DNA of 64,000 bases from Paracyclopina nana (lineage: Eukaryota; Arthropoda; Copepoda; Cyclopoida; Cyclopettidae). The notes below the pieces were generated by a model, which was not told the DNA's origin, searched no databases, and saw only the letters and a list, made by a program, of their open reading frames with translations. Location of the stretch: positions 3,236,501 through 3,300,500 of the forward strand of contig JAGUCH010000002.1 of assembly GCA_019096065.1 (NCBI GenBank), read 5' to 3'. Numbering within the stretch: position 1 is the stretch's first letter; each line of letters opens with the position of its first letter. This document shows, piece by piece, positions 1-64,000 of this stretch. The position numbers were made by a program, and so were the translations under genes.

Positions 1-46
1 CATGATTAATAGTAAATCAATGATTGTACTAAATTCGATTGCTTAC

Positions 47-420
47 ATTTTTTATCCGAGACAAAGGAGTCTTTAATGTAGATTTTATCCAATGCTTTGG
101 TGCTAGTCTTTGGAATTGTCACCAGAGCAGTTGACATCAGCTCCTTGATCAAAATGCATTCTCCAAGTTTTGTCACATAGAAAGACTGACAATCGGTCAA
201 TTGCAGACATCTTACTGAGCAAGTATGCTTATCACTGCGATAATAATTGTTCAAGATAGTTAAATGCAGGTTAATTTTCAATTTACAGCTTTCCCACAGA
301 TGTTTGAGTTCCCCTGACTGAATCCATGTGCACATTATTCATAATTGTAATCATGACTTGCTTCAGCCCATGAGACATTGGGCAAAGCATAAAAAGCACA
401 AGGCAAGCTACAGTGTTCAT
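47..420 (-). CDS. Secreted PAN/apple-like cysteine protein, 5' part only
   Basis: Two exons are visible on the minus strand, 420..287 and 234..47, joined by a 52-base intron; the second ends at a GTAAGC donor and the gene runs off the left edge. The ATG at 420 starts a clear signal peptide (MNTVACLVLFMLCPMSHG, cut after about residue 18). The second exon carries three cysteines in the spacing CSVRC...DC followed by SF and a later C, which resembles the central part of a PAN/apple domain (a protein or sugar binding module of secreted proteins). Phases agree across the intron (2 then 1). The family call is an inference from a short stretch; the protein could instead be another small cysteine-rich secreted family. 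A decayed copy of part of exon 2 lies at 805-837. Confidence 0.6.
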
Positions 421-567
421 GGCTCAAACTACTCACTCAAACTGCTAGTTTACGACAAAAACAATATTTATTCATGTCGATTATAAAAGGACGATTTTGG
501 CTTATGAATAATTTAGCTGAAAATGACCTGACAGGACCAAACATTTTGAATTCAGCCAACATTGTCT

Positions 568-725
568 CGATCCTTCGCAGGTTTTCTCATCATTAGCAGG
601 TGACGGGTATTTAAAAATAACCTATGTAGCAAAAATTAAATAGCAGCTATTTAAATACCTTTTTACAACAGAGGGTATTTAAATACCCGTCACCAGCTAA
701 TGGCGGGAAAACCTGCCAAGGATCG
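568..725. mobile_element. Short MITE with ~48 bp terminal inverted repeats
   Basis: The left end starts CGATCCTTCGCAGGTTTTC and continues to GGTGACGGGTATTTAAA; the right end is its reverse complement with a few changes and finishes at GGATCG. The 158-base unit has no ORF. I could not identify a convincing target-site duplication. This is a non-autonomous DNA element of unknown superfamily. Confidence 0.7.
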
Positions 726-804
726 GGCCATTATCAATTTTAGGTTAATCAATTTTATTAAATTGCCACATTGATTTTCACATTCCATGCCATACATTTA
801 GTTT

Positions 805-837
805 GCTAGTTTTCGGGATTGTCACCAGAACAGTTGA
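805..837 (-). pseudogene. Decayed copy of exon 2 of the PAN-like gene
   Basis: These 33 bases match 102-134, inside exon 2 of the gene at 47..420, at 29 of 33 positions. The copy still reads as the residues TVLVTIPKTS but the flanks have no matching cysteines or splice sites. It looks like the remnant of a tandem duplication of the secreted gene. Confidence 0.5.
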
Positions 838-1015
838 AGAGAAATGAACATTCCTAGAAACATATAAGTATATTATAGTTTTTCAGTAACACTGAGATTA
901 GTGGCAAAAAAGTACAGGACTTGCATTGTTGGACTGGAAAGTACTCACAAATCGCTAGAGGAAATATGCCCTATTTTGAACCTATATGCATATTTAATTT
1001 TCACATATCTTGGCA

Positions 1016-1573
1016 GAGGACCTAACCCAACCATCTTATAACACCAAAGAATTATAGTATATTTTCTGAAAGCGTATGTCCCAAGGGTTTATTTGGGGAT
1101 AAAATAAAAATCCTGGCCTATCGCTTCCAATAACATAAAGTTTTTAAAAACGGCTCATTTTTTGGGGACAGTTAGCTTCAATGACCCCCACTAAAATTCA
1201 AAAACTTAAGTTACTTCATAGTAAAATCGCTAGGATGAACAGAAACGGAGACATAGCTATACTAAAAGTGGATTACTGCCAACTTGATTATTTTTGCACA
1301 ATAAGTTTGGCAGCAAATATCTCAATTTGAGTGCATTTTACAGACTTGCTTATGAAATAAAAAAAGTTTGATCTTCTTTTCTCAGAGGGGGGCCATTGCT
1401 ATAAATAATCACAATAAATAGTTAACTGTAGGTGCTAGACGTTTTTGAAAAATTTATATTATGGGAAGCCATTGGCCAGGATTTTAAAATTACTACCAAA
1501 TGAACCCTAAGAACATAAGATTTCAGAAACTGTATAGTTTTTAGGTGCTGTAAAGAGTTTGGGTTAGGACCTC
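1016..1573. mobile_element. Fold-back DNA element, copy A
   Basis: The ends are GAGGACCTAACCCAA and the complement TTGGGTTAGGACCTC. Internal arms also pair imperfectly, for example around 1090-1200 with 1420-1510. The arms share blocks with the element at 1846..2448 (a run like ATGACCCCC followed by CTAAAAT, and GCTTCC followed by ATAGCAT/ATAACAT), so both belong to one family. There is no coding capacity. Confidence 0.6.
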
Positions 1574-1845
1574 CTTCAAGTCAATCTGACATATACCAAA
1601 TAAAGGAATGGTCGGAAAAGTGCACATAAAAGGCAATAAAAAGCTGACGCCTATGCATTAATCATACGTTTTTTCTAATTTAGACCTCATTGACAAAATG
1701 AAAGCTAATGTGGCACTCTAGAGTTTATGTGGAACTGTAATGGAGCTATTCCTAAAAACCATTTAACAAAATCAGAGATTTTTCACAAAAGAAGCAATTA
1801 TATGAAGAGACAAATTGAAAAATTAGAGATAACCTCATAGCATCC

Positions 1846-2448
1846 ACAGTGTTCCTGGTGAGGTTTTAACCTAAACTTTCTCAACCAACTTTGTATTACA
1901 CATTTTCTGAAAGCTATTGATATGGGGATTCCAATGGTGTAAACCATAAAATCCCCTGTCATAGCTTCCCATAGCATACGAGTTTAAAAAACCGCTAGCG
2001 CTCTCATTTTGCAAGGTAGAGAAAAAGTACGCTTCTATGACCCCCTCTAAAATCAGAAAATGAACATATTATATTTTATAAACATTTTTGATATCGGACA
2101 TGGTTTTGAAGTAACTGCACTATGCTAAATGGCAACCCTTTCTCATCTTCCACATGATGGTAATATCACAAGTAAATTGTAACTATAGAATTAAGTCCAA
2201 ATTCAATATTTTGTATAAAATATATTATGTTCATTTTCGAATTTAAGAGGGGGTAAATGAAGCACATTTTTTCTCTTCCTTGTAAAATGAGAGTGCAAGG
2301 GGTTTTTTAAACTTGTATGTTATGGGAAGCTACGACAGGGGATTTTTTGGTTTACACCATTGGAATCCCCCTATCAATAGCTTTCAGAAAATGTATAATT
2401 TAAAGTTGGTTGAGACAGTTTAGGTTAAACCCTTACCAGGAACACTGT
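1846..2448. mobile_element. Fold-back DNA element, copy B, with 6 bp target duplication
   Basis: The termini are ACAGTGTTCCTGGT and its exact complement ACCAGGAACACTGT. The inverted arms extend about 230 bases each, leaving a small spacer around 2060-2220. The hexamer GCATCC flanks both sides (1840-1845 and 2449-2454), a probable target-site duplication. No ORF is present, so movement would need a transposase from elsewhere. Confidence 0.75.
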
Positions 2449-2738
2449 GCATCCGCTTGGCCTAGATTTGTTAATTAATTAAATTGGTACTTTTTTAAGG
2501 ATATCTGCCCAAAACCTGCTGAGAATCCCTCTTTTCTCAATACATTGGCAGTTATAGATGAGATTCTATCAACAGGTCCGATAGTGCTTTGTGTACAGTG
2601 CTGCAGAGCAGAGAAAGAGATTCAGTAGATCAAGTGGCGTTTTCTGACAATCTCTGGAGATTAAATGTGGATGAGACTACGGATACCACCATGATGTTTG
2701 TTGTGATCATTTGAGATAGCAACTAAAAATGCAACACT

Positions 2739-5155
2739 ATGTGGAAGTGCAAAAGATGTAAAAAACCAGTGTATTTTGGTAAGAGTTGTGAGAATCCGTT
2801 TGTATGCATTCAATTTGCTTAGGAAACAATCCTTATTATTTGTATAATTACTAGCTGAAAGAAGGCAATCAATGGGATTTGATTGGCATAGGCAATGCCT
2901 GAAATGTGAAGAGTGCGGGAAAATATTGAACACTGGTCAACATGCAGAGGTATTGATCAAATTCCTAAAGTAAAAAAATATAATTTCAACTTTTACAGCA
3001 TAAAGAAACTCCATATTGCAACATACCTTGCTATTCTGCTCTCTTTGGCCCCAAATTATTTGGACATGGATCCACTGTGGAATCCCACCAGAGTTTCGGA
3101 AAAAGGTACTTTATGAAGGCATTTTAAAAAAATGGCCTAAATAGTATGCGTATATTTAGGGCTGGGAAATTGATGCTCAAAGAAAAAGAGCTTGAGAAGC
3201 AAATCCAGGACTACAATGATCATATGGAAAATAATGGAGCTTCCAGGCTTGTCCTCACATCTCGTGTGGTAACTATTGAGAATATAACATTTGCAGTTCA
3301 ATTTTATAAAGAAAGCGGATTTTTAGGTCAACTTCAAACTTGTTTTCGAGGGAGTTTTACGCGTGTTTTGGGGCATTCACCATAGCATACGAGTCAAAGA
3401 GGAACATGACCAAAGGCCAATCATTATGAGGCGAAAAAGTTCCAAAGGTCGGACAAACAAGACGTTTTCGTGCTTTTTAATATTAAATGTGTGGTGCATA
3501 CCTATTAGGAGCAATCAAGGCTAAAGAAGAGCCCAGCAACTTTTTCAGACACAGTGTACACCAATTTGGCCACTCTAAGGAATTTCACGCTGAAAATGTG
3601 CAAGAAAATCGAGCCGAGGAAATTGTGGCCAAAAGCATTTTAGTGCGAACGCTATCGGATTCAAAATTGGACGCCATTTTATGCAACCAAGAAGGATTAT
3701 CAGTAGATGATAATAATGAGTATGGGAATAGTAGCCGAAAAACGCTTCCTTCCAACTTGGCCAAACGAAACGTAAAATTGCACTTGCCTATTTTAAGTTT
3801 TAATGCAGTTAAGTGTATATAATTTTCAGCCTTCGTTTCTGAAATGTCGATTGGACAGGTTTGAAACCTCACTGGATTTGCCCCAGGAAAACCAAGTGAA
3901 GTTGAAGAAAGATTCCAAGGTGTTTGCTGGAAGTGATGACCTCACGGTGGCTCCTCCGGAATCATCAGACTCGACAACTATTGAAAGCAATAAAGAGGAA
4001 GAAGTAAAAGAACAAGAAAATCCGGGTAGGAAAAATCAAGCACCAAGAGCTCTCAGACGAAGGCATGGGCGCAAATATGACAAGTCGATTCTGAAAAGAA
4101 AATCTAGCTTTAATGGGCACTGGTAATGACAAGTAAAAGAACTTGTGTTTTTTGAGGAAATACCAATTGTTTTATTCATAGGTATGACCGGGACTCATCA
4201 GTGTTCACTCCACCCAAAAACTCGATAATGTCAATTTGGGCCACGAGTGTGCTAAGCACAAAAGAAGTGCTCAAAATGATATTGGAAAAGTATCAAATTC
4301 AATCGGAAGAGCAGAATTACGGATTATTTCTCGTCAAAGATACTGGAGGTGAGTATATACCGTCTGACCGTTCAAAATTGGACGGTGCGGGAATCAAAAG
4401 TTTGTGTTATGAATTCATGAATTTTGTGGCTTAATGGGTATCGTTGGAAAGCTTGACCCTTTAGACATCTTTTTTGTTTTCTGACAAAATGAAAAATATT
4501 ATAGTGAATTCCCCGTGACATCAAAAAATAAATGACTCACCAGTTTTTTCGTGACAATTTTCTGGATTACCTTGGGAAAATTGAATTTTCCCGGTTTTTT
4601 CCTCCTTAAATTGATTTTTCCTATTTTTACAAAAAAGATAGAAAAAGGCTCAATCTTTCCAACGCTATCATTTAAAAGTCCTGTATTTCTTGAATATGTG
4701 ACAAAAAGTTAAGATTCCGATACCGTCCAATTTTGAACGGTCAGACTGTATATGCGGGAGGTTGCGTGATAAGCTTTGGACAATGTTCCGATATTTCTTA
4801 GAACGAAGAATTGTGGCCGAGAATGAGATTCCGTTGCTGCTCCGGGTGAAATTGGGACCACATGAGGATGTCGTCAAATTCCAATTGATGGAAATCAACC
4901 GTACAAATGAAATTCGCCAAGAAGTTGCTCAATTTTTGCGCTTCACCTACGCAGAATGCCGTGCCATCCTGGATATGTTTTACGAAGAGGAGGAGCGCGA
5001 AATTGAGCAAATTCGCAGAAAGTACTACGCATTACTTAAATTCTCCTTTTGTATGCCTTCATTAAATCAAATATTTTTTCAGGTATACACTGATGAAGAG
5101 ATGCATAATCAATTTATTAGCAAGACGAAAGAACGAAAATAAAGAGTTACTTTAA
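2739..5155 (+). CDS. Rassf: RASSF protein (LIM, Ras-association and SARAH domains)
   Basis: Ten exons give 495 residues: 2739..2778, 2855..2949, 2999..3105, 3160..3268, 3327..3447, 3509..3771, 3830..4122, 4182..4348, 4802..5021, 5083..5155. All phases agree and nine-intron sizes are near 58 bp except intron 8 (453 bp). Residues 4-55 form a LIM zinc-binding domain (CKRC, then [12 protein letters not shown], then PYC..PCY.ALFGPK). A stretch at about 105-120 matches the region before the RA domain of RASSF2/4/6. The RA domain begins near residue 343 (NGHWYDRD..VFTPP, later [12 protein letters not shown]) and the SARAH helix closes the protein. RASSF proteins bind active Ras-like GTPases through RA and Hippo/MST kinases through SARAH, and in flies the LIM form restrains Hippo signalling. 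The chosen start gives only three residues before the first LIM cysteine; an upstream exon is possible. Intron 8 is swollen by a MITE. Confidence 0.92.
4358..4750. mobile_element. MITE inside RASSF intron 8, TA target site
   Basis: The ends read TACCGTCTGACCGTTCAAAA and TTTTGAACGGTCAGACTGTA, with TA on both sides (4356-4357 and 4751-4752). The inverted similarity extends about 100 bases inwards (for example CGTTGGAAAG on the left and CTTTCCAACG on the right). The TA duplication suggests a Tc1/mariner-type element. It sits 7 bases after the 5' splice site of the intron. Removing it with one TA leaves a 58-base intron, the standard size in this window. Confidence 0.85.
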
Positions 5156-7000
5156 AGCTTTACTCGTTTTGCTCATCATAATATTTTAACTGGATATGTC
5201 CACTTTTGAGCCTCTCTTTTCTCTTTAAGTATACACTTGAAAACTTCCGCTTGCAATGAGTTAGCCTAGGACGGTTTCAGGGCAGGCAATCAATTTCCCT
5301 CTTGGACAAATGCCATGCCCAGCAAGCCAACAACTAGACAACAGATGCGTACTTCTCATACTTGATAAAGACTTTTCACTTTTTTAGCCAAGCTAAGCCT
5401 GGTCAAGGAACTAAGTCACCTTTACAACATTTCACTTTTCATGCCATTTTTTATGTGTGTCTGTTGCGTGGTGGTGGCTACATCATTAAAGCTTGACTTG
5501 GACATCCAAGTTAAGTGCACTCGAGTTGAGTGCGCGTGTACCAAGTCCATCTAGCTTTTTTCAAGGAAAAAAAGTCATTGATTGAAAAGTGCAATTTGAT
5601 CAATGGGCCATTTTTTCTCATCAAGCCATATTTTTGGAGGTAGCCTACTTCTAAAATTGCAAGGAGATTTCCCCTGCTCTGGGCTTAATCTGATGGTAGA
5701 TAGTGGAGTTAAAAAAAGCAGAAAGTGGAGAAATTAAGCCGATTTTCAGTAAAATTAGTAGCCACAGTTGGAAAAATCCACCCCTTCTTTTTTTAACAAT
5801 TATGACGACGCAGTTTCCGCTAATGGACTGGTTAAAAACTCTAATTCGCGATGGTTTGCGGTTAAAGTGTTTGACAGTTGCTACTAAAACACACGTTTTT
5901 TAAACATGAAGTACTGTAATTTTGGTGTAGGTAAAGTGAAAATCACTCAAATTTACTGTGTATTCTTTGGATTGACCCTCAGAAAATGTCCTCACTCATG
6001 GCTAACATTTTCTCAGATTATTTGCTTTAACTAACATGAGAGTCATTGGACAAGTACGTACCACTGTGAAGGTTGACTAGATTCATTCAAAAGAGGGAGA
6101 AAAAACCGCATTTACCGTACTTCTAAGTCTCATCATGCCAATAACAATTAAAGTGTTTTTGATTATGCCTTTTTTGCAATGTTACCTTCAATTTTTGCTG
6201 TTGCAGAACGAAACTGCCAATTTTAAGAAGGCACTTCCTGATAATGGAAGGTCAAACCTTTGACCTTAGCGAGAAATGGCAACAGTTAGCAGAGACATGA
6301 AAAAAACCTCGTTCAATAACAATTTTCTAATTTGCAACGACCATAAAAAAAGCCAGCAAAAAGTAGTGCTGCTTTTTGCCAGACTTCTCCTAGCATTAAC
6401 CAAAAACAGATCCAACTGAGAATTAGAAATGGTGAAGTCGTGAAAGATGGAGACGTTAGAAAAAAATGAAATCGGCGCCTCATTTTTATCTGCTCGGCGC
6501 GTCAAAAAGGTTAAATTTGTTTACACATCAACTCACTATCCTACGCCTCTAATTTTGAGGCCAAACTAGCTTTGTTTATGAAAAAATGATTAAAAGCAAC
6601 TTATTTGAACAAATGAGGGATCATTGCCATTTACTGTTACTTCTCGGCAACAACAGTACCGAGTAGCATAAAAGCATAAGCAACAGCAGGAGCAATAAAA
6701 ACGAAATGAATCCTTTGGCTGGTTGGCATGGAAATTCCTCTTGCCTTTGCCTTAGCGCTGACGATTTTTTCCCCTTGTGGAGAAGCTAGCGTTCAAGTCG
6801 CCGGGCTGAGAATCCAGTTGCCGTTTCGTTCAGTGCGGATGAACATCGTCAGTGCTGCGTAGCCTGCGTCAAAATTGATCTACTTTAGCTCGATCCCAGA
6901 AGGCACACAGTTTAATCACTTTCTGCTGAGCAGCGGACACTTCTGGCAATTATTATGAGCATGTAACAGTGAAATGAGAGACTGAATAGTTGAAAAAAAG
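5156..7000. other. Intergenic stretch, no gene seen
   Basis: Only short AT-rich ORFs occur. An arthropod-type initiator match (TCAGT) lies at 6830-6834 and repeats near 6849, so the transcript of the downstream gene may begin there, with a 5' leader of about 170 bases that includes upstream ATGs. This is a weak inference. Confidence 0.4.
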
Positions 7001-10000
7001 ATGAATTTAATGACCCATCCGGATGGCTTTGGCCAAGTGTATCATCCGACCCCGACTCCAGCTGCAATGGCTTACAACTACTACAATACTCACCAAGGAG
7101 CTTCTTCAATTGCACAATTAGTCTACAATTATGATGCTCCCTGGCAACACTCCAATGATCAGCAGAGTCAACCTCAAATAGAATACAAGGTGAATATTTC
7201 GATTGCTCAAGCATAAAATTACTTAAAATGGCAATAAGGTGAGTAATTAATTATTTTGGCCTTAATTTTCCATTGCAGGCCACTGATGAGCCGGAATATT
7301 ATTTCTACGAGGACAGCAGTGAGCCTTCTTACAGCAACCGAAAAGGAGAATACAATGGCAAAATCATGTACGACGATTACAGCTACTACGACGATAACGA
7401 CGACGATCAAAGGATCCGTGATATAGGAAAGAATGATGACATTTTCAGGTAAGAGTGAAAGTTCTAATGTAAAAGTGAAGATGTGACAAGAGATGAATTG
7501 TCATAATTGTTGCATAAGTGTAGGGTGGCAAAGAAAGAAGTGTTGGCCAAAAAGTCTCACATTTTTTGCGGTTGCCAATTTAGACTGAATAATGTCAACT
7601 ACCGATTGCACTTTCTCGCGAAACCACCGTGTCACACACGCTTCTCAAGGAAGATGTGAAGACAGGCAAAAGCACCGAAAACTTTCCTTCCTTGAAAAAA
7701 AATGAGATTCATCTTCAATTTCAGAGATTTTAGGTCTCAAGGCGAACGGTTTACTCCATTTTTTCCTTGGGCCGAAAATTGGGTATGAGCTGCATTTCTG
7801 CACGTTTCACCCGTTTGCAAAGACTTGCGAATTGGGCCTTGAAGTATGGGAACGCACAAAAAAAAATTGTCAAGCACTTGTCACTGTAATTTTCCAAGCC
7901 AATTTGGCAATTATGTGATGAGGAGAGTCACTATTGTAATTACGATGTGCATGCTACTTTTTATTTAGCACCGTTCCACTTGACGATCTGTTTGCTAAAA
8001 TGAAACAGTTTTCCGCATTTTCTATTTACCATCAAAGGATTTGTGGCTTGAAAATCAAAATTATGCTAGTATCGCTCAAATTTTCATGGCTAAATTGACC
8101 AGCGATAATTAGCTAAATAATTTTCATTACAATTGTAACCTTCAGAGGGGAAACTGTCTCGACCTAATTGTGCTGCCACAGTGCGTAACTTTTTCCTACT
8201 CTGCATAGAAATGATAAAAAATTATTAGACAGAAGCACAAAAGCAACAGCAACCTTGGTGAAACTTTATGCTCCTGTCACATCTCATAAAATTTGCCAAA
8301 CTTTCGTTATGCCACACATTAGCTGCATTTCAAGGGCAAAAAGTAAGGTATCAACATTTTTATTGCTGTTTTCTTTTTTTAAAGCCTGCAATAAATCAGA
8401 GAATAACCAGGTTCAAAGGTATGCCCTAAAAATGTAGACTCCCTTCATTTTACTGGTCAATACGCGGGCGCGCTCAGTAGTAAACAAAACGTGAAACGTC
8501 CACGCGTCGCATCAGCTGCAACTCGCGGCCGTAAATCCATATCGCGTAAGTTTAAAAAAAGTCCTTTTGAACCTTGCTGAACTTTTTTTCGTGGCTGAAA
8601 ATTAAGCAAATCTCATGCTTTGGAAAATTGGCATGAAATCAGACCGTTATCAGACGGCGTGCGTTTAATTGAGTTATTTTTTTTTGCAGGCAAGATGGCG
8701 GCACAATTGACTGGCTGGGCAATTTTATGTCCACTGCCTTGCAAATTGTCAGCCTTGTTGCCAGCATAGTTCGACCTGAGCAATCGCAGCAGCAGTCCAC
8801 AGTTGACCGGAATGATGTGGCTAATTCAGGTGGTGGCGGAGATGACATTGATTATGCCATGGGAACTTTGATGGCTTATGGAGGGAAATATTTGAGAGAA
8901 ATGGCGCTACGTGCATGGGAATATGGGACTCAGACGCCTTTGGAAAGTTTTGGAACAACAGCAACAGCCTCAGTCCAGTCATCATCATCATCATCAACCT
9001 CCTCAGCTGCTAGGTAAATTAACTTGGAGGGAAAAAGCTGAATTTAGTCCAATTCTCACGCGTACAAAAAGGAACGATGGCGTCTGTTACGTAGTACAGT
9101 CAGCGCACCCTAGCGTGAAAAGCCGTGTAGTATGTTCACTACAGAGGCAGCTAAATAGCAATTCGAAATTTGCCAAAAAATTGGCCTTGCCATATGATTT
9201 CTCAAAAATTCGATAAATAATATTTGATCCCTATTACATTTCATGCTACTTAGTTAAAAAAAATCAGGCCAATCAGCAGAAAATAGCGGGAAAATGCTGA
9301 AGTTCTTCAATTGCAATGTAATTTGAAATTTTCCGCCTTTTTTTAGACCAATCAGAGCAGAGTTAAAAAAAGTTGGCTTTTATGGCGCTACCAGATAAAA
9401 ACTTTTTTCCTCACGTAATTAGTGATTTGGGCTGTTTTATGACATATTGGCAACTTATAGCGGCTTTGGAGTGCGTAACCTTAAAATATGTTTTTCACAC
9501 TTTTCCGTCAAAGCGTCATGCGTAAACAGCTGTACTACCTTACAGTGGCGCCATCTAGCATGATAAATTTCAAAATCAGCTCTTAAAGCTTAATGTGACC
9601 AATCTCCCATTTGATGGATTTTGAATATGGCCATTTAAAAGTTTCATTTCATTGGAAAAAGCTTCTATTAATTTGATCTTTGCAAGTTAGAATGTCTGAT
9701 TAGTTTTACTTAATGATTTGGCATTCCATGGGAAGGAAATGGAATTATTTATAGAAAAATTTGTTTGTTGTAAATGTCAAATTGTCAAGAGTGAGATACC
9801 GAAAAAATCGTTTCTGCTCTTCTGTTTGACTTGCATGGCAATTGAAATGAAGGCAAAGTTGACCTAGCCAAAGGCTCTCGGTTTTGAAATAAATCAATTA
9901 TCACACAGACTATTTTTCTACCAAATGCTACTATTTGACTAATTCCATAAATACCGCTCGGTTTTTGACGATGATTGATTCACATTGTGCGCACTTTTCT

Positions 10001-13000
10001 GTTCATTTGGGAAAAAGTCAAAACTTTAATCACCGTGCTTCGGAACCAGAAATACCATGTGATTTGCGATTTTCTTGGATCGATCAATACAAGGAAAGAA
10101 TTTCACTTTTATTATAGTGGACAAATCCCCCCTTTAAAACTTGCAAGTCATTTGTTTTGTCCCAAGGAGACACACACACTAGCATTTCTTTTTCTCACCA
10201 TTTCAATATATCATCTGATGGATATTAAGTATCGTTTTCTAATTTCTATTTGCAGTAGTTCTTTGCCATCTTTGAGTAGTCTTGCCTCTTCAAATCAGCC
10301 CTATTTGGCCACTTTGAGCCCAGCCGAGCTGGAAACGCTGGGACTGAAAGCGGTTGCAGCTGGCGCCAATCCCGAAAGGCTGCAAATGGGCTTTGCAAAC
10401 GCGCAAATTCACGGTGATTGGTCTCAATTGGAGAAGGAAATTGCTGGAGTCTTGGGATTAGGTGCCATAAATCATCCAGAAGTGGGGCTGGCAGCTTCAG
10501 GAGTCAATGCTGTGTCTCAACTCGTCAGCAACTTTGTGCAACAACAGCAACCCACTCCAGCTGATGACAAGATTGGGAGTGTGGCAGCTGGTTCACCTGA
10601 CTCCACAAGCAACAACGGAGGTGTCTTGTCCTCTGCAACCAGTGTGTTAACCAAGCTGAACAAAGTGATCAACCCAGCTCCTATTGAGTACTTGCCAAAC
10701 GGCCAACCAGTTAATCCAGATGACTTTATCAAGAACCAGAACATAGTGACCAGATTTGTCACTGAGTTTGGACTCGAGCAGGAGTTCTTGCAAATTCAAA
10801 AAACTGTCAATGGAGTCATTTTGACTGTGAACAACTTCTTGGAGCCAGGATCCGGGTGAGTGGCTTTTCTTCTTATATATATAATTTTATTTTTTATTGT
10901 TTACTTTCTTTATGGCACCTTATTGATTAGACAATTACCTACCAGTGCTGGCGGGCAACAGGAGTATTTCAACCGCCTTGCTGAGTAAACATCAAAATGG
11001 CTGCCCAGTACATGGCTAATAAATAATCCCTTTCAGGCAAAACCAGGTGGACAGAATTGGAGCTGCTGCTGCGGCTGAGTCTTCTTCTAGCTCCAGTTCT
11101 GTGGGTGGAACTGGACTAGAAAGCATCGCGAGCTGGTTAACCAGCATACCGCAAGCTGTAGGCACTGCAGCTGTTGCTGCCGTCAAATTCCTCACGCCCT
11201 CTGCCGGCCCGTCTGCCCAAGCTGCCAACAAAATTGACCAAGGGCCGCCAAGTGTCGCGAGCTACAGTGAAATCAAGCCACTCGTGGATATGAACCAGAT
11301 TGCTTTTGGAATTTTGGGTGTAGCTGCCTTGGGCACAGTGGGATATGGCTACTATGCTGCATCAGCTGGAAAGAGCAACAAAAGGAGGAGAATTTCCACC
11401 AGAAGTGCATCAAACGCGGCAGCTGACGAGGACATGCTTTTGCTGAAAATCGGCCAAGCGCTCATAAAAGGTAAGAAAATCAAGCTGTGTGCATTTTTGT
11501 TGTCTTAAAGGGAGAAAATTCCCACGATTCGTAAAAAATTCGCACTTGGAAGTGACACGATCCATTCTATTGATTTATGGGGTAAAAGTTGCGGTTTCAT
11601 GGCAATTATAATTGCCCTTGATGAAAAAGCCTCAACAAAGGATTTGTGCCCTGTTCATGTCCAAGTTTATGCCCTGAGGTATGGAGAATATTGTCTGAGG
11701 TCAAGTGAATCTGCTGCTGAGTCCCAACAAGTTTAGCTTGAAGCCGAGCAGCGTTTTTTAGGCAACTTTGGCTTACGAAATCAATATTTTTTCTATCCCT
11801 ATTTAACTTTCTTTATGTTTTTGGACTAGAACTGCATTTTGCATTGCTATTTGAAGCAATTTCAATAAAAAATAAAATTAGTTTGCTTAAAATTGTCTTT
11901 TAAAAGTCAACCTGATTTTTGCATCAGCTGGAGAATCTGAAGATATTTTTTGTTATTTTCGAGCTAGAAGTTTGAGGCTTGCATCAACATTGGCGCTTTA
12001 ATGTCTGTTCGGCAATTTTTTATTGTCACAACAACGGAAATGTTTAAGGAAGCAATTGTCATGTTGCGATGATTACGAGAGAAAGAAAATTACCTACCTA
12101 CAGTGCACGGCAAATGTTTGGCAGCTTGAATTGAGGCCAGAATGTAAAATACCAGAAAAAGTGCAACAGATGGTTTTTACTCACTTTCTCCAGCTTAGCT
12201 TGCTAACTTAGTATGTTGCTTCTATGATGTTAGGGCGTTCTCATATTGGACTTTAGCTTACCAAAACCTGATTTTGGTTAACCAAAAACCTGTTTTTGGT
12301 AGGTAGCCACTACATAGCGCTTTACTAAAAGCAGTTTTTGGTTAACCAAAATCAGGTTTTGGTAAGCTAAAGTCCAATATGAGAACGCCCTGTTGAGATT
12401 GTCAAACCTTGTAGGTTATGCAGGATTTTATAATTTGGCTGAATTTTATATAGCTTAGATCTTCAGCATTGGCTATCTTCTCTTTTTGGTCATGGCAGTG
12501 ACACTCGTTATTTTTGCCCAGTCATTGTTGGTCATTTTTTCCATAGCTCCCCTGTTCCACTTTCAGCCTTAGATGAAATCTGTCATCAGTAACAACAACT
12601 ACTTTGTGAACTAGGTGAATTAAGTATTTCACACTCGAAAAACTGACGTGGGATTAATGTAGTGAAGCATGAAAAATTCGAGATAGTGACTAATGTTATC
12701 CCATTATTCAACTTAGTGCAGCCTAGAGGCAGTGCAATTTTTATTTAGGCTGCATCTTAGTCTGCAAAAAAATATGCACCTGGTAAAAGCAATTACCTAT
12801 GCTATGCATGCTGAAATAGGTACCATTAATTATGTGCTTAAGGCATGGTTCACCTGCTTATAATATCTGATATTTTGTCAAAATATCTGAGCGAAATACT
12901 GAGAAACTGAGAATTTAGATACTGTAGTAGGATGGCTTTTGGTACCAAAAGACCGAATCCGAAGAAAAAATCTGAAAAATGATTTTGGAAGTACCTCATA

Positions 13001-16000
13001 TTTGCAAATATCAGCATAATATCGCTCGATATTTTGATCATAATATCGCAGGTGAACCAGGCCTAAGACTGCAGCTAGACTATTTACTTAATTTCTGCCG
13101 TCTACAAATTTGAATTGTTTAATCAGAGTTGAATGTCATTTTTGCAGTAATGGCTCGCGCGCACTAGTTATGACCAGTGCGCGCATGCGCACCAACTTTT
13201 TAAGGCTGCAACCTTCATATTTAGTTATTTAGCTTCATGTGCATTTTTAAATAGTTTTGAAAGTACAGTCTCTTCACGGCCTTTTGGCACTCCATTTAGC
13301 CTATGCTATATTTCAAGTCATTAATCAAGCATTGACTCCCTTTTGAAGGGGAAAAAATGACCTTAACAACTACCGTGAGATTTGTTCGGTTCGGTTTCAA
13401 TTAAATAATTACCTCATAGTAGCTTTAGGATACTTTGACGAGCCTTTGCACGAATTTTCTTTTCAATCCAATTCCTTTTTTTATTATGTATCTTGCTTGA
13501 TTTCAACACGAGCTGCAGAGGAAAGAGATTCGAAGAGTGATGCAGCAATTTTGTCAACGTTTTGCAATTCATTTTCTTTAATACTTGATGTGATGGAATG
13601 CAAGCGCAGAGATTGCCTCTTTCTGTGCCAAGAATTTTGCAAGACTGACGAAGGTGAAAAAAAGGGGGAATTCAAGGAGATCATTTAGCAATTTTTCACC
13701 CCTCTGTGACGTATACACAGTTTAGTTGGACATAACTCATCCGAAGCTGCTGTGGCAAAAAGTGAGTGCTAATGCTAACAATAAATAGAGAAAGTTGTGA
13801 GATCAAAAGGAACCCTTTTGTCTCCCTTCTTCGTTCGCCATCCATTGATGAATATTTAGTATGCACAGGGGGGTAAATAATGCCGCATATGGCTTAAAAT
13901 TAGGTCAACTGCTGTCGGCTGTTGTTTTTTCCGTCACATGTTTATCATTACTTTTTAATATGCAAAACCTTCGCAGTGAGGTTTTTCCGACAAGTAAATA
14001 TGATGGTCAAGTTTGTCGTAGCCACAAGTTTAGCGATTTTTTCCGATAATTTCAGTGGAGTGCCACATGTTGCCATTTCCCAGAAAATAGTGTCCACGCT
14101 TGGCATTACACTTATACGGGATCAAATAAAGGTCATGAATTGCTGCCATCATCTTCATCACAAGCCTTGATTTCTCAGATAATTAGTTGCATTTTCAAGG
14201 CTATCCGTTGATGAAGAAAAGGGGTTTCCTCTCTGCCTCATATTGCAATTCATGCAAATATTGTTCGTAATTGCGCAAAAAGCGTTAGCTTTTGTTGATA
14301 CGGGAGAGAAAACGGAGCACATCTGGCATTCAAATCACCGTACTAGTTTGATTGTTGCGTTTATTGTTCAACTGTCCAATCTGCCTCACTTTCCTTTAAT
14401 GTCCCACTTGTAAACACATGTGTGCAAAATCGGGGATTTCAGCTTTGAAAGACAAAATTCGGTATCCGCGAAGTTCGCCCAATTTTGATGCGTTTTGCCA
14501 TTACGTTCGCGAAATATGATCCATTTTGCAATAGGGGTGCAATGTTATGCGATAAATCGAGTTTACGCAAGAGTTGACGCGAAGATAAAAAAAATTCACA
14601 GTGCGAGAACTAGAGAAGCATCTTCTTCTTCTTGGCGTCATGAGGAGTTAAAAAATTACGCAAAAAAGGGGGAAAAAACTTCAATTTTTCTGGTGCACGC
14701 ACGCATCATTCTCAAAGCGTAGTAGTTGTAACGGTACCAAGGCAAATTGGTGCAGACTAAAAATAATGGGTGAACTTTTGCTTGTCTTGCTGTTGCTGCA
14801 GTTATTATTATTTCACTATGGGTAAAATTGCTCGTATTTTAATGATCAAAAAGCACCTTTGACCCCTGAGGCCATCAGAATTAGGAATTTTATACTTGCA
14901 TTGTTCTCCTTGCAAAACAGCTCTTTTTTCGTTTCTGAATTTTGATTATGCCATATGAATACAAGGGCAATTCTTGTATTGTCCCATTGTGCATGTCGTT
15001 GGGATGCATTTATCAAATGCACTTTTTAAGGTGATCTTTGTTGTCATTTCCTCACTTTTGGCTCGAAAACTGTCTGCTAGGCACAAATTGGCCCAGATGT
15101 ATGTTTTTAGGGTTTTATAAGGTGTATTTTACTGCCTATATGAAAAGGTCCTAACTTTGAGGAGGACCGACATATTTCGCGGCAAATCTCAGCACTGAGA
15201 AGAGTTATCTAGTGAATTCGCGGTAATTAAGCCAGCGTGAGATGACAATGATGGGACAATATGTGATGTTTTGCAACTTTCCTCGCTTGCTTTACGTGAT
15301 GTGGAAGCAATCTTGATTTTTGATAAGAGTGACTGAAGCATTTCCCCTTGGGGAGGGCGAAAAGGCCATAAAACTTTGCTAATTGTTGCTTTTATAGCCA
15401 TATGTGAGCTTCACCGGTTGCATGACAACCATCGAGTTTTATTGCATGATTAGCATAATTTTGATTAAGTCCTTTTCGTAGAAACGCGCTCGGGCTTCAA
15501 TGTAGCATTTCTACAAATATACATTACTATTATTTCGGTATTTTTGATGCAGCAGAGAAATGCAAAGAGGCATTATCTCATGCACGACGAATCGTCAAAG
15601 ATCATGACCATCTGACTGTAAATTGCCAAAAATCATGATAAAAGAGGTCGAATTGCATTATTTATAGAGAGGTTTCGTGATTGCTTTGAAATTCGTTCCG
15701 CGCAATTTTGCCTTGATTGCATAAATTGCGCGCGGCATTTGAATCAATTTTGCTCGAATGATTTAATGAATATGAAAAGATGTGAAGCCAAGCATAAATT
15801 GTTTGAAATGTATTGAAGCACAGCCAATGTGACATGAAAAGCTCAAAGCATATTTCTCAATTGGGATAGTGCAGAAAAAAATCACTTTACTGTGAAGCAT
15901 GACTCTTTTTGGCAACAATCACATCCCTGATGATCAGTTTGATTTCTGCTCTCAATCTGACAGCAGCAATATGATATCAAGCTCTGAACTTATTCCATTC

Positions 16001-17090
16001 AATGTATCTTCTCAAGTTTTGAGCATCAATTCTTGGATTCCATTGGATGACTTTGATGATGATGATGTGGAAGAGAACCAAAATCATTTACTGAAATTTG
16101 GTGAAACTGATTTCAAGCCTTCCAAGCCTTATTGGCTGAATTCTCATAATGAAGTGGTGCTCACCACCACTTCTACAACCACCACGACCACCACAACCAC
16201 CAAGAAGCCCAAAAAGCTCAAAAAGTCCAGGAAATTCAAAAGAGTCAAAAAAGTCCACGCAGAGTCACTTCCAGTCAATAACAAAAATAGCTATTTCTAT
16301 GAGAAGCCGCTGTATAAAAGGAAGAGAAAGAAGAAGAGGAGGAAACAAGTGAGCAAACCTGAGGAGCCTTCGATTATGGCCAAATTGATGGACTTTTTGG
16401 CTGTAGTCAATAGCTTTTCCTGGGGCAGTAATACTTCTAATAATGGCACTTCCACTGATGCTAAAGCTGATGATGAAGATTATGAGGAACTGGATGAGAC
16501 TGGAGTGACTGAAAAAACCGAAGAACGGTTTTCCAATGGCGAAATATCACCTGAAACCACTATGAGCGTGGTGGGCTCACTTGGATTAGGATTGGCAGTT
16601 TGGAGCTTTTTTAATAGTGCTTCAGTTGCTGGCAGGAGAAAAAAGAGAGGTCACCCCATTGAATAATCATTTATCACTTTTCAATTAGAAATGCATTTGT
16701 CAGGGGTAAAAAAACCAGTAAGCGAGTCAAATGAATTTAAAGTCATTTTTTGCACACATTTTTCAATCTGCATTGTTCTATTGTTGGTTTTTTAACTTTC
16801 TCACCCTGAAGGCTTGACATTCATTTTTCCCTTTATTTTTCAGGCCTATTGCTGAATAACGAAGATGAAGCCAGTGGAAAGTTTGACGACATTTGCCAGA
16901 AACAATTTGATTCTTGCATGCATCTAAGGTGAGAGAGGTGATGCTTTTTTCTCATACCTCAGATTAAAAAATAAACATTTTCAGACCTTTGCATGGCTTG
17001 AAGTCTCGAAGCACTGAGTCGACAAATTGGGAGAAAAAGTGCCGAATTACCAGAGAAGATTGCCGTAAAAAGGAACAGCACTTTCGATGA
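7001..17090 (+). CDS. Unrecognised 635-residue protein with hydrophobic segments
   Basis: Seven exons with matching phases: 7001..7189, 7279..7448, 8690..9013, 10256..10855, 11037..11470, 16844..16928, 16985..17090. I do not recognise the family. The N-terminal part is tyrosine- and aspartate-rich without a signal peptide. Hydrophobic or amphipathic stretches occur in exon 3 (IDWLGNFMSTALQIVSLVAS) and exon 5 (IAFGILGVAALGTVGYGYY, followed by SNKRRR), the latter a probable membrane span with a basic flank. The middle is Ala/Ser/Gln-rich. The last two exons carry two CX6C pairs (C-QKQFDS-C and C-RITRED-C). Intron 5 is 5.4 kb and holds two MITEs and a 255-codon ORF that may be an alternative start. 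The ATG at 7001 is the first in frame with exon 1, but upstream non-coding exons are possible. Confidence 0.75.
8460..8545 (+). promoter_or_regulatory. Possible alternative first exon and promoter
   Basis: A CpG-rich island in AT-rich intron 2 of the 7001..17090 gene (GCGGGCGCGCTCAGTAG, then CACGCGTCGC and CTCGCGGCC) contains a TCAGT initiator match at 8474 and ends in a strong donor, CGC|GTAAGT, at 8545. It would splice to the coding exon at 8690. This is inferred from composition and splice signal only. Confidence 0.3.
12232..12391. mobile_element. Near-perfect palindromic MITE
   Basis: The ends AGGGCGTTCTCATATTGGAC and GTCCAATATGAGAACGCCCT are exact complements and the match runs about 60 bases inwards through TTTAGCTTACCAAAACC. 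The trinucleotide GTT flanks both sides. The short unpaired centre is TAGGTAGCCACTACATAGCG. There is no ORF. The near-perfect arms suggest recent insertion. A 3 bp duplication fits PIF/Harbinger- or CACTA-like elements, but the superfamily is uncertain. Confidence 0.8.
12841..13066. mobile_element. MITE with GGTTCACCTGC ends
   Basis: The left end AGGCATGGTTCACCTGC is mirrored by GCAGGTGAACCAGGCCT at the right. Subterminal blocks (CAAAATATCTGAGCGA and TCGCTCGATATTTTG) also pair. TTA precedes and AA follows, compatible with a TWA-type PIF/Harbinger target. There is no coding capacity. Confidence 0.65.
15899..16666 (+). CDS. 255-codon ORF in intron 5, nested gene or alternative first exon
   Basis: The ORF opens at ATG 15899, with an in-frame TGA six bases upstream, and encodes an acidic N-terminus, a run of ten or more threonines, a lysine/arginine-rich block (KKPKKLKKSRKFKRVKK and YKRKRKKKRRKQ) and a C-terminal hydrophobic stretch (MSVVGSLGLGLAVWSFF) followed by RRKKRG. 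This end resembles the membrane stretch plus SNKRRR of exon 5 of the host gene. A GT at 16650 would end an exon in phase 1, exactly the phase needed to join exon 6 at 16844, but the donor GTCACC is weak. It is either a separate single-exon gene ending at 16666 or an alternative 5' coding exon of the host gene. The ORF length and composition make chance unlikely. Confidence 0.6.
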   Translation: MTLFGNNHIPDDQFDFCSQSDSSNMISSSELIPFNVSSQVLSINSWIPLDDFDDDDVEENQNHLLKFGETDFKPSKPYWLNSHNEVVLTTTSTTTTTTTTTKKPKKLKKSRKFKRVKKVHAESLPVNNKNSYFYEKPLYKRKRKKKRRKQVSKPEEPSIMAKLMDFLAVVNSFSWGSNTSNNGTSTDAKADDEDYEELDETGVTEKTEERFSNGEISPETTMSVVGSLGLGLAVWSFFNSASVAGRRKKRGHPIE

Positions 17091-17236
17091 GATGATCCTC
17101 AACGTTATGTGAAGCAACGTGACATTGCAACTGCGTTTTTATTCTTATTTTTCCAGAGTCATTATTTTTTTGCTATGATTCTCTTTTGTTATGTGTACAA
17201 ACCAACAAATTATTTATTGTTGCGTAGAGTTGATTT

Positions 17237-17242
17237 AATAAA
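17237..17242 (+). terminator. Poly(A) signal AATAAA
   Basis: AATAAA lies 147 bases after the stop codon at 17090 and before the next gene's ATG at 17377, and probably ends the 7001..17090 transcript. Confidence 0.6.
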
Positions 17243-17376
17243 AGTACTGCTGTTTATGTCCACACAAGGCTAAAGCTCAAGAATGCTGACCTTCAGCAGT
17301 GACACAGTTTTTTGGAGTTTTTCCAACATTTCTCATTATGTAGTTGCGCGAGCAGTTTAGTGTTGTCAACATTATC

Positions 17377-20300
17377 ATGGGGAACTACAAATCCAGGCCT
17401 CAAAATTCGTGCTCTGAAGAGCTGAGAAAGAAAATTGGCGAATTTCATAGCGCCATCAAAAAGAAAGTGGAGTATGATCTCAAAATTCCCCTGCCCAACG
17501 ACATGAGGTAACAAAAAAAAATCTCCATTTCGCACTGCATTGATAGCTTCTATTACCAGCGTGCTTATTTACTATCATCACATATAGATAGGAAAACGTG
17601 CTGAGAAATTCAAATTAAAGTGGTAGTTCAAAAACATGAAATATTGGGTTATTATTACTAGTTTTTTTGATGCATGCAGTGAATTCGAAGAGGCTTGTGC
17701 TCTCGCTCAATCAGACAGAATATCCACTTTTGCCACCTTGGAAAATGCCAATTTGTATCATGAGGATCGAGGCCTTTATCCTTGCCATTTATGCTGCCAA
17801 ACGTGCACTCAGGTAACCAAAAATTACAATATGACTTATAAGGAAGTCTGAATTAAGTAGATTTTATTATGCTTTGCGAGCTTGACAAAAATGGCAAATT
17901 ATTGCATTTGTATCGCTACTATAATTTTCTACTTAGAAATCAGAGTGTCATTTATCGTGCAGGAAAACAATTATGACCACTTCAAAGTGTTCATTCAGCA
18001 TGGAGGACGAGTTAATCTGCCCAGTGGAAATGGATTTTTGCCCCTGCATTTGGCCTCCTTCAAGGGTGATGCCGATTTGGTAGCTCTTTTAGTTGACCAC
18101 ATGAGTCCAGATGAAATCGACCACCCGGGATTTGGTGGATGCACAGCATTACATTTGGCCATTTTGAATGGCCATTTGTCAATTGTCCACATTCTGGCCG
18201 CAAACAAAGCTAATTTGCTCGTAAGAACGCAAAAACAATTGCCTTAATTTTTATAGCATGTTTTTTTCAAAGGCAACAGATGTCGCTGGTTTCACTGCAT
18301 TGCATTATGCAGCTTTCCTGTCAAGAGAAAGAATCACTCAATTTTTGCTCAGCTTTGATCATGTTGACCCTAATCTACCTGGTACAGTGGGAGATAGACC
18401 GCTTCATTTTGGTAATGCCATGGGTTATTTCACAAATGCTAGCCACTCTATAATTATGGCCGTTTTTTGCAACACCTAGCTTGCCTCAGGGGGAATTTGC
18501 GGATTGCGACACTTTTGGTGGAAAAAGGTGCCAGCGTCAATTTGACCGATGATGAAAAGACCACACCTCTTCACCTTTCATGCCAAGTAATTAAAAGCAG
18601 TTTTGTATAGGCAAGAAAATTAAAATTTCATTTATTGCGATTCAAAATAATGGTAGACTGGTTTCCAAAAATCTGCTCAGTCATAAACTTTTATGAATTT
18701 GGTGGTTAGGAAACGTCTATTTTGCATAATCAGCAGCTAAAACAATAATTTTCCATTTTTATTAATTTTTCCAGAATGGCCATGTCATTTTAGTCAACTA
18801 TTTACTTCAGCCCAGATTCAGCTGTGATCCACATTGTACCACAATCTACTTGGATACACCATTACATCTGGCGTGTTATGCTGGACACCTTAATGTACTA
18901 ATACAATTGTTTTCTTACCGCAAGCCAAATATGCTGTGAAAATTATCCTAGGTGATCAAGTGTCTGTTGTCATCTTGCGGCAAAGAATCTCTTTACAAAG
19001 AAAACATTTGGAGTGAAACACCATTTCATGCTGCTTGCACTTATGGCAAGAGCACAGATTTGACTGGGTACATTCTGGATACAAATTGTGTATCCATCAA
19101 CATTCAAGGTTTCTTACTAACTTCTACAGCACTATACAAAAATATGTATATATATTTTCATTTTTAGGTCGAGATGGACACACCCCATTACACAGCGCTT
19201 GCTACCAAGTAAAGCATGATTTATTACTCAATAGCTGGATGATGTTCATTCATTTTTAGGGTCACATTGATATGGTCCATTTTCTGCTGGAACGAGGTGC
19301 AAACTTGAACTTAACTGCCCTGGCTTCATCTAAAGTTTTGGTGGCTGGACACACCATCAGCAAATCAACTGAAGGTAACAAAGGCTGAAAAATCATTGTG
19401 AATGTCCTATTTTGAATGTCTCTTCATAGGTGATGATACTGAGGAGCAAACTTGTCTTATGTGGGCGTATGAAAAAGGACATGATGAAATTGTCACCTTG
19501 CTAAAACATTACAAACGTCCAGATGAAGAATTCGCGCGCGGAGATTACACTCCATCAGGTAAAAGTTGCGTTGCTCACATTTGAAATGTTCCGATTGTTT
19601 ACGTTTCAGGCAGCGAAGGCTCATACGTACCAGTTCCGTCTCCCTTGGGCAAAATCCGATCCATGACCAAGGAGAAAATCGATGTACTCTTTCTAAGGTC
19701 GAACTTGCCCTATCAGTATCACTTACAGCTCAAAGATATTGAATGTTTGGAAACTATTGGATCCGGATCTTTCGGTGCTACAAAATACTAATTTTTACCC
19801 TGAGCTATAAAGTAAGATGCTCCATTTTTAGGTCGAGTATACAAGGCAATTTATAAAGGTCGAACTGTGGCCATTAAGAGATACAGGACCACTGGTTCAT
19901 TGATGAAATCCGAAGTATACTGCAAGATGAATTATTTTATAAGTGTTCATATTATGATCATTTTTCATAGGTTGAAATGTTTTGCAGAGAAGTCTCCATT
20001 TTGGGGAGTTTGAACTCACCCTATGTCATCAGGTTACTTGGTGCTTGTCTTGAAGACCCAAGTCAATTTGCCATTGTTACTGAATACATTTCTGGAGGAT
20101 CGCTGTTCAGGTAAGTTTTTTTCATCTTGAATTGAATATGCTTATTTATTGTTCTCTCTTGATTAATTTCCCCCTTGCCCAATAATCAAACAACAGAAAT
20201 AATGTTTTTCACAGCGTGACAGTAATATTACTTTTTTTAGAGGAGTCTAATTTTTGACACATTGTTTCTTCTATTGCAAAAGGCCAAATACCTCTCCAAG

Positions 20301-21927
20301 TCATGAAGTTGCTTGGCCCATTCCAAAACTCTCCACTGTGGCAAAGATACTGACCCATCTCGTTTTCCTCTCTAAAATGAGTTCTTAAATTATCACTGGA
20401 TCTGCAATAGTTTTTTGAAAGTGGCTTACCTCATCCGGATTGACATGGGTCAAAAGCATTCTCTTCATATTAATAATTTTGGGTAGACTATTCCTAAAAT
20501 GAAGTGTTTTTAGCCAAAGAATTTTATTTAAAACTTTAAGGGACTTACGTGTTGCAAGGGTCCATTTCATCACTCATGATTAGGTCATCTGACCTTTTTG
20601 GTGAGAAAAACGAGAAATACTCCTCCCCTTGAGCATTGCTTCCAATCCACATAAGAACAGCCTTGAATAAAATTCATAATTGGCAATAAAACTCTAATTA
20701 ATAATATCTTACTGAGGCTAAAAACAAGGCAGCCTTCATTGTGTGAAGATTTCAGTTCAACTGTTGAGATTCAAGGCCAGAATAGCTACTTTTATACTCA
20801 TCTGCATACATGGCATACCCACATTTGAGAGCTTTCATTTATTTGTCTTTTGATGTGTTTTGAGTCCTATTTTGGTCCTTTTAAGAGAAGTTTTGTTACA
20901 GTGTCCTGCATGAGCAAAGATGTTCCATGGATATTTTGACAAAATTGGGCATTGCCCTGGATGTGGCCAAAGGCATGAACTATTTGCACTTGCTACCTCA
21001 ACCCATCATTCACAGAGATCTCAACTCTCACAACATTCTTTTGCATGAACAAGTTAAAAACTATAAGCCTTTTTGCTCTTCAAATATTTTATTCAATTGA
21101 TTTTTTATAGGGGAGAGCTGTAGTGGCTGATTTTGGTGAGTCCAGATTTTTGCTCAATCCTTGGGAGGAAAATATGACTAAGCAACCTGGTAATAATGAC
21201 TTAAAAATCGTTTTTTTATTTGATATTTCAGCCTCATTTTAAGGTAATTTGAGGTGGATGGCACCAGAAGTTTTCACTCAGTGTACCAAGTACTCAGTGT
21301 CAGCAGATGTATTTAGCTATGGATTGTGCTTTTGGGAGCTCATGTCTGGAGAATTGCCTTTTGCTCACTTAAAACCAGCTGCTGCAGCAGCAGACATGGC
21401 ATTTAGGCATGCTAGGCCTCCTTTATCCACCTCAATTCCTGAAGAAATTGCTTCCATCATTTCTAAAGCTTGGCACAAGAACCCAGGTGAAAGGCCCAGT
21501 TTTCAAGTCATGGTGGAAATGCTAAATCATGCTTGGAATTGTGACTCTGTGCAAAATATTGCTACAATGCAAGGTGTACAACCTGCACTAAATTATGCCT
21601 GCAGGGTGAGCTATACATGATTTTAGTAACTTTTCTCTCCTTAAAAAATATTCATCATAGGAAAGTCCCACATTGAGTGCTGGGAGAGGGACTCCTCCCT
21701 TGGGATCTAGAAATGTCCAAAAAGTTAGGTCAAGGCTAGAGAAAAACAAAAAATTCCAGCTTCCAGGTAACTGCATTTTTATTACATCTGTTAACTTCTA
21801 GTTTTGATAATAATTGATGCTAGGAATGGTATTTGGTGGATTTCATGATCAAATCAGTAATGAAGAGCTGAGAAAATGTGTGAACCAAAATGGCTATGTG
21901 GTACCAGAGTCAAATTACAAGTTTTAA
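17377..21927 (+). CDS. Tnni3k: TNNI3K-like ankyrin repeat serine/threonine/tyrosine kinase
   Basis: Eighteen exons, all phases consistent, give 839 residues (human TNNI3K is about 835): 17377..17507, 17680..17812, 17963..18220, 18273..18411, 18480..18586, 18775..18894, 18952..19108, 19168..19208, 19260..19374, 19430..19558, 19610..19774, 19832..19914, 19971..20110, 20902..21052, 21111..21189, 21244..21605, 21661..21766, 21824..21927. The start MGNYKSRP is the family's own N-terminus. About ten ankyrin repeats fill residues 60-440, ending in the hallmark [14 protein letters not shown]. The kinase domain has a glycine loop GSGSFGRVY near 495, VAIKRY near 515, HRDLNSHN with the catalytic Asp near 612, DFGES near 629 and [14 protein letters not shown]. 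In vertebrates this kinase acts in heart muscle; the invertebrate role is unknown. Intron 13 (20111-20901) hosts an antisense gene. The TAA stop overlaps the stop of the opposing C2 gene. Confidence 0.95.
20145..20150 (-). terminator. Poly(A) signal of the nested gene
   Basis: AATAAA on the minus strand, 87 bases past the stop codon at 20237 and still inside TNNI3K intron 13. Confidence 0.55.
20237..20739 (-). CDS. Nested secreted prohormone-like protein, 112 residues
   Basis: Four exons on the minus strand (20739..20713, 20661..20549, 20493..20430, 20371..20237) lie wholly inside TNNI3K intron 13. Introns are 51, 55 and 58 bp, all GT-AG, and the phases agree throughout. The ATG opens a signal peptide, [21 protein letters not shown], split by intron 1. 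The mature part is short and broken by basic pairs: SPKR, NMKR, RGKR (a Gly before KR, the usual amidation and cleavage signal) and CNRR. Only two cysteines remain after the signal. A TATA box lies 50 bases upstream and AATAAA 87 bases downstream. The layout is that of a neuropeptide or peptide-hormone precursor, but I do not recognise the peptide. It might instead be a small secreted protein with chance basic pairs. Confidence 0.75.
20789..20796 (-). promoter_or_regulatory. TATA box of the nested gene
   Basis: On the minus strand the sequence is TATAAAAG, about 50 bases before the ATG at 20739. A start site about 30 bases downstream would fall near TCAACAG, leaving a 5' leader of some 20 bases. 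Confidence 0.6.
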
Positions 21928-23964
21928 GGTGCTAAAGTGTGCCATTTGGGTACAATTTGGCCAAGTTGAGCTTTCATTTGTGACCAATGCTCAAATCCTT
22001 GATGATCAGCTCTCCAGTGTGGTCCAATGTTTGTCCTGCCCAATACCATTTTACTGCCACATTTCCTGGCCTTCCAGCATAAGCTTATGATGCAAGACAC
22101 CTAGAAAATCTTGCTTTTAGCCAATGTTAGAAACTAGGTTGTTTAATACATACCTGGTCCATGTAAGAAGGTGGAAATAAAATGGAGAAAACTTCCTCAA
22201 AATTGCCATTCAGTTCTAATGGTGAAATTGGTTTGGTCTTCTTGGCCTTGATCACTTTCAAGGCTTCAAATAGAGTGACCTTAACATACAATCCACCTAT
22301 GCAAAAATACACTCTTTAGCAAAGTAAGCATTGTTACTGGAGTTAGGAAAAGAACTATTTTTCATAGAATATAGTATTTTTAGCGGAGGAATTCCAGATT
22401 TGATAATTAGTCTCACCATCAGAACTTGAAAACTTTTCCCAGGTTCTTTGGCATAATTTCACTGACTTCATGCCAAGATAAAGTTTTTCTTCGTCTGCAT
22501 TGTAGCATAATGATAACAAAAGTTGATCGGTTTCCTGAGGGAAGAAATACTCATGAAAAAAGTGTGAGTTGATTTTTTCTTGAGTTACTTTTTTCAATGC
22601 AAGGTTGACCAATTGTGCAAATTCGCCCTCATCAACATGCAAAATTTCACACTCTCCGCAAACAGTGAGAGTTTTTCTGTAATTTTGCACATGAAAACGC
22701 ACCACTTTGGGCTCATCCGGCTCAAAAAACAAATCTTGAAAAATATTCATAAAATCTTTGCTTTTCAAATCTTGAATGTGACTTTCCACTTCCTGGTGAT
22801 TAGGTCCATTGGATATTCGAAACTTGGCAAAATTTCCCACAACTTCTGGGCCCATGTCAATGTAATTCACCTTAACATTTTGCTTCACTGCTTTTACAAT
22901 ACAATGCTATATTTTAGCGTTATTTACTTTCACTCGTAAGTTGCTGTTTTCGTAAGCCTGGCTCCAATGAAAAGTTATCATTCCACCCACATGCCTTTCT
23001 TGACTTTTTCTCTCTTTGGCATGCGGGTACCTACAAAAATAGACAAAAAGTTCCTTTATACACAAAATTCGTGCAATGAGAAAGAATTCTAGGAACAAAT
23101 GCTGCAAAATTGCTACCTTGCATGTTGCTTTTTAGGCCTGAGTGGCCTCCTTGGTGGTTGCCACAACCTTGATTTTGGCTGGTCTTCTTCATTGGTTAAA
23201 GTTGAATATTGTCTTTGTCTTTTCATGTGTTGCAATTGCCTTGGATTTGGGGAAGAACTCACAAGAGTATTCATCGTACCTAGCTGAAAACTAAAACAGG
23301 CATAAGCTTCTGTTCATGCCTTGATCATGCTGAATCTGAACGTTTGAGTTGAAGCTGAAATCAGCTGACAAACAGTTGACATCAGGTGAAATAAAGCTGA
23401 CATCAGCTGACAAACAGCTGACAAACAGCTGACATCAGCTGACATCAGCTGAAAAAAAGCTGACATCAGCTGACAAACAGCTGATATCAACAAGCAAACA
23501 GTTCACATCAGATAATTTAAATTGAACTTATATTTACCTTCCACTGGGCATGGTGAATGAAGTACTGCTAGAATATCCAGTGGTAATTCCATCCAAGTCA
23601 GAGAACTCGCTTCCAGTTTCTGACAATGAAACCTACCATAGTATTTTATGGAATTTGTGAAATCATCCAATGAATTTGTCTCTTGCTTACTGTAGGCAGC
23701 ACAAAAGCTATGGGATGATCTCCTCTTATAACAGATTCACTTTGTTCTTTGATCATTGAGGACTTTGAAGATCGCCTTCGTTTTGAATGCTGTTTCACTC
23801 TACAAAAAACGTATGCATGTTCAAGAGATGAAAATGAAAGCTGCTTTTTGCTGCTACCCGTAAAAAATGGAGCAAAGGCCAAGACAGCAGAAGAGAGCGA
23901 TTGTAAAGGCTCCACCGATGAAAATTCCAGCAATTTCTCCATCACTGTAGTCAAAAAGGCCCAT
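21924..23964 (-). CDS. Synaptotagmin-like tandem C2 membrane protein (SYT14/16-like)
   Basis: Exons on the minus strand: 23964..23858, 23799..23691, 23632..23538, about 23283..23117, 23030..22928, about 22882..22417, 22296..22154, 22100..21924. Residues 1-36 hold a single membrane span (AGIFIGGAFTIALFCCLGLC) followed by a basic stretch (KQHSKRRRSSKSS), as in synaptotagmins. A first C2 domain starts at GGMITFHWSQAYENSNLRV, a second around LLLSLCYNADEEKLYLG, ending VLGRTNIGPHW and HWSQM...PKWHTL, the typical C2B tail. The aspartates of calcium-binding loops are largely absent, so membrane binding is probably calcium-independent, as in SYT14/16. The role would be vesicle traffic. The joint between 23538 and 23283 does not keep frame as written; a small exon is missing from my model or an alternative start (MNTLVSS, ATG at 23277) is used. 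The stop shares TTAA with TNNI3K. Confidence 0.8.
23361..23500. repeat. 10-bp tandem repeat of CAGCTG E-boxes
   Basis: Within an intron of the C2 protein gene, units like CAGCTGACAT and CAGCTGACAA follow each other at about 10-base spacing. Eight exact CAGCTG hexamers and several one-off variants occur. CAGCTG is the class A E-box bound by many bHLH factors. It may be a regulatory cluster or merely a minisatellite. Confidence 0.8.
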
Positions 23965-24101
23965 CTTTCTGTTTTGGCTACAGCTGACTACTGTTCCCAA
24001 AACATCTGTATTTTCAAAGATACCGTCAGTATGATAGAGTGAGAGTAGAACAGATGCTATATGCTAGAATTATTTTTTTATTGAGCTTTATAAGCATTAA
24101 T

Positions 24102-24824
24102 CTAGACTGGCATTGCACAATGAACCCAAGTCTCGTGACCTCCACAATTTGATCCAGGAAAGCAAAGTTCAATTGCCCCACGAGACCTTAGTTCAAAATA
24201 GTTATTGAAAAAGCTGCTTAGAGTTAGTATTTGTCTAAATACCTGCAAAAGTTCTCCAAGGCTTTGCAGTGATTGATTGGAGAAGTGCAAGCAACATCCA
24301 TTGTATTTCCCTAGGAAATTAAAATTAATAAATCATCTTAAGCCAAAAAATGAGCAATACTTGGTAATGCCAGGAGTTGGAAGAATGTTCTGAGCCAGCT
24401 ATGGCATTGATTTCAATTGGCTTCTTGTAAGTGTTCCAAAATTGAGTGGCGTAATCATACATGGTTTGCAGCATAGATTCTTTAAGGCAAACACATCCTC
24501 CAGGTGCAACTCCATATGCTGACCTTTTGGCTCCTTTCCCGTAGCAAGTGTCTTTGATATTGGACAAGGAAGCAGCTGGAATAATAATTATTTTACTTCA
24601 TAAAGTTAACGCATTTTTTCGCTTTTCTCAATTACATCACCCGGATAATCAGGGCATAAATTGGATATGTAAAAATTGCCCTCGCAGCAGCTCGTGCTTT
24701 CGCAAAATCCTTGAACTCCATTGCGTTGTTCATCATAGCAAGGCTGAGAAGCTCCTGGAAATGGATCCGAGGCTGCAATCAGCCCAATTAGAAGAAAGAG
24801 CAAATAACAGCAAATACGCAACAT
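24102..24824 (-). CDS. Secreted M15-type (D,D-peptidase/hedgehog fold) zinc enzyme-like protein
   Basis: Four exons with matching phases, 24824..24641, 24575..24361, 24310..24243 and 24186..24102, give 183 residues. A signal peptide covers about residues 1-18 (MLRICCYLLFLLIGLIAA). A cysteine-rich segment follows (C..GFCESTSCCEGNFY..CP), then the catalytic-like domain. The motif SWHYQGNTMD (H131 and D138) and HETWVH (E174, H178) reproduce the SxHxxGxxxD...ExxH zinc site of peptidase M15 and the hedgehog fold. Bacterial members cut peptidoglycan cross-bridges; animal secreted members are poorly known and may digest bacteria or regulate other proteins. Two GATA motifs upstream fit gut or fat-body expression. 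All zinc ligands are present, so activity is plausible but unproven. Confidence 0.75.
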
Positions 24825-24862
24825 TCTCAGGCCACTTCACTTCAATAATAGAATTAATAGCC

Positions 24863-24896
24863 TTATCAAAGTCTGAGTTCAGTCAACATTTGATAA
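24863..24896. promoter_or_regulatory. Paired GATA motifs upstream of the M15-like gene
   Basis: TTATCA at 24863 and TGATAA at 24891 lie 39-72 bases before the ATG at 24824 (minus strand). WGATAR sites of this kind often drive gut genes in arthropods. The assignment is an inference. Confidence 0.4.
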
Positions 24897-25067
24897 AAAA
24901 TATGAGTTGAGACTGCACTTTATTTTCTGATATGGTTGATTCTAAAAAAACGGGAAAAAGTTCCCATAGCACAAAAGTGATTCAGTTTCGGATTGGTTAG
25001 ATGTATATACTGGAATTATGAGACGCTTGAAGAAACGGATTATTTATTGGCACGAAAAAAACTTGAA

Positions 25068-25700
25068 CTATTGACTAGCATGATATCGGGAGTTGTTGCT
25101 CGCTTCGTTATAGAAATCATAGCCATCCTCGTCATCCCAAAGCTCGTTGTACATTTGGGACTGTTGCCTCAACTCCATGCGAGAGTTGTATTTCTGCTTC
25201 AAATTGCTGGAGATATCCTTCAAATTGTACAAACTGTCTCGCGTCAGCTGCTCGAGATTCTGCATTGATTTCGCAGCACGAAGCTTTGTCGTCACTGTGA
25301 TGCCACTGGGGGCATGGTTGACCTCCGAGGCCGTCGGTGGAGGCTGCTGCATGCTACCCTCATTCCCCTGCTTCACCCACAGCTTGAATTCGTTCAACTT
25401 TTTGAAGCTGTTGGCCTTCAGCTTGGCCAATTTGGACTTGAGCTTCTGGTTGCTCGATGAGGCTGACGTGGAGGCCGAAGACGTGGTGGAGGACGAGGCC
25501 AAGGAGGACAACGAGGGGTTATTTTCTTTAGCCTCGTAATCCTGCATTTGCTCCCACTTTGCCTCGATGGACTCGCTGTGAGTGCTCTGGTCCTCTAAGA
25601 AGCTGTGGGGATTCTTGTGGAGGCTGTTGAGGTCAGCAAATCGATGCAAGTGGCCGGTGACATATTTGGCAGGAGGCAAGTTGAACGTGGGATTCTTCAT
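25068..25700 (-). CDS. Orphan serine-rich basic protein, 210 residues
   Basis: A single open exon starts MKNPTFNLPPAKYVTG and ends at a stop at 25068. A splice acceptor (TATATTTTGCAG) lies 18 bases before the ATG, so a non-coding leader exon probably precedes it. Residues 63-83 are a serine/threonine/alanine tract. A basic helix follows (KLKSKLAKLKANSFKKLNEF), then a second helical region (SMQNLEQLTRDSLYNLKDIS) and an acidic tyrosine-containing tail. There is no signal peptide or membrane span, so it is likely intracellular. I do not recognise the family. Confidence 0.65.
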   Translation of the reverse strand: MKNPTFNLPPAKYVTGHLHRFADLNSLHKNPHSFLEDQSTHSESIEAKWEQMQDYEAKENNPSLSSLASSSTTSSASTSASSSNQKLKSKLAKLKANSFKKLNEFKLWVKQGNEGSMQQPPPTASEVNHAPSGITVTTKLRAAKSMQNLEQLTRDSLYNLKDISSNLKQKYNSRMELRQQSQMYNELWDDEDGYDFYNEASNNSRYHASQ

Positions 25701-25719
25701 GGTTCTTCAAAGGATTTCC

Positions 25720-27876
25720 TGCAAAATATAGTCTTTTTTAAATATCGCGATCAAAGGAAGTTATGCAAGGTATTGCGTTACTCCATGCATACATATTTAT
25801 TGCAAAAAGTAGCAATACTTTTTTCTATAGTACGTATGAGACCTAATTATGTCGAAATCAGGTTGTTTCTACAATGGCAGGCGTGCCAGTGCACCTCGCG
25901 CATACAGTAAACAAACAGCTGACTAGGACCACTAGCTGACAATGTTGGCTTTGCTAGCAAAAACTGAGGTTTCCTGCTTTGCAGAGGTTCACAATTTTGC
26001 AGCACTCTTGTTAATGGTTTCCCCTTGAGGCTTGTTATGCAGCACATATTTTTTTGGCCTCCAAAGATTTGCCCGCGTAATGAGGTCAAGAGGTAAGAAT
26101 TGCAGTATTCCTTACCCTGCTTAAGATACACAAGAGGCTCGAAAAGTGTCTTATTCAGAACAGGACACCTGAATGAATCAGCTGTTAACGAAAAAGCCAG
26201 GTACTGATCTACTATAAGGTTGTAGAGAAACTTTTCACGTTTACCTATTGATGTCAGGTATGCTTTGACACAAAAATAGATAGTTGTTGTATATCCACCC
26301 CTTTCTATTTATGCCATTTCTTAATATAAATGTTTTTATGTAACCGCAACTTCAAGCGAAACTGTTATCAAACTTTTGAATGCATTTTTGGACATTGATC
26401 CTGCACCATTAAAAGTTTTTATGGTTGATGATAGGATTTGGTGTTGGTTATCTTTTCTTTTCAAAACTAGTCTGAGTTCTGATGTGTGGCCTACTTGAAT
26501 TTTCTCTTTTCTTTGTTTCACCCAGCTCAACTTTCACATTTATAAAACAAGACAGGTCACACTCACTCACTCACTTTTAGAAGATCCTCTTTGCTGCTGA
26601 CCTAATGTTCCAAAATTGAGCTTTCAAGAAAATATTTAAAATTAAAAATGTTTCTAAAGAAAAAAATCAAAATAACCAAACTGCCTACCGGTTGTCGTGC
26701 TACTAGCTAAAAAGCACCACTTGCATTTTAATTAGGGACTCTAGATTGTTTGATATAAAATTAAGGAAGCTGTCCAAGAAGTCCACAGCAATAAATATTT
26801 TTTGTGGTTGTTGTTCACATTTTACCAACAGCATTTGTAGCTTACCAGATCAAACTAGTCCAGCCTGAGAAACACAATCGTTTAGCTAATATCTGTTGCC
26901 AGTTGCTTCATCCAAAAAGCTGTAGTCAAAGGAAATTCCTTTGTAGTCTCGATCATTCCTTTTATGCATGCTTTTAAAGCCAAGTCTTACCATTTAAAGT
27001 CACGCAGCTTCTTTTTCCAGTTCCTTTAGGAATTGTGGTACGAGCAGCTGAGCCAACGCACGTTGTTACACTGAACCCTTGTCCTGGCTTAAAGCTTTGA
27101 GCCTCAGCTTTGCAGCGCTTAAACAAAATTGTTTCAGCACTTTTTCCTCAAGTCATTCCTGCCAAAATATGAGCAAAGTTCCAATAATAATATAGTGTTT
27201 TCCCATGCCTTGGCTCTTTTTTGGTGCCAACAATTTTTGTTGCCCCCTCAGAGAGTGCATTAAGCTAGGCTATGGCAACGGTTTTCACATCCGCACTCTA
27301 AGTGCATGCAGCACTGTGTACAATATATACCCTAGCTGCTTTTGTGCTACTCCACAGCTGCATGCAAGTCCAATTTAATGCCTCTTTTTTATACACGCAG
27401 CCAATGACATCACACAAAGAGGAGGAAAAGTAGAATAGCCTGTAGTGAATTTTCACAGCAACTGTTGGGAAAAATTATGTAGAGCATTAACAATGTATAC
27501 ATGTTGCATATTATTATTAGACTAGCATGTCAACAAAGGCCCCTTTTATATGCCTGTAATAGGTATGAAGCATAAAAACACTATAGAGCATGCTTGATTA
27601 GCTTAACAACATAGCAATAGGCTTAATTGTTGCTAAATTGAGCTAGGTAATTGGTTTTTACCCAATAAATCACTCTATGCATGCTTATTGCAGTAAGTGG
27701 ATCTATCTGGTTGATCTGACGTCATAGCCTTCATGACAACAATGACTTTCCTACCAACCTTGAAGGAGTAGAAGAAGTATTTCATGCTTCTTACTCTTGA
27801 TTAAGACTAAAAGCAACTTATGATAAGATTGCAATCACAGCGGAAGTACAAGAGATGAGAAAAATATTTTATTCTG
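25720..27876. other. Mostly empty interval, one weak gene candidate
   Basis: Apart from the two-exon candidate at 26886..27117, I see only AT-rich sequence. A TATAAAA at about 27390-27396 on the minus strand could be a promoter for that candidate. Confidence 0.3.
26886..27117 (-). CDS. Candidate small gene, 3' two exons
   Basis: On the minus strand an open stretch 27117..26991 (begins after TTTAAG, reads RCKAEAQSFKPGQGF and SCVTLN) ends at a GTAAGA donor. A 52-base intron with the standard size leads to 26938..26886 (GISFDYSFLDEATGNRY, stop). Phases agree. I could not find a first exon with a convincing start or signal peptide; an ATG exon after the TATA at about 27390 could give phase 0 but codes for an unremarkable peptide. 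It may be a real small gene or chance. Confidence 0.35.
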
Positions 27877-30033
27877 TTAGTGAAGTCCATTGGTAATTTC
27901 TCCATTATTTTCAAGGAAGCCTTTAGGCCTGAGGAACAGACCAACAAATTGAGTCAAATGGTTATTTCTTTTATCTTGCAATCCAGTGTGGGTAAACATG
28001 TAGACCTGCAATTGTATTGGGATCCAATAAATGAGCCCTATTGTTAATAATGCGTGTACTTACTTGAACTTTGTCACCAACTTCCAGCTCTAAAACTACT
28101 GACTGTCCCACCATGGAGTTTTTGTGATTGGACTCGTGATTCTGGTCATAAAATGACGCGACTTCATAACCATTCATTCTATTTTAAAAAATAAAAATTA
28201 GTTGTGATTGTATTTGTTGAATTACCTTATAGAAAGCAATGCTTTGTGCATGTCAGCTGAGCAAACATGGACAACAAATAAATATGCACCAGCTATAGGA
28301 GCTTGAAATATGCCAGATTTAGGATCCAGCCCTGACCCAAGATTTGCATGACAACCTGAAGAAGCAAATTAGCTCAAGCATAATACAATTGGTCCAAGCT
28401 ACTCAACCTGAAAAAGTAAGATAATCCTCTCCATCATCAAGGTAATCTTCAGTTCTGTAGGCACAAAAATAGACGGAGAGAGGCTGCCCAATTAATGCCC
28501 TAAGAGAATGATTTTGAGAGGATAATTTGGACATGATTTCATCTCTGTCCTTGGAAGCATTTTTAAGCAGCTTTGCCAGCTTTTCAGCCAATTCATTAAT
28601 CCTAAAAACAAGAAAGATTTAAGTCTCTAGAAAACAAATCAGGAATACGATCTTACTTATTTGTGTTAGAGTAATGATTCTCATCAATTTCAGTTTTCAG
28701 CCCTTTCTGTGATTTGTCCAATAAGGATTGAAGTCTTTCATTTTCAGTTTCCAGTTTAAGTCTCAAATCCTCTTTTTCTTTCTCCAGCTTGTCTCTAATT
28801 TCCTCTTTTTCCTTAGCCAGCCTTTTATTCAAGTCATCAATCTCGCGAATTCTGTCTTGATTTTCTGCTGCCATCTTTTTGTAGAGCTGAATAATCTCAT
28901 TTTCACTTTGGGCCTGCTGCTCCTTCAATTTATCCTATTAAAAAGACGAACATTTTTTACTTTCGTCACTTGATTCAGGTGATCGATTCGATTCGAGCTT
29001 GTTTTTGAAATGAATATTTTAGGCAGGAATAAGCACAACGAGTCAATGTTTGTCCAAAAAAGTCACAAGCAAGTATTGTAAACAAACTTTAAAAAACATC
29101 CGGTAACGCTGTAACTAGTTGAGCCACAGTCCAAAGACCAAAGTAGATGAAAACAGAGGAAAAACAACAAAAACGAAATCGAACTGCAACAGCGGCGTTA
29201 CAGCGCAAAGTGACAAAACCGAGGAGTGGGTAAGTACGACTCTAATTTTGTAGCCGCTTTTTTTGCTGTTACGTCAAGAGATCTATTTTTGAAATGTTGA
29301 GTGTCCAGCTATTTTTACAAGAAGAGCGCAATTTGGCTAAAAATGGAGGTAGCGGATTCACCTGCATTTCCTTCTCTTTCCTTTGCCTTTCAGCCTCTTC
29401 TGCTGACATCTTCTCCTTGATGGCTTTGTTGTCTCTTTCAATATAATCTCTTAGTTCTTGCTTTTCTCTCTCCATCCTTAAAAAAGTACCTATGAATTCG
29501 GGGGTTTTCATTTAAAGTTTCTACATTACCTTGCTCTCAGTGCTTCAGCTTCAGCCATTCTTTTCTCATTTTCTTCTCTGATCCAGTTATTGATCTCATC
29601 CAAGTTTTTCTTCCTCTCTTCATTTTCCTTGCTAAAACCTTGGGGTTTTTATATGTCCTAAAAGGTAGTATGAAAAAAATTACCCGAAAAATTGGTTCAT
29701 TTTTTGGCTTTCTTCACTCCTTTCTTGCTTTTCCAGGCTGATTTGAGACTCCAATTTTTCTGTTGCATCAGATAATTCTTTGGTCAAATTATCAATCTGA
29801 CTTTGCAACTGATTAGTTTGCGTCTCTCGCAACTTTTCCTCATTTTCCAATTTGTCACTCAAAACTTTCAAGTCCCTGTTGAATTGTTCTCGAATATCCT
29901 GGCCTTCCTTTTCTCTCTGAGAAATCTCAGTCTGGATCATTTGTCGGAGCTCCTCATTTTCCTGCAGCAAAAGTATCAACACTTGCTCGGTTTTTTGTGA
30001 AAAACTGCAAATTTCAGCCCGGATGTCAGGCAT
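27877..30033 (-). CDS. Coiled-coil protein with C-terminal C1q domain
   Basis: Eight exons with consistent phases (30033..29684, 29631..29530, 29476..29362, 28934..28657, 28601..28408, 28355..28226, 28178..28064, 28005..27877) give 470 residues. Residues 1-300 are almost all charged coiled coil (for example KEKEEIRDKLEKEKEDLRLK). The C-terminal 140 residues are a C1q jelly-roll: LSVYFCAYRT, YLTFSGCHANLG, SGIFQAPIAGAYLFVVHVC, VVLELEVGDKVQV and TQFVGLFLRP. C1q domains trimerise and bind ligands, usually outside the cell. The start MPDIRAEICSF has no signal peptide, so either the protein is intracellular, is released unconventionally, or the true first exon is missing. The intron at 28935-29361 is unusually long and carries a plus-strand ATG and donor. 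Confidence 0.85.
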
Positions 30034-30773
30034 TTTGAGAGCTCAGACACAAACTGACATTCCAATATATACTCAAGTTAAAGCTTGGAGTGCACAGTGG
30101 GATAATTTTTGCATTGAGTCAATACCAAAATATTCATCCGGAATGACCTAACATTCGATGTAAATGTTTGAATTTGCAATTTGTAGGAGGATTTTTTTCA
30201 TCAGTGTTCCGCATAGTATTTTGGCATCAATTTTTACTTTCACTGTTTTGCATCTATACTCACACGTGGGTAAAGGAATAGCAGAATGACCCAAAAGAAA
30301 GCAGGAGTTGCTTTATTGACCCAGATGCGCTTTTCTGGATAGCATATTGACTCAACACTTTTATTTTACCCCCATGGAAATTAAGCTAATTATAAATATG
30401 AACTTTGGGAAGTGAAAGCTCAAGGAAACATTTACTTTTTATCTTGATCTACCTTCTGCAAGATTTGTCACCTGATGACAAAAATCTCGAAATGTCAAAA
30501 AAAAGCTTGCACCTATTTCTAGATGCTATGCCCTTTCGCAAGTTAATTTTCTTTTTGAAAGTCATTTATTTCAACAATCGATATTATGTACACAATTGAA
30601 CAATTTTGAAGGCTGCCTATACAGTAAAAAACAGATGGGACAACAAGTGACACTTTTAAGCAATTTCTTCTATGCAAGTATTGAGCAAAAAATCACTAAG
30701 AGGATATAAGAAAAACTGGAGCTCGGATATTTATGTCAACTTGGATTTTTTCTTTAATTTGGGTGGGGACATT

Positions 30774-33228
30774 TCACAGCCCTAAAATATTATAGGGAGT
30801 CCTGGAGTTCAACCTGAAATTGTTTAATTATTGGCTATTGTCCAATTAATTGAAAGCTATAACGTAGTTACCTTGATCCAAAAGGTAAACCTGAGGCTGT
30901 GACTTCGACCTCTTCTGAGGCTGCCCCAGCTTGATCAACATTGTAGTTTGGCCTTCTTGACTGAAAAGTGATTGATTTTTAATTAGGAACTTTTCCAATT
31001 TGAGAATCACGCGACCTTTCTACTTACTTTTCTCACATGAGAAACTGCGTTTTCGCGGAATAGAGTATCACTGAATGAGTTGGCATCATAATTGGCCTGC
31101 TGTAAAGAAAAGAAGATGAAAGAAAATATTATTTTCAAAGAAAACTTTTCATTGTTTTTTTCCGGGAAATTCTCACAGCTGATGCAGTATAAGAGTTTTC
31201 GTTGTAGATGGGAGCATCGAAACTGGAAATGGGGCTGTCATAACTTGAGGGTAATGGAGCTCCATGTATCACTTGGTCTTCCTGAGGCTCAGCATTGTCT
31301 GAGTATCCAAACGATGAGCCAACATCCAATTCGAAGACGTCAGGCAAGTTCACAGCATTCTCATAAGGCACATAAATCGTCCTGTAATTAGATTTGTTCA
31401 ATGCCATTGCCATACTTGTTGCGCAACAAATGCTTTATATTCTCGCGCAACCTCTCTTTAGAAATCTGTTTACCTAATGGCCTCAGGATTCGGTGGGTTG
31501 AACTGGTTGTAGCTGGGTGGCTCAGCCGAAGTGTAGGTGTTCAAAGCTGGCTGAGGTTGATTGTATTCATTGGCAGGTGCTTGAGCATAGGCACTCTGGG
31601 ATTGGTACTGAAAAAGGAGAACGTAAATGTTTTTTTCTCCAAGATAGTTAGATCAAAATAGTTATTACCTGTTGCTGATCCTCAGGCTTGTCTTCATAAA
31701 AGATAAAGTAGACATCTTGCTCTTCTTCAGGTGCAGCATAAGTTTCCTCCACCTTGAGTGGCACATCATATGCATTAAATGAGTTTATTGAAGGTGCAAC
31801 AGCTTTGGGTGACTCGTAACTGGCTTGAGCTTCGTAGTTCGTTTGCTGGGGCTCGTCATAAGTTTGACCATCGAATCCAGGCAAAGAAGGCTGACTGTAG
31901 GTAGCAGGTGCGGGTTGTTGGTAGGTGGCAGGTGCTGGACTATTGTAGGTGCTCTGTGCTGCATTACCAAAAAAGACGAATGGCTTGATGGTAGGTGGAG
32001 CAGGTGCATACGAAGGAGTGGTGGGAGTGCTGTATGCGGGTGGAGCTGTTGTGTAAGCTGGCACTGCTGGCACTGCATTATAAGTAGTTGTGGCAGGTGC
32101 GTAGGCAGGTGTAGCTGGTGCTGAGTTTAGCAAGCTTGATGAGCCATAGCTGGGCTGTTGGTTATATTGGTACGCGGGTTGAGCGGGAATTTCAGCGGGA
32201 AGCTGAATATTGTTGTAGGTGTTTTGTGTGGGATTGTAGACTGGTTGAGGTGACACGACAGGTGCATTATAGCTATTTGATGACTCATAAGAAGGTGCGG
32301 CAGGTGCACTATAAGAATTTGAGGCGGCAGGAGCACTGTACGAATTTGAGGCTGCAGGTGCGCTATAAGAATTAGAGGCTGTAGGTGCACTATAAGAATT
32401 AGAAGCTTCAGGTGCACCGTAAGAATTAGAAGCTGCAGGTGGACTGTATGAGTTAGAGGCAGCAGGTGCGCTGTATGAGTTAGAGGCAGCAGGTGCGCTG
32501 TAGGAGTTAGAGGCAGCAGGTGCGCTGTAAGAGTTAGAGGCAGCAGGTGCGCTGTAGGAGCTAGAGGCAGCAGGTGCGCTGTAGGTGCTCTCGCTTTTTA
32601 CAGGTGGAGGAGGTGGAGCGGCTGATCCGCTGCCAGGTTTACCAGGGTAAAGGAGTCCAGCCTCAAATATGTTGTTGACCATTGGCAGCCATTTGGGCAA
32701 ATCATCCGGGAAGGGGTTTTTGATGTTCAAAGGTGCATATCTTCCGTGTCCAACCCATCCGTATTGCTTGCTAGGGCCTGCAGGCTTAATGATCACCTGC
32801 CTTTTCGGTGGAGCATAGGAAGGTGCTCCGTAGGAGGAGTCTCTCCTCTCAGCCTCTTGTACGACAGCAGGTGCTTTGTCTTGCTTTTTCTGGGGCTTCT
32901 CAGCAGGTGCTGGCTTTTTCGCGGGTTTCTTCTTCAGGACCGGCTTCTTCTTTACCTCCCTTGGCAAGGATTTGACCACAACAGGCTTTGCACCTTTTTT
33001 AGTTGTCAGCAAGAATGGATTGACTGGTTTCTTCGTTGGCTTGTTGACAGCAGTTGTTGCTGCTGTCGTGGTTGTAGGTGCAGGTGCAGTGGTTGTGGTT
33101 GTGCTAGGTGCTGTCAGTATTTTGGCATTTTCTGGAACTGGAGGTGGCGGTGGGTAATCCTCTGCTTTTAGCTTGTCTGCATTCACCGCGAGCACAGTGG
33201 CACTTAAAAGTATGACTAGTAACCTCAT
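30774..33228 (-). CDS. Secreted proline/serine/tyrosine-rich repeat structural protein
   Basis: Six exons give 699 residues: 33228..31669, 31607..31474, 31381..31177, 31099..31028, 30960..30872, 30813..30774. A signal peptide (MRLLVILLSATVLAVNA) is followed by a threonine tract, a KKPAKKPAP-type lysine/proline block, then about a dozen nine-residue units of the form SYSAPAASN and further Tyr/Pro/Gln-rich sequence (PAPATYQQPAP). Such low-complexity Tyr-Pro-Ala repeats are usual in cuticle, eggshell or silk-like extracellular proteins of arthropods. No chitin-binding R&R motif was seen. A splice acceptor (TTTTTTCCAG) stands right before the leader of the ATG exon, so a non-coding first exon near the TATA at 33381 is likely. 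Confidence 0.85.
32295..32585 (-). repeat. 27-bp coding minisatellite (SYSAPAASN units)
   Basis: About eleven tandem 27-base units encode the nonapeptide with small changes (PPA, GAPE, APT variants). The units at 32460-32580 are nearly identical, implying recent unit gain. Confidence 0.85.
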
Positions 33229-33380
33229 GATTGGCTCAGACCTGGAAAAAAAGTTAAAAGTTTACAGCTTGGATTTTTTATGGCCAGTGCAGAAAAAAAA
33301 TTACTGCGTCTTTTTCAAAGGTTACTCTGCGTTTTCATCGCACTGCAGCTATCAAAGCAAATTCCTGAGAACCGAAATTA

Positions 33381-33387
33381 TTATATA
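33381..33387 (-). promoter_or_regulatory. TATA box of the repeat protein gene
   Basis: The minus strand reads TATATAA about 155 bases before the ATG at 33228. With an initiator about 25-30 bases downstream (near TTCTCAGG) it would produce a leader exon that splices to the acceptor just before the ATG. Confidence 0.45.
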
Positions 33388-33399
33388 GCTATTATTTTG

Positions 33400-36300
33400 A
33401 TATTAGCCTCCTCTATGGCGCTAATCGTGTAAAAGTTGTCAAATGACAATAGTACGTGATTTGACAGAAAAAAAGTCGTCCAATTTGTTTTCTCCTAGTT
33501 GAGGTGGCTTATATAAGGCCAAAATGGTGTCTAGTGGCAGTGATATGGCAGTTTAGCAAATCATGCTTGTCTTTTCTCTATTTGTCGATTCAAGATCATG
33601 GGATTTCTCCATTGTTGTTGTTTACTATTATTTCACTCTGTATAGCGATGATAAATCGTGTTTCACATGATCCACTTCTTTGCGTCATACTTGCGTCAAT
33701 TCGTGTAAGTGGATGATGGGAAAATGACTTGACCAGACCTTGGACCAGCATATGTACACTTTTCTGGCCAAACTGGTTCTCTATTATCATTGTGTGGACC
33801 CCAAAATAGATGTTTGCCCCTGCTCAAATGGGAAAGTTTGACCTTCAAAAGTGAAATTCTAATCAAGTGTGTACATTAATAGAGTGGTACGCGAGCTTTG
33901 GCTGCTCCAGAAAAGAGGAAATGACTTTTAATCAAATGATGCAAGCTGCAGGGATTTCTCTCTTCGATCCTAATTGAGTTTTCAAAAATGGCAGCAAGCT
34001 TCGACATGGGGGATTTTTTCCATTCCTCCTATCCTTGCTGTGAAAATCTTGTATTACCATCATGATACGGAAATGATCACCATGGTAAGAAAAAGTAATG
34101 AATTGCTCCCTCGTGACATCAGCATGTCAGCTGATTGCCGATAAGAAAAGCGCGCCAAATTCAAACCGGGCATTATTATTATCTTTGAACGCTGTAGAGA
34201 AATCGTGGCTTCCTTCTCACAATAAGGAGGACTTTGACCTCTCCTTGCTTGGTAGAGGGAAAAAACTGGTTTGTAATGCACTTTTTATGTTCACACTTTC
34301 TATATGGCCCAAAATGTCCTGTCTGACATTGAAACTTGACCGATTTGTGGTCCAGCTTTTGCTCAACGAGGGTTCTTCTCGCGGCGAAAGTTGATCATAC
34401 TTAAGCGCCTCGAGTTTTGTCCCTTCTAGCGGTGAAATCATATATGGGCCTTGGCTTGCTCATATGTATACTCATGAATGCCTATGGTACACATGCCATA
34501 AAGGCCCACACATCAGCAAAGTTATGATAGAAATACTACTCCTAATCATACGGGAATGGAGGCCGAAAATAGGAAAACGTTTTGAATGGCAAAATGATGA
34601 TGTTGGTAATTTATGATGGAACAGCAGAAATAATGATGATGGCCATTTTCTCTGGGTGCCTGAAATTTTCCCAGAATATTACTACTACGCTCTTGCCCTA
34701 TGCACTTATACACAAATCACGCAAACTTTTCTACTTTTGACCCCCCAAGGAATATTGCTACACATGTACAGAATTTGGCGAAAGAAAAAAACCGCAAGCG
34801 CTCTTTTTTACTGCTCTATTATTGCTAGCGTTAAAGTCTCCAGAATAATGGCCAAAGTCCCTTTTTTGGCCGGGATAAAATAATCAATGGACCCATCTCT
34901 CGAACAAAAAAGTCAACTTGACCTCGAATCTTTTCTTATCGTCCTTTACCATGTAGCGAAAAAAAGGAAGCGCAGCTTTCCCCATTTGGAGCTGTAATTT
35001 ATGATGTTTTTCAATCCAGCAGCAGCAGCAGAAAAAATGAGCGCAGATTTCCCAATATAAACCAAGTCTTACTACCCACATCCGCAATTACTTTCGAGCG
35101 GAGCGACTTATGCAATTTTTTATGTAGAGAGACTCGTCGTGTGCGCAAGCAGAGCGTGGCGGCAAAATTGATTTTTCAGCTGCTCATTTGCATTTTCCAT
35201 ACCGTAAATTATGCCAAACATGGGTATGCGACGCGTTTCTTGCTTAAAGTTTCACCAAATTTGTTCCAATTGCTGCTGCTCCTCGTGAGCGTGAGGAGGC
35301 TGAAAACTTTCGGAAAACAAAAGAAATTAATTACATAGGCCATTGTGGCCTCTGGGTCTATTCAACATATGGAGCAAATGAAGCATGTCAAATTGTAACG
35401 CTCGTGTCATTTATTACCTTGTCAGCTTGATTTATTGACAACAACTCAAGTAGAAGATGACGACAACTCAATCACAGTTTTTTAAGCTGTTTTCTCTTTA
35501 GCTGGCATTTTGAGGCGTGAATTGGATCGTAGTTAATGAGGCTTGGCCGACAACGTGAATAATCGAGTGAAAATGAGATTGGTGACGCAAGCCAAAGTAT
35601 AAATAGTAATGCATTTTATTGTTGGAGGAAATTTGAGCATGAAATTGCTGGAATTAACTATGTAAATGTTGTGTCATTCTCAAACCCTTTTGGCAAGCAA
35701 GTCACGCCATACTGCTAACGCATATTTGTGTATAATTCAGCAAATCACGTTTAGCAACTTGGCCGTCGAAAAAAGCAATGTGGTTGGAAAATTAATGACA
35801 ATTTGACGACATTTTGTGCTGCTCCACAATTTTTTATTTAAAAATGGGAAATTGTGGCGTCATCATTAATTATGGTGTGTATGCTACTTTCATTTCCCCC
35901 CATTTTCACTGCCCATGGTGGAATGGCATCAAGAGTGTGGTGCAAGAATAATGGCCAAGTGTCCTTGAAGACTACTTCAAGGCAAAAGAAATTCCGAGTA
36001 GTCCTGACCACGGCAAAATCTCTCCCTGCATTGCAGCTCTTTAGCATTCGATGTGCGGGCTTTTAGCAACCAAAAGTCACGTACAGACGAAATGTCATGT
36101 ACATTTAAGCCAGCGTTATTTCCATTTTATTTTTAATGCAATTTCAGTGCTCTTCCCGTAATTGAATTTGTCCTTTTATGTTCTTTTTCACCCGGGCCTA
36201 ATGTCAAAAAAATTATTTTCCCTGAAATTGCACACAAAAGACCATTTGCAAAGTGTAAGAAGTAATACACTTTAAGGGCTTTAATCAATGCTATCAATGG

Positions 36301-38020
36301 TAGTTTTGAAAGCTACGTAAGTTTGAAGCTTCGTGATTTTTGTGTCATAGTTGAACACCTTTTTTGGCCATTTTGTCGTGTTCCAAAATTGCTTCATTAA
36401 GTCTGGTCATCCATCCCGCGCAATAAGTCAATTTTCCACTCCCTGATTTTTTTCTCCTGCTCCTATAAATCAGCTGATGACCGGCGCAGTTGACCGCAAA
36501 AGTGTTCTTTGTCACACTGGCCACTGCTATGCAACTCAAATGACTATAAAGAATCATTTTCTGCAATAATTGTGGGAGAATTGTGCAGAGTTTTCACATG
36601 TCGTTTGTGGGACAATTCAAAGTCAAGTTATTACACCACGCCATTGACACTAAGCCAGATTATAACGTAATTAATGCGACGGCGAGTGACAATCAGCCCA
36701 GCTTTCACTCAACACCCGTTCACTTAAGATTTCTACACTTGCTCTTACTTTATCAACTGCATCAAAATTGCCAAACTGGAATTGACCTGCTCATTAATTC
36801 ATGTTCTCAGTTCATAATTTTCATTTTTTTTCTTAGATGGCTCTTTACAATGGTATACGGTTTACCAAATTGTCCCCATTTAAAGTAATTTAATTTTCTT
36901 AGTAAAATGGTGCTAAAATTGCCTTTTTTCTAATTTTGGGTCACTTATATATAATTGCAAAAAATTCGTAATTTAATGCATCAGGCTCAACATGACAAGT
37001 ATATCTTCTAATTTTTCGAGGCCCTTTAAAGAGATACCTCAATAGCTCAATGGCTTAAATTCGGTGAATATTGAAAAAAGCCTTACTTTTTTGGTCATAT
37101 ATAGTATATGGCTGGCGCACACTTTGTGAGGAGATTTTCTGAGAGTTTTTGGCGCTGATGAAAAATGGGGTGCCAAAAAGTAAACGAAAATGCTCGCACA
37201 CACGATGATCAGCTTGTGAAACTCCTACTGACTTCCGAAGTTTTTCCGACGCGTCGCTCTCGTCGTAGGTTTCCAAACCTTCATTCGAGTGCGTAAGTTT
37301 TTGGAGTGACGCAACCTGCTTGACGCATGCACTAACATTTAACAAGTCTACGACTTCCCCGCTCAGACGTTTTTAGCGCGCTAGCTCTAATGAGGTGATC
37401 TTAACTTCATTTTTAAAAATTATTTTAAAAAATAAGTGCCTTGACTATTTTACTGATGATTTTAATTATTGTCCAATTATGATAAGTTATTACTTAAGAT
37501 ATTTAAAAAATTGAATTTTAAGGTTTTTTTTCAAGAAAGTACCGTGTGATTTTGCAATGTTTGCAAATATTTGCATTTATTTGGCAACCGAAACGTGATA
37601 CCATGATTTGAGTCACCAAAAAGCGCGAGAGTTCCTCTTCACACAAGATATTTACATAGAGTACTCAATTTTCTTCGATAAATCATCTTGGTTCTTCCGA
37701 ATTGGATTGAGATTCGGGGAGAAATGTAATCTGTCAAATCTGATGTTGGCTCAAATTAGAGAGTTTTTCTTCGTTCGATACCTAATATAGGTACGATATG
37801 AAGCGTATGCAGTAGAAGTGTTTCTTGGATGCAGCAGCTCGCGAGTTTTGGTCGAGACACGACCTAAAGATTTCTCCAGGCAGCTCACGAGGAGCAGCTC
37901 AATTCATTTTGCCATTTCACACCGCAGATTTCATTTTCTGATTCCATGCTGTACCCAAAACATCATCATTATCATGTACACTGAGCGCCATTTCATAAGT
38001 TTGATGGGAAATTGGCATGT
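33400..38020. other. Gene-poor interval
   Basis: I found no convincing multi-exon gene here. Two short ORFs stand out slightly: one at 35872-36066 (plus) with a hydrophobic start, and one at 37055-37345 (minus) in a locally CpG-rich patch. Neither has supporting splice structure or a recognisable domain. Confidence 0.4.
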
Positions 38021-38024
38021 TGCA

Positions 38025-38249
38025 CTATTTTACTGCTTTACTTGCGAGAAAAATTTCGTCATTACCTTTTGATACCTTTTTGCTGCCATATTTCAGGTTC
38101 TCGTTAAAATATGATTGTGCAATGTTTATTATTGCCTCATGAGAACTTTGGTCACGTGAATAAGAAATTATTGATTGCTCATGGCCAAATCCATTTCGTG
38201 TATGCCATACAGTTAATCCAATTAACAAAAGCAGAAACAAAGCAGACAT
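38025..38249 (-). CDS. Small secreted ORF, 74 residues
   Basis: The ORF begins 41 bases past the zinc-finger stop, on the same strand, and codes for a strong signal peptide (MSALFLLLLIGLTVWHTRNG) followed by a hydrophilic peptide containing KK (GSKKVSKG). GT donors near its end (AAG|GTATCA and AAAG|GTAATG) could lead to further exons that I could not place. Its ATG lies only 12 bases past the poly(A) signal of the zinc-finger gene, so it would need its own promoter inside that gene's 3' end. It could be chance. Confidence 0.4.
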   Translation of the reverse strand: MSALFLLLLIGLTVWHTRNGFGHEQSIISYSRDQSSHEAIINIAQSYFNENLKYGSKKVSKGNDEIFLASKAVK

Positions 38250-38260
38250 GTGATAATTCT

Positions 38261-38266
38261 TTTATT
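38261..38266 (-). terminator. Poly(A) signal of the zinc-finger gene
   Basis: AATAAA on the minus strand, 24 bases after the stop at 38290. Confidence 0.6.
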
Positions 38267-38289
38267 ATTCATTCATAAATCCTCACTGT

Positions 38290-40731
38290 TCAAAAAATGA
38301 AGCCTGCATTTTCTAGATCTAATTTTTGCTTCTTCTTTGAAGCCCTTTTGGCCTTTTTGGCCTTTTTGCTGAGGCCATTTCTGTGCTTGACATTTTTGTG
38401 GCATTGCAGATCGAGATTTTTGGCAAAATGTTTACCACACTCGTCGCATTCGACCGATCCCTCACCGTGGCGTTTGGCATAGTGATCAACCAGTTCGTGG
38501 GCAAAGAAAAACTGCTCGGGACAAATATGGCAAAATTGCTTCTTTTGCACATGTGGATGAGCTCTTTTTAAGTGCATCTTCATTGTGACGATGCCAGGGT
38601 ACATTTTGAGGCATTCCGGACACTCGATGGCCAGCTCGGATTTTTGCGGATGCATATCCCCAGTGTGCATTTTCAGCCTGGCCTGGCTGCCAAAAGCACG
38701 CGGGCAGAGGCCACACCTGAAGGGCTTTCCCATCTCCTTCATGTGGACTTTTCTGTGGGCGCTCAAGCTGTATTTGGTGGGGAAAAAAGTGAGGCACGTT
38801 TTGCCCTCGGACGTGAAGCCGCACTCGTACCGGTCGCCATGCGAGTGAATCCTTCGCACGTGGGCTATCAAATTCTCCCTGGAAGTTCCGCTGTAAGTGC
38901 ATTGGTCGCAAATCCAATCCTTGCTATTGGCATGCACGCTCTCCTCGTGCCTTCTTAATACTGCCGACCAATTGAAGGTCATATCACATTGGGAGCATTT
39001 GTACGTCCTCCTCTGTTCATGCACAGCCCGGATGTGCTCGTTCAGCTTTCCAACTCGAACGAAGCTTTTGCCGCATTTGTCGCACACGTGCGGATAAATC
39101 TTCTCGTGAATGGCCATGATGTGCTGCTGCAACTCCACGGAGCCCTTGATGACTTTGCCGCAAATGTGGCAAGGACACTCCGGAGCGGCTTTGTAGCTCC
39201 TCGACTTGGCGCCCAGCTTCAAATGGACGCGTTTCACGTGCCTACTCTGCTGCTTGAGTGAGTCAAAGATTTTGCCACATTCCCCACAAGTGTACTTGAT
39301 ATTGACCTGACTTTCCTCCTGGTGCAGCTTGAGATGCTCGATCAGAGCTGCAGGGTGTTGGAACGGTTTTTCGCAATCATTCGCAAATTCTGCATCTTCG
39401 CTGAGCCTGAATTGGCAAAAATCCCTGCACACGAATGGATCAGTGTGGTCGTGGTGGATGCTTCGCACATGGTTCAAAATGGCGTTCAGGTACTTGAATT
39501 GAACGTCGTCACAGAGTGGACACATGAGCAAGATGTTTTTGTAGTCCTCCGGATTCGGCTTCTTTTCCCTCGTATGGCGTGGCGGCTTTTTGTGCTCCTT
39601 GGCAATGTGCTTGGTGATCATGACTAATTTGGCCTTGGAGACTTGGCAATTTGGGTCATTTGAAAAGTCCTTGCAGCAAAACTTGCTCTCATGCAAGTGA
39701 AACTGCATCAAATGAGCTTTCAGTTCTCTCACATTTTTGATGGGCAGGCCATCACAAATCGAGCAATTGTACAGTGGTTTTGCGGCTTTCTTCTTGACGT
39801 TGGGCTTGACTGGAGAATGAGTTGAGTCATAATGAGCTTGGAATTCTTCAAGCGGTTGGCGATTGAGGCCGCCAAATTGCTCCACGCATAATTTGCAGCC
39901 ATTGATGCCGCCCTCCTTGGAATCCAAACAGGCATTGACATGTGTAATCATATCCTCGGATTCTTGGCCACATTTCAAGCATTGGCTTTTGCACAAGTCT
40001 TCCTTCTTCACGTTGGAATCTTTCATGTGGCTTTTCAGGTGCTTTTTGAAGGCGACTCTCGTCCGGGTGAAAAAGTCACATTGGACATCGTGGTAATCTT
40101 GGCACCGGTAAGACTTGGCCTCATTGTGGCTCAAGTCCACGTGGTGCACTAAATCTTGCACCAATTTTGACTTGAAGGTGATGTCACATTTGAAGCATTT
40201 CACCTCAGGATTGATGTCAAAAGTATATAAATCCTCTTCATTTTTGTCACCACAACAATCATTTAAAGAATTACTAGAAATTCCGTCTTTGGCTTCTTCA
40301 GTGTGGAAGTCGTCAAAAAATGATTCAAAATGGTCTTCATTGTGTTCATGGCCATCTTTTTCCTCATTGACAAAGTTGTGGTTCTCATCGAGATGAGCCC
40401 TAAAATCAGAGCTTTCCTTGCTCTTGTATTCGCAGTGAAAACAGCAAAAATGCATGTATTTCTGCAAGTCAGTCAATTCCTCAGTTTGAACACCTGCCTC
40501 TTTTGTACCATTCGGTTTGGCGACTTTTTTTGTTATTCCAATCAATTTTGGAATTATCGCAACTTTCTTTGGTTTCTCAAATGGTACTTCTTCCTCAACT
40601 TTGATGACTTGCACGCTTTTCGGCAATTTTTGCAACCTTGGACATGACAAGGCCGTAATTTCTTTCGGAGTCAATTTTTGAAGAATAATTCTCACAGGTA
40701 TCAAATTGTGTTTCTTCCCCACATCCTCCAT
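38290..40731 (-). CDS. Multi-C2H2 zinc-finger protein, 813 residues, intronless
   Basis: One uninterrupted reading frame contains well over a dozen C2H2 fingers, spread from residue about 95 to 790. The best-formed ones are in the second half (for example YTCGECGKIFDSLKQQSRHV, HVCDKCGKSFVRVGKLNEH, YKCSQCDMTFNWSAVLRRHE). The N-terminal 90 residues are basic and valine/lysine-rich with no BTB, KRAB or ZAD domain that I can recognise, and the C-terminus is a lysine-rich tail suited to nuclear import. The protein is probably a DNA-binding transcription regulator. Several fingers in the first half have long or irregular spacing (FHCEYKSKESSDFRAHLDENH), suggesting decay or protein-binding roles. 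The lack of introns in an otherwise intron-dense region is unusual and may mean an old retrocopy. Confidence 0.9.
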   Translation of the reverse strand: MEDVGKKHNLIPVRIILQKLTPKEITALSCPRLQKLPKSVQVIKVEEEVPFEKPKKVAIIPKLIGITKKVAKPNGTKEAGVQTEELTDLQKYMHFCCFHCEYKSKESSDFRAHLDENHNFVNEEKDGHEHNEDHFESFFDDFHTEEAKDGISSNSLNDCCGDKNEEDLYTFDINPEVKCFKCDITFKSKLVQDLVHHVDLSHNEAKSYRCQDYHDVQCDFFTRTRVAFKKHLKSHMKDSNVKKEDLCKSQCLKCGQESEDMITHVNACLDSKEGGINGCKLCVEQFGGLNRQPLEEFQAHYDSTHSPVKPNVKKKAAKPLYNCSICDGLPIKNVRELKAHLMQFHLHESKFCCKDFSNDPNCQVSKAKLVMITKHIAKEHKKPPRHTREKKPNPEDYKNILLMCPLCDDVQFKYLNAILNHVRSIHHDHTDPFVCRDFCQFRLSEDAEFANDCEKPFQHPAALIEHLKLHQEESQVNIKYTCGECGKIFDSLKQQSRHVKRVHLKLGAKSRSYKAAPECPCHICGKVIKGSVELQQHIMAIHEKIYPHVCDKCGKSFVRVGKLNEHIRAVHEQRRTYKCSQCDMTFNWSAVLRRHEESVHANSKDWICDQCTYSGTSRENLIAHVRRIHSHGDRYECGFTSEGKTCLTFFPTKYSLSAHRKVHMKEMGKPFRCGLCPRAFGSQARLKMHTGDMHPQKSELAIECPECLKMYPGIVTMKMHLKRAHPHVQKKQFCHICPEQFFFAHELVDHYAKRHGEGSVECDECGKHFAKNLDLQCHKNVKHRNGLSKKAKKAKRASKKKQKLDLENAGFIF

Positions 40732-41459
40732 TTTTAGTAGATTCCAAATTCAAGAATTGAATCTTTCGCGAAATCCAGTTGTTATTGTTTTGCTTATGTC
40801 AAGCGGATCGAAAAAGTGACTCGATCTTGATTTAATGCGCCTCAAAAAAGTATGACTGTTTTTCAATTAAATGTAAAAAAACTTCTTGCGTATTATGAAT
40901 AGTTCAATATAGTAGTGCAAAAGCCAATGCGTGTAACGTTTTCCCTTATCTACCTATTTGCTATTTTACTTAAGAATCAAAAGGAGTTTCGATAAAGACT
41001 TCAGAGATGGAGCTTGTAGTTTATTATTTGCCAATATAATTCAATTTGATCACTAAATTCAATGTTTTAATTTGACTGCAAAGCCTAATTTTGCAAAGAA
41101 GAGCCACGTTGCTTTTTCAAACGCAAGCTTGAATCCACGAACCTTTTTGAAAAGCATCAATTGTAGCATAACCTTAAGTAATAATGATAACTCTTAGTTT
41201 ATAAAAAGTTAAATAACTAGCATTAAAAATTTATGTTGCTTCCCTGTTAACTGAAACTTGCAATTGCTCCGTTTGGATACTTTTGTACTTTTAGTGTGCT
41301 AAAATAATAAAATTAGAGTTTCTTTCAGCACAGTTGTCATTTTCTGCTAACTTAATGCAGGCATTAATCTTGCCGCATACTTGCCTTGCTTCAATGCGAG
41401 CCGTAAGGTTGTTCTTTAATAGCAGACAGCAATGTAGTGCTTACTTTAATTTTTGAGCA
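40732..41459. other. Spacer between zinc-finger and SETD7-like genes
   Basis: AT-rich. It should hold the promoter of the zinc-finger gene next to 40731 and the 3' UTR of the SETD7-like gene next to 41459. No ORF or repeat was seen. Confidence 0.4.
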
Positions 41460-43863
41460 TTATTTTATATTTTTCCATTGTGAATCCGTTGACGAACTTT
41501 GCCTCTGCAGATGGGGATTTTTCGCAATGAAATCGAGGTACATGCTTAAGTACCAATTGGGTGCGTTTTCTAGGCTGTATTGGTAGTTAGCAAGGAACTC
41601 TTCGCCTTTCTTAACAGCTTTTGTAGTTATGTATGCATTGATTACTCCAAATCTCGGAGTGTCCACCTCAACCTGTGCGGAGTTTGCATCAAAATGATGG
41701 TTGGCTTTGTGTCCCATGGTTCCTTGGTACTTTGAGGTACTCGAGTACTCAAAGGGGATAATTCCAGTTGCTCCACAAGTTTTCATTGTATGCCTGCAAA
41801 AATGCAGTACATCGTAAATTATGAAGCATAAAAGTGGTAAATTGATTATCATCATTACGTGTTCATGTTCTCCCTTTCGATGGTTTTAATGTCATGGTTT
41901 GCATGTAGCTGCTCAATGTAAGCCTCGTACTGGGCATTACTTAGCAGATATCCTCCATTCAAAACATACACAGTGGATTTTGGCACATCTTGAGCTGCAA
42001 AGGCTCCCTCATTGGCATCTGCATCTGGAAACTCTTTGGACTTTTGTATGTAAACATACTTCTTATCCAGAGGATCTTGCAAATGTGGCTGATCTCCAAA
42101 GGAAGCATTGGAAGGTTTTTCAAAATGATAAATGAGACCTTTGGGCTGACTAAATTTCAATTCAGCAATTCCATCCAGATTGCATTCAAAAGAGTCAACT
42201 TTTGATTCCCTCCCATTAATCTAAATAGTAAATTAGTTCATTTTAAATATTTAAAATTGAATAAAATGCAAAGTTACCATGATCCCATTTTCAAAGTCAC
42301 CAATCATGGCCAACTCCAAGTCTGGATAAATGTAAGAAATGTCACTGCCTGTGAATTCTCCTTTAGCATTGGCTTTCCCATGCAACCAAGATCTGCCAAT
42401 GAGGCCCCTCCAACTTGGTCCAATTGGAATCCCATCTTGGTACCTTCCAATGTAAGACAGTCCCTTGGAAATTTTGTCTGAGCAAGAACTGAATTTCTCC
42501 ACTGAGACCACACCAAACATTTGCACAATCCCATAAAGTTGGCCATTTTTCAATGCACCTTGAACTCTGAGCGGACAATTATCTTGCTTCAACTTGACAT
42601 AGTTTTGAGTGTCTTTGAGCACAAAAGTTTTGGCATCTAAGCAAATCAAGAGCCTTGTCCTCCATCCTGGATGAGATGCTTCCAATGGGTCAACCTTTGC
42701 TTCTATCTGCCCATTTACCATTTGGGTTTTTAGCAAGAGTTTTCCTCCACTGGAAAAAATGACCACAGTTTTTTCCTTGAACCCTGGTCTTCCTTTAAAA
42801 GCTGAAAAAGCAATGTCCAATTTTGGATTAGTCTTTTCCAATGGGTCAAAATCTGTGTTGAATTCATCCCAGAACAGCATGGGATCTGACGCTGCTTCCA
42901 CCCATTGAATTAGGCTTGATTCACATTGAACTGTCTCATTTTGCTGTTGATGAACATTCCTTTCTGCTCTCTTGCCAAGTGACAGAATCATGTTAAAATG
43001 GCCATCTTGAACTTTTTCTGCAATTTCTGTTTGTAAAATCTTGCACCCATCTAACTTGTAATTTGATAAGCTCTTTGGCACATGGCAATTTGCAAAAAAG
43101 TCACCATCAACATTGTTGCAAATTGAGACTTTTTCCCAATCTGTAACTAGACATTCATCACCAAATTGGTGAGGCTGGCAGCCCAAAATCGCAGTATTAT
43201 TGTGTATAGCTTTAAAGTACAATTTGCCTGAAAATGAAGTAGTCAAAATGGTTAAAAATTAAACATAGCTAACATTATTTTTTGAAGTGTTTACCAGATG
43301 TGTCAGAAATATTGGCCAACAAATTTTCTTGGGTAAAAGTTTTGTGTACTCCAACCAATTTTCCTCCCCTTGCATATCCTGTTATAAAATCCTTGGTAAC
43401 TAAGAAAATAGTCACTTGACCCTGAAATTCAAACAATTTGCTTTTGTAGTAGCTCAATTTAAGTTTTTTAGTATCTAACCTCAAGCAGATCATTGACAAA
43501 TGTTCCAGTCACTTTCTTCACATCTTCATATCCCAATTTCAAGCATTTGTTGTGCTTGAGGCCATAGTTTAATTTCTCATTTGACCCATATTGACCAAAG
43601 GTCAAGGTACCTAGGCCATTGAATGGGCCACGTTTCGGTTTGTGGCCTCCACTTGTTTTATAATCATACATGAAAATCGCCCCTTCATCCTCACATGACA
43701 CTGTTTTAACTATCAAATCATTTGATGCTAAGTCCTCGCTACCGATTGGACACTCAAACTTGGGATCACTAACTTTGTCAAACCAGTGTTTGAAATCACT
43801 TAAATTAAGTCCGTGGCAGCTTGCATAGAATGACACAATGCAAACAAATGACAAGAGATGCAT
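41460..43863 (-). CDS. SETD7-like MORN/SET protein with a signal peptide
   Basis: Five exons with consistent phases (43863..43480, 43421..43295, 43227..42278, 42220..41859, 41793..41460) give 718 residues, about twice SETD7 (366). The start MHLLSFVCIVSFYASCHG is a good signal peptide; a longer start at 43902 would add 13 residues. MORN-like strands occur near GPFNGLGTLTFGQYG, ITGYARGGKLVGV and SDISYIYPDLELAMIGDFENG. The C-terminal SET region follows SETD7 in order: IYHFEK, DPLDKKYVYI, GAFAAQDV, the NH motif MGHKANHHF near residue 640, PRFGVINAYITTKAVKKGEEFL and NYQYSLENAPNWY. SETD7 methylates lysines of histones and other proteins in the nucleus or cytosol. Here the signal peptide suggests export or ER passage, so the substrate is unknown. 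The active-site Asn, His and Tyr appear retained. Confidence 0.85.
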
Positions 43864-44284
43864 TTCACTGACTGAGAACTTCGTCAAGTGAGCTTGTGGC
43901 ATCCCAGGTAAACATAATGAAAGAACTTACTCATCAACTTTTTGGCCCATTCTAACATTTATCCTATCTTCCAAAGGAAATGGAAAAAATGCAATTATTA
44001 GTTGAATATTGAAACAACGTTCTAAAATGATTACTTGTCATCATGCAAAATTATCAAATGATTCGAGTCATTCTTTACGAATTAAAGATTTACAGCAATG
44101 AATAATTCTATCATTGAAGGTTTATGATATGTTAATGATGAGCATGGTAAATGTATAGACAATTTTGAGAAAGCTAACATTTTATCAATGCCACATGCTG
44201 TTTAATCATTCCCCTCAGTTAGCTCAGTTATTGATTAAACATAAACATATTGAAGGCTGGTTCCATTAAGCAGGCAGCAAAACC
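43864..44284. promoter_or_regulatory. Divergent promoter interval, SETD7-like / CFAP57
   Basis: The two start codons are 421 bases apart and face away from each other, so both promoters lie here. The sequence is AT-rich with no clear TATA. Confidence 0.5.
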
Positions 44285-47200
44285 ATGTCAAAGGATGAAG
44301 ATTCTGAGATTTGTGCCACTCTAGAGCCCCTTTTCACTTATGGGGTGAAACCTAATGTTCATGGAGGAGTTCATTTCACCAAAAATGACACCTTACTTTA
44401 CCCATCTGGTTGTGGCATCTCTCTGTACTCGACCAAAGATAAAATTCAAGACTTAGTTCCTTTGGCTGAAAAGGGTAAACACCTTACTGCCATTGGTAAG
44501 TAGTTCTAAAAGTCCTCTGTAATATCTCTCATTAAAATCCCCGTATCCCATTTAGGAGTTAATAAAAACAGGAAGTTGGTAGCTTTTGCTGAGAAAGGAG
44601 ACAGACCTCATGTGGTGGTGTTTGATTTGGAGGTGAGAAAGCGAAAAAAAGTGCTGAGATGTGCAGAGTTTGTGAGTGAAACTGTCATTTCTCTGGCATT
44701 TTCGCACGACTCCAAGTACTTATTAGCCCAAGGAGGTCCACCTGATTACAGCTTGGTGTACTTTTTTTGGGAGAAAAACAAAGTCATTACCACTCTCAAG
44801 AACTTATCCACCATCAAAAATCCAGTCACAGAGGTGTCATTTCATCCCAAAGACAGATCTGTTGTCTGTGTAGTTGGCCAGGGCATTTTCAAGGTACAGT
44901 CTTAAAAATTATATTACAAATGTTGGATTGAGATTTAGGCAATGAACTCTACTTTTGTAGATGTGCAGGCTAACTGAGGGTGTGCTGAAGCAGTTTGGAT
45001 TCCAAAAAGCTGAACACCACTCTATGACATGCCATGATTGGCTTGGACCCAGGCATGTCTGCATTGGCACCAAGGTGGGCAAGATTCTCATCATGGAAGA
45101 TGCTGAGCTGAAGACTTCAGCTGATCTCATCAGCTTGATAGATAGCTCAGCCCTCTCAACTGGTTCTCTTTCTGAAGCTGAATCTACTGAGAGCAAGCAT
45201 GGAGTGAGAACAGCTGAGCAAAGGGAGATCAATGCTTTGATATCTTTCAAAGGTGGATTCATTTGCTCTCTGGGGTCTGGCAGAGCTGTCATTGTGGAGG
45301 CTGTAATCAACAAGGATGAGGAAGAAGTTAAATTGAAAGTGACTCAAATCATAAAATTACCACTTAGGAATACCACCACTGCTGGTACTTGGATGTCTTC
45401 TGAAACAGCTTCAGGCAGCAAAATCATTGCCATGGCTTTGAACTCATCCGAGTCCAACTTGATTGCTCTCACTGATACTTTGCAACTCCTGAGTTACTCC
45501 TTAAAGGCTGGCAGCAACAATGCCAAGGGTAAAAGTGAGTTTCAAGTGTTCAGCCACTCCTTCCACAATGGTTCCATCACTGGAGTGGATGTTTGCCAGA
45601 GGAAGCCTTTGGTAGCCACCTGTGGTGTGGACAGGAGCATCAAAATCTGGAACTATCTCACTCTGGAGCTTGAACTGAGCAAGGAGTTTGAGGAATCTGT
45701 GGAAAGTGTGGCACTGCATCCAACTGGAATGTACATATTGGCTGGTTTCTCTGATAAGCTCAGATTGATGAATCTTTTGATTGATGACATCAAAACGTTT
45801 AGAGAATTCAAGTTCAAAAATAGTACAGCTTGCAGTTTTAGCTGTGGTGGCCATCTCTTGGCTGCTGTGTCCCACAACAAAATTGCCATATTCTCCAGTG
45901 TCAACTTCAAGAACATGGTCAACCTCAATGGACATGATGGCAAGGTGACATCAATCACATGGTCCAAAGATGACCAATTTCTGGTCTCCTGTGCTGAAGA
46001 TGGATCTTTGTACCAATGGGATGTAGCTGAGGGCAAGAGGATACATGAGACTGTCATCAAACAGTGTGCTTACAATGGTGTATCAATGGATCCTGGGACA
46101 AGTGGGATGATTTATGCTGTGGGCTCTGACAAAACCATAAAGCAAATCAAAGAGTCTCAAGTCCTGAGAGAAGTGGATTTACACACTATTACACTATCCT
46201 CAGTGGTTTTGTCACATGGTGGCTCTATGCTATTTACTGGTGCTTCCACAGGTTGAAATTTGATGTTAGTAAAAAGGGGAAATTGTTCAGTTTTTTATGC
46301 TTTTTAGGAAGAGTACAGTCATTCAAGTTTCCACTGACTTTGCCTGGTGAATGGCTAGAGTACAAAATTCATGGGGACGAGATAACTCAAATGAAACTCT
46401 CCCTGGATGACAATAGGTTAATCACAGCCAGTAGAGATGGCTCTCTCTGCTTTTGGCAAGTGAAAACCTCCAAGGGCCTTCCTCCAGTCAGGAATGACTC
46501 TGATTTTCAATATGCTGCTGAAATTCTCATCACCAAGTCTGAGCTAGAAGACAAGAACAAACTTGTCTTCACTCTACAGCAGCAAGTTGATGAGACCAAA
46601 ACTGAGAGTGAATACCAGCTCAGGCTGAAAGACAATAAATACATGGAAGAGGCTAGGTAAAGACAGCACATACTACCAGCTTGCCAAAATTCATGTTTTG
46701 ATAATACAACCATTTTTGCAGATTAGCCAAGAAAAAGTTCAATTGTGACATTGCTGAGCTGAAGCAAATTATCAACAGACAAGAAAATGAGAAACTGCAG
46801 GAGCAAAAAGAGAATCAAATTAACATTGATAATATGATGGAGGAGCATGAAAAGGCTATTGCTGAGATATCTGAGCAATTCAAGGCCAAGCTGATCATTG
46901 AGTACCAAAAGTATGACAATCTTGAGGACAAGTACAATGCTATTAAAAAAAGCTTTGACAAGCAAATGGAGGAAGTGGACAGGAAGACAAAGATTGAGCT
47001 GCAGAAAATGCAAGACAAGTTCAATGCTCAGTTGTCAACTAATGAGATAGAAGTGAGCAAGGCAAAATTTGTTGCTCTGATATTGTTTGCTAATTTCATT
47101 ATTTTTAGGTCAAAAAACATCAAAAGATTGGTGATGAAAAAGTCAGAGCTGTGGAAGAGATGCTCAAGCAAACTGAGGAAGATGCGGACAAGGAAATTAT

Positions 47201-48630
47201 TGAACTCAAAACCAAATATGAGAGGATTTTGAGGACAGAGAGGGAGGCCAATGTGAGGCTGAGAGGAGAGTCTGGTATAGTCAAGAAAAAGCTTCAGAGT
47301 GTCATTAAGGACACTGATGAGTACAAGACCAACATTGCAAAGATGACTGCAGAAAACCAAAAACTGCATGCCACCATCAAAAACATGGACAAAGACATTG
47401 TTGACTTGAAGAATGAAATCAGAAACAGAGATGAAACCATCAGTGACAAAGAGAAGACAATCACTGAGCAAAAGAGGGTTGGAATTGAGCTGGAAAAAAA
47501 CAGGTAAGCCTGAACTTATTCCATATTGCCTATAATGGTCTTGATCAGATGCTTGATTTCATTCCCTATGTGCGAAGCATGGCATTTAAGTGCCTGATTT
47601 GCGCATAAGCGCCCTTACAGAGCTGTGAGTTAAGTGTGCTCAATAGCTCTTCGTGCGCTCTAAATCTAATAACTGGAGGCTCAAATGCGCGCGCTCGCGC
47701 CCAAACTGACTTGCGTGCTTGTTCGTGCGTACATTTGTGCGCTTTTTTTTTAGTGGGCGCAAATGCTCAATTGGAACGCAAATTATAAGTGCGCGTTAGT
47801 ACTCAAAAAGCGCGCAAGATATTAGAACGCTCACATGCTCAAAAAAGCTCGAAAGTAACTAGCGCTCTCATGCTCAAAAAGCATAACAATTTCTTGTTTC
47901 AAAAGGTTCGTTCTGGAGCACAAAATTGAGAACCTGAAGCAGCAAATATTACCTAAGGATGATTTGATTGAAGATTTGCGCTCTCAAATCAATGCCATGG
48001 AGGACGAGCTGAACTCTGTGACAAAAACTCAGCAAGAGTTGCAGGCTACAATTGATGAAACTCGGACCAAATTCATCATTACTAACCAAGAGCTCAACTC
48101 GGAGAAGAAGAAGTGCAGCAGCTTGTCGGTCATCCAAGCTAGGCTATTTAAAGACATTAGCGACTTGTCCAATAATATGATGCAAGATGGCAAATCATTG
48201 AGAGATGCAGTGGCCAGTTTGTGCAAAAAGTACATAAAGCATCTTGATTCAGTAGGAGGCTCAAGCAGCCACATTGAGGATGAATCAGAAACGAAGAAAG
48301 CCCTTGAAGAAATTATGAGGCAAAAGGCATTCTTGGAAAGGTACTACAATTATAATATTACACAGTTAATTGCATCAGCTGATTATAATGGCTTTGTTTG
48401 TGGTTTACAGATCAGTGACTTCGTTGAAAAACCAGATGGAAAAGGAGCGAAAAAATCACAAGCAAGAGTATTTCCGCAAGTTGCGCGAAAATGCTTTTCT
48501 GCTTGAAGAAATTGCTGAGCTCAAGAGGGAATTGACTGATGCCAAAAAGTACCAAGTACCAAAGAGTATCCGTAGAAGTTCGGTGTCTCTGTCACGCTCA
48601 ATGTCCTCTGCCTCGGAAAAATCCAAATGA
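44285..48630 (+). CDS. Cfap57: CFAP57 (WDR65), ciliary WD-repeat and coiled-coil protein
   Basis: Eight exons with consistent phases (44285..44495, 44556..44893, 44961..46251, 46308..46656, 46722..47052, 47109..47503, 47906..48340, 48411..48630) give 1189 residues, close to the vertebrate length of about 1250. The first 600 residues are WD40 repeats; diagnostic stretches include SKYLLAQGGPPDYSLVYFFW, ATCGVDRSIKIWNYLTLELE, ILAGFSDKLRLMNLLIDDIK and DGSLYQWDVAEGKR. The rest is coiled coil with the conserved YEKxLR..E.N.RL.GE.G segment (here ILRTEREANVRLRGESGIVK). CFAP57 is needed for assembly of a subset of inner dynein arms in motile axonemes. Its presence implies motile flagella in this species. 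Intron 7 (402 bp) is abnormally long and CpG-rich compared with the other introns. Confidence 0.95.
47504..47905. repeat. CpG-rich repetitive insert in CFAP57 intron 7
   Basis: The intron has many GCGC/CGCG tetramers (for example AATGCGCGCGCTCGCGCCC) and repeated TGCTCAAAAA-like blocks, in contrast with the AT-rich surroundings. No clean inverted ends were found, so the origin is unclear: perhaps a degraded satellite or a transposon fragment. Confidence 0.4.
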
Positions 48631-48770
48631 AACCATGTGGTGGTTGTTATTTTAATATCAGGAAGTTCGCAGTGTGACCAGGCAAGTGTGACACAAACGT
48701 TTTGGAAGGTCAGCCATTTCCCAATTGCTGCAATTATCCCAAATTTGCTTAATTTTGTACCCATTTGGTA

Positions 48771-48776
48771 AATAAA
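48771..48776 (+). terminator. Poly(A) signal of CFAP57
   Basis: AATAAA lies 141 bases after the CFAP57 stop at 48630. Confidence 0.65.
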
Positions 48777-49323
48777 GTGAATTCCCAAGTGATTCTTATC
48801 GCGAATTCTGGGAACATGAATGTTGTTGTATGGCAATAGTAGGTGTTGCAGAAAATTGCTATATTGATGGTGATGGTCACGCATTTATAGTTACAGCATG
48901 ATTCATCTAACCAATGCAATGCTGGTTGTGTTTTGTGATTTTTGTGGAACAGTAAAAAAATGGTTCATATCCAACATTTTAAATTAGACGTACAAATACA
49001 TTCTAACTATCAAAAAAGTGAACATTGAAAAATCACTTTTTATAACTCATAGCTTCCAATAGTTACTGGAAATTTTAAAATAAAGACTCTTACTTTGAAA
49101 ATGTATTGAGAACATTTTTTGAAAAGAAAGAAATTGTTTGTCGGATCCTGTGTTTATTTGTGTACTTCAAATGAATGCAAAATTACTTTAAAGTTCATCA
49201 TAGGTTTCGCTTCGCTCGACGCGTAAGCTACTAAGCTTCTACCTTTATGATTAGCAGAATCATTGAGCGGAAGTAAAAAACTGTGATTCAGTGCTGAAAC
49301 TGCTGTTAGCAGGAAAGAACATA
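48777..49323. other. Spacer before the secreted repeat protein gene
   Basis: AT-rich, no ORF of note. A TTTTTATAAC match lies near 49037, too far from the ATG at 49324 for an unspliced leader. Confidence 0.35.
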
Positions 49324-52300
49324 ATGTGGAATTCAAAAACGGTCCACACAATTATAGCCCTGCAGGTGAGCTTCCATTACACCTACGTATAATACTACAT
49401 TCTATAAACTGTAAGAAATTCAATTTGTCTCCTGTAAGGCAATGATAGCTGCAGCAGTTCAAAGTGAGCTCCAAGTGGTCAAATATTGGAATGGAATTGG
49501 CTCAGAGGGAAACGCAGCTGTGATTGCAGTCAAGACCAATGGCCCAATACAGGAGTGTATTTGGACAGGTCCCTCCAATACAGACTACACGTAAGTGCAC
49601 CAAAAATACCATATTTTCTGCATTTATTCTAATGGAATGGAATTTTATTTTAAAGCTCACAAGACAGAAATAATAGAGATGTGCAAGTGACCATCGACGA
49701 AGATGATACACTATGCAAGCTCAAAGTAAGCAAATCAGTGGCCAAAGATCACGATGGCCTTTGGGATGTACTTGTCATTGGCAAGTGCAACGAGGGCAGC
49801 TCTTCTTCGAACAGACGCAGAAACAAGCGACGAAAAAGGCAAATTGTCTCATTCAGGAAACCTGCGACGCAAATCAGAGGACGACCAACATTTCTTAGAC
49901 CCAGCCAGCAGAAAGAAGTGGAATACCTGAGGTACAAGAGTTTACCAAGCATGACAACAGCACCTAAAAATTTTTTTTCATAGGAGATCATCAAGTCGAC
50001 TGAGCAATGAGGATTGCAAGAATGAAGCTGAATATTACGAGATTGAAATGCTCATTGTGGATTCCTCTTCTGCAAACAGCAGAGACAGAGATCGAGGCAC
50101 AGGCAAAATTTCCATGCTGGCTGGTCAATATGAGGTGTATGGTGCGCTTGACCAAGAGGTTATACTCACTGCAAGAACTGATGCCATGCCCACAAAGTAC
50201 GTGATGGTAAAATTGGAAAGTCACTGCTAATTCGAATTTTTATAGGTGTGTGGTACGTGAAAAAGACAGCAGGGGAGATGTCATTATTCAGTTGGATACC
50301 AGGTCCAACCAGGAGTGCAAATCGTACCGAGGCTCTGATGTTTGCCTCGAAAAATACCAGGATGTCAAAGATGGCATTCTTGCTTGCCATATCATCATCA
50401 AAAAGATGAATGAAGACCTCGAAGGTAAAATTAATAAATGATGTGTTATAATAACAAGTCTAATTGTTTTTTATTGAAGGTTTTTGGTATTTTGAGGCCA
50501 ACGATGATCCGAAAGCATCTGCTGAAATTGAGCTCATTTATGTGGCCAAGCCTCTCAAAACTTATATCGAAGCGGATGGCAAAGAGTATTCTGGTACAAG
50601 CAGTAGAAGTGATGTTTCTTTGGCAGCTGGAAGCCAAACTTTGACTTGTAGAGCTGAAGATGGGATTGATGTGAAATGCAGCCTTTGGATTGGTGTGGAG
50701 CCTTTCAAAGATGCCGATGATTATGAGTGCAGGGGAAGCTCACGGAATGAGGAGTAATTAGTTTGCTTTGAGATTCTCTTCAAAAAGGGCTACAAAAATT
50801 GATATCTTGCAGGTGCACTGAATTTGAGGTAGAGTTGGATGCTCAGCTGCACAATGGCTTGGATTTGTACTGCCAATGTGTACCCATGGGTATCCTTCTG
50901 AAAAAAGATATCCGGGATGACCCATCATTGGCCAAAATCAAGATCAAAGTTGACGAGTCGAGCAGCACCTCAAATCGAAACTCTGATAGAAATTCTGATA
51001 GAAACTCTGATAGAAACTCTGATAGAAATTCCGATAGGAATTCTGATAGAAACAGAGATAGAAATACTGATAGAAACTCAGATCGAAATACTGATAGGAA
51101 TTCGGATAGAAATTCAGACAGAAACAGAGACAGAGATCGAAACAATAACCGAGACAGAGATACGGATAGGCGTGGATCAAGCAGAGACAAAAGTAATTTA
51201 TAGCAAGGCTTGCAATATTGAATAAACCTAATAAGTTATATTTGCATCCCAGAATGCGTGCCCAGTTTGACCGGAGTAAGAAGATCCTCAGATGTGGAAT
51301 TGACGGTGTGCGCTTCAAATAAGAAGGAAGGCGATCGTTTCGACTTTGATGTGGAATTTGAATCAGTGCCAGCTCCAAATAGAATCACTTGGTACATGAA
51401 TGATGTACAAGGCAGAAAAGAGACTGTCGATGAGGGAAGAGTTGCGGGCAATTTCGAAGCTTTTGACCTGGATGAAGATGTATTGCCCAATATGAATATT
51501 TTATAATCTCATAAACCTAAAAAAAAACTTTTTTTCAGAGGAAAGTGGATAATAGATTCCTTGCCAGTATGGAAATCAATAAGCTTGACAGGGACTCATT
51601 TGCTGAGGGGAACCACATTTTGCTTGTTGAGCATGATGACGAAGATGTGGAATTCATCATCACCATTTCCAATGAGAGGAATTGCAGGCCAACTCAAGAG
51701 CCTGGCCAAGGAGACGCTGGATTTTGCTCCGATGGCAAAAGCTCTGATAGGAATACAGACAGGAATTCTGACAGAAACACCGATAGGAATTCCAACAGGA
51801 ACAATGATGATGATGACGCTGAGATTGAATCCAAGGCCAAGAAAATTCTCATTGACAGTTGCTTGGAGATGAGCTCCTCTCTTTTGGAATACTACGCTCC
51901 GGATGGGAGCCGAAAATCCAGCTCGAAAAGTGACTCTGCGTTCTCTCAAGATTTGGAGGACTTTTTCACTGCAGCCAAATGCACTGGCTATGATCAAGAT
52001 GTGGTCGACTATTACGCCAAGGGCTCCAGAAGCTCCAGTTCAACCAATAGCAGGGACAGAGACAGAAATCGGAACCGAAACAACTCTCCACTGACGCAAA
52101 AGAAGGATTTCCAGAGCAGTTTCCCTGGCAGAACAGCCATTGGATTTCAATCCGGATTCAAAAAGAACAAAGTTGCCCTCGTAGCTGCTGCAACTCAAAA
52201 TGATAATCCGGACGAGGCCAATGAAGAAGAAGAAGACTTCCAAAATTTGCTCCTCACAGCTGCTGAGATCCAAGAGCAATATGTTGAAGATCTGGAAGCT

Positions 52301-52366
52301 TCAACAGATGACTCACTCTTCGATGAGGGAGAAACTACTACAATTGCCCCAATAATTGAAGAATAA
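49324..52366 (+). CDS. Secreted acidic protein with RNSD repeats, 856 residues
   Basis: Nine exons with matching phases: 49324..49365, 49439..49590, 49656..49931, 49984..50196, 50246..50424, 50480..50753, 50813..51192, 51253..51479, 51539..52366. A signal peptide (MWNSKTVHTIIALQAMIAAA) is split by the first intron. A furin-type site RRNKRRKRQ falls near residue 126. The body has scattered cysteines in beta-like segments (CKLKVSKSV, CVVREKD, LTCRAEDGIDVKCSLWIG, LTVCASNKK) that could be immunoglobulin-like or other extracellular folds; I do not recognise a family. Between these lie hydrophilic Arg-Asn-Ser-Asp repeats coded by a 12-base minisatellite, repeated again in exon 9. The tail is acidic (EEEEDFQNLL). 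The protein is probably extracellular and cut by a proprotein convertase. Its poly(A) signal lies beyond that of KDM4 on the other strand. Confidence 0.8.
50972..51170 (+). repeat. 12-bp coding minisatellite (RNSD units)
   Basis: Units like GATAGAAACTCT recur about sixteen times and code for R-N-S-D with T, R or N variants. A second, shorter cluster in the last exon (about 51745-51812) codes for the same unit, so the repeat was present before or moved between exons. Confidence 0.85.
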
Positions 52367-52415
52367 CAATAACTGAGTGAATTAATCCTGTACCATCATC
52401 CCTGATGATTGACAT

Positions 52416-52421
52416 TTTATT
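52416..52421 (-). terminator. Poly(A) signal of KDM4
   Basis: AATAAA on the minus strand 46 bases past the KDM4 stop at 52467. It lies upstream of the opposing gene's signal, so the two 3' UTRs overlap. Confidence 0.55.
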
Positions 52422-52452
52422 TGTAACACAAAACGACTACACAAGTCCTAAT

Positions 52453-52458
52453 AATAAA
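52453..52458 (+). terminator. Poly(A) signal of the secreted RNSD protein gene
   Basis: AATAAA 87 bases after the stop at 52366 and 9 bases before the stop codon of KDM4 on the other strand; cleavage would fall inside the KDM4 coding sequence. Confidence 0.55.
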
Positions 52459-52466
52459 GAGAGATC

Positions 52467-55196
52467 TTAAAAAAAATGTTGTTGCTGCTGCTGCTGCTGT
52501 TGCTCCATATTCATATGGGATTCATAATTATGCGATATAGGCACATTAGCTAAAGGATTGTGAAGCTCTTGCAAAGGGGGCATGTCACTGTACGGTGTGA
52601 AGTTGCCATGATTAGGGGGGTAAGACTCAGCAGTGTTATTATAAGCAAGATTATGGTTGTTGTACTCGTGATGATATCCCCAGCCATATCCAGCATTGTT
52701 GTAGTGTTGATGATTGTTGTGATGATGGCCTTGGTCATAAAATTGGTGACTTTGCACTGAGTTGTCTTGACTGACATAAGATGATGAACTAGTATTTACA
52801 ATTGGATTATGAAATTGGTGTTGCTCTTGTTGCTGTTGTGGAATGTCTTCTTCTTTTCCGTCCTCTTTTGGTTTTGACATTTTTGCACGTTTTCCAGCAG
52901 GTGACCCCTGCGGATTTTCTTGCACTTTGACCAAGACACCTTCACTGATGAGCTGGTGCACTGTTTTGCCTCCTAAAAGCTGCTGAGTCCTGTCAGATCT
53001 TCTGCCCTTGATTTTCAAGTGATGTGTCAGAATTATGCGATCGCCTGTGCCTTGGTGCTCATACACGAAAGTTGGGTAAGTATTTGGTTTCTCAATCTTC
53101 TTTGGTTCCTCCGTGATGATCTCGTCATCATCAAGCTGCCGCACTCCTTGTTTGCCAACTTTGACAATTGTACCCTCGTCAATGAGATCAGCAACCGATT
53201 TGTTGCCCGCAAGGTAACTGCTGAGTTTCTTTTCACTTCGCTTGCCAATCACTAAATTGCTGTGAGATATCTTCACGAGATCTCCAGTGAACTTAACGTA
53301 ATAAACGTGAACTTCTTTCGGCTGCTGGGTGCTGGTGGGCTTTTTCAACTTTGCTGGCGATGATGAAATCGAGATTGGAGCTCGCACAATTTCCTTCTGA
53401 ATGTCAATGACGGTCGAGCACAACTTGACCAAAACTCCAAGTTCGATAAGTTGCGGAATGGATTCTTTGGTCTCGTTTAAAACTTCCAGCGTTTTGTCGC
53501 TGTTGTCCCCGATGAGTGCGAAGGTCAACGGGTCAACCGAGACCAAAATATCGTCTCTACTCACGTGAGTGTAAATTATGGCCAGTTTCTGCTCGGTCAC
53601 AGTCGGCTTTTTCGTCACTTCGATGCCAGTCTTGTAGAAAACTCCGTCTTTGATGAGCTGCCTCATGTTGATCCTTTTGGTGCGGGCCAAAAAGGACATC
53701 AAATTCGACTTTCCCCGGTGAATCCTACGACAAAAATCCCTTGTACTATCGGCAGTAAAAACTAGCTGAATAATTATACCTGAAAGTGGCAGGGCAAATG
53801 GCAACTTCGAGGTGAGTGAACTCGACGTGCTTGTAAACGTGTAAAACCATTTCGTCGGATGCGACTTCAGGCGTGCTTTCGGGTTGCTCGACTTTCATTT
53901 CAAGCTGTCTTGCATATTCAGAAGGGTTTTCAGCTCTCAAGTAAATCTCCTTGGCAATGTCAGGCGGATCTTCTGGATGGGGAGCAATATCCAGATTCTG
54001 AAGCCACAAAGTGTACCTGACAAAATGTAGAATTATTAAATCACGGAAAAATAAGGAATGAAATAATCATCTCACTTTTCAGACTGGAATTTCTTGACGA
54101 ATGGATCCATGGAGAACTTTACCCTGGAATTGTCACAATCGCAAGGCCTGTGTCTCTTCCCATACTCGATCCATCTGGGAGAGGCAAAGTTGGTTGATTC
54201 GGCAATGTTAAAGCCATGGTTGAATCCGGAGTGGTAGGCATAGGGAAACACGATGATGATGTCTCGTTCCTCCTGAACCATTTTCTGGCAAGGAATGCCG
54301 TACTTTTCCAAGACATAGGGAGCCAACATGCACGTCTTGTGCCGCATGAAGTTTGAGCAAAACGCTGCCAAGTGAGGGAACAGTTCCTTGCACAGTTTCT
54401 CCAATTTGTGGCCATACTTGGGCGGAACACAATACCTGGATATGAAAAATTCAAACTAGTTCTCAATGACATACTTCCATTTGGACTTACCAAGTTTTGG
54501 GCGCTCCGTGGTGAACCATGTTAATGCCGTACAAGTCCATGTCTTCGACGTGCCAGGAAAAAGTAGCTTTCCACATGCCGAAATAAAGGTAAGGCGAATT
54601 CACGCCTTGAATGACAACGTCAAGCTCATCGTTGACCATATCGAGAATGGTGTTTAACTTGGCAATATTCCACTCAGTCAACTCCGGGTCGGAAATCGAG
54701 TTTGCCACGTCACAACCGTAAACGGGAGGAGGCGAAAAATCCAACAACTCCCAATACTTCCTTTCTAGCTCTTCATAATTTTGATGTTTGGGAGGCTCAT
54801 ACTTTTTGCTCGCCGTCATTTTTGCGTAGTCTAATATTGAGAATCTGTATTAAAAATAGAGCTAACAGACTCAATGAGTATCCTACCTAAAACCTCCATT
54901 TTGGGCTGAATGACGGATTTGGCTTGGTAGACACCAGGAGCATCACCGATCTGCTTGAACTTTTGTTTGATCGGCGTCTCAATCATGAAATTGAGAGACT
55001 CCAAATCATAGCCAGACTTTCGAGGGATCCACTCCTTAGGGGGAACAATTTTGCAGATGCCAGCGAGATGGGCAGAATCCTCAGCTTCGATTTTGTCAAT
55101 GAATTTCGAGAAGTTGGTGAACTCTTCCAACGAAGGATAGTACGTTTTGGGGGTAACAATCCCGTCAGGCGCCGTTCTTCGGCCCTCGAAAGGCAT
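52467..55196 (-). CDS. Kdm4: KDM4 JmjC histone lysine demethylase with novel C-terminal repeats
   Basis: Five exons with consistent phases (55196..54887, 54830..54491, 54435..54076, 54016..53780, 53724..52467) give 834 residues. Exon 1 codes a JmjN domain (PSLEEFTNFSKFIDKIE, IVPPKEW), and exons 2-3 the JmjC domain. Iron ligands H197 and E199 (FSWHVEDMDLY) and H285 (AYHSGFNHGFN), and zinc ligands C243, H249, C315, C317, are all present. KDM4 enzymes remove methyl groups from H3K9 and H3K36 in the nucleus using 2-oxoglutarate. As in fly KDM4A there is no PHD or Tudor domain. Instead the region 390-684 holds four similar ~55-residue modules, followed by a His/Asn/Gln/Tyr-rich tail ending in a polyglutamine run. 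The gene is divergent from the CENP-E-like kinesin. Confidence 0.93.
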
Positions 55197-55703
55197 TTTG
55201 AGGCCTGCACTTGTCAATTACTGAGATGTGTTTTCGTGAAGTTATGAACTCTTGTCACTTGACAAGAATCGCCAGTTGTTGACACATTTCGCCATTTGTT
55301 TATTATTGACGTTGCAGCTGACGTTCGCGAAATGAGAGGAGGGCAAGATAGGAGCGCTAACGCAAAAAAGAGCACCTATTTCAACTAGGGAGTTTTTTGA
55401 TATAGAAAACTCAGTTAAATGGACTTTTTCTTACTTGGCATTTGCAAGTGGGAAACGTGCTGTAAAATTTAGGGCTCTGTGGGCTCTAAACTGCTGCAAA
55501 TAATTACCGTTTTGCGTTGCAAGTAAGCAAATTTTGAATTGTTACACATAAAATAGTTTCATGTAGCCAAAATATTATCACAAATTTTCATTTAGCTTTT
55601 GCCGAGAGAATTAAAGATTTTAAAAAGGCTGCTCGAGTTCTAATTTGGTCCATCACAAAGAGGAAGTTCAAATTTTGGCTCTCGAAGCCGCTTGTGCCTG
55701 AAA
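55197..55703. promoter_or_regulatory. Shared divergent promoter, KDM4 / CENP-E-like
   Basis: The start codons are 507 bases apart, head to head. Near the KDM4 side is a GACGTTGCAGCTGACGTTCGCG stretch containing two ACGT cores and a CAGCTG E-box; near the kinesin side the sequence is AT-rich. There is no TATA at either side, consistent with housekeeping or cell-cycle genes. Confidence 0.5.
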
Positions 55704-58700
55704 ATGTCAATGAAGGACACAAAGTCTCCCATGGCGGCTTTAAAAGAGCCAGGAGACCATTTTAAGGTGGCGGTTCGCGTTCGGAAGCTTTTGAAACGCG
55801 AAGAAGCTTCCAACGTGAAATGGAAGGTGGAAGGTGATAACGTCATTTCAAGTCTTGATGGCCAAAGAAGGTGAGCAATTGAGTAAAGACAAAAAAGCAT
55901 GTGCAATGAAGATGGTTTGCTTTTTCAGGTACCAATTTGACCGAGTTTTCGACCAAACAGAGCAAAACGAAGATGTGTACAAAGATGTGGGATTCGAAGT
56001 CATCGACTCGGCCATTAATGGCTTTAATTCAACTATTTTTGCTTACGGTCAAACGGCATCTGGCAAAACGCACACCATGATGGGCAATGAAAAGGATCCT
56101 GGCATGATTCGGTTGGCTGTCAGCCACATCTTTGACGCCATCGAAGATACTCCCGAAAAGGCTTTTCTCCTACGAGTGTCATACATTGAAATCTACAATG
56201 AGAAGGTGACAGATTTACTGTCGCAAGAACCAAAGCCTTTGAAGGTTTTGGATGACAATACAGGCGCCGTCACAATTGATGGGCTACGAGAAGTGACCAT
56301 AAGTAGCGCAGATCAAGTGCTCCAAGTTATGACTGAGGGAGAAAAGAATCGACACTTCGGGGAAACCAACATGAACGAGAAGAGCTCACGTTCGCATACA
56401 ATTCTTAGGATTATCATAGAGAGCTCGGATCAAGAATCGAACTGCATTGAAGGCTCTGAACAAGAAGGGCGAGCAATTATGGTCAGCCATTTGAATTTGG
56501 TCGATTTGGCTGGTAGCGAACGAGCAGCTCAAACAGGCGCAGTTGGCGAGCGATTCAAAGAAGGTGCTTATCGTTATATTTTGGGTCTCACGGCATATTT
56601 TATGTAACAATATCTATTAGGCACCAATATCAACAAAAGCTTGATGGTATTAGGCCAGGTCATACGAGATTTGAGCAATGGCTGCAACCTGTCGCAGATC
56701 TCGTTCAGAAGCTCTAAGCTCACGAGAATCTTGAAAAACAGCCTGGGCGGCAACACCAAAACTGCCATCATATGCACTGTCACTCCTGCTGAAATGGAGC
56801 AGACCAAATCCACCCTCGAGTTTGCAGGGCGAGCCAAAACTATTGTGCAGTGTGCTCATGTCAATGAAATCTTGGATGATCGTGCTCAAATGAACAGGTA
56901 ATTATTAAAATGTTAATAATTTTTCTCACGCTGTACGTAATTCTTTTGTGTAGGCTTCGCAAACAGATTGCTGAGCTTCAGAATGAAGTGAGCCAGTTCA
57001 AGAACTCTGATTTGGCAGAAAAGAATGAGCTGCTAATGAGGAAAAATGCGGACTTGCTTAAACAGCTACAAAATCAGTTCCTTCACTCGACTTGGACTGA
57101 TGCCTCCTCTATTTTGGTCACATCAAGTAAACCGCGAGCGAAAAATGATCGAAGACTGACGTGGTGTGCTCCACGTGTGACCGACAATAGAAGAATGAGC
57201 CTTGGAGGCTCAATGAGGTGGGCGAAAATGCTACAAGAAAGTGAAAATATGAAAAAGACTGCAGCTCTGTCCCAAGACTTGCCTTTAAAGGCTGATTGCC
57301 CCGAAAAGAAACCTCAATTTGACAATATTTCCACCAGGAGGAAAAGGAGAGTGCAATTCGGTGCCATCTCTGAAGAGATATTTGAGGAACATCATGAAGA
57401 TCCAGTCGATGGGAATGATAGTGAAGCAATTCAGCAACAGCTTGTATCCGACCAAGTTGATGCTTTGATTGATTCGGGTATTGTCACAGATATTCGTCAA
57501 ACTCTGCTTGGTCTTCAAGCCAAACTTGAAAGGGACGCTGACGAAAGGTGTGAAATGGAAACGAAAATAGCTACACTTGAGAGGGAAAACCAATGCCAAA
57601 AACAATTGGAAGAGGAGAATGCTCAGCTGAAAGCTAAATTGGCCAATCCTGCTGAAACTGTTATCTGCCCAGAGCCGAAAAATGAAAAAGTTGAAGCTTT
57701 GGAAAAGGAAGTGGAAAATCTTTTGAAAGAGAACCAAGAAATGAAAGACCTTATGGAATTTGTCCAGTGTGAAAAAGAAGTGATGGAGGAAAGAGTCAAT
57801 GAACTTGTTCAAAGGCTTGATGCTTCTGCCAAAGAATGTGACCTAGCCAAGCAAAATGCAGAGGCTTTCAAGGAAGAGAGCTGCCTCTGGTCCAACATGG
57901 CGTCAAAAATGAAAAATTCGATGGCTGAATTGCAAACCCGAGTGGATTCGCTGACAGATGACAATATCCGGTTACAAGAAGGTGCCGAACCCATACCAAC
58001 TGGAGAAAGCGCCAATAAAGAATCGGAGGAAAATGAGAGGTTGAAAGAAAAATTGAGTGAGCTGGAAAACAGTCATGAGACTCTTTTGAATGATAAGCGT
58101 TTGGTTGAAGAAGAGGCTGAGAGCCTTAAAGTGCTTTTGAGTGCCAAGGATGCAGCTATTGATGCATTAACTCAAGAAGTGAGAGAATTAGAAGAAAAAT
58201 TGCTCTCGCCCACTGCAAATGAATGTACACAGGATAACATTGTCCCCTCAAACCAAGCCTTGTCTGAAGAAATGGAGAGTCTTAAGGAAAAACTAACTGA
58301 GGTTAGCAGAAACTGCGAAACACACTTGCAACTTAAACTTTCCCTTGAAAGTGAGGTAGAAGGCCTAAAATTGCTATTGAGCAACAAAGAATGTGCAATT
58401 GAAGCATTTGCTAAAGAAATTAGTGCTCTAAGAGAACAATTAGACTTGGCCCAATCCACAGAAAAATCACACGTTGGCATTGTACTTTCAAACGAAGCCT
58501 TGTCTGAGGAATTGGAAGACCTAAAAGAGAAACTAAGGGAGGGTCATGAAAATTACAAGACTCTTTCAGAAGTTAAGGCTTCAGTGGAAGATGAGGCTGG
58601 TAACTTGAAAGCAATCTTGCGTGAGAAAAATGCTGAAGTTGAGGCATACATGCAAGAAGTGAAAGCATTAGAAGAAAAGTTGAATTCTGATGCTGCTGCA

Positions 58701-61250
58701 AAAAGCTCTGAGTCTCGCAGTGTTCACTCAAGTCAAGCATTATCCGAAGAAATGGTATGTCTGAAAGATAAGTTAATTGAGGCGAGCAACAATTGTGCAA
58801 CACAAATGCTATTTAAGCATTCCCTTGAAGAAGAGGTGGAAAACTTGAAAATGCTTTTGAGTGACAAGGATGCTACATTAGAAGTATTTTCTCAAGAAAT
58901 GAGTGTTTTGAAAGAGCAGTTGGATGTAGCCCAATCCAATGAGAAATATCAGGAGGGAATGATTCAAGCCTTGTCTGAGGAATTGGAAAGCCTAAAACAA
59001 ATGCTCAATGAGGTTCACAACAACTGTGAGACTCTCAGGTCTTCTAAGGCAATGCTGGAAGAACAGACTGAGAGCCTGAAAGTGGCCTTGAATGAGAAAA
59101 ACGCTATGGTTGAGACATTCACTCAAGAAGTGAGAGCATTGGAAGAAAAGCTGAATTCTGCTTCAAGAAATGAAAGCTCTTTATCTGACTTTGCCCATTC
59201 AAATCAGGCCTTGTCTGGGGAATTGGAAGAACTGAAAGAAAAATTAAAAGAAGCAACTGACAATTGCGGAATTCATTTGAATGCCAAGAAATCTCTTGAA
59301 AAGGAGGTTGAGAGCTTAAATATGATCTTGAGTGACAAAAATACGGCCGTTGGGATATTCTCTCAAGAAGTTGAGTCTCTCAATGCCAAAATTCATGAGT
59401 TGGAGGCAAGCATTACACAGTTGGAAGAATCAAATGAAAAATTAAGAGAGTCAGCGAGCAACTATGAGACTCTTTCAAATGCCAAGCTTGTGCTTGAAGA
59501 AGAGGCAGAGTGCCTTAAAGCGCTCTTGGGTGACAAGAATGCTACCATTGAGGCATTTACACAAGACGTAAGAACATTGGAAGAAAAGCTGCTTTCAGCC
59601 ATAGCACAACTTGTCACCAATCAAGCCTTATCTGAAGAAATGGAAAGTATGAAAGAAAAATTAAATGAGGCAATCAATGATTGTGAAACACTTTTACAAT
59701 TTAAGCTTTCCCTTGAACAAGAGGTAGAAAACCTAAAAATGCTTTTGAGTGACAAGGATGCTGCCTGTGAAGTGTTTGCTCAAGAAATGAGTGGTTTTAA
59801 AGAGAAATTGGATGCAGCCCAATCCAATGAAAAATCTCAAAATGACATTATCCTCACAAATCAAGCCTTATCTGAGGAATTGGGAATTCTAAAAGAAAAG
59901 CTAAATGAGGCTTATGACAGTTGCATGACTCTTTCAAATGCAAAGCTGTTGCTTGAAGAAGAGTCCGAGAACCTGAAAGTGATCTTGAGCGAGAAAACTG
60001 CCATGGTTGAAGCAATCACTCAAGAAGTGAGAGTGTTAGAAGAAAAGTTGGAGACTGCCGCATCAAATGAAACCTCAATGGCTAACATGTTTCTCTCAAA
60101 TCAAGCCTTGTCGGAGGAATTGGAAAGCCTGAATGGAAAACTTAATGAGGCAAACAATAATTGCGAAACACTTCTAAAAACCCAGTTTTCTCTTGAAGAA
60201 GAGGTTGAGAACCTGAAAGTGCTCTTGAATGACAAAAATGCTGCTATTGAGTCACTCTCTCAAGAAATTGAATTGCTCAATGCCAAAATTCATCAATTGG
60301 AGGGAAGCATGACACAATTGTGCGAATCAAATATTTCAATTGAGGCACATGAGAAGGCGTTGAGAGAAAAGGATGCTGCAATTCAAGCAATGGCACAAGA
60401 ATTGAAAACTGTTGAAGAAAATCTTGATTCATCACGTGCCATCATAGATGAGTTGGAGGAAATCAGAGCTGAACTGACCGATCAAGTGAGACTCTTGAAA
60501 GATAACTTGGACCGAGCACAAGTTGACTGCGACTCTCGCCAATGTGAGAACCAAGCTCTGGCTAAGCAAGTTGAAGATTTGCAATCTCGTGTCGACTCTC
60601 TGAGCAATCAAGAGGAGCTCCTGCAAAAGTTCCAAAATCAATCAGTTGAGCTATCTTCTGTGAAGAAAGCTCTTCGGCTATCTAATATTGAAACTGCCAA
60701 CAAACTGAAAGCTGTCACTGATGAGTTGAACCAAGAGAAAGGTTTAGTTTATCGGCTAGAAAAAGAAATCCGGAGGCTCAAAGAGGAAATCCGAAGGCTG
60801 ACAACGCAAAAGTGTGATCTCAAGGACTTGGACAGCACATATGTTGCATCCCGAAAACCATTAGAAGAGAAACCTGACAAATGCCAAAATTGCTGCAATA
60901 GGCTAAATGGCCAGCAAGATCTCATTCCAAAATCTTCTGCCAAAGAAAATACCAAAGGTAAGGCATTTTTAATTAGTGATTTTAGCTCGCATTTTTTACA
61001 TTGTCTTTTTGTTTCAGACTTTGCTGAGGGAAGTTCTGTGGCCAAAGAAGTGATGCTTGATCAAGCTCTGAACAAAGTCCGGCAACTAAGAGACGATTTG
61101 GCCAAGTTGCAGAAACGCAAAGACGAAGAAGTTTCATTTTACATGAGTGGAGCCAGTAAGTGGAAGAGCAGGACGATGAATTTGCAGGATAAAATAAAGA
61201 CCTGCTCTTTGTGTAGGGAGCACGTGGAGACGTATGTCCCTGGTAAATAG
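55704..61250 (+). CDS. Kinesin-7, CENP-E-like mitotic motor
   Basis: Five exons with consistent phases (55704..55870, 55929..56563, 56621..56897, 56954..60957, 61018..61250) give 1771 residues; human CENP-E has about 2700. The motor domain is N-terminal: P-loop GQTASGKT at 96-103, switch I NEKSSRSH, switch II LVDLAGSE, then the neck region (QTKSTLEFAGRAK, HVNEILDD) typical of kinesin-7. The tail from residue about 370 on is long coiled coil, much of it made of 80-residue tandem repeats coded by 240-bp units. Near the end are CQNCC and CSLC pairs. CENP-E walks chromosomes to the spindle equator and tethers kinetochores to microtubule ends. The motor is complete. The start chosen is the first ATG of two (M-S-M). 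Confidence 0.93.
58254..60340 (+). repeat. 240-bp tandem repeats in the CENP-E-like stalk
   Basis: The marker codons for QALSEEL/M recur at 58254, 58494, 58734, 58965, 59205, 59622, 59862 and 60102. Most gaps are exactly 240 bases, one is 231 and one is 417. Each unit codes for 80 residues with the pattern ALSEELESLKEKL, then NCETL, LEEEVENLKMLLSDKDA and QE...LEEKL. Confidence 0.9.
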
Positions 61251-61299
61251 ACCTTTGTTAATTTCAATTTGAACAATTATTTTAATATGCTCAAAAGAC

Positions 61300-61305
61300 A
61301 ATAAA
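61300..61305 (+). terminator. Poly(A) signal of the CENP-E-like gene
   Basis: AATAAA 50 bases after the stop at 61250. Confidence 0.6.
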
Positions 61306-64000
61306 CAACAATTCAAAACAAATATTATTTATTTTGTCACAATTTACAATTCAAAGTTAGCCTTTTATATAGACTGATCCCATTTAAAATGACCTAATTC
61401 TAGATGGATGCGTTATATATAAATCGTATTAAGAATTGTCATAAACGGCCTCTTAATCTTGTGTGTATGCGTAAACAAATCAAATGAAGCCAAAGAAATT
61501 GGATTGTTTGCAAATAAAAGTTAAAAAAACATATTTATTAAGTTGACTCAACTCAATGCTGGCTCATGGCTTTAATTTGCTCGATCATTGCTGTTTTTCA
61601 TTTCTGAGCTGAAAATGCAAGTGATGACCTCATCTCTGAAAACTTGGCAGGAAGGGCAAGGTGCAAACTGGTTCTTTCCATATCTTTATAGCATATAATG
61701 TTTTTATTAATGTGTCACTTAATGTAGCTTTTTTCCTTGTCAAAAAACTAAATAAATATAGATAGACGAAACTTAAAAACTGGTGTATTTTGCATCCGAG
61801 TAAGAGAGTGAGTTGGTGATATTGTGGCGTGGTCACCATGTGTTCAACTCATGGCCGAATGAGTCATCCCTTCGCAATCATAGGAAGCCCACGCATCCAG
61901 ACCTGTGCGACCCATACACATACATGCATGCTGCACACCTGTGCACTTGTGCTCGAGCACAAAGTTGTGTCCATTTTTTACCAATCTATACCTCCTCCCT
62001 AAAATGATGTCATGCGTTTACGCTCTTTTTTACACTGTGGACAATTAAAAAATACGAAAAAATCAACTTGGGGCCCTTTTGTCAAAAGGCCTGCTCACAT
62101 ATGTGAAGTTGGGTAAGAGCGCGCGTAACTTTCCAATCTGGTTGATTTCACATCAACAATGCTATGCAACACGATGACCCGAAATGGCACAGGTGCACAT
62201 TTACGAAGACTTCAACAGTATTTTAAAATTAGTGGATCATTTACGAGCAACCCAACTTTTGTTGCTCTAAATGTAAAAAAAGTTCTCATTACGTAGTAAA
62301 TGCTAGCTGTCATTCTTTTTAAGTCGATCTAACATGCTCAAAGTTGGCAAATTAAGCAAAATTCCACTAATCTTGAGAGAAGGTGTCATACTTTATAATA
62401 ATAATAAAAATGTAAAATTCCGGTTTGAAGTACCTAAAGTGAATTTATTTTTCCTGCAAAATCTCAAGAATTCTTGCAAGATTTACTCATTTTTAGTACT
62501 TAAAATCAATGTTAAAAGATATCTTTACAACATTTGTGGCTGTCAGAATTAAAGGTGCATGCAACACAAAACATTTCCTTTTTGAAGGAGATTGGGCTAG
62601 CCCAAGTTGAGGGCTGGTGGAGCTAGTCTACCTTGCTTAACCGGCCAGCCTGGCGTTGGCGCCAGCCAGCCTGCTCACCTCACTTCACTTGACTCGAGGT
62701 CGCCGTGGTGAAGGAACGTCGCATTCCCTCATTGCTGATTACACCTAATTTACACCAATCCCAACTTCAACTCCAACAATAATCATGGTAACTTTTTATT
62801 CAATTGAAATCTGTCATTAATTAGAGTGACGTTGCATTAGTAGTGTAACCTAGTTAAAACGCCCTCTAGTGGTACAAAAAGCTTTTTTTTACTGGAGGAA
62901 ATGCATATTAAGTGAGGCAGTCATGAAGAAAGTTATTTTATTATTATAAGGCACTTCCTGCCAAATTCATTTGGAATTAGCAACATTTTTTGATACGGCT
63001 TGGATCTGTTTTTGTCAAAATTCCCATGATAATACCTTATGGCTTGCCATATTTATAGTGCATTGTCCATTTCACAAGCCATTAGTTGTCAAGAAGTATT
63101 TCGAATTAATGTTCCTGGGACCACATGAAGGTTGCTGTATAAAATATTAAATGCTGATAAATTAGCTCCACTTCTCCGCATGATTGAACTTCAAGGACTT
63201 TTACGGATTGCGTGCACTTCTGTAAGTGCTTGCTAATTAGCAGTCTTGGTAGAAAAACTGCAATTTTCCTGCCCCTATTTCGTGAGCCACAGCTCCGACT
63301 TCTTAAGAATTCTGCCAGGCTATCTTTTATCTAGCCTACTTTCTCGGACCTAATTAATTCTTCCAGCCTTTTAAAACGATAAAAATCCAATTAAAAAGGT
63401 TTGCTCTTAACAGTTATCCAGTTAGTCCGCTAGGTGGCGCCAAAACTTGAATTTTTGATTGAAATCCAATTAGCCACTCACTCCTCGTTCTGTTCAACAT
63501 TGCATGACTAAGCATAATGAATTCATTTTCAAAAGTGGAGAGAGTAGGAGTGAAGCTTAGGGGCTTGGAATTTATTAAAATTCATAGTATTGTAGCTTGT
63601 CATAGCCGTGGGTGGAGCAGCAAGAGCGCACAATTGCTTTATTTAATGCAATAAATTGTCAGATCCCATCTATCAGCATGGTTAGGTCATGCACAGTAGT
63701 GTGGCCTACACACAAAAGACATGCACTCTGTTGACCAAAATTGGTATTGACAACCATCAAGTTTTTCTCCATTTTGGGGAGCTGACATATATTTGTCTTA
63801 GTGCCCATATCCCATAAATTTCGCATCATCCTCAGTTTGTGAGAAACCATCAAGCATTCCACAAGCATTATACTATATCCCTAAATAACTTAGAAGTGCC
63901 ATCACTCACAACAAGGTTCAATATGGATCCAAGCCTAGTGTACCAGTCACCTGGAAAGCAGCATCACTTTGTTAATAATGTATACATAGATCTGATATAA
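61306..64000. other. Right end, no firm gene
   Basis: AT-rich sequence with short ORFs only. A locally GC-rich stretch at 62590-62787 may be a first exon; the open frame at 63659-63868 (minus) has no recognisable domain. Confidence 0.35.
62590..62787 (+). promoter_or_regulatory. Possible first exon ending in ATG|GTAACT
   Basis: A GC-rich stretch (CCGGCCAGCCTGGCGTTGG) runs into AACTCCAACAATAATCATG and the ATG at 62785 is followed at once by a donor-like GTAACT. A first exon that ends with its start codon is a known arrangement in some animal genes. The rest of the gene would lie outside the window. Weak evidence. Confidence 0.25.

What the first reader, a model, noticed from the sequence alone, without database searches (positions are those of the whole stretch)
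20237..20739. Undescribed prohormone-like gene nested antisense in a TNNI3K intron
Four small exons, three 51-58 bp GT-AG introns, consistent phases, a signal peptide, a TATA box and a poly(A) signal all fit inside one 791-bp TNNI3K intron on the opposite strand. The product has basic cleavage pairs and an RGKR amidation-type site but matches no peptide family that I recognise. This could be a new neuropeptide or peptide hormone, and its expression would be antisense to the kinase.
Basis: partly seen in the sequence, partly recalled or inferred. Interest (0 to 1): 0.85.

Follow-up and report, generated by a model that had tools for sequence, protein, structure and literature searches.

The report
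Hormone-like gene inside a kinase intron
A tiny four-exon gene for a secreted hormone-like protein probably sits backwards inside one intron of a TNNI3K-type kinase gene in a small arthropod genome, and it carries the landmarks of a known invertebrate hormone family (insect parathyroid hormone), so it is most likely a new member of a known kind.

Summary
On the minus strand, 20739..20237 splices into a 112-residue frame with GT-AG introns of 51, 55 and 58 nt, inside a 791-bp TNNI3K intron. A gene finder trained on this genome scores the four-exon model 10.94; 0 of 4000 simulated 791-bp sequences reached that. Against it: the finder prefers a three-exon form without the signal-peptide exon, coding bias is weak, and there are no transcript data.

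The genome is an arthropod's (80 cuticle-domain matches). Pfam, NCBIfam and PDB assign no family. But the precursor fits the published description of insect parathyroid hormone (iPTH/PXXXamide, PMC7224569): signal peptide, KR, a 37-residue peptide with SD at 7-8 and Pro at -4 before GKR, then an extension. Those residues recur in 224 of 200000 shuffles. I could not align it to real iPTH sequences and found no clear iPTH receptor in the genome, so this filing is provisional. Verdict: probably a real hormone-precursor gene and a new member of a known kind; moderate interest.

The parts
17377..21710 (+). TNNI3K host gene (14-exon model: ankyrin-repeat-like part, then kinase domain)
   Evidence: gene-finder model and its translation; kinase exons on both sides of the intron match TNNI3K 4yff at E 5.7e-42; the outer exons are a prediction only, and the ankyrin label is by eye
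20111..20901 (+). 791-bp TNNI3K intron that holds the nested gene
   Evidence: GT...AG read; model
20791..20796 (-). TATA box (TATAAA), 57 nt upstream of the ATG
   Evidence: found 25-90 nt before 74 of 2523 ATGs
20713..20739 (-). exon 1: ATG and first nine codons (start of the signal peptide)
   Evidence: the least certain exon
20549..20661 (-). exon 2: rest of the signal peptide, N-terminal spacer, KR, first part of the candidate hormone
20593..20598 (-). Lys-Arg (residues 31-32), first dibasic cleavage site
   Evidence: sequence
20430..20493 (-). exon 3: continuation of the candidate 37-residue hormone (residues 33-69 in all; the last residue is in exon 4)
20237..20371 (-). exon 4: final Arg of the candidate hormone, Gly-Lys-Arg, 40-residue C-terminal extension, TAA
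20360..20371 (-). Arg-Gly-Lys-Arg (residues 69-72): amidation plus dibasic cleavage signal, or furin-type site
   Evidence: sequence
20145..20150 (-). poly(A) signal AATAAA, about 87 nt after the stop codon
   Evidence: found within 150 nt after 853 of 6627 stop triplets

Best explanation
A real nested gene, single-copy as far as the searches show, transcribed on the strand opposite to TNNI3K from its own TATA promoter and ended by its own poly(A) signal inside the intron. It encodes a secreted prohormone. The signal peptide is removed after about residue 19; prohormone convertase cuts at KR and GKR; the glycine is turned into an amide, releasing [42 protein letters not shown]. This peptide is most likely the animal's iPTH/PXXXamide-type hormone and would act on a class B1 G-protein-coupled receptor. 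Shown: frame, splice sites, motifs, significance against a simulated null, landmark residues. Inferred: expression, processing, amidation, family, receptor.
For: Gene model above all 4000 simulations; intron lengths at the mode of the genome's short introns; hydrophobic core of the signal peptide built across the first splice junction; TNNI3K host intron verified; protein searches of the genome find only this locus (3 pieces at E up to 0.001; 1 match at E up to 10 for the C-terminal 44 residues). Fits the published iPTH layout: KR, SD at positions 7-8, Pro at -4, GKR, C-terminal extension; precursor of 112 aa against 110 in Tenebrio and in Zophobas. SD at 7-8 with P at -4 occurred in 224 of 200000 residue shuffles. 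Arthropod genome (80 PF00379 matches).
Against: No transcript data. No reference iPTH sequence could be aligned, and 'positions 7 and 8' in the paper are alignment positions. With SD allowed anywhere in the first 11 residues and P at -4, 1864 of 200000 shuffles fit. No clear iPTH receptor: the receptor exon closest to PTH1R in its hormone-binding domain (C2:7300497) is probably joined to a transmembrane part closest to CRFR1 and CALCR; a recalled PTH1R transmembrane query gave 14 matches, the best only 40.3 bits at 36 percent identity, at that same receptor. The hormone holds an internal KR, which cleavage would split. The gene finder prefers the form without the signal-peptide exon.
Confidence: 0.5

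Rival explanations
1. A real nested prohormone gene of a lineage-restricted or undescribed family, not iPTH; the products are ordinary convertase peptides (for example the 11-residue [16 protein letters not shown] between KR and GKR).
For: No match in Pfam (only DUF7787 at E 0.12, 12.8 bits against a cut-off of 25) or NCBIfam, and only chance-level PDB hits (E 2, E 1.7); no clear iPTH receptor; the landmark agreement could be luck.
Against: Layout and three landmark residues agree with the iPTH description.
Confidence: 0.24
2. A real secreted protein that is not a hormone: RGKR is a furin site that frees a 40-residue, partly amphipathic, one-cysteine C-terminal peptide (antimicrobial, matrix or ligand-like).
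For: R-x-K-R directly before the extension; helical moment up to 0.53 for residues 86-103.
Against: The extra KR and the Gly before KR are more typical of hormone precursors (general knowledge).
Confidence: 0.12
3. Not a gene, or a decayed one: chance open stretches with chance splice sites.
For: Low codon bias and a weak intron at the signal-peptide exon; not called on its own by the finder with gene priors.
Against: 0 of 4000 simulations reach the score; of the other 13 long introns scanned, 11 stay at 5.6 or less and the two higher ones overlap strongly predicted opposite-strand genes.
Confidence: 0.09
4. The hormone is the C-terminal 40-mer, a vertebrate-PTH-like or CRF/DH44-like class B ligand (DGSVSLPQW...).
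For: By eye only: an SVS start and an LER in a helix recall PTH and TIP39; the best computed alignment to PTH does not use the SVS.
Against: Alignment of the 40-mer to recalled PTH is no better than shuffles (p 0.12) and the other eight recalled ligands score worse; PF01279 found nothing in the genome (but no control genome rang, so this is not proof of absence); no C-terminal amide signal as CRF/DH44 would need.
Confidence: 0.05

Closest known systems
Insect parathyroid hormone (iPTH) / PXXXamide / QSGamide family (Xie et al. 2020, PMC7224569)
   Same: Signal peptide, KR, mature peptide with SD at 7-8 and Pro at -4, Gly plus two basic residues, C-terminal extension, about 110-residue precursor.
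Vertebrate PTH / PTHrP / TIP39
   Same: Secreted precursor with a basic site before a helix-prone peptide (general knowledge).
   Different: No significant similarity of either candidate peptide to the recalled sequences (p 0.10 to 0.80).
Nested intronic genes of compact animal genomes (general knowledge)
   Same: Complete small gene on the opposite strand of a host intron.
   Different: TNNI3K as host of a hormone-like guest is a pairing that I do not recall; I did not search for it in print.

Membership tests
iPTH/PXXXamide | N-terminal signal peptide | tested here: met
   hydrophobicity and small-residue rule only; no SignalP; depends on exon 1, the least certain exon
iPTH/PXXXamide | KR directly before the mature peptide | tested here: met
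   residues 31-32
iPTH/PXXXamide | Ser-Asp at positions 7-8 of the mature peptide | tested here: met
   SDDLIMSD; the paper counts in alignment positions, so the agreement in offset is suggestive only
iPTH/PXXXamide | Pro at -4 (described as only mildly conserved) | tested here: met
   PDER before GKR
iPTH/PXXXamide | Gly plus two basic residues (strictly conserved) | tested here: met
   GKR, residues 70-72
iPTH/PXXXamide | C-terminal extension after the amidation site | tested here: met
   40 residues
iPTH/PXXXamide | Alignable with known iPTH precursors | not testable with these tools
iPTH/PXXXamide | Cognate iPTHR in the same genome (co-occurrence, not strictly defining) | tested here: inconclusive
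   I count seven class B1 hormone-receptor genes among the matches; one hormone-binding exon is PTH1R-like but its likely transmembrane domain is CRFR/CALCR-like; best PTH1R transmembrane match 40.3 bits. Search is exon by exon and may miss a diverged gene
iPTH/PXXXamide | Peptide activates an iPTHR | not tested
   needs an experiment
Vertebrate PTH family (PF01279) | Sequence similarity to PTH/PTHrP/TIP39 | tested here: not met
   (p 0.10 to 0.80, references recalled); PF01279 not among the Pfam matches
CRF/DH44 | C-terminally amidated peptide of about 40-47 residues (recalled) | tested here: not met
   the extension ends ...KIRLL stop, without Gly and basic residues

The most novel reading that the evidence does not exclude
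An arthropod peptide hormone of no described family, encoded by a complete intron-nested gene whose transcription runs head-on through TNNI3K, so that hormone and kinase output are coupled by transcriptional collision or antisense RNA.
Probability: 0.15. Interest if true: 0.7.

Novelty: new member of a known kind. Interest (0 to 1): 0.42.

Why it matters
If confirmed, it adds an iPTH-type hormone (or an unnamed one) of a compact arthropod genome to a family whose receptor pairing was shown in Tribolium in 2020 (PMC7224569). The lack of a clear receptor orthologue would make ligand-receptor drift in this family testable. It also shows how short hormone genes with introns of about 50 nt can hide in host introns and escape annotation.

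Tried and rejected
Nine recalled hormones (PTH, PTHrP, TIP39, CRF, Locusta DH44, PDF, DH31, PACAP, glucagon) were compared with both candidate peptides, 18 comparisons in all; none had p below 0.10. AKH, corazonin, proctolin, SIFamide, NPF, natalisin, tachykinin and others were considered by recalled motif only and dropped. I first read the iPTH description without seeing the fit, and noticed it later (note).

Relatives outside the genome: none confirmed in viral contigs or genome contigs (4 and 32 pattern stretches, none by tblastn); these are not animal collections, so this says little. Strings of the product in papers: 0 papers for 6 strings and 0 for 6 shorter ones.

Receptors: PF00002 gave 35 matches, PF02793 20 matches at E up to 0.1. 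I read exons of seven genes: C7:801-810k, C7:5777-5792k, C2:7289-7300k, C7:5953-5963k, C7:6476-6479k, C7:5036-5039k and C2:13162k. My labels for them (PDF-like, CRF-like, calcitonin-like) rest on recalled motifs; only C2:7289-7300k and the C7:5962605 exon were compared with PDB. From its hormone-binding exon I first took the C2 receptor for the iPTH receptor; its transmembrane part did not bear that out.

Species: not identified. No COX1 match, the 18S search failed, and a paper search for compact chromosome-level copepod genomes gave nothing that I could tie to it (listing only). Structure prediction was not run: the spliced product is not contiguous in the window, and I judged a single-sequence fold of a 112-residue precursor uninformative.

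Full report
What is there. It lies wholly inside a 791-bp intron (20111-20901) of a plus-strand gene. The exons on either side, joined, match TNNI3K (4yff, E 5.7e-42; the best chain that is not TNNI3K is at 2.6e-20). A 14-exon model of that gene reads to my eye as ankyrin repeats followed by the kinase.

Is it more than chance? I trained a small gene finder on the window and on loci of the same genome. Of the 35 sequences held, 12 loci that lay in the window or overlapped others were dropped. The first codon model came from frames of at least 200 codons, one repetitive frame left out; the last came from 31 predicted genes, 21097 codons and 78 introns. Those 78 were chosen to be at most 100 nt long; their median is 57 nt. 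Among all 187 introns of the looser the median was 64 and 62 percent were at most 90 nt. The candidate's 51, 55 and 58 nt are therefore typical. With start and stop penalties at zero, the four-exon chain scores 10.94. In 4000 order-3 Markov sequences of 791 bp, drawn from 29552 noncoding bases and read on both strands, the maximum was 10.65, and none had a gene of at least three exons, at least 95 aa and only short introns. Among 14 predicted introns of at least 400 nt scanned on both strands, this one is third; the two above it overlap strongly predicted opposite-strand genes. In 24 overlapping 791-bp stretches of another locus (L051) one reached 10.9; it runs antisense to a real receptor exon.

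Against the model. The form starting at the internal ATG, without the signal-peptide exon, scores 12.76. Intron 1 has a net score of -1.63, and codon bias is little more than a third of the training mean. With gene priors the finder does not call the gene on its own. I still prefer the four-exon form because exon 1 joins in frame to give [19 protein letters not shown], a normal-looking signal peptide whose core is built across the junction, and because a TATA box begins 57 nt upstream. The TATA and poly(A) motifs alone are weak (74 of 2523 ATGs; 853 of 6627 stop triplets).

What organism. 80 Chitin_bind_4 matches point to an arthropod; the genome has 92 Mb in 10 contigs. The species was not identified.

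What it is. Pfam gave only DUF7787 at E 0.12, under its cut-off; NCBIfam gave nothing; PDB gave one chance-level hit each for the whole product and for the C-terminal 40 residues (E 2 and 1.7). The published description of iPTH (PMC7224569: abstract, first of two parts of the Results, Discussion and passages read) is: signal peptide; KR; a mature peptide with SD at alignment positions 7-8; a mildly conserved Pro at -4; a strictly conserved Gly plus two basic residues; a C-terminal extension. The family is said there to be absent from Diptera and Lepidoptera. The candidate has each of these: [10 protein letters not shown]......NPDER, GKR, 40 further residues. Two tenebrionid iPTH precursors have 110 residues (PMC9552230, passage). 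Shuffling the 37-mer gave SD at 7-8 with P at -4 in 224 of 200000 trials, and SD anywhere in the first 11 with P at -4 in 1864 of 200000. The fit is by landmark, not by alignment: no family sequence was printed in what I read of nine papers (passages, legends or sections).

Receptor. The genome holds class B1 receptors (35 PF00002 matches, which also include adhesion-type receptors; 20 PF02793 matches at E up to 0.1). The hormone-binding exon at C2:7300497 is closest to PTH1R (E 1.6e-6; next other receptor 1.6e-4), but the transmembrane part about 9 kb away, probably of the same gene, is closest to CRFR1 and CALCR (E 1e-37 and 1.3e-35; PTH1R 3.3e-23; best 60 of 83 hits shown). The exon at C7:5962605 is closest to VPAC1 and PTH2R, but the next exons of that gene look CRF-receptor-like to my eye. 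A recalled PTH1R transmembrane query gave 14 matches, the best 40.3 bits at 36 percent identity, at the C2 receptor. So a clean iPTHR orthologue was not found, which counts against the iPTH reading, though the search is exon by exon and could miss a diverged gene.

Mechanism. Most likely the gene is transcribed from its own promoter inside the intron, the product enters the secretory path, convertase cuts at KR and GKR, and amidation yields a 37-residue peptide acting on a class B1 receptor. Only the sequence features are shown; expression, processing, amidation and receptor are inferred. Coupling with TNNI3K by antisense transcription is possible and untested.

Verdict. The gene is probably real (my estimate 0.9); a hormone precursor is the likeliest kind; iPTH/PXXXamide is the leading, provisional family (0.5). 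Nested genes in compact genomes are not unusual (general knowledge), so the interest is moderate.

Noticed in passing
L050 (G000:C2:7292839-7295679, minus): A long predicted coding stretch, transposon-like by eye and not checked for similarity, lies between the hormone-binding exon and the transmembrane exons of the class B1 receptor on C2.
   Followed up: no
G000:C2:7300497-7300592 (L038) and C2:7289253-7291074 (L050): A class B1 receptor with a PTH1R-like hormone-binding exon and, probably in the same gene, a CRFR/CALCR-like transmembrane domain: a candidate receptor for the peptide.
   Followed up: partly
window 44285-51506 (+): A predicted WD40 plus coiled-coil gene (Pfam WD40 matches for 44961-46253) that recalls motile-cilium proteins; it may hint at flagellated sperm in this arthropod.
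   Followed up: no
window 31648-33258 (-): A repeat-rich frame with many SYSAPAASN-type units and a weak match to New_glue, 25.5 bits against a cut-off of 31.
   Followed up: no
window 55819-61250 (+): A kinesin-motor frame (PF00225, E 2.5e-74) followed by a 1456-residue, coiled-coil-like frame; CENP-E-like by layout, from recall.
   Followed up: no
window 42251-43255 (-): A frame ending in a SET7 N-terminal domain (PF22648, 39 bits against a cut-off of 27).
   Followed up: no
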